A stretch of DNA of 64,000 bases from the NCBI RefSeq assembly GCF_014672715.2, contig NZ_CP058566.2, positions 930,001 through 994,000 of the forward strand, read 5' to 3'. This DNA is from Dehalogenimonas etheniformans (GTDB lineage Bacteria > Chloroflexota > Dehalococcoidia > Dehalococcoidales > Dehalococcoidaceae). Shown piece by piece: positions 1 through 64,000 of this stretch. The translations under genes were made by a program, and so were the position numbers. The notes beneath the pieces were generated by a model, which made no database searches, was not told the origin of the DNA, and worked only from the letters and a program-made list of their open reading frames with translations. Position 1 is the first letter of the stretch. Each line of letters opens with the position of its first letter.

Positions 1-2599
1 CCTCGGATTCAGGTAGTGTCAAGAGTCTGGTCAATTCCTGATCCTCGGAAGGCGCGACCCCAGTCGAAAGCACAAGCATATCGGCAGGGATATTCAATTT
101 TGCATCAAGTATTGGGTCGAAAACCGTTACCCTCAGTTCATCGTTTGAGTTGGTGACCACCGGATTCTGACCCTGTTCGTAGCGCAAGAAGCGAACCCCA
201 AGCTTACGGGCTCGGGTGTACTCAGCTTCATGCAAGCCGTAGGTGCGGATATCGCGATAAAGGACGAAGACCTCGGTCTCGGGTTGCCGTGCCTTCAATT
301 TAATGGCGTTTTTAACAGCCTGTACGCAACATAGACGGCTACAATACGGATGATTTTCATCACGTGAACCGACGCATTGGATCATAACTACCGTTTTGGC
401 ATCGACCTTCTCGACTGACAGGCGCTCTTCCAACTCCAACTGGGTGATGACACGCCGGTCCTCCCCGTACAGGAACTGAGATGGCAGGTATTCTTTGGCG
501 CCAGTGGCCACGATAACCGCCCCGGCTTTTATTTGATACTTCCGGTTTTCGGAAATGAAATCGATGACGAAATTGCCCGCTGCACCCTCGAATCCGATTA
601 CGTTTGATTCGAGATAAAGTTCGATGTTAGGGTGTATTTTGATCCGTTCGATCAGTTCATGAAGTTTGGCCTGCGGTTCCTGACCGGGCTCTCCGAATTT
701 GACCCGTCTAAGATTGCCGCCAAGTTCACGCGATTTTTCCAATAAATACGTATTATATCCGGCATCGGCTAATGCTAGAGCTGCAGTCATCCCGGCTAAG
801 CCGCCGCCGATAACAAGTCCGTTGTGGCTAACAGGCACTTGCCCGGGATGCAGCGGTTTGAGATGTGTTGCCTTGACAGCCGCCAAGCGGATAATATCTT
901 TAGCTTTGGATGTTGCCTCTGCCGGTTGGTACATATGCACCCAGGAGCATTGGTTCCTAATGTTAGCCATCTCCAAGAGATACGGGTTGAGACCAGCTTC
1001 CCGTAGCGTGTCCTGAAATAGTGCCTCGTGGGTCCGCGGGGTACAAGCGGCAACGATAACACGGTTCAAGCCGTGTTCCAAAATGGCTTCTTTGATCTTC
1101 TCCCCGGCATCAGCCGCGCAAGCGAAGAGAGTGTCTGTAACAAAAACAACGTTGGGCAGAGTGCTGCAGTATTCAATTACTTCTGGAATATTGACTACGG
1201 AAGCAATGTTTTTACCGCAATGACACACGAAGACTCCGGTGCGCGGTTCACCGCCATACACCGACCTTTCGGAAGGGTAAGTGCGTTCCTTCAAGAGTTC
1301 GCCCTTTTTCTCGACAAGCAGAGCCAACACTCTTGACGCCGCTGCCCCGGCCTGGATGACCGTCTCAGGAATGTCCTTTGGCCCGCTGAAAGCGCCAACG
1401 GCGAAAATGCCTTCCTGGCTAGTGGCGACCGGGTCAAGGCCATCCGTCAGGCAGAACCCGTTGCCATCCAATCTAACGCCGAATTTATCTGCAACCGACT
1501 GTCCCGCCTTTGACGGCCGAAGTCCGCAGGACAGCATCGCCAGATCAAAGTTTTCTTCTGTTAAATTGCCCTGTTCGTCCTGGTAACGAATTATGATTTC
1601 TTTATTTGCCAGCAATTGTTTCAAAGATGAAGGTTGACATCTTATAAACCGGACCCCCGCCTTTTTTGCCCGTTCGTAATACGCTTCGAATCCTTTGCCG
1701 TAAGCCCGGATATCGATGTAAAAAATGGCGACATCTATCTCGGGATGGTGCTCTTTCAAGATCAATGCTTCTTTGGTGGCGTACATACAACAAACCGCTG
1801 AGCAGAAATCGGCTGAGGTCTCACGCGAACCAACGCATTGGATAAAGGCTACCTTGCGTGGCAATTCGCCATTGGAAGGCCGCATCACCTTGCCGGCAAA
1901 AGGTCCGGAAGCTGATAGGATTCGCTCGAACTGAAGGCTGGTCAGCACGTCCGGGTATCGGCCGAAACCGAGTTGGGGTTTTTCGGCAGCGTCGAATAGG
2001 TCATAGCCGGGCGTCAATACGACAGCTCCGACATTAAGTTCAATAGTCTCGTCTGCTTGATCAAGGAGGATGGCTCCGGCCTCGCAGAACTTCTCGCAGG
2101 CTTTGCAGCCCTTGCCTTTTTTGAAATAGATGCAATTGTCTTTATCGATAACCGGAACATTGGGTACCGCCTGAGCGTATAGGGTGTAGATCGCTTTTCG
2201 CTTGGTCAGACCCCCGTCAAAATCAGAGGTAGTCTTGGCAGGGCATTTTTCGATGCAAACATTACAGCCGGTGCATTTCGAGGTATCGACACAGCGAGCT
2301 TTCTTCAGCACTTTTACACGGAAATTGCCGGCTTCGCCCTCGTAGGCTATTACCCTGGAATTAGTGAGCAATTCGATGTTCAGGTGACGGTCGATAGCCA
2401 CCAATCGTGGTGAAACGGTACACATGGCACAGTCGTTAGTGGGGAAGGTCTTGTCCAGTTGGACCATTTTGCCGCCAATAGCAGGCGCTTCGTCGACGAG
2501 GTAAACTTTAATACCGGCTTCGGCAAGGTCGAGCGCCGTCTGCATCCCGCCGACGCCACCGCCGACAACCAGCGCCGCGCCAACTTTAGTCTTATCCAC
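1..2599 (-). CDS. hdrA: HdrA-like heterodisulfide reductase flavin subunit, two-module form (C-terminus cut by window edge)
   Basis: Flavin and iron-sulfur subunit of an HdrABC-type complex, which in this family bifurcates or confurcates electrons between low-potential ferredoxin and a disulfide or other acceptor. The frame stays open to base 1, giving about 866 residues. Module 1 has a Rossmann motif GGGVGGMQ (13-20), TFPTNDCAMC (51-60) and a ferredoxin insert with CTGCNVCIEKC (109-119) and a second cysteine set (C156, C165, C168, C172). A canonical HdrA N-terminal segment follows (FVCHCGKNI near 457, ACTPRTHE near 518, NIRNQCSWVH near 546), then a second Rossmann motif GGGLAGM near 598. Start GTG at 2599 overlaps the hdrB stop by 8 nt. 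The C-terminus, where HdrA often carries more clusters, is not visible. Confidence 0.93.
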   Translation of the reverse strand, partial: MDKTKVGAALVVGGGVGGMQTALDLAEAGIKVYLVDEAPAIGGKMVQLDKTFPTNDCAMCTVSPRLVAIDRHLNIELLTNSRVIAYEGEAGNFRVKVLKKARCVDTSKCTGCNVCIEKCPAKTTSDFDGGLTKRKAIYTLYAQAVPNVPVIDKDNCIYFKKGKGCKACEKFCEAGAILLDQADETIELNVGAVVLTPGYDLFDAAEKPQLGFGRYPDVLTSLQFERILSASGPFAGKVMRPSNGELPRKVAFIQCVGSRETSADFCSAVCCMYATKEALILKEHHPEIDVAIFYIDIRAYGKGFEAYYERAKKAGVRFIRCQPSSLKQLLANKEIIIRYQDEQGNLTEENFDLAMLSCGLRPSKAGQSVADKFGVRLDGNGFCLTDGLDPVATSQEGIFAVGAFSGPKDIPETVIQAGAAASRVLALLVEKKGELLKERTYPSERSVYGGEPRTGVFVCHCGKNIASVVNIPEVIEYCSTLPNVVFVTDTLFACAADAGEKIKEAILEHGLNRVIVAACTPRTHEALFQDTLREAGLNPYLLEMANIRNQCSWVHMYQPAEATSKAKDIIRLAAVKATHLKPLHPGQVPVSHNGLVIGGGLAGMTAALALADAGYNTYLLEKSRELGGNLRRVKFGEPGQEPQAKLHELIERIKIHPNIELYLESNVIGFEGAAGNFVIDFISENRKYQIKAGAVIVATGAKEYLPSQFLYGEDRRVITQLELEERLSVEKVDAKTVVMIQCVGSRDENHPYCSRLCCVQAVKNAIKLKARQPETEVFVLYRDIRTYGLHEAEYTRARKLGVRFLRYEQGQNPVVTNSNDELRVTVFDPILDAKLNIPADMLVLSTGVAPSEDQELTRLLTLPESE

Positions 2600-3461
2600 T
2601 ATGCTTCACCAGCAGGCTTTCAGTTTCAACGAAATGTTTATTCAGCATAAGCTCTTTTTCTGGAACACCGAGGGCAAGCGACAGAAGTTCTGTAAAATAA
2701 AATATTGGCATATCATAATTTCGACCCAGTTTGTTCAAATCATTCTGACGAATGTCGAGGTTGAGTTGGCAGAACGTGCATGGTACCGATACGGCTGTCG
2801 CTCCTGAATCCCGGGCATTATCCAGTATGTGGGATGTAAGCTTCAACACAGCGTCGGGCCGGGTCAGTGAAAGAGAGCCGCCGCAGCACTCAACTTTGTG
2901 CGACCAATCAACAGTTTTTATCCCAACGGCATTAAGGATCCTGTCCATGGTTATCGGATACTCCGGATTGTCTCTGAAAGCGGTTTCTTTGTGGGGGCGC
3001 ACCAGCAGGCAACCGTAATAAGCTGCGACAGTAACATGAGACATATCGCGTTTAACCATACTTTTGAGTTTGGCGAGGTTTTGTTCGGAAGATAGAATTT
3101 CCAGCGGGTGGACTACCGAAACCGGATGCTCAAACTTATGGCCGATTATCTCCTCGATCTCCCGCTTCAAACGACGATCGCCTTGATCTTCGTATTGAGC
3201 AACCTTGAACCTGTTATAACAGGCGGTGCATGGCACGACCATATCATTGAAACCCGCTCTTTGTACCTCAGCCAGGTTTTTCAAAGGCAAAGTGTCGGCC
3301 AACATAACCGAGGTGTTATGGGCTAGTGTCGAGCCACAACACATCCAGTTTTTCAACTCTTCGGTTTCGATGCCGATTAACTTGAAAAGCCGGAGCAGTG
3401 ATTGGGAATATTCCTTTCCTGAAGCCCGAAGCGAGCAACTATTGAAATAGGCGTACCTCAA
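2592..3461 (-). CDS. hdrB: HdrB-like heterodisulfide reductase subunit B
   Basis: 289 residues, normal length for HdrB, the subunit that holds the noncubane [4Fe-4S] clusters where disulfide reduction happens in characterised Hdr complexes. Two CCG domains are visible: FNSCSLR...NWMCCGS followed by CTACYNRF, and YYGCLLVRP...ECCGGSLS followed by CTFCQLNL. Both domains keep their cysteine pairs, so the protein looks active. It overlaps hdrC by 4 nt and hdrA by 8 nt, so the three subunits are translationally coupled. The physiological disulfide in Dehalococcoidia is not known from sequence; a methanogen-type CoM-S-S-CoB substrate should not be assumed. Confidence 0.93.
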   Translation of the reverse strand: MRYAYFNSCSLRASGKEYSQSLLRLFKLIGIETEELKNWMCCGSTLAHNTSVMLADTLPLKNLAEVQRAGFNDMVVPCTACYNRFKVAQYEDQGDRRLKREIEEIIGHKFEHPVSVVHPLEILSSEQNLAKLKSMVKRDMSHVTVAAYYGCLLVRPHKETAFRDNPEYPITMDRILNAVGIKTVDWSHKVECCGGSLSLTRPDAVLKLTSHILDNARDSGATAVSVPCTFCQLNLDIRQNDLNKLGRNYDMPIFYFTELLSLALGVPEKELMLNKHFVETESLLVKHSG

Positions 3462-4048
3462 GACCGTGCCAACTCCTGTTCCCTCTTAGCAACTTTCTTG
3501 AATAATTTCTTCATTTCACGCGAATTATGAAGGTGAGGCAGGATATCAAGCTTACCCTTTTTCAGCATGCGGATTCCCATACCGGCATCCCTGGCAATGT
3601 TGCCTGTTTTCAGGCTCAAAATTCCAGCCAGTCCGGTCTCATACACGGTGCCAAAATTCTTTACCATGAACAGGCCAATGTTATAGAACTCGGCAATCGC
3701 CGGTTCTTTAGGCATAATACCTTCTTTTATAGCAATATTGGATAATGCGTCCATCACTTTCAGGAGACCTGTCTCTTGTGGACAACGAGCGGTACAGGTG
3801 CCACAGGCAACACACAGCCAATACGTATTCGTATCAAGAACGATGTCTTTGAGCCCTAATCGAACGGCATGAATAAGTTGAGTCGGCGTCATATCCATGA
3901 ATTCAGCAAGGGGGCAGCCACTAGTGCATTTGCGGCATTGGAAACACATGTTAACATCTACGCCGTGCAGGGACTTGATATCCGAGGCGAACTCGCTTAT
4001 ATGGCCGGGAATAAGGTCAAATTCCCTGAGGCTCGCTTTTTGCGTCAT
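3458..4048 (-). CDS. hdrC: HdrC-like heterodisulfide reductase subunit C
   Basis: About 196 residues with two [4Fe-4S] binding motifs, CFQCRKCTSGCP and CVACGTCTARCP, in an alpha-helical ferredoxin arrangement. HdrC passes electrons between HdrA and HdrB. The ATG at 4048 has a weak AAGG 11 nt upstream. An in-frame TTG at 4084 would add 12 residues and sits 8 nt after a perfect promoter -10 box, so a leaderless TTG start is also possible. First gene of hdrCBA. Confidence 0.9.
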   Translation of the reverse strand: MTQKASLREFDLIPGHISEFASDIKSLHGVDVNMCFQCRKCTSGCPLAEFMDMTPTQLIHAVRLGLKDIVLDTNTYWLCVACGTCTARCPQETGLLKVMDALSNIAIKEGIMPKEPAIAEFYNIGLFMVKNFGTVYETGLAGILSLKTGNIARDAGMGIRMLKKGKLDILPHLHNSREMKKLFKKVAKREQELARS

Positions 4049-4092
4049 GTGTGTGTCAGCCTTAATTTGGAGTTTAACCGCCAAGGTCTAAC

Positions 4093-4122
4093 ATAGTATC
4101 TTAGGCCTAGTACCTGTGTCAA
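4093..4122 (-). promoter_or_regulatory. promoter of hdrCBA
   Basis: Reading the minus strand, TTGACA (4122-4117), an 18-nt spacer and TACTAT (4098-4093). It is a near-consensus housekeeping-sigma promoter directly in front of hdrC. Confidence 0.7.
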
Positions 4123-4216
4123 CGGATAGCGGGAGGCAGATTAAGCAAGGGATAACGGTACTATATCTTTGGTACAATAGTATAGCAAACTCACTGATTT
4201 TGTCAAAAGAATCGAA

Positions 4217-5590
4217 TTAATGATTTATGGATTTAATCATATAGCCCGAAGCTAACTGATACCCGAGGTCACGATAGTAATTGCGGGCTCCCACCCCTGA
4301 CAAGATCGCAACAAAAGAAGCACCAAATTCCTCATGCGCGATCTCTTCGGCATGATAGAGCAATTGCCGCCCGAGACCCTGATGCTGAGCTGAAAGATTT
4401 CCTTTTGCCCCAATTTGGAGTTCCCGTCCATATACGTGAAGCTCCCGAACTAAAGCTACCCGATCGCCCAAGATCCTGAGGTTGTCAGGGGCTTGAGGTT
4501 GAATTCTCAAGCGTATGAGACCGTACAAAGTGTCATATTCATCCTCGTATGAAAGGAAAATCTCCTTACCTCCAGATGCGTCGTATTCCAACCGTCGCAG
4601 GGAGGGTTGTACCCCCGGGCGCATGGGGCGATGACCGTATTCTCGACATCTTATGCACCGGCAAGTGAAACCTTGCGCGTCAAGACGGTCCTTCAAGCCA
4701 TCTCGCAATGAATTTTTCAGTCCGCCCGTAATGTATTCGGCGGGGATGTCTCTTAGAACCCTAGAGATCCGTACATAAGGCGGGACATTGATTTTCATTT
4801 CCGCGATCAATCCGACCATCACATCATCTTCGTATGGCTGGTACCGATTCTCACGCTGCCATAATTCCAATTCTGTGTTTTCGATTACCATTGTGGGATA
4901 TATTTTTATGCCATCAGGTTGGAAATCTTGGTCGGAAAAAAGGCGTTGCGTCATTAATAGGTCATGCCCGGGATTTGAACCGGGCAAGCCCGGCATCCAG
5001 TGATAATGGACCTTTAATCCGGCTCGCCGCAATCTGGCCGAAGCTTCGATCACCGCCGAAACCCTATGTCCGCGATTTATCAGGCGGTATATCTCGTCGT
5101 CTAAGGTTTGTACTCCCAATTCAACCCGCGTCGTACCCCAGGTAATCATGCGATCGACTTCGCGCTCCCCGCACACGTCCGGTCTGGTTTCGATGCACAG
5201 TCCCACCACCCGGTTTAAGGCGCTTTCGTTGATCCGCTGAGCATCCTCGAGGGAAGTGCTGCCAACTCCGTTCAGGACATCGTAACAGGCTTTGATAAAA
5301 CAGTTTTGGTATTCAATGGGAGTAGCAAGGAAGGTCCCTCCCATCACTATAAGTTCCACTTTATCGGTCGGATGCCCCATGTCCGACAGTATGCGGAGGC
5401 GCGCCTTAATCTGCTCCTCCGGATCATAATCGTACCTGACCGCGCGCATCACCGCTGGAGAATGAGGGGTGTAACTGCGGGGCGTTCCTGAAAAATCCGG
5501 GCAATAGACGCAATGCCCAGGACATGGAGAAGGCCGGCTCATTACTGCTACCGGGGTTACCCCAGAAATTGTCCGGGTAAACTTTTTCAT
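4217..5590 (-). CDS. elp3: Elp3 family radical SAM/GNAT tRNA wobble-uridine enzyme
   Basis: 457 residues, full length for a stand-alone Elp3. Elp3 uses radical SAM chemistry and acetyl-CoA to build a carboxymethyl group on C5 of tRNA U34. Visible features: cluster cysteines C23, C27 and C30 in PCPGHCVYCP; the radical SAM barrel (ELIVMGGTF, ELGVQTLDDEIY, KVHYHWMPGLPGSNP, GIKIYPTMV); the zinc-site segment CRCIRCREYGHRP; and a C-terminal acetyltransferase domain (VRELHVYGRELQIG, HQGLGRQLL, ending RNYYRDLGYQLASGYMIKSI). No other Elongator subunit is nearby, as in the Dehalococcoides mccartyi Elp3 whose structure is known. It is divergent from a Trm9-like methyltransferase across 45 nt. A TATAAT lies 9 nt before the ATG. 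Confidence 0.95.
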   Translation of the reverse strand: MKKFTRTISGVTPVAVMSRPSPCPGHCVYCPDFSGTPRSYTPHSPAVMRAVRYDYDPEEQIKARLRILSDMGHPTDKVELIVMGGTFLATPIEYQNCFIKACYDVLNGVGSTSLEDAQRINESALNRVVGLCIETRPDVCGEREVDRMITWGTTRVELGVQTLDDEIYRLINRGHRVSAVIEASARLRRAGLKVHYHWMPGLPGSNPGHDLLMTQRLFSDQDFQPDGIKIYPTMVIENTELELWQRENRYQPYEDDVMVGLIAEMKINVPPYVRISRVLRDIPAEYITGGLKNSLRDGLKDRLDAQGFTCRCIRCREYGHRPMRPGVQPSLRRLEYDASGGKEIFLSYEDEYDTLYGLIRLRIQPQAPDNLRILGDRVALVRELHVYGRELQIGAKGNLSAQHQGLGRQLLYHAEEIAHEEFGASFVAILSGVGARNYYRDLGYQLASGYMIKSINH

Positions 5591-5599
5591 TTATACTCC

Positions 5600-5605
5600 A
5601 TTATA
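5600..5605 (-). promoter_or_regulatory. -10 box of elp3, close to the start codon
   Basis: TATAAT on the minus strand followed by nine bases (GGAGTATAA) and then the ATG of elp3. A transcript starting about 7 nt after the hexamer would have a leader of only 2-3 nt, so the GGAG would not be transcribed in full. No good -35 box is visible. Confidence 0.45.
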
Positions 5606-5635
5606 CATTGGTCGCCACATCTCTTGAAGTGATTT

Positions 5636-6484
5636 ATGTCAAATAATCAAATCCCTACCTTTGACCGAATTGCGCCCGGTTGGTACAACTTCAGGCACCA
5701 TACCATCTTCAGGGCCGAACTCGAAGCATTAGCCCGGCGTTGGACAAGAGGCAAATTACTCAACATCGGCTGCGGCCACGGTGCCGATTTTTTACCGTTC
5801 AAGGACAACTTCGAATTAACGGGCATCGATATTTCTTCTGAGATGCTCAAATATGCCGAAAAATTCATGGACAAACACGGATTTTCAGCACTACTAAAAC
5901 AAGCCGATATGCGGTCGCTCCCTTTCGCGGACATGTCTTTCGACTTTACCATCGTGGTAGCCAGTCTCCATCATCTCGAGGATAGGACCAGTCGTGAGAA
6001 AGCGCTCAAAGAGATATTTCGCATCTTAAAACCGGGCGGAGAAGCCTTCATCACCGTTTGGAACGCCTGGCAGCCCCGATTCATCTTCAGGAAGCGGGAC
6101 ACCTTAATTCCCTGGCGCTCAAAAGAGGGAAATATCAACCGTTTCTACCATCTTTATTCATACGATGAACTTGAGGGCGCACTGAGGTTAGCTGGCTTTG
6201 AAATACTTGATTCGTTCCCTGAATCAACTTATCGGTTCCCCCTAAAATATTTCTCCAAAAATATCTGCCTTCTTGTTAAGAAACCAATGAAAGATTTGTT
6301 TAGCAAACATCAAACTGATAACATTGACTCAAAAATATGCGACCGTAGCGAGCGCTTGGTAAAGGAGCGGTATTTATGCTGGTCAATATTACATGCCCGA
6401 AGTGCAATACTAGCGGTGGGTTTTCCATCACAGATGCCTATTATATTGGTCCTTACAAATGCTGGAAATGCCGCGCTGTGTTAA
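5636..6484 (+). CDS. Trm9/ALKBH8-like class I SAM-dependent methyltransferase
   Basis: 282 residues. Class I methyltransferase fold: motif I LLNIGCGHGADF (41-52), acidic residue of motif II in GIDISSEM, motif IV-like VVASLHHLED, then ILKPGGEAFITVW. The segments IAPGWYNFRH, DTLIPWRSKEGN, RFYHLYSYDELEGALRLAGF resemble the tRNA methyltransferases Trm9 and ALKBH8, which methyl-esterify the carboxymethyl group made by Elp3. That similarity plus the divergent elp3 gene suggests, but does not prove, an mcm5U34 role. The last ~36 codons overlap the next gene in another frame, so the C-terminal tail after LLVKKP may be non-essential or the product of a lost stop codon. It could also be a general small-molecule methyltransferase. 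Confidence 0.72.
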   Translation: MSNNQIPTFDRIAPGWYNFRHHTIFRAELEALARRWTRGKLLNIGCGHGADFLPFKDNFELTGIDISSEMLKYAEKFMDKHGFSALLKQADMRSLPFADMSFDFTIVVASLHHLEDRTSREKALKEIFRILKPGGEAFITVWNAWQPRFIFRKRDTLIPWRSKEGNINRFYHLYSYDELEGALRLAGFEILDSFPESTYRFPLKYFSKNICLLVKKPMKDLFSKHQTDNIDSKICDRSERLVKERYLCWSILHARSAILAVGFPSQMPIILVLTNAGNAALC

Positions 6485-6594
6485 AGATAAACCTGGAGAA
6501 TAACAGGCTGGTGAGCTGCGAAGCGATGGATGCTGCAGAACTGGCGCGCTTTGAACAAGAACAGGAAGCCAAACGCCGATCCCGCGGGCGATAA
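6376..6594 (+). CDS. small zinc-ribbon protein
   Basis: 72 residues with two CPKC/CWKC knuckles (TCPKCNTSGGF and YKCWKCRAVLKI) that should bind one zinc ion, followed by a charged helix (ELARFEQEQEAKRRSRG). A strong Shine-Dalgarno AAAGGAG lies upstream of the ATG, which supports translation even though the gene begins inside the methyltransferase reading frame (109-nt overlap). Function unknown. Its position invites comparison with Trm112, the zinc partner of Trm9-type methyltransferases, but it does not show a Trm112-like sequence, so this is only a hypothesis. Confidence 0.7.
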   Translation: MLVNITCPKCNTSGGFSITDAYYIGPYKCWKCRAVLKINLENNRLVSCEAMDAAELARFEQEQEAKRRSRGR

Positions 6595-6602
6595 GATAAT
6601 CA

Positions 6603-6935
6603 ATGGAGTTCTTCCAAGGCGAAGTCCATCTGCCCGGAACCAACCATCCGAGCGTTGTTTCATTAGAAATTGATTGGTTGGGTAAACAAGCCACGGTGAG
6701 TCTTTCCAAACCTGAGGGGGGATTCTCCGAATGGCCCGGGCTTTTAGTACAGACAATCGGGGTGGAAGAGGCGGTCTTTAGAACTCGCGGTATTCCCCCC
6801 AGGTTCACCCACTGGTGGCATTTCTCCCGCAGCGGCAGCGATGACCTCTGGGGACTCATTATTGCCGCGCCTGATAATCACGGAGATTGGCAAACCTGCC
6901 CAGTGTTCCTGAGGAAAATACCTAAGGAGGCTTGA
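6603..6935 (+). CDS. hypothetical protein, 110 aa
   Basis: I do not recognise a family. Soluble, no signal peptide or membrane segment, rich in Trp and Pro (HWWHFSRSGSDDLWGLI, HGDWQTCPVFLRKIP). It begins 8 nt after the zinc-ribbon gene, and its stop codon TGA abuts the ATG of the tautomerase gene, so it is part of the same transcript. No strong Shine-Dalgarno before the ATG. Codon use matches its neighbours. Confidence 0.65.
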   Translation: MEFFQGEVHLPGTNHPSVVSLEIDWLGKQATVSLSKPEGGFSEWPGLLVQTIGVEEAVFRTRGIPPRFTHWWHFSRSGSDDLWGLIIAAPDNHGDWQTCPVFLRKIPKEA

Positions 6936-7133
6936 ATGCCCGTTGTCGTTATCGAGATGCATGAGGGCCGAACCATCACCCAGAAGAAACAATTAGCTGA
7001 AGGCATCACCAACGAATTTGTTAAAATCGGCACCGCAGCCGAAAAAGTTACTATCATATTCCGTGATGTCGCCAAAACTAACTGGGCTTCCGGGGGCAAA
7101 TTAAGCTCGGAATCAGCAGCCCGGCCGCTCTAA
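6936..7133 (+). CDS. 4-oxalocrotonate tautomerase family protein
   Basis: 65 residues, the usual length of a 4-OT subunit. Met is followed by Pro (MPVVVIEMHEGRT), the catalytic N-terminal proline exposed after Met removal, and the helix TITQKKQLAEGITNEFVKI is typical. An AAGGAGG lies just upstream, one of the best Shine-Dalgarno sequences in the window. Members are small hexameric tautomerases, often of unknown substrate. Last gene of the plus-strand run; converges with rimI and overlaps its end by 4 nt. Confidence 0.85.
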   Translation: MPVVVIEMHEGRTITQKKQLAEGITNEFVKIGTAAEKVTIIFRDVAKTNWASGGKLSSESAARPL

Positions 7134-7738
7134 AGGCCAAATTTCAAATTGTTTCTAGATTGCTCGAATTTGGCGACGCATTCCTTCGAGTCGGCGTCAT
7201 CCAGGGTCATGATAAGCGCATCCTCCCGGTTATCGGTGTAATAAGCTCGCCGCACGCCTTTGCCGACAAAACCATACTGCAAGTAGAGGCGTTGAGCCTC
7301 ATAGTTGGAGACTCGGACTTCCAGGGTGACGATCTCGGCTTCAATTTTCACGGCAGCCCGTACAAGTTCAATTAAAAGCAGCTTACCGAATCCCCGCCGT
7401 CGAAAATCTTTTTTGACGGCCAAACTGATGATATGAGCCTCTCCGGCCATCATCCAAAAGCCTGCAAAACCGACAATCTTCTCTAGATGTTCCTGCCCTA
7501 CTTTATGGGGCGTTAGCCACTCTACTACCTTATGGGCTAACCCAGTGTTGACTTCAAACTTGGTCTGGAGTTCTTCAGGTTTGTCCAGTACTTCGGCGAC
7601 AACGATGTAATGAGCCAAATGGTTTTCTAATTCACGCTGGTAGTTCATCGGCGGCCACATGGTGGGAAAGGCCTCACGATCTATGGCGGTCACTTGAGGA
7701 ACGTCTTCCTGGGTCATCGGACGTACGATATAATGCAT
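7130..7738 (-). CDS. rimI: RimI-type GNAT N-acetyltransferase
   Basis: 202 residues from the ATG at 7738. GNAT domain with acetyl-CoA loop KKDFRRRGFGKLLL and the RimI-like run TLEVRVSNYEAQRLYLQYGF followed by RRAYYTDNREDALIM. RimI acetylates the N-terminal alanine of ribosomal protein S18; in many bacteria its gene lies near tRNA t6A genes, not here. The frame extends 19 codons upstream into queH, but the ATG at 7738 follows the queH stop by one base and has AGAGG at good spacing. N-terminal part MRPMTQEDVPQVTAIDREAF-like is standard; an insert near residues 70-95 makes it longer than E. coli RimI. Confidence 0.85.
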   Translation of the reverse strand: MHYIVRPMTQEDVPQVTAIDREAFPTMWPPMNYQRELENHLAHYIVVAEVLDKPEELQTKFEVNTGLAHKVVEWLTPHKVGQEHLEKIVGFAGFWMMAGEAHIISLAVKKDFRRRGFGKLLLIELVRAAVKIEAEIVTLEVRVSNYEAQRLYLQYGFVGKGVRRAYYTDNREDALIMTLDDADSKECVAKFEQSRNNLKFGL

Positions 7739-7739
7739 C

Positions 7740-8300
7740 TCAAGCCTCTGTACTCTTTGGATCCATCGATCCGTCCTTGTATCTTTCCCGTTCACTAAAA
7801 AGGCAGCCGCAATACTGCTGCCGATAAAGATCCATAGGCTTGGTGATCCTCCGGCTATCTGAGTACCGTTTTCTCAGGTCCGCGTACTTAAACCCAACTT
7901 CGGAGGATCGTTCGATCTCTCGGGCAACCTCGATGATTTTGTCATGCTGCTGCTGCGGACTGATCAACAAACTGCTGGTAAATGCATCATAGCCATTTTG
8001 GCAGGCGTATTCAGCCACCGTTTGGAGACGAATTTGATAACAGATTGGACAACGGTCTGATTCGTGGCCGACGATCGCCCTGAAATAACGTTCCAGGTCG
8101 TAGCCAGGATGTATCTCCAAAGGAATATCTTCTTTATCAGTCAAAGTTGTAAGCGCTGCCAATCTACTCTGATGTTCGGTAAAAGGATGTATATTTGGGT
8201 TATACCAGAAAGCTGTCACCTGATAACCGCTGTCCCGCCAGTATTTGAGAGTGTAAGCCGAGCAATGAACACAACAGCAGTGGACTAAGAGTTTACTCAT
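7740..8300 (-). CDS. queH: QueH-type epoxyqueuosine reductase
   Basis: 186 residues, DUF208/COG1636 family. QueH reduces epoxyqueuosine to queuosine in tRNA, the last step of the pathway, and replaces the cobalamin enzyme QueG. The conserved cysteines are all present: VHCCCVHC near the N-terminus, DRCPICYQIR in the middle, and YCGCLFS near the C-terminus. queA, the preceding enzyme of the pathway, lies at 56.6-57.6 kb. The gene is followed immediately by rimI on the same strand. Confidence 0.92.
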   Translation of the reverse strand: MSKLLVHCCCVHCSAYTLKYWRDSGYQVTAFWYNPNIHPFTEHQSRLAALTTLTDKEDIPLEIHPGYDLERYFRAIVGHESDRCPICYQIRLQTVAEYACQNGYDAFTSSLLISPQQQHDKIIEVAREIERSSEVGFKYADLRKRYSDSRRITKPMDLYRQQYCGCLFSERERYKDGSMDPKSTEA

Positions 8301-8549
8301 TGTCTTTTGAATCTGTTGATGTGATGTTGCGAAAACGACTGAAACGACTCCTCGAGTTCAAAAGAGTTACATATCAATCGAGCCAGATCCAACAAATCAG
8401 TTTTTCGCAAAAACTTCAATCCTATTGAATGAGGTGGAAAATTGTGAGCCTTATTATAGCACGCCTGTTCATTTATTTTGTTAAGCGTTTCGTGTCGTTT
8501 TTGCCAATATATTTTTACGACAAAAGCAATGTTATTAAGGCTAGCGGCA

Positions 8550-9596
8550 TTATAGCAACGAACCCTGGGGTGGAGGTTCGATATCGGCGGCTAGCCGGGA
8601 TTTGGGATATTTTAGCCCGAGATGCTCGTAAGCCCGGCGGGTAGCGACACGACCTCTCGGAGTACGCTCCAAGAATCCAAGCTGCATCAGATACGGCTCA
8701 TAGATATCCATTATGGTGTCGGTATCTTCAGAAATAGCCGCAGCTAACGTCTCCAGGCCGACCGGCCCTCCCGAGAATTTCTCGATGATGGCTCTGAGCA
8801 GTTGGTGGTCAATATTGTCTAATCCCACCGCGTCAATTTCCAGACGGCCAAGAGCTGTTTGGGCGATCCCACAATCGATCACGCCCCGACCGCGAACCTG
8901 GGCATAATCGCGAACACGCTTCAGCAGGCGGTTGGCAACCCGCGGCGTACCCCGGGCGCGGCAGGCTATTTCTCTTAGTCCGGCCTGATCGGCCTGCACC
9001 CCAAGGATTTCCGCTGAGCGCCGAAGAATGGCTTCGATGTCGGCATCTGTGTAAAAGTCCAGGCGGTAAATGGAGCCGAAACGGTCGCGCAACGGGGAAG
9101 ACAGCATCGCGTACCTGGTGGTCGCCCCTATCAAAGTGAATGGAGGAAGTTTCAGCCGGAGGCTTTTGGCGCCGGGACCTTTCCCGATAACAATATCCAG
9201 AGCAAAATCTTCCATCGCCGGATAAAGGATCTCCTCGACCGTCCGGCCGAGGCGGTGAATCTCGTCGATGAAAAGAACATCATGCGGCTGCAGTCCAGTC
9301 AGTATCGCGGCAAGATCTCCAGGCCGTTCGATAGCCGGACCTGAAGTGATCCGGATATTGACTTCCATACCGTGAGCGATGATATACGCGAGCGTTGTCT
9401 TACCTAAACCCGGTGGACCATAAAGGAGAACATGGTCGAGGGCTTCTTTGCGGGCCCGGGCTGCCATCATCGTCACCGCCAGGTTGTCTTTGATCTTGGC
9501 CTGGCCGATGAAATCGTCGAGCGACCTCGGACGAAGACTCGTATCAAGCTTGGTATCGTCAGGAACTGATTGACTGGAAATTATACGTTCGGCCAT
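8550..9596 (-). CDS. ruvB: Holliday junction branch migration helicase RuvB
   Basis: 348 residues, normal length. AAA+ motor that works with RuvA to drive branch migration of Holliday junctions. N-terminal [20 protein letters not shown], Walker [13 protein letters not shown], Walker [10 protein letters not shown], sensor 1 FTLIGATTR, and the winged-helix end with [13 protein letters not shown]. ruvA and ruvC are not adjacent. A 249-bp non-coding stretch separates it from queH; that gap holds AT-rich sequence with two minus-strand TGCTATAAT boxes (extended -10 type) but no gene. Confidence 0.97.
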
Positions 9597-9671
9597 AAAT
9601 TGTGCAGATTATAACACAGTCAACGGATACATTGGTTCCAAAGAAAATAACAAGCAAACCTTACGAAGGGA

Positions 9672-10442
9672 CTAACTCTTCCTTGTTACAGCGATCAATA
9701 AAATGATCAGGAGTACCCCGGCCCCGCCAATCACAAATATCATCGTAGAATTGGAACTACCCCCGGAGCTTGAGGTCTCTGACGTTGACGTCTGGGTTGA
9801 CGCGGTGGTTGTAAGATTGGTTGTAGTCGTGACGGGTGACGTAGTTGTCGCCGGTGGGGTAGTCGTAACAGTAGCGCTACCCCCGATCAACGCGTAAGTC
9901 GTGAAACTTGAGATAGTAGTTGAGACGGTGTTGAAGGACGTATTGAGGTCAGAGGCGAGCCTTACCCACGACGATCCATTCCACTGAGCGATATAAAGGC
10001 TCGATTCAGAGACATTCGGAGGCAATTCAGTATCGGAGTAACCAAATGTCAGCCCGACCGTCGGATTAAAAGTAGCCCCCGGGGTACCGATCTCATAGGC
10101 TATGACCGATTTTTGCTGAGCAGGCAGGGAGGTCGGTGAAGGCACAAGTATCGCCGAGATAAACTCTTGATTTTTCCCGGCGGCATTATGGATAATCGTT
10201 CCCAAGGGAATCTTTATACTCATTTTCCCATCGAGTGTCTGTAGGTCCCCACTGGAAATCGACTGACCGTTTTTGTTCATCATCGGCTGAGTGCCGACTA
10301 GATTCACACCATGCATAAGGTAACTGCCATCGGCCGCCGTCTGCGCCGCGATCGATAACGGGAGAGACGATAACATTGCTACAAAAATCAACGAAACTGT
10401 GCCAATTGACAACATCAGCTTTTGGTTCGGTCTTTTAGTCAT
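9672..10442 (-). CDS. secreted or surface-anchored protein with Thr/Ser-rich stalk
   Basis: 256 residues. N-terminal signal peptide (KLMLSIGTVSLIFVAMLSSL, then AAQT), a globular domain of about 140 residues with no family I can name, a low-complexity Thr-rich stalk (about 190-225, many TTT and TST runs), then a C-terminal membrane helix (MIFVIGGAGVLLIILLIAV) and RKS. This layout is typical of wall-less or S-layer cells that anchor surface proteins by a C-terminal helix. The C-terminal SSFTTYALIGG segment resembles the end of surface repeats in archaeal and Chloroflexota proteins. Strong GAGGAG Shine-Dalgarno. Function unknown. Confidence 0.8.
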   Translation of the reverse strand: MTKRPNQKLMLSIGTVSLIFVAMLSSLPLSIAAQTAADGSYLMHGVNLVGTQPMMNKNGQSISSGDLQTLDGKMSIKIPLGTIIHNAAGKNQEFISAILVPSPTSLPAQQKSVIAYEIGTPGATFNPTVGLTFGYSDTELPPNVSESSLYIAQWNGSSWVRLASDLNTSFNTVSTTISSFTTYALIGGSATVTTTPPATTTSPVTTTTNLTTTASTQTSTSETSSSGGSSNSTMIFVIGGAGVLLIILLIAVTRKS

Positions 10443-10557
10443 TATGGCTCTCCTCAGTTTGGTTTATCATACACCCCGGAAATAGCGGATACAATATTGT
10501 TATGTAATATGCTCCCTACCAATCCGTAGAACTAATATTTTCGTGTGTATACGAAAA

Positions 10558-10583
10558 GAGGGAGCCTCCAAGGAGACTCCCTC
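10558..10583 (-). terminator. intrinsic terminator after rpoC
   Basis: Inverted repeat GAGGGAGCCTCC / GGAGACTCCCTC with a 2-base centre (one mismatch in 12), flanked by T-runs on both sides, so it could act in either direction. It lies about 22 nt after the rpoC stop codon. Confidence 0.8.
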
Positions 10584-10605
10584 TTTTTTGCTAACTGTTT
10601 ATCTC

Positions 10606-14484
<3,879 letters not shown>

Positions 14485-14485
14485 A

Positions 14486-17400
14486 TTAGTTATCGGTATC
14501 CTCTTCTTCAGTTTCTTCTTCTCCGGAGTCATCAACTTCGACGAGTTGAGAAGTCAATTCCCCGGCTAAGGTAGCCAGTTCCGATTCTTCTTCCCGGGTT
14601 CCGACTTCCGGCAGCCGTTCGGCTGAAAGCACTTTTTCTTCTTCATTGATGACTTCAACCGCCAGGCCAAGGCTTTGCAGTTCTTTGACCAAAACCTTAA
14701 AGGATTCCGGAACACCGGGTTGAGAAACATCCTCGCCCTTGACGATGGATTCATAAGCCTTGGCGCGGCCGGTCACGTCGTCCGACTTGATGGTCAACAT
14801 CTCCTGGAGGTTGTAGGCAGCACCATACGACTCTAAAGTCCAGACTTCCATTTCGCCGAAGCGCTGACCACCGAATTGGGCTTTACCGCCGAGAGGTTGC
14901 TGGCTGATCAGGGAGTATGGGCCAGTGGCGCGGGCGTGCACCTTATCCTCGACCAAGTGGATGAGTTTAAGGATGTACATATTGCCAACGGTAATAGGCT
15001 GATCGAACAACTCGCCTGTCTTGCCGTCACGGAGGATCATCTTTCCAGCAACGGGCGACGGTATATTGTTTTCCCGAGACAACTTGAACACTCGCGCGTC
15101 GAGTTCGGAAACAGCAATCGTCCTCGCGTCATCTGCGCCTTGTTCTTCAAGCCACAGCCTGAGACAAGTCTCCCTGCCGAAGCCCGGATGGTTGTCGTCG
15201 AACGCCCTTGTGCCATCATAACCGCGTTTATTAAGCCAGGCAGCTGCGGCAGAAGCCACTGCTTTGGGGTCTTTAAGTTCATAGTCCAATTTGATCAGAC
15301 CAGCGACCTGGGCGATGTAGGCTCTGGCCAGATCGTCTTCGATGGCGACATCGGTAGCGCCGTCAAAGACCGGGGTGCGGACCCGGAAACCTAGTAGATG
15401 CCCGGCCCAGCCGAGGTGGAGTTCCAATATTTGGCCAAGGTTCATGCGGGATGGAACTCCGATGGGGTTCAAGACCACGTCGACCGGGGTGCCGTCGGGC
15501 AGGAAAGGCATGTCCTCGGCCGGGGCAACGATTGAAATGACACCCTTGTTGCCGTGGCGTCCGGCCAGCTTGTCGCCGACCGAAATCTTGCGTTTCTGGG
15601 CGACCCAAACCTGGACCCACTTGTTGACCCTAGCCGGTAGGTCATCGCCACCATCGCGAGTGAAGACTTTTACCGCGATGACCTTGCCCCATTCTCCGTG
15701 AGGCATGCGGAGCGAGGTATCTTTGACCTCGCGGGCTTTTTCGCCGAATATCGCCCTGAGCAGTTTCTCTTCAGCAGAAAGTTCGGTTTCTCCCTTGGGG
15801 GTGATTTTCCCTACAAGGATGTCGTCTGGTCCGACCTCGGCGCCAACCCGGATGATGCCCTCTTCGTCGAGTTCACGGAGAGATTCTTCGCCGACGTTGG
15901 GTATATCACGGGTGATTTCCTCGAGACCCAGCTTGGTGTCGCGGGCCTCCACCTCGTGCTTGGAGATATGTATCGATGTAAACCTGTCGGCTTTTACCAG
16001 GCGGTCGGAAATGATGATGGCATCTTCGTAGTTGTAGCCGTGCCAGCTCATGAAGGCACAGATGACATTCTGCCCGAGGGCCAACTCACCGTTCTCGGTG
16101 GCTGAGGAATCAGCCAGCACCTGCCCGGCTTTGACCGCGTCACCCACCGAAACTACCGGGCGCTGATTGATGCAGGTACCCTGGTTGGTGCGCATGAATT
16201 TGATCAGTTTATAGCTGTCTTCGGTTTTACCATCAGTTTTGATGACGATCTTTTCCGAAGTGACCGATTTAACCGTGCCTGAGGTACGGGCAAAAATGAC
16301 ATGACCCGAATATCGCACAGCCTCCATTTCCATACCGGTAGCCACCAGCGGGGCTTCCGGCCGGAGCAAGGGGACCGCCTGGCGTTGCATGTTGGCGCCC
16401 ATGAGAGCGCGGTTGGCATCATCGTGCTCCAGGAACGGTATCAGGGAAGCAGCCACAGAAAAGATCTGCCGCGGCGAAACGTCCATGTAATCGATCTTGA
16501 TCGGCGGCTCATATAAATATTGCTCGCCGAACCGGGACTCGATGCGCTCGTCGATGAAACGGCCCCGGGAGTCAAGCCTGGCGGTAGCCTGAGCGACGAC
16601 ATATTTGTCCTCTTCATCGGCTGAGAGGTAAGGGACTTCGTCGGAGACAAAAGGCTCAACCATGACCAGGTGTTCAGGCAATTTGGCAATCTTAGAAAAG
16701 GACTTGTCGTCGACGATATGTCCGGCCGATAGAATACTATTGCCGGTCTCGTCCTTCACATCTTCCCGAATCGCCAGACCTATCAATCGGGAATCATGAT
16801 TCAAGAGTTCTTTCAGAACTTTGCGATAAGGCGTTTCGATGAACCCATAGCGATTGACGCGGCTGTAGGACGCCAGCGAACCGATAAGGCCAATGTTCGG
16901 GCCTTCAGGGGTTTCGATGGGGCAGATACGGCCGTAGTGGGAATAGTGCACATCACGAACGTCGAACCCAGCCCGCTCGCGCGACAAACCGCCGGGGCCC
17001 ATGGCGGACAAACGCCGCTTGTGAGTCAGCTCGGCAAGAGGATTCGTCTGGTCCATGAATTGCGACAACTGGGAGCCGCCGAAAAACTCGCGGACGGCAG
17101 CGACAACGGGCCGGATATTGACCAGACCGCTGGGCGTCACCTGATCAAGGGCGACTATGCTCATGCGTTCCTTGGCGACTCGCTCCAAACGAAGCAAACC
17201 GATGCGGAACTGATTCTGAATCAGTTCTCCGACCGTTCTGATGCGCCGGTTGCCAAGATGATCGATATCATCAGCATGTTCAATACCGTTGTTGATGCGG
17301 ATGATCTGTTTGATGATAGCAACTATATCCTCGCGGGTAAGCGCGCGGTTCTCTTCCGAGACCTTGCCTTCCAGATTGAGTCGGCGGTTGACCTTGTATC

Positions 17401-18253
17401 GGCCGACCATGCCCAGGTCGTAGTGGTCCGGGCTGAAGAACATGTCGTTCACCAGACGGGAGGCGTTCTCCACGTTGGCCGGATCACCGGGGCGAAGACG
17501 GCCGTAAATATCGATCAAAGCACCATTAGTGTCGCGGATCAGGGGGTCCTTGTCGATCGAGGACTGGGTGTACAGGTGCTCCATCGAAGTATCGACATCG
17601 CTGAATAAATTGATCAGTTCCTGATCGGAGCTGTAACCGATGGCCCTAAGAAAACTGGTGACCGGGATTTTGCGCCGGCCGTCGATTTTAACCGAGACGA
17701 CATCACGGTTGGATGTTTCAAATTCCAACCACGCGCCGCGGCTGGGAATAAGGGAGGTATGGCATAGCGGGCGTCCGGTAGCTGTGTCTTCCTGGACGGT
17801 AAAATAGACACCGGGAGAACGCAAAAGCTGGCTTACGACGACCCGTTCCGTACCGCTGGTGATAAAGGTGCCGTTGCGGGTCATCAGCGGCAGGTCGCCG
17901 AAGAAAAGTTCAAATGGTTCTTTAATTTCGCCGGTGGCTTTGATAATAAGCCTTGCTTTCACATATAGCGGCACCGAATAATTTTGGTCCCTTTGCTGGC
18001 ATTCTTCCTCGGAAAGACGCGGTTCCCGGAACTCGTAACCGATGAATTCGAGCTCCATACGGTTGCCGTTGAAGTCTTTAACCGGCGAGATTTCTTCTAT
18101 CAGTTCCTTTAGGGCATCCTCCATAAACCAGCGGAACGATGCCAATTGAATGTCGATCAGATTAGGAACATCGACGACCTCGGGGATTTTGGAATAGGAT
18201 TTGCGGGCTGCGGCCGCCGACAGTTCGCCGGTAGCGGCTAATGTTGAGACCAT
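14486..18253 (-). CDS. rpoB: DNA-directed RNA polymerase subunit beta
   Basis: 1255 residues. Forms one half of the catalytic cleft. The rifampicin-site region reads [21 protein letters not shown] then LSAMGPGGL, keeping the Asp, His and Ser residues whose change gives resistance, so a rifampicin-sensitive type is predicted. Other landmarks: [42 protein letters not shown] and the C-terminal [20 protein letters not shown]. The C-terminal tail is acidic ([16 protein letters not shown]). Strong AAGGAG Shine-Dalgarno. Transcribed with rpoC from the promoter at 18375-18403. Confidence 0.98.
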
Positions 18254-18374
18254 GTTTACTCCTTATACCAGTAGTAAAGTAAAGGAATTGGGCAGACTAG
18301 TGCCTGGGAAATGTGGAGCCTGAAAAGACCTTTATATAATGAAAATGGTTCAGAGGCATAATTAACAACCACTC

Positions 18375-18403
18375 AGTATATACTAACAATCGAGGACTGT
18401 CAA
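18375..18403 (-). promoter_or_regulatory. promoter of rpoBC
   Basis: On the minus strand TTGACA (18403-18398), exactly 17 nt, then TATACT (18380-18375). The predicted leader before rpoB is about 115 nt; I see no ribosomal-protein binding site in it that I can name. Confidence 0.8.
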
Positions 18404-18463
18404 CATTGTTTAGACCTGTGATTTTGTGGTGAAATCTGCAAGGTGATCAGGGGTAGCAGTCGA

Positions 18464-18492
18464 TTGACGTGTACTATCGCCTTTGCTACTAT
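18464..18492 (+). promoter_or_regulatory. promoter of ribF-tyrS
   Basis: TTGACG (18464-18469), 17-nt spacer, TACTAT (18487-18492). Predicted start near 18499, so the leader to the ribF GTG is about 55 nt. Confidence 0.7.
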
Positions 18493-18519
18493 TGAGCAAC
18501 TTAAAACGTAACTATTGAG

Positions 18520-18540
18520 GGGGATTCCGATCCCCTTTTT
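18520..18540 (+). terminator. terminator-like hairpin in the ribF leader (possible attenuator)
   Basis: Stem GGGGAT / ATCCCC with loop TCCG, followed directly by TTTTT. It starts only ~20 nt after the predicted transcription start and ends 14 nt before the ribF start codon. It has the form of an intrinsic terminator but sits between a promoter and its gene. Confidence 0.55.
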
Positions 18541-18554
18541 AATTTAGAAAAATT

Positions 18555-19496
18555 GTGACACAACTCGAAAAGGAACTTTCGGCCTATAAGCCGGCTCGCC
18601 CGATGGCATTGACCATCGGAGTCTTTGACGGCGTTCACCTCGGGCACCTGGCACTCATAACCGAAACGCTACGGCAGGCTAAGGAAAACCATCTTCTTTC
18701 GGGGGTTGTTACATTCGCCGGGCATCCACGTCTGGTCCTGGGCAAACACAAAGACCTTTCCCATCTCACCAGCCTCAGTCAACGCGTTCGGCTCATCAAA
18801 GAAACCGGCATTGATACGGTCGTTGTCCTTTCTTTCACAAAAGAATTGGCATCTGTTTCTGCAGAGGAATTCCTGTCTTCTCTGGTTAAGTACCTGAAAC
18901 TGAACAGACTGGTGATCGGACCGGACTTTGCCCTGGGCAAGGGCCGCGAAGGAAATATTGAATCAATCAAAACTATCGGTTCAAAACTCGGGTTCAATGT
19001 CACTGTGGTACCGGCCTTGCAGAAAAACGGGCATAAAGTGTCAAGCACACTCATCCGTAAAGCCATGTCCGAGAGTAATATGGCCAAGGTTCATGACTTT
19101 TTGGGGAGATATTTCAGCCTCGAAGGTCTGGTGGTGAAAGGGGAGGGACGCGGCGCGACCATTGGCATCCCGACTGCCAACATAAAAGTCCCCAGCGATC
19201 AGGCATTACCCGCGGACGGGGTATATGCGACTATCGCAGTTTTAGATGGAAAATCCATGCCCTCCATCACCAACATCGGAACAAGACCGACGTTCGGCGA
19301 GGGGCATCGGACAATCGAGACCCATCTTTTTAATTTCACCGGTGACCTTTACGGCCGTTCTCTTGAAATTGCTATAATAGAGCAGATCCGACCTGAAAAA
19401 AGATTCGTTGACGCCAAAGAGTTACTGTCCCAGATTAACCGCGACATTGAAAAAGCAAAAGAGTTATTGAATAAGACGGGTTGCATCGATGCCTGA
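18555..19496 (+). CDS. ribF: bifunctional riboflavin kinase / FAD synthetase
   Basis: 313 residues, standard length. N-terminal FMN adenylyltransferase domain (TIGVFDGVHLGHLALI with the HxGH-like site, then RLVIGPDFALGKGREGN) and C-terminal riboflavin kinase domain (GRGATIGIPTANI, YATIAVLDG, SITNIGTRPTFG, ETHLFNFTGDLYGR). Makes FMN and FAD. Start is GTG at 18555 with a weak ribosome site. It overlaps tyrS by 8 nt. Confidence 0.95.
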   Translation: MTQLEKELSAYKPARPMALTIGVFDGVHLGHLALITETLRQAKENHLLSGVVTFAGHPRLVLGKHKDLSHLTSLSQRVRLIKETGIDTVVVLSFTKELASVSAEEFLSSLVKYLKLNRLVIGPDFALGKGREGNIESIKTIGSKLGFNVTVVPALQKNGHKVSSTLIRKAMSESNMAKVHDFLGRYFSLEGLVVKGEGRGATIGIPTANIKVPSDQALPADGVYATIAVLDGKSMPSITNIGTRPTFGEGHRTIETHLFNFTGDLYGRSLEIAIIEQIRPEKRFVDAKELLSQINRDIEKAKELLNKTGCIDA

Positions 19497-20712
19497 ACTA
19501 GACTTCATTTTGAAAAGAGCAGTAAGCGAGATTATCGACGAACAGGACCTGCGCAAGTTGCTCGATACCAGTAGAACATTGCGACTTAAGGAAGGCTTCG
19601 ATCCCAGCTCCGCCGACATCCACCTCGGCCATATGGTCGGACTCCGCAAGTTGAGGCAGTTGCAGGAACTTGGGCACCAGGTGGTCCTCATTGTCGGCGA
19701 CTGGACGGCGCAGATCGGAGATCCGACGGGGGCTTCGGTCACGCGCCCGATGCTGACCGCCGAGCAAGTCAAAGCTAACGCCGAGACGTACATGCAACAA
19801 TTTTTCAAGATAGTCGATCGCTCAAAAACCGAGGTGCGCTGGCAGAGCGAGTGGTTCGGCAAATTCACATTAGCCGATGTCATCAAATTGACCAGTCGGT
19901 TCACTATCGCCCAGATGTTAGCCCGTGAAGATTTCAAGAAACGTTTTGAATCCAATCGTCCCATTACCATTACTGAGTTTTTGTACCCACTACTCCAGGC
20001 TTATGACTCGGTCATGGTTAAGGCTGATGTCGAGTTCGGCGGCAACGACCAAAAATTCAACCTTCTCGTCGGACGGGAACTTCAATCTATGATCGGCCAA
20101 CCATCCCAGCAGGTTTTCCTGACGCCGATCCTTACCGGCACCGACGGCACCAAAAAGATGTCCAAAAGCCTGGGAAATTACATAGGAGTGGCCGAATCTC
20201 CGGAGAACATTTTCGGTAAGGTCATGTCCATCGGCGACGACCTTATAATTCAATATTTCGACCTCCTGACCGATGTCACCGACGAAGAACTGCGCCACTT
20301 CGAGCGGGATATGGACGGTGGCCGGACAAATCCGATGCTACTTAAAAAACGGTTAGCCAGAGAGATCATCAAACAACTTTATAGTGAGTCCGACGCTGAA
20401 GAAGCTGATCTCGCTTTCGAAAAAGTTCACCAGCGCAGAGAAATGCCCGAAGAAATCAATGAATGCCGGGTCTCTTTCGAAGCTATGAAATCTGGAGATT
20501 GCGGTGATATAGATTTACCGTGCCTGATGGTGGCTACCGGACTAGCATCCAGTAAAGGTGAGGCCAAACGGCTTATCCAGCAGGGCGGTGTCTCCCTCGA
20601 AGGCGAAAAAGTCACTTCTGAAAAGGCTCAACTTAAGAGCGGTTGTGTTTTAAAAGCAGGTAAACGCCGCTTCGCCCGGATTATCAATTCAGATGTTGTC
20701 AGCGCCTCATAG
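19489..20712 (+). CDS. tyrS: tyrosyl-tRNA synthetase
   Basis: 407 residues. Class I synthetase charging tRNA-Tyr. Shows the HIGH-type motif in SADIHLGHMVGLRKL, the tyrosine pocket segment QIGDPTG, YPLLQAYDSV, FGGNDQKFNLLVGREL, KMSKS as TKKMSKSLGNYIG, and a C-terminal S4 RNA-binding domain (ASSKGEAKRLIQQGGVSL). The spacing and sequence resemble the TyrZ-like bacterial subgroup. Translationally coupled to ribF. Confidence 0.96.
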   Translation: MPELDFILKRAVSEIIDEQDLRKLLDTSRTLRLKEGFDPSSADIHLGHMVGLRKLRQLQELGHQVVLIVGDWTAQIGDPTGASVTRPMLTAEQVKANAETYMQQFFKIVDRSKTEVRWQSEWFGKFTLADVIKLTSRFTIAQMLAREDFKKRFESNRPITITEFLYPLLQAYDSVMVKADVEFGGNDQKFNLLVGRELQSMIGQPSQQVFLTPILTGTDGTKKMSKSLGNYIGVAESPENIFGKVMSIGDDLIIQYFDLLTDVTDEELRHFERDMDGGRTNPMLLKKRLAREIIKQLYSESDAEEADLAFEKVHQRREMPEEINECRVSFEAMKSGDCGDIDLPCLMVATGLASSKGEAKRLIQQGGVSLEGEKVTSEKAQLKSGCVLKAGKRRFARIINSDVVSAS

Positions 20713-20736
20713 TTTTATAATTTGAAGGAGAGATTG

Positions 20737-21825
20737 ATGCAGAACCTACGTATTCCCGGTCCAACTCCTTGCCCTCCCGAAGTCCTGGCCGCAATGGGGC
20801 GGCAGATGATCAATCACCGCGGCAGCGAGTTCGCCGAGATCATCAAGGACGTCACCGTCAAGATGAAGCAGGTCTTCCAGACAAAGAACGACCTGATGCT
20901 GTTGACGGGCTCCGGCACCGCAGGTCTTGAGGCGGCGGTGGTCAATGTGCTTTCCCCCGGCGATACCGTACTAGGGGTGGCGATTGGTGTTTTCGGCGAG
21001 CGGTTCGCTAAGATTGCCCAGACATTCGGAGCAAATGTCATCCCTTTGAATTTCGAACACGGTAAAGCTGCCGATCCGGCTTTAATTAAACGGGCCCTTG
21101 ACGCCAACTCACAAGTCAAAGCGGTGTTGGTTACTCACAACGAGACCTCCACTGGCGTGACTAACGACCTGGCAGCGATAAGCAAGGTGGTCAAGGGTGC
21201 CGGGAAACTACTGATGGTTGACTGCATATCATCTTTGGGTTCTCTCAATGTTCCGGTCGATGAATGGGGTATCGACGTTGCTATCTCAGGTTCGCAAAAA
21301 GGCTGGATGGTGCCCCCTGGGATGGCTATGGTAGCTGTATCCGAAGCCGGCTGGCAAGCGTATGCTCAGGCCAAGATGCCTCGCTTCTATTTTGACCTTG
21401 GCAAAGCGAAATCAGGACTTGAAAAAGGGCAGACTCCCTGGACCCCCAATGTCTCGGTAGTTTTCGCTTTCCAGGTCGCCCTGAATATGATGCTCAAGGA
21501 AGGCATCAACAATATCTTCGCCAGACACGGGAGAATCGGCAAGTTCACGCGCGAAGGAGTTAAATCTCTGGGACTTACACTCCTGGCCGATGAAAAACAC
21601 GCCTCCAATACCGTTACATCGGTGGTCGGCGACCATGGCTTGGATGCGAAGAAACTCAACAAGATCATGAAGGAAGAATTTGATATCGTACTTGCCGGTG
21701 GCCAGGGCCCTCTGGAAGGTAAGATTTTCCGTATCGGGCATTTGGGAATGGTCAACGAAAAAGATATTCAGGCTGTCCTTGATGGCCTCAAGGTCGCTTT
21801 GCCCAAGGCCGGTTTTGTTAAATAA
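20737..21825 (+). CDS. class V aminotransferase, alanine-glyoxylate / serine-pyruvate family
   Basis: 362 residues from the ATG at 20737, which follows AAGGAGAG. PLP-dependent fold type I enzyme; the PLP lysine is in AISGSQKGWMVPPG. N-terminal NLRIPGPTPCPPEV is typical of the family. Because serA follows 11 nt later, the likely job is transamination of 3-phosphohydroxypyruvate (or hydroxypyruvate) in serine synthesis, replacing a standard SerC. This assignment is by context; alanine-glyoxylate transamination is the alternative. The open frame extends 5 codons upstream to a TTG, with no supporting signal. Confidence 0.88.
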   Translation: MQNLRIPGPTPCPPEVLAAMGRQMINHRGSEFAEIIKDVTVKMKQVFQTKNDLMLLTGSGTAGLEAAVVNVLSPGDTVLGVAIGVFGERFAKIAQTFGANVIPLNFEHGKAADPALIKRALDANSQVKAVLVTHNETSTGVTNDLAAISKVVKGAGKLLMVDCISSLGSLNVPVDEWGIDVAISGSQKGWMVPPGMAMVAVSEAGWQAYAQAKMPRFYFDLGKAKSGLEKGQTPWTPNVSVVFAFQVALNMMLKEGINNIFARHGRIGKFTREGVKSLGLTLLADEKHASNTVTSVVGDHGLDAKKLNKIMKEEFDIVLAGGQGPLEGKIFRIGHLGMVNEKDIQAVLDGLKVALPKAGFVK

Positions 21826-21836
21826 GGAGAATACCT

Positions 21837-23420
21837 GTGACGATGAAGAAGGTTTTAGTTGCGGATGCGTTGTCGGCAACCGGTGTTGAACGCCTGAAGG
21901 CTATCGCCGAAGTCGATGTAAAAACCGGTCTCAAACCTGAAGAGCTGGTCGCTATCGTTGGGAACTACGACGCGTTGCTTGTGAGGTCTCAGACCCAGGT
22001 GACCGCTGACGTTATCAAAGCGGGCAAAAAGCTGCAAGTCATCGGCCGCGCCGGAGTTGGTGTTGATAATATCGACATAAAAGCCGCCACCGAGGCCGGA
22101 ATCATTGTCGTTAACGCACCAACCGGGAACACTATTTCCGCCGCTGAGCATACCATGGCGCTTATGCTTTCCATGGCCCGTCACATCCCACGAGCAAACT
22201 CCTGCCTCAAGGGCGGAGTGTGGGAGCGTGGCAAATTCCTGGGCACCGAACTAAGAGGCAAGACCCTGGGCATCATCGGTCTGGGCAATATCGGCTCAGA
22301 GGTGGCTAAGCGAGCCCGGGCTTTTGAAATGAAAGTTATCGGATATGATCCATTCGTTTCAGCTGAACGGGCTAAGAACATGCAGATTGAACTGGCCTCC
22401 CTCGAACGAATTTACAAGGAAGCAGATTTCATTACGCTTCACGTGCCATTGACCGCCCAAACCAAGAATATGGTCGGCGCCAAAGAGTTGGCGATGATGA
22501 AACCGACTGCGCGGATCATTAACGCAGCCCGCGGCGGTCTTATCGATGAAGATGCATTAGTTGCCGCCGTTAATGCCAAGAAGCTGGCTGGAGCAGCAAT
22601 CGACGTATTTATCAAAGAGCCCTGCACAGATAACGTGTGTTTTGCCGCTGAGAACATCGTCGTAACGCCGCATCTAGGCGCTTCAACTATCGAAGCTCAA
22701 GACCTGGCAACATCGGACGTTGTCGACCAGGTGATCGATATTTTCAATGGAGCTCCGGCACGTTACGCGGTTAATGCCCCATTCTTCGCGATCGAGGCGT
22801 TGCCTGTGATTAACCCATTCTTGAAGGTCGCCAATACCGTTGGCAAACTACTTTCTCAACTGGCCGAAGGACAAATGACAGCAGTCAATATCAAGTATTC
22901 AGGCGAGATTTCAGGTTACGACACCCGCGCACTTAAGGCACTGGTCCTCGGCGGCATCCTCGAGCAAATCTCCGAGGAACGAGTTAACATGGTCAACGCT
23001 GATATCGTCGCCGCCAGGCGCGGGATGAATATTACCGAGCAGAAAGAAAGCGCCTGCGACAACTACGCCAGCGTCATCACCGTCGAAGCCGTCACAACCG
23101 AAGGCAGCACAACCGTTGCAGGCACGATAACCAGGGGCGAAACGCATGTCGTCCGGATCGATCAATACTACCTGGATATCGTTCCCACCGGCGGCTACTT
23201 CCTGTTTGCCGACCATCGGGATCGGCCTGGTCTCATCGGCGCGGTCGGCAGCATCACCGGCAAATACGATGTCAACGTCAGCTATATGCACCTATCCCGG
23301 CTCAAACCGAGAGGACAAGCGCTGATGATTTTGGCCCTCGATGAAGCCTTGCCTGATGCGGGAATGAAGCAGATCCGGGCTCTTGAGGGCGTGCAAACTG
23401 TTAAGCTGGTAAAGATCTAA
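21837..23420 (+). CDS. serA: D-3-phosphoglycerate dehydrogenase
   Basis: 527 residues, the long SerA form. Catalyses the first step of serine synthesis from 3-phosphoglycerate. Substrate/NAD domains with GRAGVGVDNIDIKAATEAGI, Rossmann motif LGIIGLGNIGSEVAKRA, catalytic-region residues in NAARGGLIDEDAL and VTPHLGASTIEAQ; then the ASB intervening domain and a C-terminal ACT domain (DRPGLIGAVGSITGKYDVNVSYMHLSR is the ligand-binding face) suggesting serine feedback control. GTG start with AAGGAG 7 nt before it; an ATG two codons in is less well placed. Confidence 0.96.
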   Translation: MTMKKVLVADALSATGVERLKAIAEVDVKTGLKPEELVAIVGNYDALLVRSQTQVTADVIKAGKKLQVIGRAGVGVDNIDIKAATEAGIIVVNAPTGNTISAAEHTMALMLSMARHIPRANSCLKGGVWERGKFLGTELRGKTLGIIGLGNIGSEVAKRARAFEMKVIGYDPFVSAERAKNMQIELASLERIYKEADFITLHVPLTAQTKNMVGAKELAMMKPTARIINAARGGLIDEDALVAAVNAKKLAGAAIDVFIKEPCTDNVCFAAENIVVTPHLGASTIEAQDLATSDVVDQVIDIFNGAPARYAVNAPFFAIEALPVINPFLKVANTVGKLLSQLAEGQMTAVNIKYSGEISGYDTRALKALVLGGILEQISEERVNMVNADIVAARRGMNITEQKESACDNYASVITVEAVTTEGSTTVAGTITRGETHVVRIDQYYLDIVPTGGYFLFADHRDRPGLIGAVGSITGKYDVNVSYMHLSRLKPRGQALMILALDEALPDAGMKQIRALEGVQTVKLVKI

Positions 23421-23432
23421 CCGGATCGCGGT

Positions 23433-24035
23433 ATGAAAATTGGCGTCCTGGCGATGCAAGGTGCCTTCGCTGAACACATTGCGATACTGAACAGCCTGGG
23501 TGTCGAAGCTGTTGAAGTGAGGCGTGTTGATCAGTTCGATGAGTTAGCCGGGCTAATAATCCCCGGTGGCGAAAGCACTACCATGCTCAAACTCGGTGAT
23601 ATCTACAACATTAACGAACAGATAAAGAGCTCTGCTTCCAAAGGAATGCCGATATGGGGTACGTGCGCGGGAGCAATCCTTCTTGCAGCAGAGGTCACTA
23701 ACACCGGACCGAACATGCCTGTAGGCCTCGGGCTAATGCGAATGACCGTCAGAAGGAACGCCTTCGGCAGGCAGGTAGACAGCTTTGAGGTCAAGCTCCC
23801 GGTAGAGGGATTAGGCTGCGAACCCTTTCCGGCGGTGTTCATCCGGGCGCCACTAATCGAAAATGTTTTGCCGCCGGCTGAGGTCATGGCTCGTCTTGGT
23901 AATGGCACGATTGTGGCAGTGCGGCAAGGGAATATGCTCGCCACGAGTTTCCACCCCGAACTGTCTCTCGACGCCAGGTTCCATCGCTATTTTATCGGCG
24001 TCGCCGAAACCTACCTGGCTCAAAAGCCCAATTAA
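23433..24035 (+). CDS. pdxT: pyridoxal 5'-phosphate synthase glutaminase subunit PdxT
   Basis: 200 residues. Class I glutaminase that feeds ammonia to PdxS for PLP synthesis. Motifs: IPGGESTTMLKL, the nucleophile cysteine in WGTCAGAILLA, and the catalytic His/Glu in SFHPELSLDARFH. Its usual partner pdxS is not in the window. It starts 12 nt after serA, so it is probably cotranscribed with a PLP-dependent aminotransferase two genes upstream. Its last 4 nt overlap the convergent DUF1015 gene. Confidence 0.95.
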   Translation: MKIGVLAMQGAFAEHIAILNSLGVEAVEVRRVDQFDELAGLIIPGGESTTMLKLGDIYNINEQIKSSASKGMPIWGTCAGAILLAAEVTNTGPNMPVGLGLMRMTVRRNAFGRQVDSFEVKLPVEGLGCEPFPAVFIRAPLIENVLPPAEVMARLGNGTIVAVRQGNMLATSFHPELSLDARFHRYFIGVAETYLAQKPN

Positions 24036-25333
24036 TCCCGCAGGCGGTACACCACAATCCCGGACGGCAGCTTGGGATAGAAGTACGTGCTCTTCCGTGG
24101 CATTCGATCTTTGGCGTCTGAGATGTCTTTTATCGTTTCCGGCTTTACCGGTTTCAAAATAAAAGCGAATTGAAATTCCCCGGAATTGACCCTGGCAACA
24201 GTCGAATCCAGATCATGGTCGTAGGCGATGCGCTCTTCGTCCATCGGATTCATGCCCAGGATATCCTCCAGGACAACATGGTCTACCAAGCTGACATCCA
24301 TGCCGCGATAAGTCGCTGTGTGACCCGATGGCATAAAGCGCTCGACTTTTGTCTGATCCTTCACGGTAAGGCTGAGAAATTCTTTGCCGTTCAATCCGTA
24401 AATGAAGAATCGTGAGCTGCTTTCTTTCATCAGGTCTTTAACTTTGTTCCAGCTTTCACCTATAGAGTCGAGGGATTCGACGTTAAAATATTCCGCTAAT
24501 CTTTCAGGCAATATGTAAAGCAGGTTTTTTGGCAAACCCTTAATCAGCCGGTGCGTCGGCAGAATTAACAGTCCGGGATCGGCCATGTCCGTCAGTGACA
24601 TCATCACGAAATTGACTGCGGCATCCGCAGAAAGCTTGGGATCGAGCGCGAGTCGCTCGTTGCGGTATGCCAATGAACTCTCATATCGGTGATGACCGTC
24701 GGCGATATACACCGGCTTGTCGATAAAAGCCCGCTGTATGGCGGCGACTGCCTCGAGGTCGGTGATGACCCACAGCCGATGATATTCTCCGGGTTCGCCG
24801 GAAAATTCGATGGCTTCGGGCCATTGACTAACCTGATTCAATACAGATCCGACAGACCCGCCGTCATCCTGGTACAATCCGAATACTGGGCTAGTGTCCG
24901 CCTCCAGGGTGCCGATCAATTTAATCCTGTCTTTCTTGGGTCCTGCCATAGTCCTCTCGTGAGGACGGACGACCATCTTGTCCCACTCTTCCAGCCTGAC
25001 CCTGGCAAACAACCCGCGCCGGACCACTTTTTCACCGCCGTATGAGTAGGTATGCTCGTGGAGGTAGTAGGCAGGTTTTTCATCCTGTTTTAGCACCTCA
25101 TCGCGCAACCACTCTTGGAGATGAGCTAGCGCCCGAGTATAACGATTGCAGCTTTCGTCGTCTCCAGGAAGAGTCTTGGCGTACTCTATCCGAATAAAAT
25201 TGTGTAAATCATGAGCGAGAAGCGACGCTTCCCGCTGTGGACTAATGACATCGTAAGGAGGGCAGATGACCGCTGACAGAGTCTCAGTAGCGGTATTGTA
25301 ACGTAGGGCGCGAAAAGGTCGGATATCAGCCAT
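24032..25333 (-). CDS. DUF1015 family protein
   Basis: 433 residues, full length for DUF1015. Family landmarks: MADIRPFRALRYN, ICPPYDVISPQ, NFIRIEYAKTLPGDD, the central HERTMAGPKKDRIKLI, the strongly conserved YIADGHHRYESSLAYRNE, and VNFVMMSLTDMADPGLLILPTHR. Molecular function is not established; the conserved DGHHR signature suggests an enzyme or nucleotide-binding role. AAAGGAATCC Shine-Dalgarno precedes the ATG. Lies 65 nt downstream of pth on the same strand. Confidence 0.93.
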   Translation of the reverse strand: MADIRPFRALRYNTATETLSAVICPPYDVISPQREASLLAHDLHNFIRIEYAKTLPGDDESCNRYTRALAHLQEWLRDEVLKQDEKPAYYLHEHTYSYGGEKVVRRGLFARVRLEEWDKMVVRPHERTMAGPKKDRIKLIGTLEADTSPVFGLYQDDGGSVGSVLNQVSQWPEAIEFSGEPGEYHRLWVITDLEAVAAIQRAFIDKPVYIADGHHRYESSLAYRNERLALDPKLSADAAVNFVMMSLTDMADPGLLILPTHRLIKGLPKNLLYILPERLAEYFNVESLDSIGESWNKVKDLMKESSSRFFIYGLNGKEFLSLTVKDQTKVERFMPSGHTATYRGMDVSLVDHVVLEDILGMNPMDEERIAYDHDLDSTVARVNSGEFQFAFILKPVKPETIKDISDAKDRMPRKSTYFYPKLPSGIVVYRLRD

Positions 25334-25398
25334 TGGATTCCTTTCTAGTATACCGTTAGGAGGCCGTAAGTTTACCCAATTTTGGCTGGCGGCACAAC

Positions 25399-25967
25399 CT
25401 AATTGTACCGGTTCATAGCGCCTTCAAGCCCCAGCGCGATAATGGTCTCTATTCCTTCGACGGATCGATCAATGGTTTCTTCAGCTATCTTCCTATCCGA
25501 AGAGTCGAAATCGGATAAAACATGGTCGATAACTTCACTACGATCGGAATCCGGGGTTTCGGGTCTACCGATACCGATCTTGAGCCTGCCGAAATCCATC
25601 GAACCGATCGAGGCGATTATCGATTTCAGACCGTTGTGGCCCCCTGCACTACCATTTGCTCTAATTCGTATCTTGCCCAGCGGCAAATCGAGGTCGTCGT
25701 GGACCACCAGGATATCAGCGGGTTTAATTTTGTATTTGCGAGCCAGCGCCGCCACTGCATCTCCAGAGAGATTCATATAAGTTTGGGGTTTGGCCAAAAC
25801 AACCAGTTGCTCACCAATACGCCCTTCACCGGCACGAGAGTGACAACATCGTTTATCAAAATTAATTCCGTGTTTTCGTGCCAGTTCACTCAAAACGGCG
25901 AAGCCGATATTATGTCTAGTGCCAGAATACTCCCTGCCGGGATTCCCCAATCCGACGATAAGTTTCA

Positions 25968-25968
<1 letters not shown>
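25399..25968 (-). CDS. pth: peptidyl-tRNA hydrolase
   Basis: 189 residues, standard length. Releases tRNA from prematurely terminated peptidyl-tRNA. Conserved LIVGLGNPGREYSGTRHNIGF (with the catalytic His), KPQTYMNLSGDAV (Asn), VVHDDLDLPLGKIRIR (catalytic Asp), and GSAGGHNGLKSII. Start is GTG sharing one base with the ligA stop, so the two are translationally coupled. Confidence 0.96.
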
Positions 25969-28028
<2,060 letters not shown>

Positions 28029-28032
28029 TTAT

Positions 28033-28061
28033 TTTATATCACAATTCAGGTTGAGTGTCAG
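28033..28061 (-). promoter_or_regulatory. promoter of ligA-pth, leaderless geometry
   Basis: Minus strand: CTGACA (28061-28056), 17-nt spacer, TATAAA (28038-28033), then 7 nt (ATAAACG) to the ATG. The predicted transcription start coincides with the start codon and no Shine-Dalgarno is present. Confidence 0.6.
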
Positions 28062-28075
28062 TCTTTTAGCCATCT

Positions 28076-28105
28076 TTGCCCGCAGAATAATCCCAATGCT
28101 ATAAT
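28076..28105 (+). promoter_or_regulatory. promoter of eno
   Basis: TTGCCC (28076-28081), 18-nt spacer, extended -10 TGC-TATAAT (hexamer 28100-28105). About 68 nt of leader to the eno ATG. Confidence 0.6.
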
Positions 28106-28116
28106 CCGCCCGCTAA

Positions 28117-29460
<1,344 letters not shown>

Positions 29461-29465
29461 CGGTC

Positions 29466-29981
29466 TTATCTGGGTTTACGATCGTGGACTACCAGATCGG
29501 ATAATGGTCTCCGTGTCTTGTCCCTAGCGTAGCCTTCAGCATAACCCAAAGGTGTGAAGGCGATGGGTTCCCACTCGTCAGGGATATTAAGAATGCGTCG
29601 GGCTGCCTCAACGTCGAAAGCAGCCACCCAGCAGGTTCCCAGACCGGCGTTAGTCGCTGCCAGAATGATGTGATCCATGACGATAGCAGCGTCGATATCG
29701 GCGTAATTTTTACCGTCGCTCCTTTTCCAGGCATTTTTCGTGATGCCGCAAACACAAACCAACAAGGGAGCCTGGGTGAACCATTTGCTCGGGTAGATCT
29801 GCCGGAGTTCCAATTCGCGATCCTCGGTATGGATCACCAGAATGCGGAATGGTTGCCGGTTAGCTGCCGTTGGGGCGACAACGGCGGCTTCGAGCACTTG
29901 AGACAACACCTCATCAGGAACCGGGTCCGAGCGGTATGACCTTACGCTGTAGCGTTTTTTGATGACGTCGGTAAACTCCAT
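29466..29981 (-). CDS. nitroreductase family protein
   Basis: 171 residues, a short single-domain FMN-dependent nitroreductase. N-terminal FMN contact KKRYSVRSYRSDPVPDE, AAVVAPTAANRQPFRILV, and the C-terminal region NAGLGTCWVAAFDVEAARRILNIP then FTPLGYAEG. Physiological substrate unknown; such proteins reduce quinones, flavins or nitro compounds. Clear GAGGA Shine-Dalgarno. Converges with eno, 5 nt apart. Confidence 0.9.
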   Translation of the reverse strand: MEFTDVIKKRYSVRSYRSDPVPDEVLSQVLEAAVVAPTAANRQPFRILVIHTEDRELELRQIYPSKWFTQAPLLVCVCGITKNAWKRSDGKNYADIDAAIVMDHIILAATNAGLGTCWVAAFDVEAARRILNIPDEWEPIAFTPLGYAEGYARDKTRRPLSDLVVHDRKPR

Positions 29982-30081
29982 ATTTTCCTCTTATCGTTAC
30001 TAAACAGATTATACACTGCCTAAAACCGAACACATCAATCGTGGGAACGCCTATTGATAAGACGAAAACGTTGTTATCAGA

Positions 30082-30087
30082 TATAAT
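30082..30087 (+). promoter_or_regulatory. -10 box 7 nt before the HgdB-like gene
   Basis: TATAAT followed by seven bases (TACCCGA) and the ATG at 30095; no Shine-Dalgarno is present. No good -35 at 16-18 nt. Leaderless geometry. Confidence 0.45.
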
Positions 30088-30094
30088 TACCCGA

Positions 30095-31090
30095 ATGAGA
30101 AAAATCGGCATAACCACCACCGTACCCGTCGAGGTCATCCTAGCCTCAGGCGCTATTCCGGTTGATCTTAACAACCTCTTTGTGAGCGATCCCGATCCGG
30201 CCTTGCTCATTGCCGCTGCTGAAAAGGCTGGATTCCCACTCAACACGTGTGCCTGGATCAAGGGAATCTACGGCGTGATCCTTAAACATGGGCTGGAAGA
30301 GGTGATCGGCGTTACCGGAGGCGATTGTTCAAACACGCTAATGTTGATGGAAGTGCTGCACAATCGTGGTATAAAAACAATACCGTTCGCTTATCCCGGA
30401 GAACCTTATCAAGGACAGATGAAAGCAGAGATCGAATTGCTTGCCGTTAAATTAGGAACTACTTTGGATTCTGCCGAATCAGTCAGGCATGACCTGCTGC
30501 CCGCAAGGGCCCTCACTTCCGAATTAGATCGGCTGACCTGGCAAGACAACAGAATCACCGGCCAAGAGAACCATTACTGGCTGGTGTCCTCGTCCGATTT
30601 CGATCAGGATATAAATCGTTTCTCGAGAGAGCTTTCAGATGTCATTACCAAGGCGTTGAAACGCGACGCTTATCCGGCTGACGAATTGCGATTGGGATTT
30701 GTTGGTGTGCCGCCGATCTACGCAGCAGAATTTTATCCTTTTATCGAACGATGTGGCGGCCGGGTGGTGTTCAATGAAATACAGAGGCAGTTTTCAATGC
30801 CCCTCAAGGTCAAAAACCTATCCGAGCAATATTGCAAGTATACCTATCCATACGATACCGCCGGAAGAGTGTCAGATATTAAATGCGCAATCAAAGAACG
30901 CAGGCTCGACGGCGTCATCCATTATGTGCAGTCATTCTGCCACCGTGGGATCGGCGACATCATTATTAGGTCTGAACTTGCCGTTCCAGTATTGACTATC
31001 GAAGGAAATGCAGATTTTAAGTTATCCCAGCACCTTAAAACAAGACTTGAAGCCTTCCTGGATGTATTGAGATTCCGGCGCCAATCCTGA
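30095..31090 (+). CDS. 2-hydroxyacyl-CoA dehydratase family (HgdB-like) protein
   Basis: 331 residues from the ATG at 30095. Resembles the D-component subunits of 2-hydroxyacyl-CoA dehydratases: N-terminal TTTVPVEVILASGAIPVDLNN, cysteines in NTCAWIKGIYG, GVTGGDCSNTL and VQSFCHRGIGD that could ligate a [4Fe-4S] cluster, and LTIEGNADF near the end (family: ExD). The family's second subunit and ATPase activator are not next to it, so it is probably a stand-alone member of unknown function, not a true dehydratase. An upstream in-frame start at 30041 would add 18 poorly conserved residues. Confidence 0.75.
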   Translation: MRKIGITTTVPVEVILASGAIPVDLNNLFVSDPDPALLIAAAEKAGFPLNTCAWIKGIYGVILKHGLEEVIGVTGGDCSNTLMLMEVLHNRGIKTIPFAYPGEPYQGQMKAEIELLAVKLGTTLDSAESVRHDLLPARALTSELDRLTWQDNRITGQENHYWLVSSSDFDQDINRFSRELSDVITKALKRDAYPADELRLGFVGVPPIYAAEFYPFIERCGGRVVFNEIQRQFSMPLKVKNLSEQYCKYTYPYDTAGRVSDIKCAIKERRLDGVIHYVQSFCHRGIGDIIIRSELAVPVLTIEGNADFKLSQHLKTRLEAFLDVLRFRRQS

Positions 31091-31197
31091 CAAAATAACA
31101 TCGGTATTAATACCGTCTAATCATTTATTTTCGAGAGTATTTTCTGGTACGATTAAACTGGTAAAATAAGGCATCAAATTCAACAACAGGAGGCATC

Positions 31198-32211
31198 ATG
31201 GTCACCCGCATCGGCATCAATGGATTCGGACGTATCGGCCGCCTTACCTTCAGAGCCATGAAGAAGTACCATCCAAACGAACTTGAGGTTGTCGCAATCA
31301 ATGACCTGGCCGACACCCCGACCAATGCCCATTTGCTGAAACATGACACAAACTATGGTGCCTACCCCGGGACGGTCGAAGCCGGTGAGGGGTTCATTAC
31401 CGTTGATGGAAGAATGGTAAAAGCCTTCTCCGAAAAAGAACCGAACAAGATCCAATGGAGAGATTACGGGGTAGACATTGTCATCGAATCGACAGGCCGG
31501 TTTTCCGACAGGGACAAAGCAGCTCTGCACCTGGGCGGCGGCGCCAAAAAGGTCATCATCTCCACTACTTCTTCGAACGCCGATCTGACCGTGGTCATGG
31601 GCGTAAACCAGAAGATGTACAAGCCAAGCCAGCACGTCGTCATTTCCAATGCCTCATGCACCACCAACTGCGTAACGCCGATGACTAAGGTGATCTTCGA
31701 TAAGTTCGGCATCGAAAAGGCACTTATCAACACAGTTCACGCTTACACAAATGACCAGAGCCTCCTGGACATCTATCACAAAGACCTCCGCCGGGCGCGC
31801 GCTGCAGCATTGAACATAATTCCAACAACGACTGGGGCCGCCAAGGCCGTGGCTCAAGTCATCCCTGAACTCAAAGGACTTATTCACGGCATTTCTCTCC
31901 GGGTCCCTGTTGGGAGCGTCTCCATTGCCGATCTGACCGCTATCGTCAAAAGAAAAGTTACCGCTGAGGAGGTCAATGCCGCATTAGAAGCTGCAGCTGA
32001 CGGCGAACTCAAGGGCATCATGTCTTTTTGTGAGGAAGAACTGGTCAGTTCCGATTTCAGAGGCGATCCGGCCAGTTGCATTATCGATGCCGCATCCACC
32101 ATGGTCATGGATGGCAATATGGTCAAAATCCTGGGTTGGTATGATAACGAATGGGGTTACTCTACACGTCTGGGGGATCTGGCGGCATATATCGGCGCCC
32201 AAGGATTGTAA
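31198..32211 (+). CDS. gap: glyceraldehyde-3-phosphate dehydrogenase, type I
   Basis: 337 residues. NAD-binding RIGINGFGRIGRLTFRA, catalytic cysteine in SNASCTTNCVTPM, HAYTNDQ with the paired histidine, and WYDNEWGYSTRLGDL near the C-terminus. Works with eno in glycolysis/gluconeogenesis. Good Shine-Dalgarno (AGGAGG). Followed by a clear terminator. Confidence 0.97.
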   Translation: MVTRIGINGFGRIGRLTFRAMKKYHPNELEVVAINDLADTPTNAHLLKHDTNYGAYPGTVEAGEGFITVDGRMVKAFSEKEPNKIQWRDYGVDIVIESTGRFSDRDKAALHLGGGAKKVIISTTSSNADLTVVMGVNQKMYKPSQHVVISNASCTTNCVTPMTKVIFDKFGIEKALINTVHAYTNDQSLLDIYHKDLRRARAAALNIIPTTTGAAKAVAQVIPELKGLIHGISLRVPVGSVSIADLTAIVKRKVTAEEVNAALEAAADGELKGIMSFCEEELVSSDFRGDPASCIIDAASTMVMDGNMVKILGWYDNEWGYSTRLGDLAAYIGAQGL

Positions 32212-32229
32212 ATCCGATAAGTTCAAAAA

Positions 32230-32257
32230 GAGAGGGGCTTGTTGCCCCTCTCTTTTT
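32230..32257 (+). terminator. intrinsic terminator after gap
   Basis: Perfect stem GAGAGGGGC / GCCCCTCTC with loop TTGTT, followed by TTTTT; 19 nt after the gap stop codon. Confidence 0.9.
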
Positions 32258-32308
32258 GATTATTTTCGTTGCCGTTTGAGATTTGATGTACTACAATGCC
32301 TCAGACCA

Positions 32309-33388
32309 ATGAATGACTTTAACGCAATCAAACGTATTAAGCTCAGGTTAACCGCATCCTTTTTATTGCCGGTAACATTGTTGTTTCTTGGGCTGTTGGC
32401 GGGGTCGGTGTCGGCGGCGGTTTCTAACGGCAAAGAAAGCTCAATTCCCGGTATTCATTACCAGGCGACGGGTACCCAAACCACCTCTCCTCCGGTAGAC
32501 CTGGACGTTCCCTCCAATTGGTGGATCAATATGCTGGCTGCTGCCGCCGGCGTTTTATTAGCCTATGGTGTTTACTATATTAGACTTAGAGCAATCGCCC
32601 GGCAAAAAGCAGTGCTCGAAACAGAAGTGGCAGCCAGAACCGCTGAATTAAAGCTTCTGAACGTAGAACTAGACCGTGAAATCCACCGGCGAGCTGAATT
32701 CAATCGCGCTTTGGTACACGAACTCAAAACTCCGTTGACTGCGATGCTGGCGTCGGCGGAGTTGTTCGTCGATGAGTTGAGTGGCGATCCCAGGGTAGAG
32801 CTGGCAAAAAACATCTACCGTGCAGCGCAAAACTTGGACAGGCGGACCGATGAATTGTTGGATGTGGCTCGAGGCGAAGTTGGAATGCTGACGATCTCCC
32901 CTGTCTCTGGGGATGTGCGGCAACTCTTATTGTCGATGGCAGAAAATATTAAAGCTGCCGCCGGACGGAAAAAACAAATGTTAACGGTCGAAATTACCCC
33001 GGAATTGCCACAGGTCTCCGTAGACGAAGACCGCTTGCGCCAGGTAATGTATAATTACCTCACCAACGCCGTAAAATATACCCCGGAAGGCGGGCGTATC
33101 ACTCTCACCGCTCGCCAAGAGTCCGGAGAACTCATGGTCGAGGTGACTGATACAGGCCCGGGAATCAGCGAGGAAGCCCGAAAAAGGCTCTTTGAGCCCT
33201 ACTACAGGGTACCCCAAAGCGGCGGAGAAAGACTTTCTGGCCTGGGACTTGGGCTTGCTTTGTCAAAGATGATCATCCAATTACACGGCGGGCGCGTGTG
33301 GGTCAAAAGCGCCCTGGGAGTAGGATCTACTTTCGGGTTCGCGTTGCCGGCGAAAGCGTGCGCCTCGGAGGGCAAGAAGATATTATGA
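32309..33388 (+). CDS. membrane-bound sensor histidine kinase
   Basis: 359 residues from ATG 32309. Two membrane helices: an N-terminal signal-anchor (TASFLLPVTLLFLGLLAGSV) and WWINMLAAAAGVLLAYGVYY, enclosing a sensor loop of only ~50 residues. Then a short coiled linker, the HisKA domain with the phospho-accepting His in LVHELKTPLTAML, and an HATPase domain (N box MYNYLTNAVKYTPEGG, G1 VTDTGPGISEEARKRLFEPY, G2 GLGLGLALSKMII). The stop overlaps the response regulator start (ATGA). The tiny sensor loop suggests a signal from the membrane or a partner protein. Confidence 0.93.
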   Translation: MNDFNAIKRIKLRLTASFLLPVTLLFLGLLAGSVSAAVSNGKESSIPGIHYQATGTQTTSPPVDLDVPSNWWINMLAAAAGVLLAYGVYYIRLRAIARQKAVLETEVAARTAELKLLNVELDREIHRRAEFNRALVHELKTPLTAMLASAELFVDELSGDPRVELAKNIYRAAQNLDRRTDELLDVARGEVGMLTISPVSGDVRQLLLSMAENIKAAAGRKKQMLTVEITPELPQVSVDEDRLRQVMYNYLTNAVKYTPEGGRITLTARQESGELMVEVTDTGPGISEEARKRLFEPYYRVPQSGGERLSGLGLGLALSKMIIQLHGGRVWVKSALGVGSTFGFALPAKACASEGKKIL

Positions 33389-34080
33389 AAGTGCTTATGA
33401 TCGAGGACGATGCCCAGATCGTCGATTCGGTAGCCTGGGCTTTTCGTATGCGCTGGCCGGATGTTGAATTTTCTTCGACTGACTCAGGCGAGCGCGGTGC
33501 CGCACAGGCGAAAGAAAATCGTCCTGACCTGGTCATTCTTGACCTTGGACTCCCCGATATACCGGGATTTGAAGTCCTCAAAAACATCCGCCAATTTTCA
33601 ACTATGCCGATTATCATCCTCACGGCTAGAAAAGACGAGTTCGATATCGTTAAAGCTCTCGAAGCGGGCGCGGACGATTATCTTGTTAAACCATTCCGGC
33701 AAATGGAACTGCTCTCCCGGATAAAAGCCTTGCTGAGGCGGTCAGCCTCCCCCGCTCCGGAATCAACCATATCAGTCGGCGACCTGAAGCTTTCACCAGC
33801 CACCGGCGTCCTCCATTACCAAAACAAGGAAATTCCACTGACCAGGACGGAGGAGATCATCGTTAGCAAACTGATGCAAAGCGCCGGCGGAGTGGTTACC
33901 TATTCCGCACTAGCCGAAGCTTTATGGAACGATTATTACCCCGATTGCGTCGCCGCCCTAAGAGTTTACATTCGACAGTTACGCCAAAAGATCGAAGTTG
34001 ATGTAGACAATCCAAAGGTAATCCTGAACAAGCACGGTGTGGGTTATATGCTGGCGCACTCTGCCAAGGAAACCGAATGA
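33385..34080 (+). CDS. OmpR/KdpE-type response regulator
   Basis: 231 residues from ATG 33385. Receiver domain with acidic pocket E7, D8 and D9, phosphoacceptor D53 (VILDLGLPD), Thr in ILTARK and Lys in YLVKPF; then a winged-helix DNA-binding domain ending NPKVILNKHGVGYMLAH. Pairs with the kinase upstream through a 4-nt overlap. Targets unknown; no obvious repeated operator is seen nearby. Confidence 0.94.
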   Translation: MKVLMIEDDAQIVDSVAWAFRMRWPDVEFSSTDSGERGAAQAKENRPDLVILDLGLPDIPGFEVLKNIRQFSTMPIIILTARKDEFDIVKALEAGADDYLVKPFRQMELLSRIKALLRRSASPAPESTISVGDLKLSPATGVLHYQNKEIPLTRTEEIIVSKLMQSAGGVVTYSALAEALWNDYYPDCVAALRVYIRQLRQKIEVDVDNPKVILNKHGVGYMLAHSAKETE

Positions 34081-34283
34081 TGAATCAGGCCGGCGTTACA
34101 AAGAAAACAGGTAACGAGGTTTCGGCGGGGATACTGAGTATCTCGCTTGGCACCATAAGCCTGATCACGTTGGCGATCGGTTTGTTAACGGGTACACGAC
34201 TATTGGCCATAGTGACGACAGCCCCTGCTCTGGCCGGATTGGTTTTAGCCTCGCAGCGCAGGCCAAGAGACAAAATCGTTTAA
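34077..34283 (+). CDS. small membrane protein, 68 aa
   Basis: Starts inside the response-regulator stop (ATGA); a second ATG at 34080 is possible. Two predicted membrane helices (ILSISLGTISLITLAIGLLTG and LLAIVTTAPALAGLVLASQ) with a basic tail RRPRDK. No recognised family. Its coupling to the two-component genes suggests a membrane-signalling or feedback role, by inference only. Confidence 0.6.
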   Translation: MMNQAGVTKKTGNEVSAGILSISLGTISLITLAIGLLTGTRLLAIVTTAPALAGLVLASQRRPRDKIV

Positions 34284-34366
34284 TGGCATCAACTGGTGTC
34301 ATAAGTTCAAGCATTGCAATGGTTACCGGTGCTACCGTTTACGGAATCGGTCACGGATTGGGATGA
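34283..34366 (+). CDS. possible 27-residue hydrophobic peptide
   Basis: ATG overlaps the stop of the preceding small membrane protein (TAATG). The peptide MASTGVISSSIAMVTGATVY plus seven more residues is a Gly/Ser/Ala-rich helix with no charged residue before the terminal GHGLG. No Shine-Dalgarno, so expression would rely on coupling. Could be chance. Confidence 0.3.
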   Translation: MASTGVISSSIAMVTGATVYGIGHGLG

Positions 34367-34393
34367 GTTGAACCTCGGACATGGAGAAAAACT

Positions 34394-34948
34394 ATGGAAG
34401 AAAGTGAGTCCACGAACCTGCCCGAAGGGATTGACCCAACCAGGTTTCGCAGTATCAAAGTATTTATCTATACTACAACAGGGGTATTTTCCGGCTACAC
34501 CTATTGTCAGTATCAACAACGATTATTGGATGCCCTGAATAAGGGGTTCATGACTTCCAAGCTGCAGAGCGGTTCAGATTTTTTGCCATTGTTTGACCTC
34601 GATGTTTATTCACCGGGGATCCCGGCTCGCCACATGGATACTGTCTATGTCAGGAAAAATAATGTCCTCATGGTAGGAGAGAGCGACAGCCCAGTATCTG
34701 GAACTTCGGCAAACGCTTACCCGATCCGCCGCAAAAAAACACTTCAAACCGTCATTAACCTGCCACAAGTGAGCGTCAAGGGAAATATGTACGCCGAAAT
34801 GTGGGAAGAATTACAAGACTCTTTGAACAGGAGCGATCAATTCATTCCGGTGACCAATGTAGAAATCGCACCGGAACTGCCCAGCGGCATTAGCCGTTCA
34901 AGTTTTGTGGCGGTCAACAAGGACCACATAGTTTATGTCGGTAAGTGA
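34394..34948 (+). CDS. hypothetical protein with two tandem related domains
   Basis: 184 residues. The two halves align with each other: SIKVFIYTTTGVFSGYTYCQ, QQRLLDALNK, SGSDFLPLFDLDVYSP, MDTVYVRKNNVLMVGE versus LQTVINLPQVSVKGNMYAEM, WEELQDSLNR, SDQFIPVTNVEIAP, SSFVAVNKDHIVYVGK. Each half looks like a small beta-rich domain with one helix (pattern G.Y....L.D.LN....F.PL.....V.......V.VNK..I..VG), reminiscent of the DUF6812 type. Soluble; function unknown. It sits downstream of the two-component operon with a short gap. Confidence 0.75.
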   Translation: MEESESTNLPEGIDPTRFRSIKVFIYTTTGVFSGYTYCQYQQRLLDALNKGFMTSKLQSGSDFLPLFDLDVYSPGIPARHMDTVYVRKNNVLMVGESDSPVSGTSANAYPIRRKKTLQTVINLPQVSVKGNMYAEMWEELQDSLNRSDQFIPVTNVEIAPELPSGISRSSFVAVNKDHIVYVGK

Positions 34949-34963
34949 TAGCCAAACGATCAG

Positions 34964-35314
34964 CTAAGTCTTACCAGAAAACTGTTCAGCGATATCCCCA
35001 GCGACCGGCAGCTTGTAGTATACCCCCTGGTAAGCCTTGACCATCAACACTACCCAGAGGATAAAGAAAAAAAGCGATAGTAAGGCGTTGGCAGTCGCTG
35101 TTATAGCAGAAAACAACCATCCTCTTCCAGCTGTGTTGAACAGTGCTCCTATTAAGCTTATTCCGCCGAACGTGATGATCGATTGAATCGCATGGAATCT
35201 AACGAAACGGTTTTTTGGTTCCAGAATCAAGAAAATGATGCCGGTAACCCAGACCCCGGCATAGCATAACAACCCCGCAATGTTTTCCTTGAGACCTGTC
35301 GAAGTCTTTTCCAT
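34964..35314 (-). CDS. DUF4870-type membrane protein
   Basis: 116 residues with three to four membrane helices. ENIAGLLCYAGVWVTGIIFL, the conserved NRFVRFHAIQSIITFGG and WVVLMVKAYQGVYYKLPVAGD match the DUF4870/Tic20-like small membrane family found in many bacteria. Function unknown. Converges with the tandem-domain gene, 15 nt apart. Confidence 0.85.
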   Translation of the reverse strand: MEKTSTGLKENIAGLLCYAGVWVTGIIFLILEPKNRFVRFHAIQSIITFGGISLIGALFNTAGRGWLFSAITATANALLSLFFFILWVVLMVKAYQGVYYKLPVAGDIAEQFSGKT

Positions 35315-35370
35315 GCTCGTCCTCTAGCAGCCGCAATGAAGTCCGAGATCGATCAGATCCCGGAAAATAA

Positions 35371-36489
35371 TCAGCGGGCTACCTCATGTTTTAGTTGGAT
35401 GTAGTTCAAAAGATCGGATCTGGAGATCAGCCCGCGCAACTGTCCTCCCGATACGACCGGCAGTTGGTTATAGCCTTCGCTTTGCATAAGTTCAAGCGCT
35501 TTGGTCAGATCTTCCTCCGGCGCTACGATTTTAAGCGAAGTTGCTGGCGTCATTATTTGGTCTACCGTTTCCACCGGCCAGTTATCCCGGGCGGTACGCT
35601 TAATGTCAGTCATGCTGACAAGTCCTAACATTCTGCCGTTGTTCATCACCGGAAGAGCCCGCTGTTTGGATTCCAGCATGATCGAAAGAGCCTGTTCGAT
35701 AGTCAGGCTTGGTGCCCCTGTCTCGATGGCCGAACCAGCGATCTCCCTTACTTTAACGCCTTTCAGAGTCTCCAGTAAAACTGATTGCTGAAGGCTTGCC
35801 GAAGCGGCAGAAGCCAAGAACCAGCCGATAAATGCCAGCCACAAACCGCTGATACCGATCACAAACGCCATGGCGATGCCGCCAAAGATGAACAGATAAG
35901 CGATGACTTGCCCGGTAGTGGCGGCAATCTTGGTGGCTTTCATAGCATCGTGGTTAATTTTCCAAATGATGCTCCGAAAAACCCTGCCGCCGTCGAGCGG
36001 GAAACCAGGGAGGAGATTGAACACGCCCAAAATCAGGTTGATTTGACCCAGGTACACCATAACCGCGTTGAAAGCCGTCTTCGATCCTGACCCGCCCGCC
36101 AAAAAGTAGATGGCGAAAAACAGGCCACCCAATATAAAACTGACCAGAGGACCGGTGAATGCCATCCGGAACTCCGCTCCAGCGCTCTCCGCTTCCCGGG
36201 TGATATTGGACGCTCCACCGAATATGAATAGTGTAATGTCTTTTACCGGTATGCCGTTGCGCCTCGCGACGATCGAATGGCCGATCTCATGGGCCAGGAC
36301 CGAGGCGAACAGGGCGATGCTCGAGACGGCGCCCAATATCCAGTATTCAATCGTAGGCGAGTTGGGCAAGAGAGAAGGAAAGTAGCCAGCGGCCAAAGAC
36401 CAGGTGAGAAAGGCAAAAATCAGGAGCCATGAGATGTGAATGCGGATTTCGATCCCCAGGATGCGCCCGAGTTTAAACGATGAACGCAT
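35371..36489 (-). CDS. site-2 protease family (M50) zinc metalloprotease with CBS domains
   Basis: 372 residues. Intramembrane metalloprotease: zinc ligands in HEIGH (H67, H71) and in LLPGFPLDGGRVFRS (the Asp of LDG). Six or so membrane helices in the first 220 residues, then two C-terminal CBS domains (APSLTIEQALSIMLES...GRMLGLVSMTDIKRTARD and VAPEEDLTKALELMQSEGYN...GQLRGLISRSDLLNYI) that probably sense adenosine nucleotides. SpoIVFB-like class; substrate unknown. Strong GGAGGTG ribosome site. Confidence 0.93.
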   Translation of the reverse strand: MRSSFKLGRILGIEIRIHISWLLIFAFLTWSLAAGYFPSLLPNSPTIEYWILGAVSSIALFASVLAHEIGHSIVARRNGIPVKDITLFIFGGASNITREAESAGAEFRMAFTGPLVSFILGGLFFAIYFLAGGSGSKTAFNAVMVYLGQINLILGVFNLLPGFPLDGGRVFRSIIWKINHDAMKATKIAATTGQVIAYLFIFGGIAMAFVIGISGLWLAFIGWFLASAASASLQQSVLLETLKGVKVREIAGSAIETGAPSLTIEQALSIMLESKQRALPVMNNGRMLGLVSMTDIKRTARDNWPVETVDQIMTPATSLKIVAPEEDLTKALELMQSEGYNQLPVVSGGQLRGLISRSDLLNYIQLKHEVAR

Positions 36490-36515
36490 TTCAACACCTC
36501 CGACGGATCAACAGG

Positions 36516-37331
36516 TCATTCTACACAGTCGATGGCATACCGGGTCAAGCAAATAGGAGCTACGACCTCAACGATTTCTCCAGATGAGCGTCCCAATACG
36601 GCTTTACCGATCGGTGAAGCCGGGGAGATCCGGCCGGTTTTAGGGTTCACTTCCCTGGTGGTAACCAGAGTATAGACTGTAATCACGCCGGTTTTAAGGT
36701 CCCGCAAGGTGACCTTCCGCCCTAATTCGACGGTGGTGCCGACCGGACACTCTTTCTGTTCACTGATCACCGCGTTCTTGAGAAGTATTTCTAATTCTTT
36801 GATCTTGCCATCAATTTTGGCCTTTTCTTCGCGGGCGGCGTGGTAGGGGGCGTTTTCTTTCAAGTCCTTATCGGCTGCTGCCCTCTTGATATCTTCGATC
36901 ACCTGAAAACGCCGTTCCTTAAGTCCCGAAAGTTCATGGTGCATCTCTGCTTGTTTCTCGGGTGTTAACACCAGCCTTTCGACTTCCGGCAATTTCATTG
37001 TCGCGGCCGCCTTTAATCGCAAGGGGGGTTTTTTTGCTTTCAGATGGACACCGAAGTTAAGCTCAGTCCATCCCTTTTTGGCGGCAAAACTCAGAAACTC
37101 CCGCACAGCTTTAATTCTTTCAGCACCGTCTCCACCCGAAGGTTGACCCTCGGCGTATTCGCCGAGTTTTGGCGGAGAAAGGTTTTCAATCCTGTTCCCA
37201 CCGCCGTACCAGCGCACAAAATTCATGACCCCCGGAGTCACAGCTTCGCGTTTAGCTGCGGAAAGAGTTCCCAAATACGCAACGGCGGCATCAGTTAAAT
37301 TTGATGGTGGTTGAGTTTCGTTAAGGGTCAT
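36516..37331 (-). CDS. GreA/GreB-family transcription factor with N-terminal integrase-like core-binding domain
   Basis: 271 residues against ~158 for normal GreA. Residues ~10-105 resemble the SAM-like core-binding domain of tyrosine recombinases (VMNFVRWYGGGN, AERIKAVREFLSFAAKKGW). Residues ~115-200 form the GreA coiled coil with the tip motif DLKENAPYHAAREEK, which keeps the acidic residues that stimulate RNA cleavage by polymerase. The C-terminal FKBP-like domain follows (VGTTVELGRKVTLRDLKTG, SPIGKAVLGRSSGEIVEV). Likely rescues backtracked RNA polymerase; the role of the extra domain is unknown. Start ATG with GAGAGG. Confidence 0.85.
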   Translation of the reverse strand: MTLNETQPPSNLTDAAVAYLGTLSAAKREAVTPGVMNFVRWYGGGNRIENLSPPKLGEYAEGQPSGGDGAERIKAVREFLSFAAKKGWTELNFGVHLKAKKPPLRLKAAATMKLPEVERLVLTPEKQAEMHHELSGLKERRFQVIEDIKRAAADKDLKENAPYHAAREEKAKIDGKIKELEILLKNAVISEQKECPVGTTVELGRKVTLRDLKTGVITVYTLVTTREVNPKTGRISPASPIGKAVLGRSSGEIVEVVAPICLTRYAIDCVE

Positions 37332-37426
37332 TGATACCTCTCTTCAATTAAAAGTATATACTCGACTCTACGTTGAGACAAAAATGGATATGATCTCGAT
37401 CTGGATAGGCGAAGAAATAGGATCGT

Positions 37427-37615
37427 TCAAACATTGGCAAAAACGTAGACAATCACCAGAGCAGCTATGATCAAGTATTCAAGCGTTCTAAAGAAACCCG
37501 GCAATAATTTACGTTTGGCAAGCTCGCGGAAACCGGCACCCGCCAGGCCGGCGACTGCCAGCGCGAACGCCAAAAAGAAATGGTACTGAATGATGATACT
37601 GGCAGCGTCAAGCAC
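37427..37615 (-). CDS. small membrane protein, 62 aa
   Basis: GTG start overlapping the PrsW-family stop by 8 nt, with GGAGAA upstream. Two helices: IIIQYHFFLAFALAVAGLAGAGF and LEYLIIAALVIVYVFANV, joined by a basic loop (RELAKRKLLPGFFR). No recognised family. Third and last gene of the thiC riboswitch operon. Confidence 0.65.
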   Translation of the reverse strand: MLDAASIIIQYHFFLAFALAVAGLAGAGFRELAKRKLLPGFFRTLEYLIIAALVIVYVFANV

Positions 37616-38396
37616 CGTTGTTCTCCCGTTCCGCTTTTTCGAACTGGAGGAACAGAACGCTCATTGTGAAAATGCTGATAAGCATGAGTAAGCCGGCGGT
37701 GGCGATGTCCGGAATATCCAACTGGTTGGCGGCATCCCAAATACCGTGAAGCACGGCCGCTAAAACGAAGATCCCGATCATTTGAGCGGCGTTAAGTTTG
37801 CCGTTGGCTTTCTGCATCCAGATGAAAACACAGATAAGCGCAGTCCATGCTGGATGGCCAAATGGAGTGAAAAAACCGCGGGTGAGCATGGTGTAACCGA
37901 CATTTCCGCCATCGGCGAGCACGATAAGACCTTTGCCGATGGTTTCGAGCACCGCAAAACCCATCCCGGAAGCCGCACCGATCAAAATGCCGTCTGAGAG
38001 TTTCTTGAAGCGCCATTGATAGAAAAGTATTAGCGGGAAAACAATCTTGGCAGATTCCTCGATGATCCCGACCGAGAGATCTCCCCCAAGGGTCTTGGTA
38101 ATTCGGAAGCTATATTCCAGAAAACCGGCGATGATCAAGCCGATGGCGCCGCCGACCATGAAAACATTAGCCAGATCCCTGGCTGAAACGCCCCCTCGGT
38201 AATCCAGACGGTTGAACAAAAACACCATGACCGGAATGGGAACGGTGCAGGTTCCAACGAGAATAAGCACTGCCGCCGAAATCCGATTGTCGGTCTGATT
38301 CCAAACCAAGTAAGCGGCCAGGGAAATTGCCAGGAACAGTAAAAACAGCTTCTTGGGATTTCGGAACAGGCTTTTAACGGCGTTGATCACGAGCAC
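37608..38396 (-). CDS. PrsW-family intramembrane protease-like protein
   Basis: 262 residues, about eight membrane helices. Conserved PrsW-family motifs: [14 protein letters not shown] (paired glutamates), [25 protein letters not shown] and [10 protein letters not shown]. PrsW cleaves an anti-sigma factor in Bacillus, but the wider family includes members of unknown function. The GTG start overlaps the end of thiC by 10 nt, so it is coupled to thiamine biosynthesis and should respond to the TPP riboswitch. Confidence 0.85.
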
Positions 38397-39688
38397 GGTC
38401 CGATGGTCGTGCCGAGATATTTGGACGCCAACTCCATGGCACAGAATTCACCGCACATGGTGCAGGCTGAACCAGCGGTGTGGTGAGCCCCATGACGCCG
38501 TTTGGATAACTCAGGGTCTATGGAAAGTTCAGCCTGGGCTTCCCAATCGAGGTCCTTGCGGGCGCGCGCCATCTTCAGGTCCCATTCGGAGGATCCTTTG
38601 ATACCTTTTGCAATGTCAGCGGAGTGAGCGGCGATACGAGAGGCAATTACTCCTTGCTTGACGTCCTCTGCATCTGGAAGTGACAGGTGTTCCGCGGGCG
38701 TCACATAGCAAAGAAAATCTGCGCCATACATCGCGGCCAAGGCTCCGCCGATGGCGGAAGTGATATGGTCGTACCCCGGTGCGATATCGGTAACCAGCGG
38801 GCCTAAAACATAGAACGGGGCATTACGGCACACCGATTTCTGCAACTCAATGTTGGTCTGAATGCGGTTCAGAGGTACATGCCCCGGCCCCTCTACCATC
38901 ACCTGCACACCCCCGGCTCGTGCCCGGTCGACAAGTTCTCCTAAGGTCAGTAGTTCTTCGACCTGGGCGCGGTCGGTAGCGTCGGCCAGGCAGCCGGGTC
39001 GCAGTCCATCACCGAGACTAAGGGTGACATCGTATTCGGCGGCGATTTCCAGCAGCCGATCATATTCTTCATAAAGAGGGTTTTCCCGCCCATGGTAAGC
39101 CATCCAACCGGCAAGCAGCGCACCCCCGCGTGATACTATATCGGTTATCCTGCCCTGCTCCTTCAAACGGGCTATCACACTGCGGGTTACGCCGCAGTGG
39201 ACGGTAACGAAATCAACTCCTTCACGGGCGTGATTCTCGATTGCACGAAATAAATCATCGGAAGTCAGTTCGACGATGGAGCCGCTAGTCATCCTGGCCG
39301 TAGCTCCGGCATCGTAAATAGGAACTGTCCCTAGGGCAACAAAACATTTCTGAAGAATCGCTTGCCTGATCGCAACCAGATCGCCGCCGGTGGAAAGGTC
39401 CATGACTGCATCGGCGCCAAACTCTTGAGCTACTCTGAGTTTTACCAACTCGTTTTCAAGATCAACGCAGTCCGAAGAAGTGCCGATATTAGCGTTCACC
39501 TTGGTACGCAACCCCCGGCCGATGCCGCTCGGCTTCAGGTTCTGATGGTTGATATTCGCCGGAATAACAATATATCCATCGGCAAGGCCTTCACGGATGA
39601 TCTCCGGTGAAACATTTTCGGCGGAGGCTACCGAAAGCATCTGTGGAGTAATGATACCCTTTCGGGCTAGTTGCAGTTGTGTTGTCAT
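38387..39688 (-). CDS. thiC: phosphomethylpyrimidine synthase
   Basis: 433 residues, the short anaerobe form. Radical SAM enzyme that rearranges aminoimidazole ribotide into HMP-P for thiamine. C-terminal cluster motif [12 protein letters not shown] (CX2CX4C) is intact. Other landmarks: [96 protein letters not shown]. Expression is controlled by the upstream TPP riboswitch. Confidence 0.97.
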
Positions 39689-39699
39689 GAGTGATACCG

Positions 39700-39782
39700 C
39701 TTTCCTACGCTCGCATTATCGAGTTCAGGTGCCAGGGTTGTCCTGAAGAAGGACTCTCAGCAGGCTCGCACCCCTAGCGGTC
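39700..39782 (-). promoter_or_regulatory. TPP riboswitch upstream of thiC
   Basis: On the minus strand the conserved THI-element blocks appear in order: CTAGGGGTGC, GCTGAGAG, ACCTGAAC, ATAATGC and GCGTAGGAAA, with variable stems between them. The final GTAGGAAA also carries the purine-rich ribosome-binding sequence, 12 nt before the thiC ATG, and no separate terminator stem fits between, so control is probably at translation initiation. Confidence 0.93.
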
Positions 39783-39792
39783 TGGTTCATCT

Positions 39793-39822
39793 AGCATAAC
39801 ATAATCTCCAATTGCAGGACAA
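39793..39822 (-). promoter_or_regulatory. promoter of the thiC operon
   Basis: Minus strand TTGTCC (39822-39817), 18-nt spacer and extended -10 TGT-TATGCT (hexamer 39798-39793). The predicted start is just before the aptamer. Confidence 0.5.
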
Positions 39823-39829
39823 AAATTGC

Positions 39830-39835
39830 TATAAT
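39830..39835 (+). promoter_or_regulatory. -10 box 7 nt before rsmG
   Basis: TATAAT, seven bases (CCTGGAA), then the rsmG ATG at 39843. It overlaps the divergent thiC promoter region. Leaderless geometry. Confidence 0.5.
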
Positions 39836-39842
39836 CCTGGAA

Positions 39843-40559
39843 ATGATTTTACCCATTTTGAATCATGGCGCAAGGGAACTAGGTATCGAGCTTTCGGACC
39901 ACCAGTTCGACCAGTTTGAGAAGTATTATCATCTTTTGTTTGAATGGAATAAGAAGTTCAACCTAACGGCAGTTACCGATTATTCAGAAGTGCAGCGAGT
40001 TCACTTCTTGGACTCGCTGAGTTTAATCCGGGCGGGAATTGTTCCCGATGGTTTAAGAATTATAGATGTCGGCGCGGGAGCCGGGTTCCCCGGTCTCCCG
40101 CTCAAAATAGCCTTTCCCCAACTTAAACTCACCCTTCTTGAGGCAACCGGGAAAAAGGCGGTCTTTCTTTCAGAAACTGTCGCCGCGCTGGATTTAGATG
40201 GAGTCACCGTTTTGAACGCGCGGGCTGAAGACGCCGCGCGCCAACCCGAACATCGAGAACAATACGAACTTGTAGTATCTCGAGCCGTTGCATCTCTCGA
40301 CACACTTGGTGAACTATGTTTATCATTCTGCCGCGTCGGCGGAACTTTCATCGCCTATAAGAAAGGTGACATCGGAAACGAAGTTGATGGAGCCCTTAAA
40401 GCAATCGAAACGCTCGGCGGGCGCTTGCGCTTCATCCAGGATATTGCTCTAACCGACCTACCGGACTCCCGGAAGCTGGTGGTTATCGATAAGATCCGTC
40501 ATACTTCGCCGGAATATCCCAGGCGTAGCGGGTTACCAGCTAAAAAGCCTATCAGCTAA
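39843..40559 (+). CDS. rsmG: 16S rRNA (guanine-527 N7) methyltransferase
   Basis: 238 residues, standard GidB/RsmG. FNLTAVTDYSEVQRVHFLDSL, SAM motif IIDVGAGAGFPGLPLKI, LLEATGKKAVFLSE, and VVSRAVASLDTL. Methylates the 530 loop of 16S rRNA. In many bacteria it neighbours mnmG, which is not here. No Shine-Dalgarno; a TATAAT lies 7 nt before the ATG. Confidence 0.95.
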   Translation: MILPILNHGARELGIELSDHQFDQFEKYYHLLFEWNKKFNLTAVTDYSEVQRVHFLDSLSLIRAGIVPDGLRIIDVGAGAGFPGLPLKIAFPQLKLTLLEATGKKAVFLSETVAALDLDGVTVLNARAEDAARQPEHREQYELVVSRAVASLDTLGELCLSFCRVGGTFIAYKKGDIGNEVDGALKAIETLGGRLRFIQDIALTDLPDSRKLVVIDKIRHTSPEYPRRSGLPAKKPIS

Positions 40560-40623
40560 CGTTTGCCCGTTCGAACGGCGAATAGTAGAATATTGTTGAA
40601 TCCTGCCTGCCGGGAGGCCGTAA

Positions 40624-42149
<1,526 letters not shown>

Positions 42150-42150
<1 letters not shown>

Positions 42151-42785
42151 TGTCTCTTTTTATCACATTTGAAGGCGGCGAAGGTTCCGGCAAGAGCACC
42201 CAGGCTGCGGCTCTATCCGAACGGCTCAACGCTTCCGGCATTGAAACGCTCCATACCCACGAACCCGGCGGCACCAACCTTGGTGAACAGATCACCTACT
42301 TGCTCAAATGGAGCGAGGATGAGCGTATCTCTCCCTTGGCTGAAGTCATGCTGTTCAACGCCTCTCGGGCGGAACTGGTGAGCCGGATCATCAAGCCGGC
42401 GCTAGCATCAGGGAAGATCGTTGTCTGCGACCGGTATGTGGACTCAACGCTGGTATACCAGGGCTATGGACGAGGTTTAACCGTATCTACCGTGAAAGCG
42501 ATTAACTCCATGGCTACTCAAGGACTGATGCCTGACCTAACATTTTTGCTCGATCTCCCTGTGGAAGAAGGAATGCAGCGAAAACGCGGTACCAAGGCCG
42601 ACCGTTTCGAAAAAGAAAGCACGGATTTTCACCGGCGCATCCGTGATGGTTATCGTGCGCTGGCAGCGGCAGAACCTTCACGCTGGGTAATCCTCGACGC
42701 ACAGTTACACAAAGAAGATATCGCAAACATCATCTGGAATAAAACCCTGGCAGCGTTGGAACTCCGCGCTTCCAAAACGCTATGA
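42150..42785 (+). CDS. tmk: thymidylate kinase
   Basis: 211 residues from ATG 42150; another ATG at 42147 is too near the GGAG. Phosphorylates dTMP to dTDP. P-loop FITFEGGEGSGKSTQAAAL, HEPGGTNLGEQI (DR-like loop region), VVCDRYVDSTLVYQGYGRGL, LLDLPVEEGMQRKRG and KADRFEKESTDFH. Coupled to the upstream ATPase gene and overlaps mnmA by 4 nt. Confidence 0.96.
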
Positions 42786-43819
42786 CCGTGCCCAAGGTCG
42801 CGGTCGCTATGAGTGGCGGCGTTGATTCTTCAGTTGCCGCGTTGCTGCTCAAAGAAGTTGGCTATGACGTCATCGGAGTCACGATGCGGCTCACGGATTC
42901 GCACAAAAGCGCCGCTTCCGCTGAAAATGCCGCATCTATCGCCGCCAAATTGGGAATAAAGCATTACACCGCCGATCTTTCTCAAGAGTTTCAAAAGCAT
43001 GTCATCGACTACTTCTGCGAGGCATATCAAACAGGGCAAACGCCGAACCCGTGCATCGTATGCAATAAACAAATCAAATTCGGCGCTCTCTTAAAATATG
43101 CGGAATCTCTTGGTGCTGAATATCTGGCCAGCGGCCACTACGCAAGAATCCAGAGCGGGGCAACCGGGTATCGTCTTTACAAAGCCGTTGATACCAAAAA
43201 AGACCAATCCTATTTTCTCTACCGCTTAAATCAAACCCTGCTTAACCGGATCATGCTGCCTATGGGAGAGCTTACGAAAAACAAAGTGCGCCAATTGGCT
43301 TTAAGCGCAAACCTGCAAGTTCCTGAAAACGAAAGCCAGGATATCTGCTTTCTTGAGGAGCAAGACTACCAATCATTTTTGAAAGGTAGTTTTCCAATGT
43401 TGCCTGGCGAGATCGTAAATGAGCATGGTGAAATAATTGGGCAACACTCCGGGATCAGCCGCTACACTATCGGCCAGCGGCACGGTCTGAACATCTCGGG
43501 GAAACACCCGCAATACGTCATTGGCATCGATGCTGCAAGAAATCGAATAACACTCGGCGCCGAGAGCGCCCTGTTGAAACAAAGCGTAAAAATCCGGGAC
43601 CTGAATTGGATTTCCGGTTCGTGGCCGGAAGACATCTCGTCTTTGTCAGCAAAGATAAGATACCGGATGCCCGATTCCCCGATCATGTCACTGACAGTAG
43701 ATTCCCAGGATTCTGCGATAATTACGTTCGAGAAGCCGGTGAGAGCAGTCACTCCCGGCCAATCAGCCGTAATTTACCGATGCGACGAGGTACTGGGCGG
43801 TGGTATAATCATCGCCTGA
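42782..43819 (+). CDS. mnmA: tRNA U34 2-thiouridylase MnmA
   Basis: 345 residues. Activates U34 with ATP and adds sulfur (s2U34) in Lys, Glu and Gln tRNAs. PP-loop VAVAMSGGVDSSVAALLL, first catalytic cysteine in TPNPCIVCNKQIKFG, second in SQDICFLEEQDY, plus SGHYARI and KKDQSYFLYRL. Together with Elp3 in this window it could complete a doubly modified U34. Stop shares one base with the rnhB start. Confidence 0.96.
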   Translation: MTVPKVAVAMSGGVDSSVAALLLKEVGYDVIGVTMRLTDSHKSAASAENAASIAAKLGIKHYTADLSQEFQKHVIDYFCEAYQTGQTPNPCIVCNKQIKFGALLKYAESLGAEYLASGHYARIQSGATGYRLYKAVDTKKDQSYFLYRLNQTLLNRIMLPMGELTKNKVRQLALSANLQVPENESQDICFLEEQDYQSFLKGSFPMLPGEIVNEHGEIIGQHSGISRYTIGQRHGLNISGKHPQYVIGIDAARNRITLGAESALLKQSVKIRDLNWISGSWPEDISSLSAKIRYRMPDSPIMSLTVDSQDSAIITFEKPVRAVTPGQSAVIYRCDEVLGGGIIIA

Positions 43820-44457
43820 TGGCCGCCAAGATGATCTGCCCCACGTTCAAAGAAGAAAACGCGCTTTACGAGCGAGGAATCACGCTAATCGCCGGTGTGG
43901 ATGAAGCCGGGCGGGGAGCGCTGGCAGGCCCCGTGGTCGCTGGAGCTGTAATACTGGCTAAACGCAGGCGATGCGGCTGGCTTAAGGACATCCGAGACTC
44001 AAAAATGCTGACCGTGGAAGCGCGCGAAGAACTCTACGGCGCTATCACTTCCGAGGCTGTCTGTTACGGCGCAGGAATAGTCTCTCATATCTACATCGAT
44101 GAGAACGGGATTGCACCGGCAACCAGGCTGGCGATGAAAATGGCGATCGAAGCCATGTCTCTTAAACCGCAGGCTCTATTAATAGACTACCTTACTTTAC
44201 CTTCATTTAACCTTCCTCAGAAAGGCATTATTGACGGCGATGCTTTGTGCGTATCGATAGCCTGCGCCTCGATTATCGCCAAGGTTACCCGCGACCGGCT
44301 GATGCAACGTCTCGATGAAGAGCACCGTGGCTACAGCCTGGGGCAGCATAAAGGTTACTGTACCCCGGAACACGTCCAGAAACTGAACGTCCTCGGTCCG
44401 TCTCCAATTCACCGATACACTTTTGACCCTGTAAATTCTTTCAGGTCGTTGTTTTGA
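43819..44457 (+). CDS. rnhB: ribonuclease HII
   Basis: 212 residues from ATG 43819. Cleaves the RNA strand at ribonucleotides embedded in DNA. Active-site Asp-Glu in IAGVDEAGRGALAGPVVAGA, LKDIRDSKMLTVEAREEL, the third acidic residue region LLIDYL, and SIACASIIAKVTRDRLM. The open frame extends 71 codons upstream into mnmA, but those residues are not RNase HII-like. Confidence 0.95.
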   Translation: MAAKMICPTFKEENALYERGITLIAGVDEAGRGALAGPVVAGAVILAKRRRCGWLKDIRDSKMLTVEAREELYGAITSEAVCYGAGIVSHIYIDENGIAPATRLAMKMAIEAMSLKPQALLIDYLTLPSFNLPQKGIIDGDALCVSIACASIIAKVTRDRLMQRLDEEHRGYSLGQHKGYCTPEHVQKLNVLGPSPIHRYTFDPVNSFRSLF

Positions 44458-44816
44458 AAAGACAGCAGACGGGTAAATTGGCTGAAATCATCGCCCGGGA
44501 GTACCTAGAAAAAGAAGGCTTCGGAATCAAGGCTACGAACTGGCGCTGCAGGGAATCCGAGATCGATATCATCGCTGAGCACAGCGGAGAAACTGTCTTC
44601 GTTGAAGTCAGGGCAAAATCATCGCATGAATTTGGAACGCCTGCAGAATCAGTTACCAGACGCAAACAGGAGAAACTGATCGCCGCCGCCGAACGTTATA
44701 TGGCAGAATCGGCGGATCCATTCGGAACTTGGCGCATCGACTTCATAGGAATTGATTTCACTCCCTCGGGACCCCGTTTAGAACATATTCCCAACGCAAT
44801 CGATGCCATCGAGTAA
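44454..44816 (+). CDS. YraN family (UPF0102) endonuclease-like protein
   Basis: 120 residues. TTG start overlapping the rnhB stop by 4 nt. Family motif: TGKLAEIIAREYLEKEGF then TNWRCRESEIDIIAEHSGETVFVEVRAKS, a restriction-endonuclease-like fold with E, D and ExK positions present (EIDII, VEVRAK). Commonly follows rnhB in bacteria. Function unknown. Confidence 0.92.
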   Translation: MKRQQTGKLAEIIAREYLEKEGFGIKATNWRCRESEIDIIAEHSGETVFVEVRAKSSHEFGTPAESVTRRKQEKLIAAAERYMAESADPFGTWRIDFIGIDFTPSGPRLEHIPNAIDAIE

Positions 44817-44881
44817 CCTGATTTTGTGGTCGCTAGCGCGGTGATGCTAGAATCGAACATGCCGGATAAATCAGCGACCGT

Positions 44882-45730
44882 ATGAGTAACCAAACTCTCA
44901 GAATCATCGATGCCAACCTGGATCGCGCGACGGAAGGATTACGTGTCCTTGAAGATATCGCTAGGTTTGTCCTCGACGATGCCTCTCTCTCTGGAAAGCT
45001 CAAAACACTGAGACATTCCATACACCAGGCTTTTGCTGATATCGCCAAAGACATAATTTCCGCCAGGGACAGTGTTGGGGACGTGGGCCGAAGCGTCGAA
45101 CATCAAAAAGAAGCCGAGTTGGACCTCTTGGACACTGTGTCCGCCAACTCCCGCCGGGTAGAGCAGTCGCTCAGAGTTCTTGAGGAGATGTCCCGGACTC
45201 CCGGCATCGTCCCAAACGGAACAGTTTTCGAAGACGCCCGCTATGCGATGTACAGCATTGAGAAAGGACTTTTCTCCCGATTGTCCCGGCAGGGCAGGAT
45301 CGGTAGGTTAAGCCGTTACTCAATCATTGAAAACAAGGCCCAATTAGGTCCAGCGATCGATTCCGGAATTACCGCGCTTCAAATCGAACAAGGAACGCTG
45401 AGCCAACGTGATTACTACGATTGGGCTTTAGAATCGAAACAAATTTGCGGTTCAACCAACATCCTTATGATTGTTACCGGACAACCGGATATTGCCCTGG
45501 CATCAGATGCCGATGGCGTCACGCTTGACGAGTATTCCATGCCCATCTCTGTTGTTCGCAGTTTATTAAGGGTAGACCAACTCATCGGGTATTCAGCTAC
45601 AAGCGCGGAAGAGGCTGCACAGGCTCAAAATTGCGGCGCCGATTACATTCTGTGTCCCAAGAGCTTCAGGGCTGAAATTTTATCAGCGGTGAATATCCCG
45701 GTTATATCGCCCTTTCGCGAGGATAAATAA
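44882..45730 (+). CDS. ThiE-like protein with N-terminal helical domain and degenerate TMP-synthase barrel
   Basis: 282 residues. Residues 1-130 match the helical extension of the long ThiE form of cyanobacteria and Chloroflexota (LRIIDANLDRATEGLRVLED, ARDSVGDVGRS). Residues ~145-282 follow a ThiE TIM barrel but key residues are replaced: Q-x-R-x-K becomes ALQIEQGTLS, NDR becomes TGQ (VTGQPDIALA), DGVHLGQ becomes DGVTLDE, and the GPVFPT loop becomes CPKSFRA. The barrel is also short. Probably not an active thiamine-phosphate synthase; it may be a regulatory or decaying paralogue. The ATG overlaps the stop of an 8-codon upstream frame. Confidence 0.75.
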   Translation: MSNQTLRIIDANLDRATEGLRVLEDIARFVLDDASLSGKLKTLRHSIHQAFADIAKDIISARDSVGDVGRSVEHQKEAELDLLDTVSANSRRVEQSLRVLEEMSRTPGIVPNGTVFEDARYAMYSIEKGLFSRLSRQGRIGRLSRYSIIENKAQLGPAIDSGITALQIEQGTLSQRDYYDWALESKQICGSTNILMIVTGQPDIALASDADGVTLDEYSMPISVVRSLLRVDQLIGYSATSAEEAAQAQNCGADYILCPKSFRAEILSAVNIPVISPFREDK

Positions 45731-46377
45731 TGACTGAAACCTTTAACCAACGCCTCGACTCGATCGCCGAATCAATCCGTCGGTCGTTTGCGGAAAAAGA
45801 TGCCGCCCGTGAGAAAGCCCTGCCTCTCTGCCGCGAGGCCATAAGACATTGTTCGGAATCTATCAGGTCAATCCACCGGCGGCAGTTCGCCGATGCCAAG
45901 GGCTCACTGGCGAAGGCTAAAGCGCTTATCGATGAGGGAGAAGCGACCATTAAATCCTGCGAGGAGTTGTCCAACACTTCTTTCTTCCGAGATGCACAGA
46001 AGGAATATTCCGAAGGCAGCATTACCTTGGCGATAACTATGGGCGAACCAATCCCGACTCCCGAGATTTTGGCGGTCGACTCTGCCGCGTACTTGAACGG
46101 AATGGGCGAGGTCGTCGGCGAACTCAGGCGTTACATCCTGGATGGAATGCGTTCCGGGGATCTGTCCAGAGCAGAAGAATTACTCTCCGACATGGACTCG
46201 ATCTATGAAGTCCTGGTCACAATGGACTTTCCGGATGCCATTACCGGCAGCCTGCGGCGGACCACCGACATGGTGCGGGGCATACTTGAGAAGACACGTT
46301 CAGACCTTACGCTGACTCTCCAGCAAAAGCGGCTGGAAGAACGCCTCGACAAATTTAGCGGCCAGTTCGAACGATAG
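45730..46377 (+). CDS. translin family protein
   Basis: 215 residues, mostly helical. The C-terminal half carries the translin/TRAX signature region: YLNGMGEVVGELRRYILDGM, LSDMDSIYEVLVTMDFPDAI, RRTTDMVRGILEKTRSDLTL. Translin and its partner TRAX form a nuclease (C3PO) or RNA-binding shell in eukaryotes; archaeal homologues exist, bacterial ones are sparse. The glutamates in GEVVGEL and acidic residues in the DMDSIYE helix could be catalytic, by comparison with TRAX. It overlaps the ThiE-like stop (TAATG). Confidence 0.8.
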   Translation: MTETFNQRLDSIAESIRRSFAEKDAAREKALPLCREAIRHCSESIRSIHRRQFADAKGSLAKAKALIDEGEATIKSCEELSNTSFFRDAQKEYSEGSITLAITMGEPIPTPEILAVDSAAYLNGMGEVVGELRRYILDGMRSGDLSRAEELLSDMDSIYEVLVTMDFPDAITGSLRRTTDMVRGILEKTRSDLTLTLQQKRLEERLDKFSGQFER

Positions 46378-46380
46378 CGG

Positions 46381-47019
46381 TCAACACTGCTTCCGAGGCG
46401 GATTAACGAGAAAAGGGTTGTTCTCCCTTTCAAATCCGATAGTGGTGGGTTCGCCGTGACCCGGATAGACCTTTACAGCATCATCGAGAATCATCAGTCT
46501 GCGATTGATGCTGTCGATGATTTGGTCATACTCGCCGCCCGGCAAGTCAGTCCTGCCAATGCTTCCCTGGAAAAGGGTGTCTCCTGTAAATACCACGTCC
46601 TGTCCATAGAGGGCTATACCGCCGGGTGTGTGCCCGGGAACATTTAGGACCGTAAAGTGTAGCTCACCCAGCGAGAGATCCTCCCAACCTTTTAGAAGCA
46701 AATCCGGTTCCGGTACCGGTTGATGGGTACAACCAGCCAATCTAGCCAACATGCTGTTGTTCAGACTGCTGGAGTCGGCTTCATGGACGGCCAACCTGGC
46801 TCCGGTTGCTTTCTTTACTGCAGTCGTACCGGCGACATGATCAAAATGGCTGTGGGTCAATATGATATGGGTGATCTTTAATCCGAGATGGTGAACACGA
46901 AGCATAATATCTTCAGGATCGTCGCCAGGATCAATAACCATGCCTTCTTTCGATTTTTCGTCGCCTACGATGTAGCAGTTTGCTTCAATGGGCCCGACAA
47001 CCAGGCGTTCGATGATCAT
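46381..47019 (-). CDS. MBL-fold hydrolase (glyoxalase II-like)
   Basis: 212 residues. Metallo-beta-lactamase fold with ILTHSHFDHVAGTTAV (THxHxDH), VPGHTPGGIALY, VFTGDTLFQGSIGRTDLPGG and VYPGHGEPTTIG, giving a complete dinuclear metal site. Likely a thioesterase such as hydroxyacylglutathione hydrolase-like or a persulfide-type enzyme; substrate unresolved. Shine-Dalgarno AAGGAA. Converges with the translin gene. Confidence 0.9.
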   Translation of the reverse strand: MIIERLVVGPIEANCYIVGDEKSKEGMVIDPGDDPEDIMLRVHHLGLKITHIILTHSHFDHVAGTTAVKKATGARLAVHEADSSSLNNSMLARLAGCTHQPVPEPDLLLKGWEDLSLGELHFTVLNVPGHTPGGIALYGQDVVFTGDTLFQGSIGRTDLPGGEYDQIIDSINRRLMILDDAVKVYPGHGEPTTIGFERENNPFLVNPPRKQC

Positions 47020-47118
47020 TCAGTGATTCCTTCAAAGATGCGATTCTCATATTGTAGGGAAATCCTGGGAGGGTGTCATTTCTAAGTCAATCACCTTTTA
47101 ACCCAAACCGGATTCAGG

Positions 47119-47124
47119 TAAAAT
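47119..47124 (+). promoter_or_regulatory. -10 box 7 nt before the DUF1648 gene
   Basis: TAAAAT, then seven bases (ACCTGAG) to the ATG at 47132; no Shine-Dalgarno. Leaderless geometry. Confidence 0.4.
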
Positions 47125-47131
47125 ACCTGAG

Positions 47132-47677
47132 ATGAACCAAACGTCCCAAAATCCCACAACACCAAATCCACTGAAATTCCGGGCGAGTTTCATTGCTTTG
47201 CCGCTAATCTGCCTGATGGCAACGATAATCATATCAGCCATCTTTTACAATCAATTGCCTGACAATGTAACTTTCAGGTTCGACTTAAATGGAAGTCCGT
47301 CCGGTGAAATGGCAAAGACTTCGTTCATCGCCTTGATGATCGGCATCCAGGCTCTGCTCACTTTTATTGCCTACGTCACTACCTCAGCCATTGGCAATAT
47401 TCCAACACTTCGTGATAACGCTGATAAATTCAGGTTTAGCCCTACGCGCCTGTTAGCTTTGATGGGGAATATGCCAGCTATCATCCAGTTCATCATGGCG
47501 TATATCCTCATTGACGCCATTGTTTACGCCAAGCGAGCTGAACATTTGGCTCCATTTTGGATTGTAGCTGTTGCAATCCTGGTGATCGGCGGTGCTATCA
47601 CCCTGTTTTATGGTTTGCCTATTGCCTTAAAAGGTTACAAGGCAATAATGAGCGTCGAGGAAAAGAAAAAGGAATAG
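47132..47677 (+). CDS. DUF1648 domain membrane protein
   Basis: 181 residues with four membrane helices (ASFIALPLICLMATIIISAIF; SFIALMIGIQALLTFIAYV; LLALMGNMPAIIQFIMAYIL; FWIVAVAILVIGGAITLFY). The DUF1648 motif follows helix 1: NQLPDNVTFRFDLNGSPSGEMAKTSF. Similar domains occur in SdpI-like immunity proteins, but no SdpI-specific part is seen. Lies 61 nt upstream of glyS. Confidence 0.85.
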   Translation: MNQTSQNPTTPNPLKFRASFIALPLICLMATIIISAIFYNQLPDNVTFRFDLNGSPSGEMAKTSFIALMIGIQALLTFIAYVTTSAIGNIPTLRDNADKFRFSPTRLLALMGNMPAIIQFIMAYILIDAIVYAKRAEHLAPFWIVAVAILVIGGAITLFYGLPIALKGYKAIMSVEEKKKE

Positions 47678-47738
47678 AAATCACCCATCCTGACATCTCC
47701 AAACCAGGGAGAGTAGTGAATTTTGAAGGAGCAATCAT

Positions 47739-49064
47739 TTGGCCGAGAATCAGACAAATCCCGTTGACATGGAAAAGATCGTTTCTTTGAGCCGCCGCCG
47801 CGGCTTTGTATTTCAATCTTCTGAAATTTACGGTGCCCCGGGCGGTTGCTGGGATTACGGCCCGTTGGGCGTCTTGCTCAAAAATAACGTCAAGCAAGCA
47901 TGGTGGCAGTCTATGGTCCAGGAGCGGGATGACGTCGTCGGAGTCGATGCCTCGATTTTGATGAATCCCAAAGTTTGGGAAGCTTCCGGCCACGTCACCG
48001 GCTTTTCCGATCCGATGCAGGACTGCATGGCCTGTAAAATGCGTTGGCGCCCCGGCGACTTCGAGGGCACGGTTTGCCCGTCATGCGGCGGCAAGCTGAC
48101 CGAGCCCCGGCAGTTCAACCTGATGTTCAAGACCTTCATGGGGCCGCTGGAGGATACCGCCAGCGTCGTATACCTCCGCCCCGAAACAGCCCAGGGCATT
48201 TTTACCAACTTCGACAATGTCCTGAACACCACGCGCAAGAAGCTGCCATTCGGCATCGCCCAGACCGGTAAAAGCTTTCGGAACGAGATCACCACCGGTA
48301 ATTTCATCTTCCGCAGTCGCGAGTTCGAACAGATGGAGTTGGAGTATTTCGTTAAACCCGGCACGGACGAAGACTGGCATGCCCACTGGCTCAAGACGCG
48401 CTTGGAATGGTACATCTCCCTGGGAATGAACAAGGAACACCTTCAGATGAGGGCTCACTGCAAGGAAGAACTGGCGCATTATGCCAAAGCCTGCTCGGAT
48501 ATCCAATATCTTTTCCCGATGGGCTGGAGCGAACTGGAGGGCATTGCCAACCGCCAGGATTTCGACCTGAAACAGCATTCCAAGTTCAGCAGCAAAAACC
48601 TAGAATATTTCGATGAAGAGACTAAAGAACGATTTACCCCATACGTTATCGAGCCATCTGCCGGCGTTGATCGCTCTGTTCTGGCGTTCATGCTCGACGC
48701 TTACACCGAGGAACCCGATAAGGACGAAATCCGCACAGTGCTGAAACTGCACCCGCGCCTTGCGCCTTACAAAGCAGCCATCCTGCCACTATCCAAGAAA
48801 GAGCCGCTGGCTAACTTAGCCAAGGAGATCTATGCCTCCCTGCGCAAAGCCTGGATGGTAACTTATGACGAAGCCCAGAGCATCGGCCGCCGCTATCGCC
48901 GCCAGGATGAGATAGGCACCCCGTACTGCATCACCATTGACTTCGACTCCCTGAACGATAATATGGTCACTGTCAGAGAGCGCGACACCATGAAGCAAGA
49001 TAGGATTCCGATCGAGGAGATCAAGGCTTACCTGTTCCCGAGGTTGAAGGGGGAGATGAAGTAA
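47739..49064 (+). CDS. glyS: glycyl-tRNA synthetase, dimeric (alpha2) type
   Basis: 441 residues, class II synthetase of the eukaryote/archaea-like homodimer form, not the alpha2beta2 form. [38 protein letters not shown], zinc-ligand cysteines CMACKMRW...CPSCGGKL, motif 2 region [33 protein letters not shown], motif 3 [20 protein letters not shown], and an anticodon-binding C-terminus ending [13 protein letters not shown] start with AAGGAG spaced 7 nt. Confidence 0.96.
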
Positions 49065-49239
49065 CAAAGCGAGGGCCATTTGTTCTCGCGACCTCAAATA
49101 AATACAATCAAGTCAGACGAAGGCTTTTCTATACGCGTTACAGGGCTGCTTGGGGTGCTTTATACCCAAGAAAACCATTCACCTGGATTAGAAGTTTTTA
49201 GATTCCACTGTGATAATGATTGTTCTTAGTCGAATTTTT

Positions 49240-49344
49240 ATGTGGGATTTAGGCGAAGCAATTGACGAAAGGACCCACAAAATAATTTCAGATAATATTC
49301 ACCGCGCTTTCAGTTGGGCTGGAACCAGAATCGAAGTCAAGTGA
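49240..49344 (+). pseudogene. C-terminal remnant of an unknown protein
   Basis: An open frame reading MWDLGEAIDERTHKIISDNI and 14 further residues, ending in a TGA that overlaps the next fragment's GTG (GTGA). It looks protein-like (amphipathic helix, ending GTRIEVK) but has no proper beginning: the frame closes at a TAG about 17 codons upstream. Family not recognised. Confidence 0.35.
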
Positions 49345-49430
49345 TAATATTCCACTTATCTGACCTGCATCTGGGTTGGCGCCCCCTCTCCATAATTCCT
49401 CTCCCACGAGGGGAGAGGAAGATGAAATGA
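49341..49430 (+). pseudogene. N-terminal remnant of a metallophosphoesterase
   Basis: GTG-started frame VIIFHLSDLHLGWRP, which is the first strand and metal-binding DxH motif of an SbcD/Mre11-type phosphoesterase, then breaks into a palindromic repeat and stops two bases before the sbcD start codon. Compare the true sbcD start MKIIHFADLHLGVEVYG. The rest of the gene is missing. Confidence 0.55.
49398..49418. repeat. short palindromic element
   Basis: CCTCTCCC / GGGAGAGG around a 5-base centre, embedded in CCCCTCTCC...GGGGAGAGG context. It resembles widespread small intergenic palindromes and lies where the phosphoesterase fragment loses its frame. Also close enough to sbcD to hide part of its ribosome site. 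Confidence 0.5.
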
Positions 49431-49431
49431 T

Positions 49432-50670
49432 ATGAAAATCATCCACTTCGCTGACTTACACCTAGGAGTTGAGGTTTACGGCAAACCCGACCCCACCACC
49501 GGCCTTGATACCCGGCTATTGGATTTTCTTGCGGCTTTCGATAAGCTGGTTGATTACGCGATCTGCCAGAAGGTTGACCTGGTTCTTTTCTGCGGAGACG
49601 CGTTCAAGAGCCGAGACCCCTCTCAGACGCAACAGCGGGAGTTTGCTCGCCGCATCCGGAAACTGGCAGACGTTGGTATCCCTGTGTTCCTGCTTATCGG
49701 CAACCACGACCTTCCAGCCGCCTCCGGCCGCGCCACTTCCACCGAGATTTATGACACACTAAGGATACCGAAGGTGACCGTTGCCAGCCAACCAAAGATA
49801 TACACCATTGAAACATCTTCGGGACCGGTTCAAATAGCCGCCCTTCCGTGGCCGCGCAAGAGTTCGTTTGAAGGCAAAGCCCAGGCAGAGGGACAGAACC
49901 TCTCTTCCGATGAACTTAAATCCAAGATCGAGGCAGGCATGTCAGCAAAGATCAAGCAAATGGCTGATAGTATCAATCCGAGGCTGCCATCGATTCTGGC
50001 TGCACACATCTGGGTTGACGGCGCGGCTACAGCTTCTGAACGCAAATTCATCCTCGGCCTTGAACCAACAGTTATGTTAAGTAATATCGCCCTGCCCGCT
50101 TTTGATTACGTCGCTCTCGGCCACTTGCACAAGCGCCAGGAACTGAGCGGAACTCCGCCGGTGGTTTACAGCGGCAGTTTAGAACGGCTGGACTTCGGTG
50201 AAGAAAGAGATGACAAGGGTTTTTACGTTATCGAAATCGATATTCGAGACGGACGCAAGATCGTCGAACATCGCTTCAACAAACTTGAGGGGCGCAGATT
50301 TCTAACTCTTGAAAAGGCTTTCGATGAAGGTGAACTGAATCCGACTGCATCAGTCTTGGCACTTATCGCAGACCGCCATGAAGACATTACGAACACAATT
50401 GTTCATCTAAAACTTAAAATGCCGGAATCCATTGCTCCGCTGCTAAGAGACGCCGAGATCAAGAATGTCCTCAAAGACGCCTACTATTTTGCCATCTCCC
50501 GCGAGGTGGAACGGCAGACACGGAGCCGGTTAGGCGCAGAGAATAGCGAGTCCCTATCGCCGTTGCAGGCATTGGAGAAATATTTGGATATGAAGAATGT
50601 GGTAGGATCGCGGCGCAAGGAACTTCTCGCCCGGGCTGAAGAACTACTGGCCGAAACGGCTTCAAAATGA
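49432..50670 (+). CDS. sbcD: SbcD/Mre11-type DNA repair exonuclease subunit
   Basis: 412 residues. Calcineurin-like phosphoesterase motifs in order: HFADLHLG, VLFCGDAFKSRDPS, LLIGNHDLPA, LAAHIWVDGA and ALGHLHKRQ; capping domain beyond residue 270. SbcD with SbcC opens hairpins and processes double-strand breaks. No sbcC/rad50 gene follows; instead the end overlaps rluB by 4 nt, so SbcC must lie elsewhere or be absent. Confidence 0.93.
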   Translation: MKIIHFADLHLGVEVYGKPDPTTGLDTRLLDFLAAFDKLVDYAICQKVDLVLFCGDAFKSRDPSQTQQREFARRIRKLADVGIPVFLLIGNHDLPAASGRATSTEIYDTLRIPKVTVASQPKIYTIETSSGPVQIAALPWPRKSSFEGKAQAEGQNLSSDELKSKIEAGMSAKIKQMADSINPRLPSILAAHIWVDGAATASERKFILGLEPTVMLSNIALPAFDYVALGHLHKRQELSGTPPVVYSGSLERLDFGEERDDKGFYVIEIDIRDGRKIVEHRFNKLEGRRFLTLEKAFDEGELNPTASVLALIADRHEDITNTIVHLKLKMPESIAPLLRDAEIKNVLKDAYYFAISREVERQTRSRLGAENSESLSPLQALEKYLDMKNVVGSRRKELLARAEELLAETASK

Positions 50671-51485
50671 CGGATAGACCACATATTCCTCGCCGAACAC
50701 CGCTGACCACCACACGAGCCGGGCAACCCAGAGAACTGCAGCCAAGACGACCAGTCGCCAAAGCTCCGGGGTTTGTCCCAGAAACCCCCACCCTATTGAA
50801 AACATTGCGGGATGCGGGGTTGGGATCGAGGAGGGACCTGGCAGAGGTTATCAAGGCAGGGCGGGTAAAAGTCAATGTAGTCATCGCCGAAAGTTTTAGC
50901 CTGCCCCTGAAGCCGACAGATACCGTCACTTTTGACGATAACATGGTGGAACGAACAAAACCGCAAAAAGTATATCTGGCGCTCAATAAGCCCATGGACG
51001 TTATCTCCACGACTGAGGACAATCACGGCCGGCGCACAGTTATTGACTTGTTACCCGAAGAATACAAACGGCTAAAGTTATTCCCGGTCGGTAGGCTCGA
51101 TGAAGACACGACCGGACTCATTCTGCTGACTAACGATGGGGAGCTGGCATATCGGCTCACTCACCCGAAATTTGAAGTGGAAAAGGAATACCTGGCGGCG
51201 GTTGACGGAGCTCTAAACGTAACGCAGGTTGATCAGTTGCAAAAAGGGATTGAGCTCGACGATGGGATGTCAGCCCCGGCTAAGATCAAGCCGGTTCTGC
51301 TCTCGCCTTACAATTACCGCATCGTCATCCACGAAGGGCGGAAACGTATAGTGCGGAGGTTGTTTGCGGCGGTGGGGCACCAGGTAAGGTTACTGAAACG
51401 CGTACGAATCGGCAAGCTGAAGCTGGAGAACTTGAAAGAGGGATCAATCAGACGATTGACAACGGCGGAGGTTAGAGAACTCTAA
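50667..51485 (+). CDS. rluB: RluB/RsuA-family 23S/16S rRNA pseudouridine synthase
   Basis: 272 residues. N-terminal ~40-residue Pro/Arg-rich tail, then an S4 domain (LLKTLRDAGLGSRRDLAEVIKAGRVKVN) and the catalytic domain with the Asp in FPVGRLDEDTTGLILLTNDG, plus GRKRIVRRLFAAVGHQVRLLKR. RluB versus RsuA/RluE specificity cannot be fixed from sequence alone. Coupled to sbcD by a 4-nt overlap. Confidence 0.9.
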   Translation: MTDRPHIPRRTPLTTTRAGQPRELQPRRPVAKAPGFVPETPTLLKTLRDAGLGSRRDLAEVIKAGRVKVNVVIAESFSLPLKPTDTVTFDDNMVERTKPQKVYLALNKPMDVISTTEDNHGRRTVIDLLPEEYKRLKLFPVGRLDEDTTGLILLTNDGELAYRLTHPKFEVEKEYLAAVDGALNVTQVDQLQKGIELDDGMSAPAKIKPVLLSPYNYRIVIHEGRKRIVRRLFAAVGHQVRLLKRVRIGKLKLENLKEGSIRRLTTAEVREL

Positions 51486-52174
51486 GCCTTCGTTGTTGCC
51501 TTAAACCTTCTCATTTCCCACTCGCGCAAACATTTGATAGCTTCTTCTTCCGGCATGTCGTTCCAGAAGCGATAATAGTAGGAAACATAGAATTTGGGGA
51601 CGAGGGCGGTGTGGGCGGTAATAACGTTATCAGCCATTTTGGAGATCGTTCTAACCGCCAATTCAGATGCAACCGGGACTGCCGCGACGATCCTTGAAGG
51701 ACGGCGGCGGCGAACGGATTCTATGGCAGCCATCATGGTGTAGCCGGACGCTAAGCCATCATCCACGATAATTGCAATTTTCCCCGTAACGACTGGTATA
51801 GCCCGGCTGTTGCGGTAAGCCAAGCTTCTCTGTCGGATATCGTTCCTCACCTTGGAGGTCTGATAGGTTATTTGGGATTGAGTTAGGCCGAGTGACCTGA
51901 CAAGTTCATGATTCAGAACAGTCGTACCGTCGTCCGCCACGGCGCCAAAACCACCCTCAGGCCGTAACGGGATAGGAAGTTTGCGGGCAACGACTACATC
52001 AAGCTCAGCCCCGAGGGCTAGTGCAACCTGAAGTCCCACGGGCAACCCGCCGTTTGGAATGGCAAAGACTACTACTGACTCATTCTTGTACGTTGAAAGC
52101 TTCTCGGCCAGCTTAAGCCCGGCGTCGAAACGGTTTTCAAAGAGTGGGGAGGGATTGGGTTGGCGGTAGACCAT
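51482..52174 (-). CDS. type I phosphoribosyltransferase family protein
   Basis: 230 residues. PRPP loop IAIIVDDGLASGYTMMAAIES; N-terminal FENRFDAGLKLAEKL, VVFAIPNGGLPVGLQVA and VVARKLPIP match the Rv0571c-type family often found as stand-alone or hydrolase-fused enzymes. Substrate unknown; position 16 nt after ade suggests purine salvage. Overlaps the convergent rluB end by 4 nt. Confidence 0.85.
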   Translation of the reverse strand: MVYRQPNPSPLFENRFDAGLKLAEKLSTYKNESVVVFAIPNGGLPVGLQVALALGAELDVVVARKLPIPLRPEGGFGAVADDGTTVLNHELVRSLGLTQSQITYQTSKVRNDIRQRSLAYRNSRAIPVVTGKIAIIVDDGLASGYTMMAAIESVRRRRPSRIVAAVPVASELAVRTISKMADNVITAHTALVPKFYVSYYYRFWNDMPEEEAIKCLREWEMRRFKATTKA

Positions 52175-52190
52175 ATATAAAGACCTGCTC

Positions 52191-53879
52191 TCACATCAGT
52201 TTGAAGGCGCTGACATCGACCATGCCAAGGTCGGTCAGCTTGAGTTCTGGAATCACTGGGAGGGCTAGGAAAGACAAGGCGGCGAAGGGTGCGGAAAGTT
52301 TGACGCCAATGTCGCATGCAGCAGCCTCAACCGATTCGAAATGCTCGATCACTGTATCAAGAGGCTCTGGGGACATTAAACCGGCAACGGGCAGTGGTAG
52401 ACTGGCAATGACTTTACCCCCAACGACAGTCGCCAGCCCACCTCCCATTTCGATTACGGCCTGAACCGCCGCAAAAATATCTTCATCGGAGGTGCCGACG
52501 CAGACGATATTGTGCGAATCATGGGCTACGGATGAGGCAATGGCGCCGTTTTTCATACCGAAGCCCCTTACCAAACCCTTGCCGATGTTGCCGGTAGCCT
52601 TGTGTCGTTCGACGACTACGATTTTGAGGATATCGCCTTTGAAATCAGGGATTGAATTGACTTTTTCTTTCAGGTAGCGGGTCACGATCTGACCGGGGAT
52701 AACCTCGATAACCGGTGTTTCAGCGCCAGAGAAACTCATGCAAAGGTCGGCGGCGGTGAAGGGCTTGACGTTCGTGCTTTTGCGCAGTCGCGATGGTGCT
52801 CGGCTTTTGGCTTTGAACAATGCTTTGTCATTCCTGGCAACAAGTTTACCCTTGAAATAGACATCCGTGATCTCGAATTCTTCGAGGTTACTGATAATCA
52901 GGAGGTTGGCCGCGTACCCGGGAGCTATGGCACCTATTTGTCTTAAGCCAAAGTACTCTGCTGGGTTGATAGTAGCGAGTTGAATTGCCCGGACGGGATG
53001 GAGACCAAGTCTTATAGCTTTACGGACTACGGCGTCAATGTCACCGTCTCGTTTAAGATCAGAACAGGAACGATCGTCAACGACAAACATGCAACGTTTG
53101 TAGGTCTTATCGGTGACTAACGGCAGCAATTCTGCAAGGTTTTTTTCGGTGGAACCTTCGCGGATCATAATATGGATCCCGCGGGAAAGTTTCTCTCTGG
53201 CTTCTTCAAGGCGAGTCGATTCATGATCGGAGCCGATGCCTGCCGAGACGTACGCGTTCAAATCACGGCCTGTAATCCCCGGTGCGTGGCCATCGATGAC
53301 TTTGCCGTCCGAAGCCTTGATTTTATCGAGGACGCCGTCATCTCCGAACAAAACGCCCGGGAAATTCATCATCTCGCCCAAACCGATGACGCCTTTTTTC
53401 TTCAGGAGTCGAGAGATGTCTTTAGTGGTTACTGTCGCGCCGGAGGTTTCCAGGTGGGTAGCGGGTACGCAGGAAGGGGCCATCACATGAAGGTCAATCG
53501 GCAATTTTTTACCAGCTTTGAGAATGTAGTCGATGCCGCCAGTGCCAACTACATTTGTTAGTTCGTGGAGATCAGTAATTACAGTGGTTGTACCTCGAGT
53601 CGAAACCGCTCGAGCGTATTCTCCGATATCCAGCATGGAGCTTTCGATATGGGTGTGGCCATCAATTAAGCCTGGGACCAGATATTTTCCGCCAAGATCG
53701 ATCGTCACTTTGGCTTCCGTGTAGTCGCCGATGCCCGCGATCACGCCATTGCTTACAACTACGGAACCGGCTTCGATTTCACCCGAGAAAACGTTGACGA
53801 TCCTGGCGTTCTTGAACAGGATGTCAGCCGGCTCCTGGCCTCGGGCTACTTTAATCGTCCGAAGCAAGTTGTCCGGCAT
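52191..53879 (-). CDS. ade: adenine deaminase
   Basis: 562 residues. Amidohydrolase that turns adenine into hypoxanthine. LVPGLIDGHTHIESSML (metal ligands), PSCVPATHLETSGA, GEMMNFPGVL, GHAPGITGRDLNAYVSAGIGSDHE, FVVDDRSCSDLKRDG, LGLHPVRAIQLATINPAEYFGL and DSHNIVCVGTS. ATG 53879 has GGAGG 9 nt upstream, inside the end of hpt (29-nt overlap); the frame continues 26 codons further without family similarity. Confidence 0.94.
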   Translation of the reverse strand: MPDNLLRTIKVARGQEPADILFKNARIVNVFSGEIEAGSVVVSNGVIAGIGDYTEAKVTIDLGGKYLVPGLIDGHTHIESSMLDIGEYARAVSTRGTTTVITDLHELTNVVGTGGIDYILKAGKKLPIDLHVMAPSCVPATHLETSGATVTTKDISRLLKKKGVIGLGEMMNFPGVLFGDDGVLDKIKASDGKVIDGHAPGITGRDLNAYVSAGIGSDHESTRLEEAREKLSRGIHIMIREGSTEKNLAELLPLVTDKTYKRCMFVVDDRSCSDLKRDGDIDAVVRKAIRLGLHPVRAIQLATINPAEYFGLRQIGAIAPGYAANLLIISNLEEFEITDVYFKGKLVARNDKALFKAKSRAPSRLRKSTNVKPFTAADLCMSFSGAETPVIEVIPGQIVTRYLKEKVNSIPDFKGDILKIVVVERHKATGNIGKGLVRGFGMKNGAIASSVAHDSHNIVCVGTSDEDIFAAVQAVIEMGGGLATVVGGKVIASLPLPVAGLMSPEPLDTVIEHFESVEAAACDIGVKLSAPFAALSFLALPVIPELKLTDLGMVDVSAFKLM

Positions 53880-54429
53880 CAGGAGCTTCCTCCATGGTGA
53901 AGATCTCAGGCAAGTGGCGATAGTGCTGGGAGAAATCCAGGCCGTAGCCAACGACAAATTTATCAGGGATGGTGAAACCTGAATATGCGATCTTCACCCG
54001 AACTTGGTGCCTGGCAGGCTTATCCATGAGGGCGCAGATACTGATCGAAGCCGGTTTATGTTTTGAAAAATATTTCATTATGGCTTCAATGCAAAGACCG
54101 GTATCTACGATGTCTTCAATAATCAGGATGTGGCGACCAGCGAGACGAGCGGTGGGTTCTGCCGTGATTTTGATTTGTCCGGTACTTGTTGTCCCATTGC
54201 CGTAACTCGAAGTGCCGATAAAATCAATTTCGGTTGGAATGCTTAACTCCCTGACCAGGTCCGACAGAAAGATCACTGAGCCTTTGAGAACGCCGACCAC
54301 CAGAGGGTCTTTACCCGCGAAGTCACGGGATATTTGCGCTGAAAGCCTTCTAACGACCTCGGAAATCTCTTCACGAGAATACAATCGCTTCAGCTCAAAA
54401 GGGGGTTTCACAGCCAAAATTATAGTCAT
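53851..54429 (-). CDS. hpt: hypoxanthine phosphoribosyltransferase
   Basis: 192 residues. Converts hypoxanthine (made by the downstream adenine deaminase) to IMP. VVGVLKGSVIFLSDLVREL, PRPP loop HILIIEDIVDTGLCIEAI, and PDKFVVGYGLDFSQHYRHLPEI near the C-terminus. First gene of hpt-ade-PRTase. Promoter box TATACT lies 6 nt before the ATG. Confidence 0.95.
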   Translation of the reverse strand: MTIILAVKPPFELKRLYSREEISEVVRRLSAQISRDFAGKDPLVVGVLKGSVIFLSDLVRELSIPTEIDFIGTSSYGNGTTSTGQIKITAEPTARLAGRHILIIEDIVDTGLCIEAIMKYFSKHKPASISICALMDKPARHQVRVKIAYSGFTIPDKFVVGYGLDFSQHYRHLPEIFTMEEAPDAGQLASDD

Positions 54430-54435
54430 TAGGCT

Positions 54436-54441
54436 AGTATA
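54436..54441 (-). promoter_or_regulatory. -10 box 6 nt before hpt
   Basis: TATACT on the minus strand, six bases (AGCCTA), then the hpt ATG; no Shine-Dalgarno. A TGAGAC-like -35 sits 18 nt upstream. Leaderless geometry. Confidence 0.45.
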
Positions 54442-54543
54442 TGTCTACCCAAAAGGCGGGTCTCATTACTTATTATGCATGTTATAATAGCCACTGGTTT
54501 GGCTTGTGTTGTAAATGGACGATGGGTCTGCAAAGGAGTACAA

Positions 54544-55461
54544 GTGGTAATTAAGGTTGAGAACCTGGTCAAGGTTTACGGACCGATTCGAGCGGTCGAT
54601 GGCATTAGTTTTGAGGTAAACAAAGGCGAAGTCTTCGGCATGCTAGGCCCGAATGGTGCCGGAAAGACTACGACTGTGGAAATTATTGAGGGTTTGCGCA
54701 CCCAAGATTCTGGTACTGTCACCGTGCTTGGATTGGACTCCCAAAAAGCCACCAAGGAGATCAAGCAACGGATTGGGGCTCAACTGCAAACGCCTTCGCT
54801 GATGCCTACGCTGACCGTGGAAGAATTGCTGGATGTGTTCGCCGGATTCTATGAGAAATCCCTACCAACGAAAGACCTTCTGGAAATTGTTTCACTCACG
54901 GAAAGCCGGAAAGTGTTGGTGAAAAATCTATCAGGCGGTCAACTGCAACGCCTCTCGGTTGCCATGGCGCTAGTGAACGATCCGGAAATTGCCTTCCTTG
55001 ATGAGCCTACCACCGGACTCGATCCTCAGGTGAGGCGGAGCATGTGGCAGGTCATCGAGGATATGAAAGCTAAGGGCAAGACGATTTTCATGACAACTCA
55101 TTATATGGAGGAAGCCGAAAGACTCTGCGACCGTATTGCTATCGTTGATCATGGCAAGATCATCGCACTTGATACACCAAGGGGATTGATTAACTCCAAT
55201 TTCAAGGAACAAGCAATTCAATTCGAGCTTGAGCCCCGCCCTTCTAACGAAATCCTCCTGTCTTTTCCCGGCGCCACAAGCGTCGCAACCGATCTAAACG
55301 AGGTCGTTATTTACACTAAAGACGTACCTGGAACAATGTCGGCGGCGATCAAATATGCTGAAGCAAATTGCTCCCCTCCTCAATTAAAAGATCTCCGCGT
55401 CCGTCAGGCCTCCCTAGAGGATGTATTTTTGAAGTTGACCGGAAGGAAGATCAGGGAATGA
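54544..55461 (+). CDS. ABC transporter ATP-binding protein (ABC-2 exporter type)
   Basis: 305 residues from GTG 54544 with AAAGGAG 5 nt upstream; an ATG at 54475 would overlap a promoter TATAAT. Walker A LGPNGAGKTTTVEII, Q-loop QLQTPSLMPTLTV, signature NLSGGQLQRLSVAMAL, Walker B IAFLDEPTTGLDPQ, H-loop TTHYMEEAERLCDR. Works with the following permease as a drug/lipid/polysaccharide-type exporter (DrrA/NatA family); substrate unknown. Confidence 0.95.
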   Translation: MVIKVENLVKVYGPIRAVDGISFEVNKGEVFGMLGPNGAGKTTTVEIIEGLRTQDSGTVTVLGLDSQKATKEIKQRIGAQLQTPSLMPTLTVEELLDVFAGFYEKSLPTKDLLEIVSLTESRKVLVKNLSGGQLQRLSVAMALVNDPEIAFLDEPTTGLDPQVRRSMWQVIEDMKAKGKTIFMTTHYMEEAERLCDRIAIVDHGKIIALDTPRGLINSNFKEQAIQFELEPRPSNEILLSFPGATSVATDLNEVVIYTKDVPGTMSAAIKYAEANCSPPQLKDLRVRQASLEDVFLKLTGRKIRE

Positions 55462-56540
55462 CCGCTTTTACGAAATTACTCGTTGCCAACTTCAGAATGT
55501 TCGTGCGCGACAGGACTGCACTCTTTTTTACTTTCGCTTTCCCCTTGATCTTTATTGGGCTCTTCGGAATGGTCTTCGGTGGAAGCAACTCGGTCAACTA
55601 CAAAATCGGCCTCGTCCAGGAAGATACATCAATTATCAGCCAGCACATGGCGGATGCCTTCAAACAGATCCCCATTTTTACGGTATCCGAAGACACTCTA
55701 GATAATTCCCTTAATTCCTTGAAAAAGGGCGATCTTTCGGCGGTTGTTGTAATTCCCGCCGGTACTGATGCGACTATTAACAGCGGTAGTGCCGCAGCAA
55801 TTACTCTTTACCATGACCCGTCACAAACTGCCACGGCACAGGTGATTCTACCGGTGATGCAGCAGTTTGTGGATCAGTTCAATCGGCAGATTACTCAAGC
55901 ACCGGTTGCTGTAACTTTGACCGAAAAATCGATCCTTTCAAGCAATCTGCGTTTTATCGACTTTTTCGTACCTGGTATCCTCGGCATGTCAATAATGCAG
56001 AGTGGACTCTTCGGCGTGCTGCCGCTTATCGAATGGCGCGAGAAGAAGGTACTGAAACGGCTTGGGGTAACGCCTCTGTCCCGTAGTACCGTGGTTACCA
56101 GCCAGTTGGTTTTCCGCCTCGGAATCGTCGTCTTACAATCCGCGGTGATTCTTGCTGTGGCCAAATTTGGCTATCGTGTTCCCATCCTTGGGAACTGGTT
56201 TTTGCTCTTGGGCCTCATTATGCTTGGCACTCTGCTTTTTGTGGCTCTGGGTTATGTAGTTGGAGCACGAGTTAAAACGGTAGAAGGTGCAAACCCCATC
56301 GTCCAGTTGATTTCCTTCCCGATGATGTTCCTTTCCGGCATATTCTGGCCAGTTGATATCATGCCTGCCTTCATCAAGCCGGTGGTTACAGCCATGCCTC
56401 TGACTTACCTTGGAGACGGCCTGCGGCAAGTTATGGTTGAATCGACCCCGTTATATCCTCTAGGAGTCGATATCCTGGTAATGTTCGCTTGGTTAGCGGT
56501 GTGCATGCTCGTCACCGTCCGGCTTTTCAAGTGGGAATGA
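55458..56540 (+). CDS. ABC-2 type transporter permease
   Basis: 360 residues from ATG 55458, overlapping the ATPase stop by 4 nt. One N-terminal membrane helix (TALFFTFAFPLIFIGLFGMVF), a ~170-residue extracytoplasmic domain, then five helices (FFVPGILGMSIMQSGLFGVL; VVLQSAVILAVAKFGY; WFLLLGLIMLGTLLFVALGYVVG; ISFPMMFLSGIFWPVDIMP; ILVMFAWLAVCMLVTVRLF). Typical DrrB/YhhJ-like half transporter. Followed by a bidirectional terminator. Confidence 0.94.
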   Translation: MTAFTKLLVANFRMFVRDRTALFFTFAFPLIFIGLFGMVFGGSNSVNYKIGLVQEDTSIISQHMADAFKQIPIFTVSEDTLDNSLNSLKKGDLSAVVVIPAGTDATINSGSAAAITLYHDPSQTATAQVILPVMQQFVDQFNRQITQAPVAVTLTEKSILSSNLRFIDFFVPGILGMSIMQSGLFGVLPLIEWREKKVLKRLGVTPLSRSTVVTSQLVFRLGIVVLQSAVILAVAKFGYRVPILGNWFLLLGLIMLGTLLFVALGYVVGARVKTVEGANPIVQLISFPMMFLSGIFWPVDIMPAFIKPVVTAMPLTYLGDGLRQVMVESTPLYPLGVDILVMFAWLAVCMLVTVRLFKWE

Positions 56541-56565
56541 TGTGCCTTCCTACCGAATGAAAAAA

Positions 56566-56588
56566 GGCGCCCCCCGGGCGCCTTTTTT
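56566..56588. terminator. bidirectional terminator between ABC permease and queA
   Basis: Stem GGCGCCC / GGGCGCC with a 3-base centre, preceded by AAAAAA and followed by TTTTTT, so it can end transcripts from both convergent genes. Confidence 0.9.
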
Positions 56589-56601
56589 CATAAAACGCCC
56601 A

Positions 56602-57639
56602 TCAGTGAATGAGCATACTGTCCCCGAAGCTATAAAACCGATACTGCTCGTCGACCGCTTCCTGGTAAGCTTGTTTTAAGGTTTCCCGACCGACAAATGC
56701 CGATGCAAGCATGAGTGGAGTACCGCGCGGAAGGTGGAAGTTGGTGATCAAATGATCGATTACCTGAAAATGGAAACCAGGCAATATGAACAGCTCGACC
56801 CAACCCTCGAATTCTTTTAACGGCAATCCTTGAGTCATCGCCGCCCATTCCAGGGTCCTGACGGTAGACGTTCCGACACCAAAAACCCTGCCGCTTGATG
56901 CCTTCACATCGTTTATAGCTTGTGCGGTTTCACTGGGTAAGATCGCATACTCGCGGTGAATTGGGTGAAACGCTGGATCCTCTTCTTTGACCGGACGGAA
57001 AGTGTCCAGGCCAATATGAAGCGTCACGAACAGTAGCTTCACTCCTTTTTTTTCGATGGCTTTCAACAGTTCCGGCGTGAAATGCAAACCTGCGGTTGGC
57101 GCTGCCACGCTGCCGGCTACCCGGCTGTATACTGTTTGATAGCGTTCAGCCTCAGATTCAGTCAATTGATGATGAATGTAGGGAGGTAAGGCTAAGATAC
57201 CCAGATCAGTCAAATGTTCTTCATCGGTTAATCGAATAAGAGCGGTACCATCATCTGATTTAGAGATGATTTCGAACGTAGAGGAGGTTGGATTTCCCGA
57301 CCTATCGCATAGATTTACTACAGTCCCAATGTTAAGCCGCTTGGCGGGTTTAATAAGAGCCTGCCACTCGCCGTACGCGCGCCGAAGTAGCAACAATGCT
57401 TCAACGTGAGCACCGGTACCCTTTTTAATTCCAAACAACCGGGCTGGAATCACTCTCGAATCATTGAAGACAAGAGCATCACCCGGTCGCAAGTAATCGA
57501 TAATATCTGAAAAACACCTGTGTTCGATTCCTCTTCTAAACCGGTCAAGGACTAGTAACTTGGATGAATCTCGCGGGTCGACGGGAGTTTGAGCAATTAA
57601 CTCAAGCGGGAGATTATAGTCAAAATCTGAGGTTTTCAA
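56602..57639 (-). CDS. queA: S-adenosylmethionine:tRNA ribosyltransferase-isomerase
   Basis: 345 residues, standard. Moves the ribosyl group of SAM to preQ1 in tRNA to give epoxyqueuosine. FDYNLPLELIAQTPVDPRDSSKLLVL, ALVFNDSRVIPARLFG, VAAPTAGLHFTPELLKAIE, FVTLHIGLDTFRPV, GVGTSTVRTLEWAA and TNFHLPRGTPLMLASAFVG. The product is the substrate of QueH (7.7-8.3 kb). Confidence 0.97.
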   Translation of the reverse strand: MKTSDFDYNLPLELIAQTPVDPRDSSKLLVLDRFRRGIEHRCFSDIIDYLRPGDALVFNDSRVIPARLFGIKKGTGAHVEALLLLRRAYGEWQALIKPAKRLNIGTVVNLCDRSGNPTSSTFEIISKSDDGTALIRLTDEEHLTDLGILALPPYIHHQLTESEAERYQTVYSRVAGSVAAPTAGLHFTPELLKAIEKKGVKLLFVTLHIGLDTFRPVKEEDPAFHPIHREYAILPSETAQAINDVKASSGRVFGVGTSTVRTLEWAAMTQGLPLKEFEGWVELFILPGFHFQVIDHLITNFHLPRGTPLMLASAFVGRETLKQAYQEAVDEQYRFYSFGDSMLIH

Positions 57640-57709
57640 GGTAGCTAATTATACTGGTTCATCGACCTTCACCGCCATGAAGCCGGTTTACCAAGTCTGG
57701 CCGATATGT

Positions 57710-57715
57710 TATCCT
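57710..57715 (+). promoter_or_regulatory. extended -10 box 8 nt before surE
   Basis: TGT-TATCCT, then eight bases (AACTTCTC) to the GTG start; no Shine-Dalgarno. Weak leaderless candidate. Confidence 0.35.
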
Positions 57716-57723
57716 AACTTCTC

Positions 57724-58506
57724 GTGAAAATACTCCTTTCCAATGACGACGGCATTCATTCAGCCGGGCTTTGGATCCTGGCTAACCATTTGAATCAGGT
57801 TGATTCGGTCACCATCGTTGCGCCGGATAGAGAGCAGAGCGCCACCGGGACTTCCGTCACTCTGCGGCATCCCCTGCGAATCAGCAAAGTTGCCTCCCAG
57901 CTTGATGGCGTAGAGTGCTGGGCTACAGAGGGTCTTCCCGGGGACGCGGTCATACTGGGACTGGAACATGTCCTGGAAAAACCGGTGGACTTGGTGGTCT
58001 CAGGTATCAACAACGGACCAAACGTTGGCGATGATGTTCTGATCTCCGGCACCGTCGGAGCGGCATTGCAGGCTTACCTCCGGAACGTACCGGCTATTGC
58101 CATTTCTACCTTCAACATCGAATCCACCAACCACGAGACTCCGGCTCGGCTGGCAGCCATCATCGCCGCCGATATCGCTTCCGGCAGATTGACCGGTGAC
58201 ATCTTCCTGAACATCAACACCCCAGATATCCCGCTTGATCGGATCAAGGGTGTTCGATTGTGCCACCTGGCGCATAAGACCCACATAGATACGGTTAAGG
58301 AAGGCCACGACGGCCGCCGTGAGTTTTACTGGCTGGTGCGCAGTAAGCTAGATTTTGAAGCTGAGGCTGGTACAGATATCAAAGCCATCGAGCAAAATTG
58401 CATATCAGTCACCGAACTTCACACCAATCTGTTCCGAAAGCCTCCGATAGCGACGCTCGAAATCCTTTGCAACGAATGGTTTCACACGCTCAAAGAAGAC
58501 CGATAA
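57724..58506 (+). CDS. surE: 5'-nucleotidase SurE
   Basis: 260 residues. Metal-dependent nucleoside-5'-monophosphate phosphatase. D8 and D9 in ILLSNDDGIHSAGL, SATGTSVTLRHPLRI, GLPGDAVILGLEHVL, VSGINNGPNVGDDVLISGTVGAA (with the conserved Asn), IAISTFN. Likely purine/pyrimidine salvage or stress survival role. GTG start. Confidence 0.95.
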   Translation: MKILLSNDDGIHSAGLWILANHLNQVDSVTIVAPDREQSATGTSVTLRHPLRISKVASQLDGVECWATEGLPGDAVILGLEHVLEKPVDLVVSGINNGPNVGDDVLISGTVGAALQAYLRNVPAIAISTFNIESTNHETPARLAAIIAADIASGRLTGDIFLNINTPDIPLDRIKGVRLCHLAHKTHIDTVKEGHDGRREFYWLVRSKLDFEAEAGTDIKAIEQNCISVTELHTNLFRKPPIATLEILCNEWFHTLKEDR

Positions 58507-58779
58507 ACCCTCATGGGATTTGCATACCGAATACCTCCAATTTATCGCAATAGTCTTGCGCCAAAAAACGTCTTCAAATAACCATCATTTCTCCCTTCAT
58601 CCTTGATTGATGTCCTTTTTTAGTCTTCCTTTTTCGTGGTGACAAAAATAGGTATTTTTACGCATTTGAAATAGCTCCATCTTCTTCTAACATATAGTTG
58701 AGTAGTGCGATATCTAAGGGGGATCGCTGTGTCGTCCAGCTCTCACCGATTCTCAGCAGTGAAAGAAAGAAGGCGGAAT

Positions 58780-59091
58780 ATGGCTACTTTTGACATCGGC
58801 TCCAAGGATGAATTAAGAAATGGAACCATGGCCGGGAAAACAGCCGGAGGACAGCAAATCCTCGTTGCCAACATTGACGGTCAGTTTTATGCGATGGGCG
58901 ACGTTTGCACCCATATGGGTGTCTGTAATTTGTCCGAAGGATTTCTCGATAGCGATCAGGTTGAGTGTTATTGCCACGGCTCGATTTTCAATGTGAAAAC
59001 CGGACAAGTTGTAAGTGGTCCGGCGACGACTCCAGAGCCGGTCTATCCCGTAACGATTCATGGGGACCGATTATTTGTTGATATCCAATAG
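58780..59091 (+). CDS. Rieske 2Fe-2S ferredoxin-type protein
   Basis: 103 residues from ATG 58780; an upstream in-frame start at 58705 adds 25 residues of no known similarity. Rieske ligands: DVCTHMGV (Cys-x-His) and CYCHGSIFNV (Cys-x2-His). Small soluble electron carrier like NirD or BphA3 ferredoxins, with the end TTPEPVYPVTIHGDRLFVDI. Partner unknown. The 273-bp gap upstream (58507-58779) holds no gene that I can see. Confidence 0.9.
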   Translation: MATFDIGSKDELRNGTMAGKTAGGQQILVANIDGQFYAMGDVCTHMGVCNLSEGFLDSDQVECYCHGSIFNVKTGQVVSGPATTPEPVYPVTIHGDRLFVDIQ

Positions 59092-59133
59092 CCAAGGAGT
59101 ACCAAAACGTCAGGCGATCCGGCTCAACTCGTT

Positions 59134-59559
59134 TTGACTCTCGGGCATTCCACTAGGACGCTGGAGTCGTTTATCAGTACATTAAAGTCCTATGGCGCTG
59201 ACGTGGTCTTGGATATTCGTACCATTCCAAGGTCGCGCCATAATCCGCAGTTCAATCAGGAAACGCTTCCGGATTGGTCGAAAACGGAAGGAGTAGAGTA
59301 TGCCCACTTGACCGGGCTTGGAGGACTGAAGCATGCGAGCCCTGACTCTATCAATACCGGCTGGCTCAACGCCAGTTTCAGAGGATTTGCGGATTACATG
59401 CAAACCGGTGCGCTTACGGAGGCCCTTAACCAACCTATAGAGATCACTAATCGGAAATTGCCGGTGTTGATGTGTGCCGAAATGTTGCCTTGGCGTTGCC
59501 ACCGTTCGCTAATTGCTGACGCCTTGGTGATACGAGGCTATGCCGTCAAACATATCTGA
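59134..59559 (+). CDS. DUF488 family protein
   Basis: 141 residues from the conservative TTG at 59134. DUF488 signature: LGHSTRTLESFISTLKSYG, VLDIRTIPRSRHNPQFN, LTGLGGLKHA, LMCAEMLPWRCHRSLIAD. Family function unknown (proposed nucleic-acid or ligand binding, with conserved Arg and Cys). The frame stays open upstream, and an ideal AAGGAG (59094-59099) lies 7 nt before an ACG at 59107, which would give an N-terminus (M)SGDPAQLVLTLGHS; the TTG has no ribosome site. The true start may therefore be 59107. Confidence 0.88.
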   Translation: MTLGHSTRTLESFISTLKSYGADVVLDIRTIPRSRHNPQFNQETLPDWSKTEGVEYAHLTGLGGLKHASPDSINTGWLNASFRGFADYMQTGALTEALNQPIEITNRKLPVLMCAEMLPWRCHRSLIADALVIRGYAVKHI

Positions 59560-59887
59560 ACGATTCGAAATGGTTGCAACATAAACTCACTCCATGGGCA
59601 AGCGTTCATGGGATCCTTATTACTATCCGGCTTCAAAGCCCTAATTTCTCTATTTTGAGCATCTACATCGGGAAAATTGGGGAATCGAATTGCATCCCTC
59701 TTAGAGTCCATTTCTAGTTAAAATACCGAAGGAGGTCCTTTTCTCCCAAATGCTTTAATTTGAAAGCCGGTTCCACTATAATAATTTCATAAACTAGTCC
59801 GCTTGTATCTTTCCTTTGAAAGAACGAGACGGCAATAGCCTTGAAGGAAATGCCTTCTCTGCTTTTGCCGGGAAGGCATTAAGTTTT
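59560..59887 (+). other. intergenic leader of the pantothenate operon
   Basis: 328 bases with no intact gene. Contains a TATAAT at 59777-59782 likely driving the pan operon, and a 9-bp inverted repeat AATGCCTTC (59849-59857) / GAAGGCATT (59872-59880) ending 7 nt before the first ATG; the purine-rich GGGAAGG ribosome site lies in its right arm. An in-frame TTG at 59816 would put the repeat inside the gene instead. Confidence 0.5.
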
Positions 59888-60754
59888 ATGGCATGCAATT
59901 CACAAAGAATCGGAATAATTGGAGCCGGCAAGGTCGGCAATGCACTGGCCGTCGCCCTGATAAAAGCCGGTTATTCTGTCAATGCTGTTTCCAGCCGTAC
60001 CATTTCTTCGGCATACAAGTTGGCAGATAAACTCCCATCCGCCGTTGTTTTCGAGAGCCCAAAAGAAATAGCTACCGTCTGTGACCTTATCTTCATAACA
60101 ACTCCGGATTCGGCAATCAGAGATGTCGCTACTTCTATTTCTTCCCGGTCCGGCTTGATGGTTAGCCATGTAGCCGCCTCAGTATCTCTCTCAGTCCTCG
60201 ATGGTTTAAGGGAAGATGGGGCTATAACCGGAGTGTTTCATCCGCTTCAGGCAATCAGTTCCAAAAATTCAGAAATCTTGCCAGGAATCACCTTCGCTAT
60301 TGAAGCCGAAGAGCCTCTGTTTAGTTTACTTCAGCAAATAGCATCCAGGCTAGGCGGACGTACCGTTGAACTCAAAGAAAATGACCGGGTTTTTTACCAT
60401 GCCTCAGCAATTATCGCATCAAACTACCTTGTAGCCCTAGTCAATACCGCTGCGGAATTATGGCAGGGTTTTGGAACCAAAGAGCAGGCAATACGGGCGT
60501 TGATGCCGCTAATAAGGGGAACTCTCGATAACATCGAACAAATTGGAATACCGGAATGCCTCACCGGGCCGATTTCGCGAGGTGATAAGGAGACGATCAA
60601 GGCGCATTTAATGTTATTACAAGAATCTGCGCCTCGAACATTGGATATGTACAAATTACTTGGTTTGAACACAATCCCCCTGGCGTTATACAAAGGAAGT
60701 ATCGATCAGGCCAAGGCAACCGAATTAAAAGAACTCCTGGAGACAAATTCGTGA
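59888..60754 (+). CDS. Rossmann/DUF2520 oxidoreductase, probable PanG-type ketopantoate reductase
   Basis: 288 residues from ATG 59888. NADP-binding Rossmann start [18 protein letters not shown], then [10 protein letters not shown] and a helical C-terminal DUF2520 domain ([55 protein letters not shown]). Standard panE is not seen; the gene starts the panD-panB-panC operon, and pathway logic needs a ketopantoate reductase between PanB and PanC. DUF2520 proteins of the PanG type are known to do this, so the role is likely but inferred. Confidence 0.8.
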
Positions 60755-61128
60755 GAACCATGTTAAAAAGCAAACTACATCGTGCTCGGGTTACCCGCTG
60801 CAATCTGGATTACGAAGGAAGCATAACAATCGATCGTGATCTCTTGAAGGTCGCAGATATCTTACCTTTCGAACAGGTCCAGGTCTTGAACTTGAACAAC
60901 GGCGCAAGGTTCGCTACATATGCCATTGAAGGTGAAGCCGGTAGCGGCGAGATCGGTCTCAATGGAGCTGCCGCCCGCTGCGCCTGCAAAGGCGATACGG
61001 TCATCATTCTGACCTATGATCAGGTTGCCGAGGAACAACTCTCTAGCCACATGCCAAAACTGGTATATGTAGATGAGAACAACCGGATCGTCATTGTAAA
61101 ACATGCCTTAGGCGCTATCTCATTTTAG
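60751..61128 (+). CDS. panD: aspartate 1-decarboxylase
   Basis: 125 residues. Makes beta-alanine from aspartate. GTG start (overlapping the upstream stop by 4 nt) aligns with the family start [14 protein letters not shown]. Self-cleaving Gly-Ser site in DYEGSITID gives the pyruvoyl group; also [27 protein letters not shown]. Normal length. Confidence 0.96.
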
Positions 61129-61136
61129 GAGTAGAG

Positions 61137-61976
61137 ATGAGAACAACGATCCAGCAGATCAAGGATTTCAAGCTCAAGGGCGAAAAATTCGCCGTTCTCA
61201 CGGCGTACGACTATCCAACCGCGCAGATTGTCGACCGGTGCGGTATCCCGGTTATCCTAGTTGGCGACAGTTTGGGAAACGTGGTGCTCGGCTACGACTC
61301 CACCATTCCCGTAACAATAGATGACATGATCCACCACACCAAAGCGGTAGTCCGCGGAGCGCAAAAAGCCATGGTGGTCGGTGATATGCCTTTTATGACG
61401 TACCAGATAAACATTGAGGACACGCTGCGTAATGCCGCACGATTTCTCCAAGAGGCCGGAGCACAGGCGGTCAAGCTCGAAGGGGGCGTTACTGTCGCCG
61501 ATAAAGTCAAGAAATTGGTCGTTTGCGGCATCCCGGTAATGGGGCATATAGGGCTGACACCTCAATCTATCAATCAATTGAGCGGGCATAAAGTACAGGG
61601 ACGGAGCATTGAAGCGGCGCGAAGGGTTCTGGCAGACGCCAAGGCTCTTGAAGAAGCCGGTGCTTTCGCTGTTGTCCTCGAGACAATTCCGGCGGAACTC
61701 GCTGCATTTATTACTTCCAGGATCAGCATACCGACTATAGGAATCGGTGCCGGGCTTGGGTGTGACGGCCAGGTGCAGGTTATCTCCGATTTGCTGGGAT
61801 TGTTCACGGACTTTGTGCCCAAACATGCTGGGCAGTATGGGACATTGGCTCAATTGATGTCAAAAGGAATCGCCGATTATGCAAATGACGTCATAAACGG
61901 TTCATTCCCAGCTGCACAACATAGTTTTACCATGGACCCCGCAGTTATAGATGAACTACGCCATGAAAATTCTTAG
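61137..61976 (+). CDS. panB: 3-methyl-2-oxobutanoate hydroxymethyltransferase
   Basis: 279 residues. Makes ketopantoate from 2-ketoisovalerate and methylene-THF. AVLTAYDYPTAQIVDRCGI, VGDSLGNVVLGYDSTIPVT, MVVGDMPFMTYQ, AVKLEGG, PVMGHIGLTPQSI, TIGIGAGLGCDGQVQVISDLLG and the catalytic-region Glu in VVLETIP. Good GGAG ribosome site; its end overlaps panC. Confidence 0.97.
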   Translation: MRTTIQQIKDFKLKGEKFAVLTAYDYPTAQIVDRCGIPVILVGDSLGNVVLGYDSTIPVTIDDMIHHTKAVVRGAQKAMVVGDMPFMTYQINIEDTLRNAARFLQEAGAQAVKLEGGVTVADKVKKLVVCGIPVMGHIGLTPQSINQLSGHKVQGRSIEAARRVLADAKALEEAGAFAVVLETIPAELAAFITSRISIPTIGIGAGLGCDGQVQVISDLLGLFTDFVPKHAGQYGTLAQLMSKGIADYANDVINGSFPAAQHSFTMDPAVIDELRHENS

Positions 61977-62793
61977 ATCTATTCCGGAACTCAAAGCCTA
62001 TCGAGAAAAGCTCGTCGATTCCGTCGGCTTCGTGCCAACGATGGGTTTTCTTCACGATGGGCATCTTTCTCTGGTGCGTCAATCCAAAGCAGATTGCGAT
62101 CACTCTATTGTGAGCATCTTCGTAAACCCCCCCCAGTTTGGACCGAACGAGGACTTCAACTCATACCCTCGCGATATCGATCATGATCTGGCAATGTTAG
62201 ACGCAGCGGGTGCTGATGCCGCATTTCTTCCCTCAGTCGATGAAATGTACCCGGAAGGTGCGGATACATTCGTCGTTCCCGGCAAGATCGCCGAAAGGCT
62301 CGAAGGCGCTGTCCGCCCGGGTCATTTCAGGGGTGTAGCTACGGTCGTTCTTAAACTATTCAACCTCATACAAGCCCAAAAAGCCTATTTCGGGCAGAAA
62401 GATGCGCAACAGGTCGCTGTTCTCAAGAAGATGGTGGCCGACCTGAACGTTACGGTTGAATTGGTCGTGATGCCGATCATCAGGGAAAAAGATGGGCTAG
62501 CGATGAGCAGCCGAAATACTTATTTAAGCCCGGAAGAGCGCCAAGCTGCAACCGTGTTGTATCGGTCATTGAAGTTCGGTGAAAGCCTGATTAGCGCAGG
62601 CGAGCAACATGCGGATGTTGTGAAACAGAAGATGATTGATTTTATCTCAGCTGACAAGTTGGCTCGAATCGATTACGTTAGTATAGCCGATCAAGCCAGC
62701 TTAGAGGAGCAAACTATAATCGGGAAACCAGCTTTGATCTCTTTAGCTGTGCGGATCGGGCGAACCAGGCTGATCGATAACTCCGTTGTTTAA
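61963..62793 (+). CDS. panC: pantothenate synthetase
   Basis: 276 residues from the ATG at 61963 (MKILRSIPELK); an ATG four codons earlier (61951) is possible. Joins pantoate and beta-alanine with ATP. HxGH in VPTMGFLHDGHLSLV, NPPQFGPNEDFNSYPR, GHFRGVATVVLKLFNL, YFGQKDAQQ, and the KMSKS-like SSRNTYLSPEER. Last gene of the operon; overlaps panB. Confidence 0.96.
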   Translation: MKILRSIPELKAYREKLVDSVGFVPTMGFLHDGHLSLVRQSKADCDHSIVSIFVNPPQFGPNEDFNSYPRDIDHDLAMLDAAGADAAFLPSVDEMYPEGADTFVVPGKIAERLEGAVRPGHFRGVATVVLKLFNLIQAQKAYFGQKDAQQVAVLKKMVADLNVTVELVVMPIIREKDGLAMSSRNTYLSPEERQAATVLYRSLKFGESLISAGEQHADVVKQKMIDFISADKLARIDYVSIADQASLEEQTIIGKPALISLAVRIGRTRLIDNSVV

Positions 62794-62872
62794 TAGGCGA
62801 ATATTGATACCTTCGACTTGAGCCGCTAGCATACCAAGGCCGGCGAACGGTTAAATGATTCTGAAAATAAAT

Positions 62873-62947
62873 TGGCTCCCGAGGAAGGATTCGAACCTTC
62901 GACCAATCGGTTAACAGCCGACCGCTCTACCACTGAGCTACTCGGGA
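62873..62947 (-). tRNA. tRNA-Asn (anticodon GTT)
   Basis: Cloverleaf on the minus strand with acceptor TCCCGAG / CTCGGGA, discriminator G and encoded CCA. D arm TAGCTCAGTGGTAGAGC, anticodon loop CTGTTAA, T loop GTTCGAATC. Confidence 0.95.
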
Positions 62948-62956
62948 GCGAGTATT

Positions 62957-63030
62957 TGGCTGCCGAGCCAGGGTTCGAACCTGGGCAAAAGGATTCAAAG
63001 TCCTCCGTGCTACCACTACACAACTCGGCA
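62957..63030 (-). tRNA. tRNA-Gln (anticodon TTG)
   Basis: Acceptor TGCCGAG / CTCGGCA, discriminator G and encoded CCA. Anticodon loop CTTTGAA, T loop GGTTCGAACC. The wobble U34 is a target for MnmA and possibly Elp3. Confidence 0.95.
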
Positions 63031-63055
63031 ATAGGCTTTTCTCAGCCGCTAAAGC

Positions 63056-63143
63056 TGGTGCCGAAGGTCGGACTCGAACCGACACAGGAGTTGCCCCCTA
63101 GCAGTTTTTGAGACTGCCGCGTCTACCATTCCGCCACTCCGGC
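63056..63143 (-). tRNA. tRNA-Leu (anticodon CAA)
   Basis: 88-nt class II tRNA with long variable arm (GGGGGCAACTCCT region). Acceptor GCCGGAG / CTTCGGC with one G-T pair, discriminator A, encoded CCA; anticodon loop CTCAAAA. Confidence 0.94.
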
Positions 63144-63176
63144 GTAAAGCCGAATGCTTATTTTAAAGAACGAAAG

Positions 63177-63249
<73 letters not shown>

Positions 63250-63265
63250 GCAGACAACGAATGAT

Positions 63266-63294
63266 ATTGTAGCCGTTCTGTCTAGATGGGTCAA
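63266..63294 (-). promoter_or_regulatory. promoter of the tRNA cluster
   Basis: Minus strand TTGACC (63294-63289), 17-nt spacer, TACAAT (63271-63266); predicted start ~10 nt before tRNA-Phe. Confidence 0.7.
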
Positions 63295-63333
63295 GCGATT
63301 GAACTTGGATCGAACGAGCGACCAAGCCCAAAA

Positions 63334-63918
63334 TTAGATGACGCCGTATTGCGAAAACGTGACTAACACTATTAGTATGGACAAAGTTGAGCCGGCAATT
63401 ACTTGAGCCAGGGTGTGTTGGGCTAGATTCAATCTTGCCCACCACATCACCGGCAATAGAATCAACGAGAACGACGCCCACCAGCCAAAAAGAACCAACA
63501 GCACGGTCACGAACGCGGCGACGGTCGAGGAATGTACGGATATCTTCCACCACAGGTTTATGAAAGCGAGACAAACGACTGATGCCAAACCTGCAACAAG
63601 TCCGGCGACAAGTATTGTAGGGGCGTTCAATAAGTTCAAAATCCAGATCGCAAGGACGTCGAAAAACAATCCCACAACATAAACCCTGTGGCGTTGATGC
63701 CGGCGATTGGAAAATAGGGAATCCATGCGCCCGGTTTTGACCATGTACAGAGATATTAGCAGTACTGGTAGGATGGCAAGTAGTGTAACCAACAAGAACC
63801 ATTTGAATCCTTCGATAGTTGAGGCAGCGCCGTTGAACGCCACTAGAGCAATCATCGCGATTCCCAGTACAAGCGGGCTGATACTGTTCGAAATCAGGTG
63901 TGCAATGCGGGTGCGCAA
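63334..63918 (-). CDS. PAP2-superfamily-like membrane protein
   Basis: 194 residues with about five membrane helices. The segments WWKISVHSSTVAAF and WARLNLAQHTLAQVIAGS resemble PAP2 phosphatase motifs 2 and 3 (His-Ser-Ser and Arg...His), but motif 1 (K-x6-RP) is replaced by SNRRHQRHRVY, so activity is uncertain. Likely lipid phosphate-related. TTG start at 63918, directly after a 5-codon ATG frame (63919-63936) that follows a TATAAT; the start is not certain. Confidence 0.7.
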   Translation of the reverse strand: MRTRIAHLISNSISPLVLGIAMIALVAFNGAASTIEGFKWFLLVTLLAILPVLLISLYMVKTGRMDSLFSNRRHQRHRVYVVGLFFDVLAIWILNLLNAPTILVAGLVAGLASVVCLAFINLWWKISVHSSTVAAFVTVLLVLFGWWASFSLILLPVMWWARLNLAQHTLAQVIAGSTLSILIVLVTFSQYGVI

Positions 63919-64000
63919 TTAATCGAGCTTGCTCATAAATAATCCGCCAATTATAGCACAGAGTGCATTGAATCTATTGACAATAGCCTACACTGGTATT

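Follow-up and report, generated by a model that had tools for sequence, protein, structure and literature searches.

A candidate two-gene Elp3–Trm9-type pathway for wobble-uridine modification in Dehalococcoidia, shared with Patescibacteria and DPANN-type archaea

The tRNA methyltransferase Trm9 esterifies cm5U34 (PMC5372719), and the yeast enzyme alone, without Trm112, is inactive (PMC6382703). Outside eukaryotes, Elp3 is the only component of Elongator reported in the literature consulted. Archaeal Elp3 makes cm5U34 on its own (PMC13315578), Elp3 and a Trm9 homologue are clustered in S. solfataricus (PMC2584109), and the archaeal groups reported to have Trm9 are the Sulfolobales and Halobacteriales (PMC5372719). 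Regarding bacteria, a 2017 review stated that genes resembling the partner methyltransferases of Trm112 could not be detected (PMC5372719), and a 2019 review described Trm9 mcm5U-type modification as exclusive to eukaryotes (PMC6382703). The presence of Elp3 in one bacterial clade was termed striking by a 2020 review, according to which direct evidence for xcm5U34 in Elp3-bearing bacteria was lacking and the bacterial Elp3 tested was only very weakly active (PMC7663514). In the open-licence literature, we found no report of a bacterial Elp3–Trm9 pair.

The window analysed here is a 64 000 nt stretch of DNA from Dehalogenimonas etheniformans, and is part of a 2,068,322-bp single-contig genome that is 99.93 % complete. 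It encodes an Elp3 protein and, divergently, a class I methyltransferase. We propose with good confidence, on the basis of homology and linkage, that the pair represents a two-step wobble-uridine pathway of the archaeal/eukaryotic type in a bacterium, in which the methyltransferase would esterify cm5U34 to mcm5U34.

The original prediction described a complete Elp3 gene separated by a 45 nt divergent gap from a methyltransferase with Trm9-type sequence segments, followed by a small two-knuckle zinc protein, and this layout proved to be exact. The elp3 gene (4217–5590, reverse strand) encodes a 457 aa protein with radical SAM and GNAT/KAT domains, identified by TIGR01211, Pfam and full-length alignment to PDB entry 5L7J. 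The 45 nt divergent intergenic region common to both genes spans 5591–5635, and the gene for the Trm9-like class I SAM methyltransferase, identified by PF08241, PDB profile searches and a structural model, starts with the ATG at 5636 and extends to 6484 on the forward strand. The segments DTLIPW, RFYH...ELE and LAGF are all found in the methyltransferase, and constitute its specifically Trm9-matching part. The zinc ribbon ORF (6376–6594, forward strand, 72 aa), with two CxxC knuckles, lies 3' of the methyltransferase gene and is a neighbour of the pair in part of the Dehalococcoidia.

It should be noted that the methyltransferase in the window no longer has the stop codon found in its relatives (which are about 217–224 aa in length), and is extended by 65 aa that overlap the zinc ORF in a different frame. 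Because of this loss, we read the 282 aa ORF as an enzyme core of about 217 aa (residues 1–217, about 5636–6286, forward strand) followed by a read-through tail. The lost stop codon might affect methyltransferase activity in the window copy, and relatives with an intact stop codon are therefore the better proteins to test.

The Elp3 gene is of a known kind, and the novelty of the locus is its partner. Elp3 scored 548 bits against TIGR01211 (cut-off 350) and matched the Pfam families Radical_SAM, Radical_SAM_C and Acetyltransf_1, the last of these over its cut-off. The D. mccartyi Elp3 (PDB 5L7J) aligned end-to-end with the window protein at 654 bits, and this alignment shows that the CxxxCxxC cluster motif (CPGHCVYC) and the GNAT signatures QHQGLGRQLL and NYYRDLGY are kept. 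Given the full-length homology, and an activity that is established for archaeal Elp3, the window Elp3 is predicted to make cm5U34.

To define the association within the class, the same 147 genomes were searched for each protein, using the TIGR01211 cut-off for Elp3 and a threshold of 200 bits for methyltransferase orthologues. Elp3 was present in 28 of the 147 genomes and the methyltransferase in the identical 28, and the two genes were adjacent and divergent in every one (gap 18–305 nt, median 76), on which grounds a chance neighbour was rejected. The association is strict and far above chance, with a Fisher value of 1e-30 for co-occurrence that ignores kinship and does not reflect independent events, because the Elp3-positive genomes, which belong to 11 families, may stem from one gain. 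A separate set drawn from named genomes yielded 80 further loci, with Elp3 beside the methyltransferase at 72; most of the eight loci with no adjoining Elp3 end at a contig edge. Among the window neighbours tested, none stays with the pair as Elp3 does.

The scan of named genomes also found one contig of Candidatus Peribacteria and one titled Candidatus Aenigmatarchaeota. A further locus titled Deltaproteobacteria (L128) was rejected as evidence for another phylum, as it starts at a contig end in a genome with no Elp3 over the cut-off, and is probably misbinned. Across 287 genomes of Patescibacteria, Elp3 was found in 104 and the methyltransferase in 57. Elp3 accompanied 55 of these 57 methyltransferases, 44 of them as divergent neighbours within 600 bp; MnmG was found in six of the 287 genomes, none with Elp3. 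Elp3 without the methyltransferase was common in Patescibacteria, and the methyltransferase without Elp3 was almost absent. Such an asymmetric dependence would follow from a methyltransferase whose substrate is the product of Elp3.

The same asymmetry fits any step downstream of Elp3, and we therefore considered whether the methyltransferase might act on the Elp3 product in a role other than that of the final mcm5U enzyme, with the ester being amidated later to ncm5U, or with another group on the modified uridine being methylated. Archaeal tRNA is able to carry ncm5U34, as in T. acidophilum (PMC5372719), and ncm5U is reported to accumulate in a yeast trm9 mutant (PMC3110198). We regard such a role as unlikely, given that the protein conserves the residues with which Trm9 positions cm5U34 (see below) and that no amidating partner was in sight among the window neighbours tested. 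Esterification of cm5U34 to mcm5U34 is the reading that we prefer.

In the phylum of the archaeal contig, 53 of 145 genomes contained the methyltransferase, and Elp3 was located beside it, within the flank examined, at 11 of 25 loci of these DPANN-type archaea. The methyltransferase tree grouped the Dehalococcoidia with six archaeal sequences (support 99/95), all of which have Elp3 next door, and in the Elp3 tree the Dehalococcoidia joined three further archaeal loci that bear the pair (SH-aLRT 99). The bacterial module thus has archaeal neighbours in either tree, but the nearest archaeal groups are not the same in the two. These phylogenies suggest that the linked pair was probably exchanged with DPANN-type archaea; cross-domain transfer is the simplest reading, and its direction is inferred.

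The methyltransferase (METHYLTRANSFERASE) was recognized by generic libraries as Methyltransf_11 only (PF08241, 80.5 bits), and no Pfam or NCBIfam model was matched over an equivalog cut-off. A profile built from 27 aligned orthologues was searched against the PDB, and its top match was Yarrowia Trm9 (YlTrm9, 5cm2_Z; 7.5e-22, 81 bits). The match to 5cm2_Z extends through the lid, while the second match (1.9e-20) is confined to the Rossmann core. After removal of this generic core, a profile restricted to the last 77 residues (lid and C-terminus) was searched against 177,635 distinct PDB sequences, and its sole significant match was again YlTrm9 5cm2_Z (1.8e-5), the next having an E-value of 0.37. 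In the reverse comparison, the YlTrm9 fragment matched the Dehalococcoidia methyltransferases with a median score of 52 bits (range 38–67; 47.9 for the window protein). Its scores to nine methyltransferase paralogues, of which seven come from the window's own genome, were 0–19 bits. CmoM was not named among the PDB matches at E ≤ 1e-8, a result that does not in itself exclude CmoM.

In yeast Trm9, tRNA binding and activity have been shown by mutagenesis to depend on R29, H115, R241, Y243 and N271 (PMC5372719). These residues correspond to R20, H112/H113, R169, Y171 and N209, positions that show no variation or at least 90 % conservation among the 27 orthologues. The histidine and the R-x-Y pair were aligned directly with YlTrm9, and R20 and N209, which the Trm9 fragment used does not reach, were equated from motif and position. 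The active-site set is also present, with Y171 and N209 varying to some extent, in the Patescibacteria and archaeal relatives; every member of the three lineages that covers the columns of R169 and W142 retains both residues, and none of the paralogues has the R169 residue. An AlphaFold2 model of the methyltransferase (pLDDT 91.8) contains two strands, at residues 155–162 and 165–172, at the position of the Trm9 lid (PW...RYYHL...E motif). The methyltransferase thus conserves the R, H, R, Y and N with which Trm9 orients cm5U34, and has a predicted two-stranded lid.

The model superimposed on 5cm2_Z with a Z-score of 21.5 and an rmsd of 1.8 Å over 171 residues (28 % identity), and 5cm2_Z had the lowest rmsd and highest identity among the structure matches listed. 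Fold comparison was rejected as a discriminator, as numerous class I methyltransferases reach the same Z of about 21, and because the fold is common we regard the structural match as consistency and not as proof. In the best tree, Trm9 joined the clade of this methyltransferase (93/92; one long-branched eukaryotic Trm9), but an alternative placing Trm9 with the paralogues was not rejected by the AU test (p = 0.43 for that single, long-branched Trm9 sequence). The predicted kinship to Trm9 is supported by the family profile, the lid-only profile and the active-site residues, and we conclude from these sequence comparisons that the methyltransferase is Trm9-like.

The generic database matches and the many tied folds would also suit an ordinary class I enzyme, acting on a small molecule or UbiE-like, that came to lie beside elp3 by chance and was retained through stable gene order. 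This seems very improbable to us in view of a lid-only profile that matches Trm9 alone, a linkage seen in three lineages, archaea among them, with no such persistence of the other neighbours of the window's pair, and a methyltransferase that is almost never seen without Elp3.

The genome of D. etheniformans contains no MnmG by the curated model (best score 18.3 bits against a cut-off of 524.85) and no MnmE over the cut-off (116.6 bits against 252.6, with a match to profile positions 206–337 only). The genes whose presence would have argued against the original prediction are thus both absent from the genome. Across the class, MnmE was found over the cut-off in 29 of the 147 genomes, none of which was Elp3-positive, a disjoint distribution with p = 0.0013. 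In our reading, the module stands in for MnmE/MnmG. MnmA, the tRNA 2-thiouridine(34) synthase, had been placed at 42.8–43.8 kb and was confirmed at 42782–43819 on the forward strand, with 409 bits to NF001138 and 358 bits to TIGR00420, both over cut-off. The window also encodes a tRNA-Gln(UUG) (62957–63030, reverse strand; ARAGORN), which belongs to the class of U34 tRNAs on which Elp3/Trm9/MnmA pathways act.

The original prediction cast the zinc protein as a diverged or non-homologous Trm112-like partner, and this part fails on distribution, neighbourhood, Pfam content and a promoter-like element. The cysteines of its two knuckles are invariant in 16 homologues. Of the 147 genomes, 20 contain the zinc ribbon; 14 of these have Elp3 and six do not, and the ribbon is missing from 14 of the 28 Elp3-positive genomes; on these counts it was rejected as a functional partner. 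It was present at 18 of the 80 loci, compared with 19 for an unrelated tautomerase and 23 for a GNAT gene of the same neighbourhood. Trm112 (PF03966) was not among the Pfam families of the window zinc protein, nor among the 25 families listed for its 16 homologues. The model of the zinc ribbon (pLDDT 78.8) had no Foldseek match at E ≤ 0.001, and the best weak matches were to LysW. Direct sequence comparison revealed a TTGTTT-like box, a 17 nt spacer and TAACAT or a close variant before the ribbon in seven related genomes, including that of the window (TTGTTT-N17-TAACAT, 6296–6324, forward strand), and this promoter-like element suggests separate transcription of the zinc ribbon. That the methyltransferase needs the ribbon as a Trm112-like activator, as the position of the ORF directly downstream and the presence of Elp3 in 14 of the 20 ribbon-bearing genomes might imply, is hardly credible against its patchy co-occurrence with Elp3, a frequency no higher than that of the tautomerase or GNAT gene, the lack of a Trm112 family by Pfam, the weak resemblance to LysW and the promoter-like element of its own.

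No Trm112 was found in the window's genome, where the sole PF03966 match lies inside a helicase named as PriA-like from its sequence, and PF03966 is not matched at all in several complete genomes of relatives that carry the pair. Because the genome has no Trm112, we class the methyltransferase as Trm9-like and not as a Trm9–Trm112 holoenzyme, and because its only Trm112p match lies inside the PriA-like helicase, the methyltransferase probably works without Trm112, unlike yeast Trm9.

In the pathway that we propose, Elp3 would use acetyl-CoA and radical SAM chemistry to place a carboxymethyl group on C5 of U34, giving cm5U34. The divergently encoded Trm9-like methyltransferase would then transfer a methyl group from SAM to the carboxylate of cm5U34, giving mcm5U34, and mcm5s2U34 may arise in the Gln, Lys and Glu tRNAs through addition of s2 by MnmA. 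The end product with MnmA is probably mcm5s2U34. Homology, active-site residues, co-occurrence, gene order and the absence of MnmE, MnmG and Trm112 are observations; catalysis, product, tRNA substrates and independence from Trm112 we infer. Homology, linkage, the absence of mnmE and mnmG, and the presence of MnmA all favour the predicted Elp3–Trm9-type route with MnmA, from which the zinc partner has to be removed.

In a broader interpretation, which we hold to be probable though less firmly than the two-step pathway itself, a Trm112-free Elp3–Trm9 route to mcm5(s2)U34 would be a real bacterial alternative to MnmE/MnmG in Dehalococcoidia and much of the Patescibacteria, the conserved divergent pair would have passed between these bacteria and DPANN archaea by cross-domain transfer, and Trm9 chemistry would be possible, and may have begun, in the absence of Trm112. 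The views expressed in reviews, that Trm9-type enzymes are unknown in bacteria and that Elp3 is confined to Dehalococcoides, look wrong. Our analysis names a candidate for the missing downstream enzyme of bacterial Elp3 and predicts the nucleoside, so that a bacterial tRNA modification so far undetected becomes directly testable. It also extends the range of bacterial Elp3, previously one clade, to roughly one-third of the Patescibacteria sampled (the 104 genomes above). If the enzyme works without Trm112, it would serve as a simpler model for the chemistry of Trm9 and as an example of a translation module of two genes that has crossed between domains.

The D. mccartyi Elp3 (PDB 5L7J, 5L7L and 6IA6) is the direct homologue of the window Elp3. 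Its cellular product is treated as undetected in PMC7663514, and the later papers from that work that we consulted name no downstream enzyme, whereas we propose the methyltransferase for this step. The usual bacterial MnmE/MnmG (plus MnmC) route to (c)mnm5U34 modifies the same position, presumably with the same decoding role, and has MnmA for s2 in common with the pair; however, its enzymes and chemistry are unrelated, and MnmE was over cut-off in none of the 28 Elp3-positive genomes. The archaeal systems of Sulfolobus and Haloferax resemble the module in combining a stand-alone Elp3 with a Trm9 homologue, and differ from it in that the pair described here occurs in bacteria and DPANN-type archaea, and that the genome of the window lacks Trm112. 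In the eukaryotic pathway, comprising Elongator (Elp1–6) with Trm9–Trm112 or ALKBH8–TRMT112, Elp3 likewise has complete radical-SAM and KAT domains, the lid motif and five tested active-site residues of Trm9/ALKBH8 are also those found here, and the presumed order is the same, from cm5U to mcm5U. Unlike that pathway, which has Trm112 and relies on Ncs6/Urm1 for s2, the module has no Trm112 and MnmA in place of Ncs6/Urm1, and it is bacterial and encoded by a divergently linked gene pair.

The stop codon that is found at about 217-224 aa in relatives is absent from the methyltransferase ORF of the window, and the extra 65 aa (6285-6484) cross the 72-aa zinc-ribbon ORF in a different frame. The zinc gene is followed by a 110-aa ORF (6603-6935), which had no family match in Pfam or NCBIfam and no counterpart among the 80 related loci. 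Further downstream, a GNAT gene (7130-7795) is overlapped by the gene for the epoxyqueuosine reductase QueH (7740-8300; PF02677, 173.7 bits), a further wobble-position tRNA gene, located 1.1 kb past the zinc-ribbon ORF. Both the QueH and GNAT genes were found again near the Elp3-methyltransferase pair in some relatives amongst the 80 loci.

In most archaeal members that lack Elp3 within a flank of about 1.5 kb per side (L191-L195, L197 and L205), Cys replaces the second His (H113) of the positions matching yeast Trm9 H115. These members may form a subfamily with a different substrate.

The class-wide search placed 90 of 147 genomes below both the Elp3 and MnmE cut-offs; these genomes may carry a diverged MnmE, use a third route or leave U34 unmodified. 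At locus L128, a Dehalococcoidia-like methyltransferase is positioned at the end of a contig titled Deltaproteobacteria. The contig is probably misbinned, because the Elp3 search of its genome returned nothing over the cut-off.

Finally, we identified Elp3 in 104 of the 287 genomes searched in the phylum Patescibacteria. The methyltransferase was missing, at the threshold used, from about half of these Elp3-positive genomes, in which the pathway may end at cm5U. The occurrence of Elp3 across Patescibacteria is contrary to the published view that bacterial Elp3 is limited to a single clade (PMC7663514).
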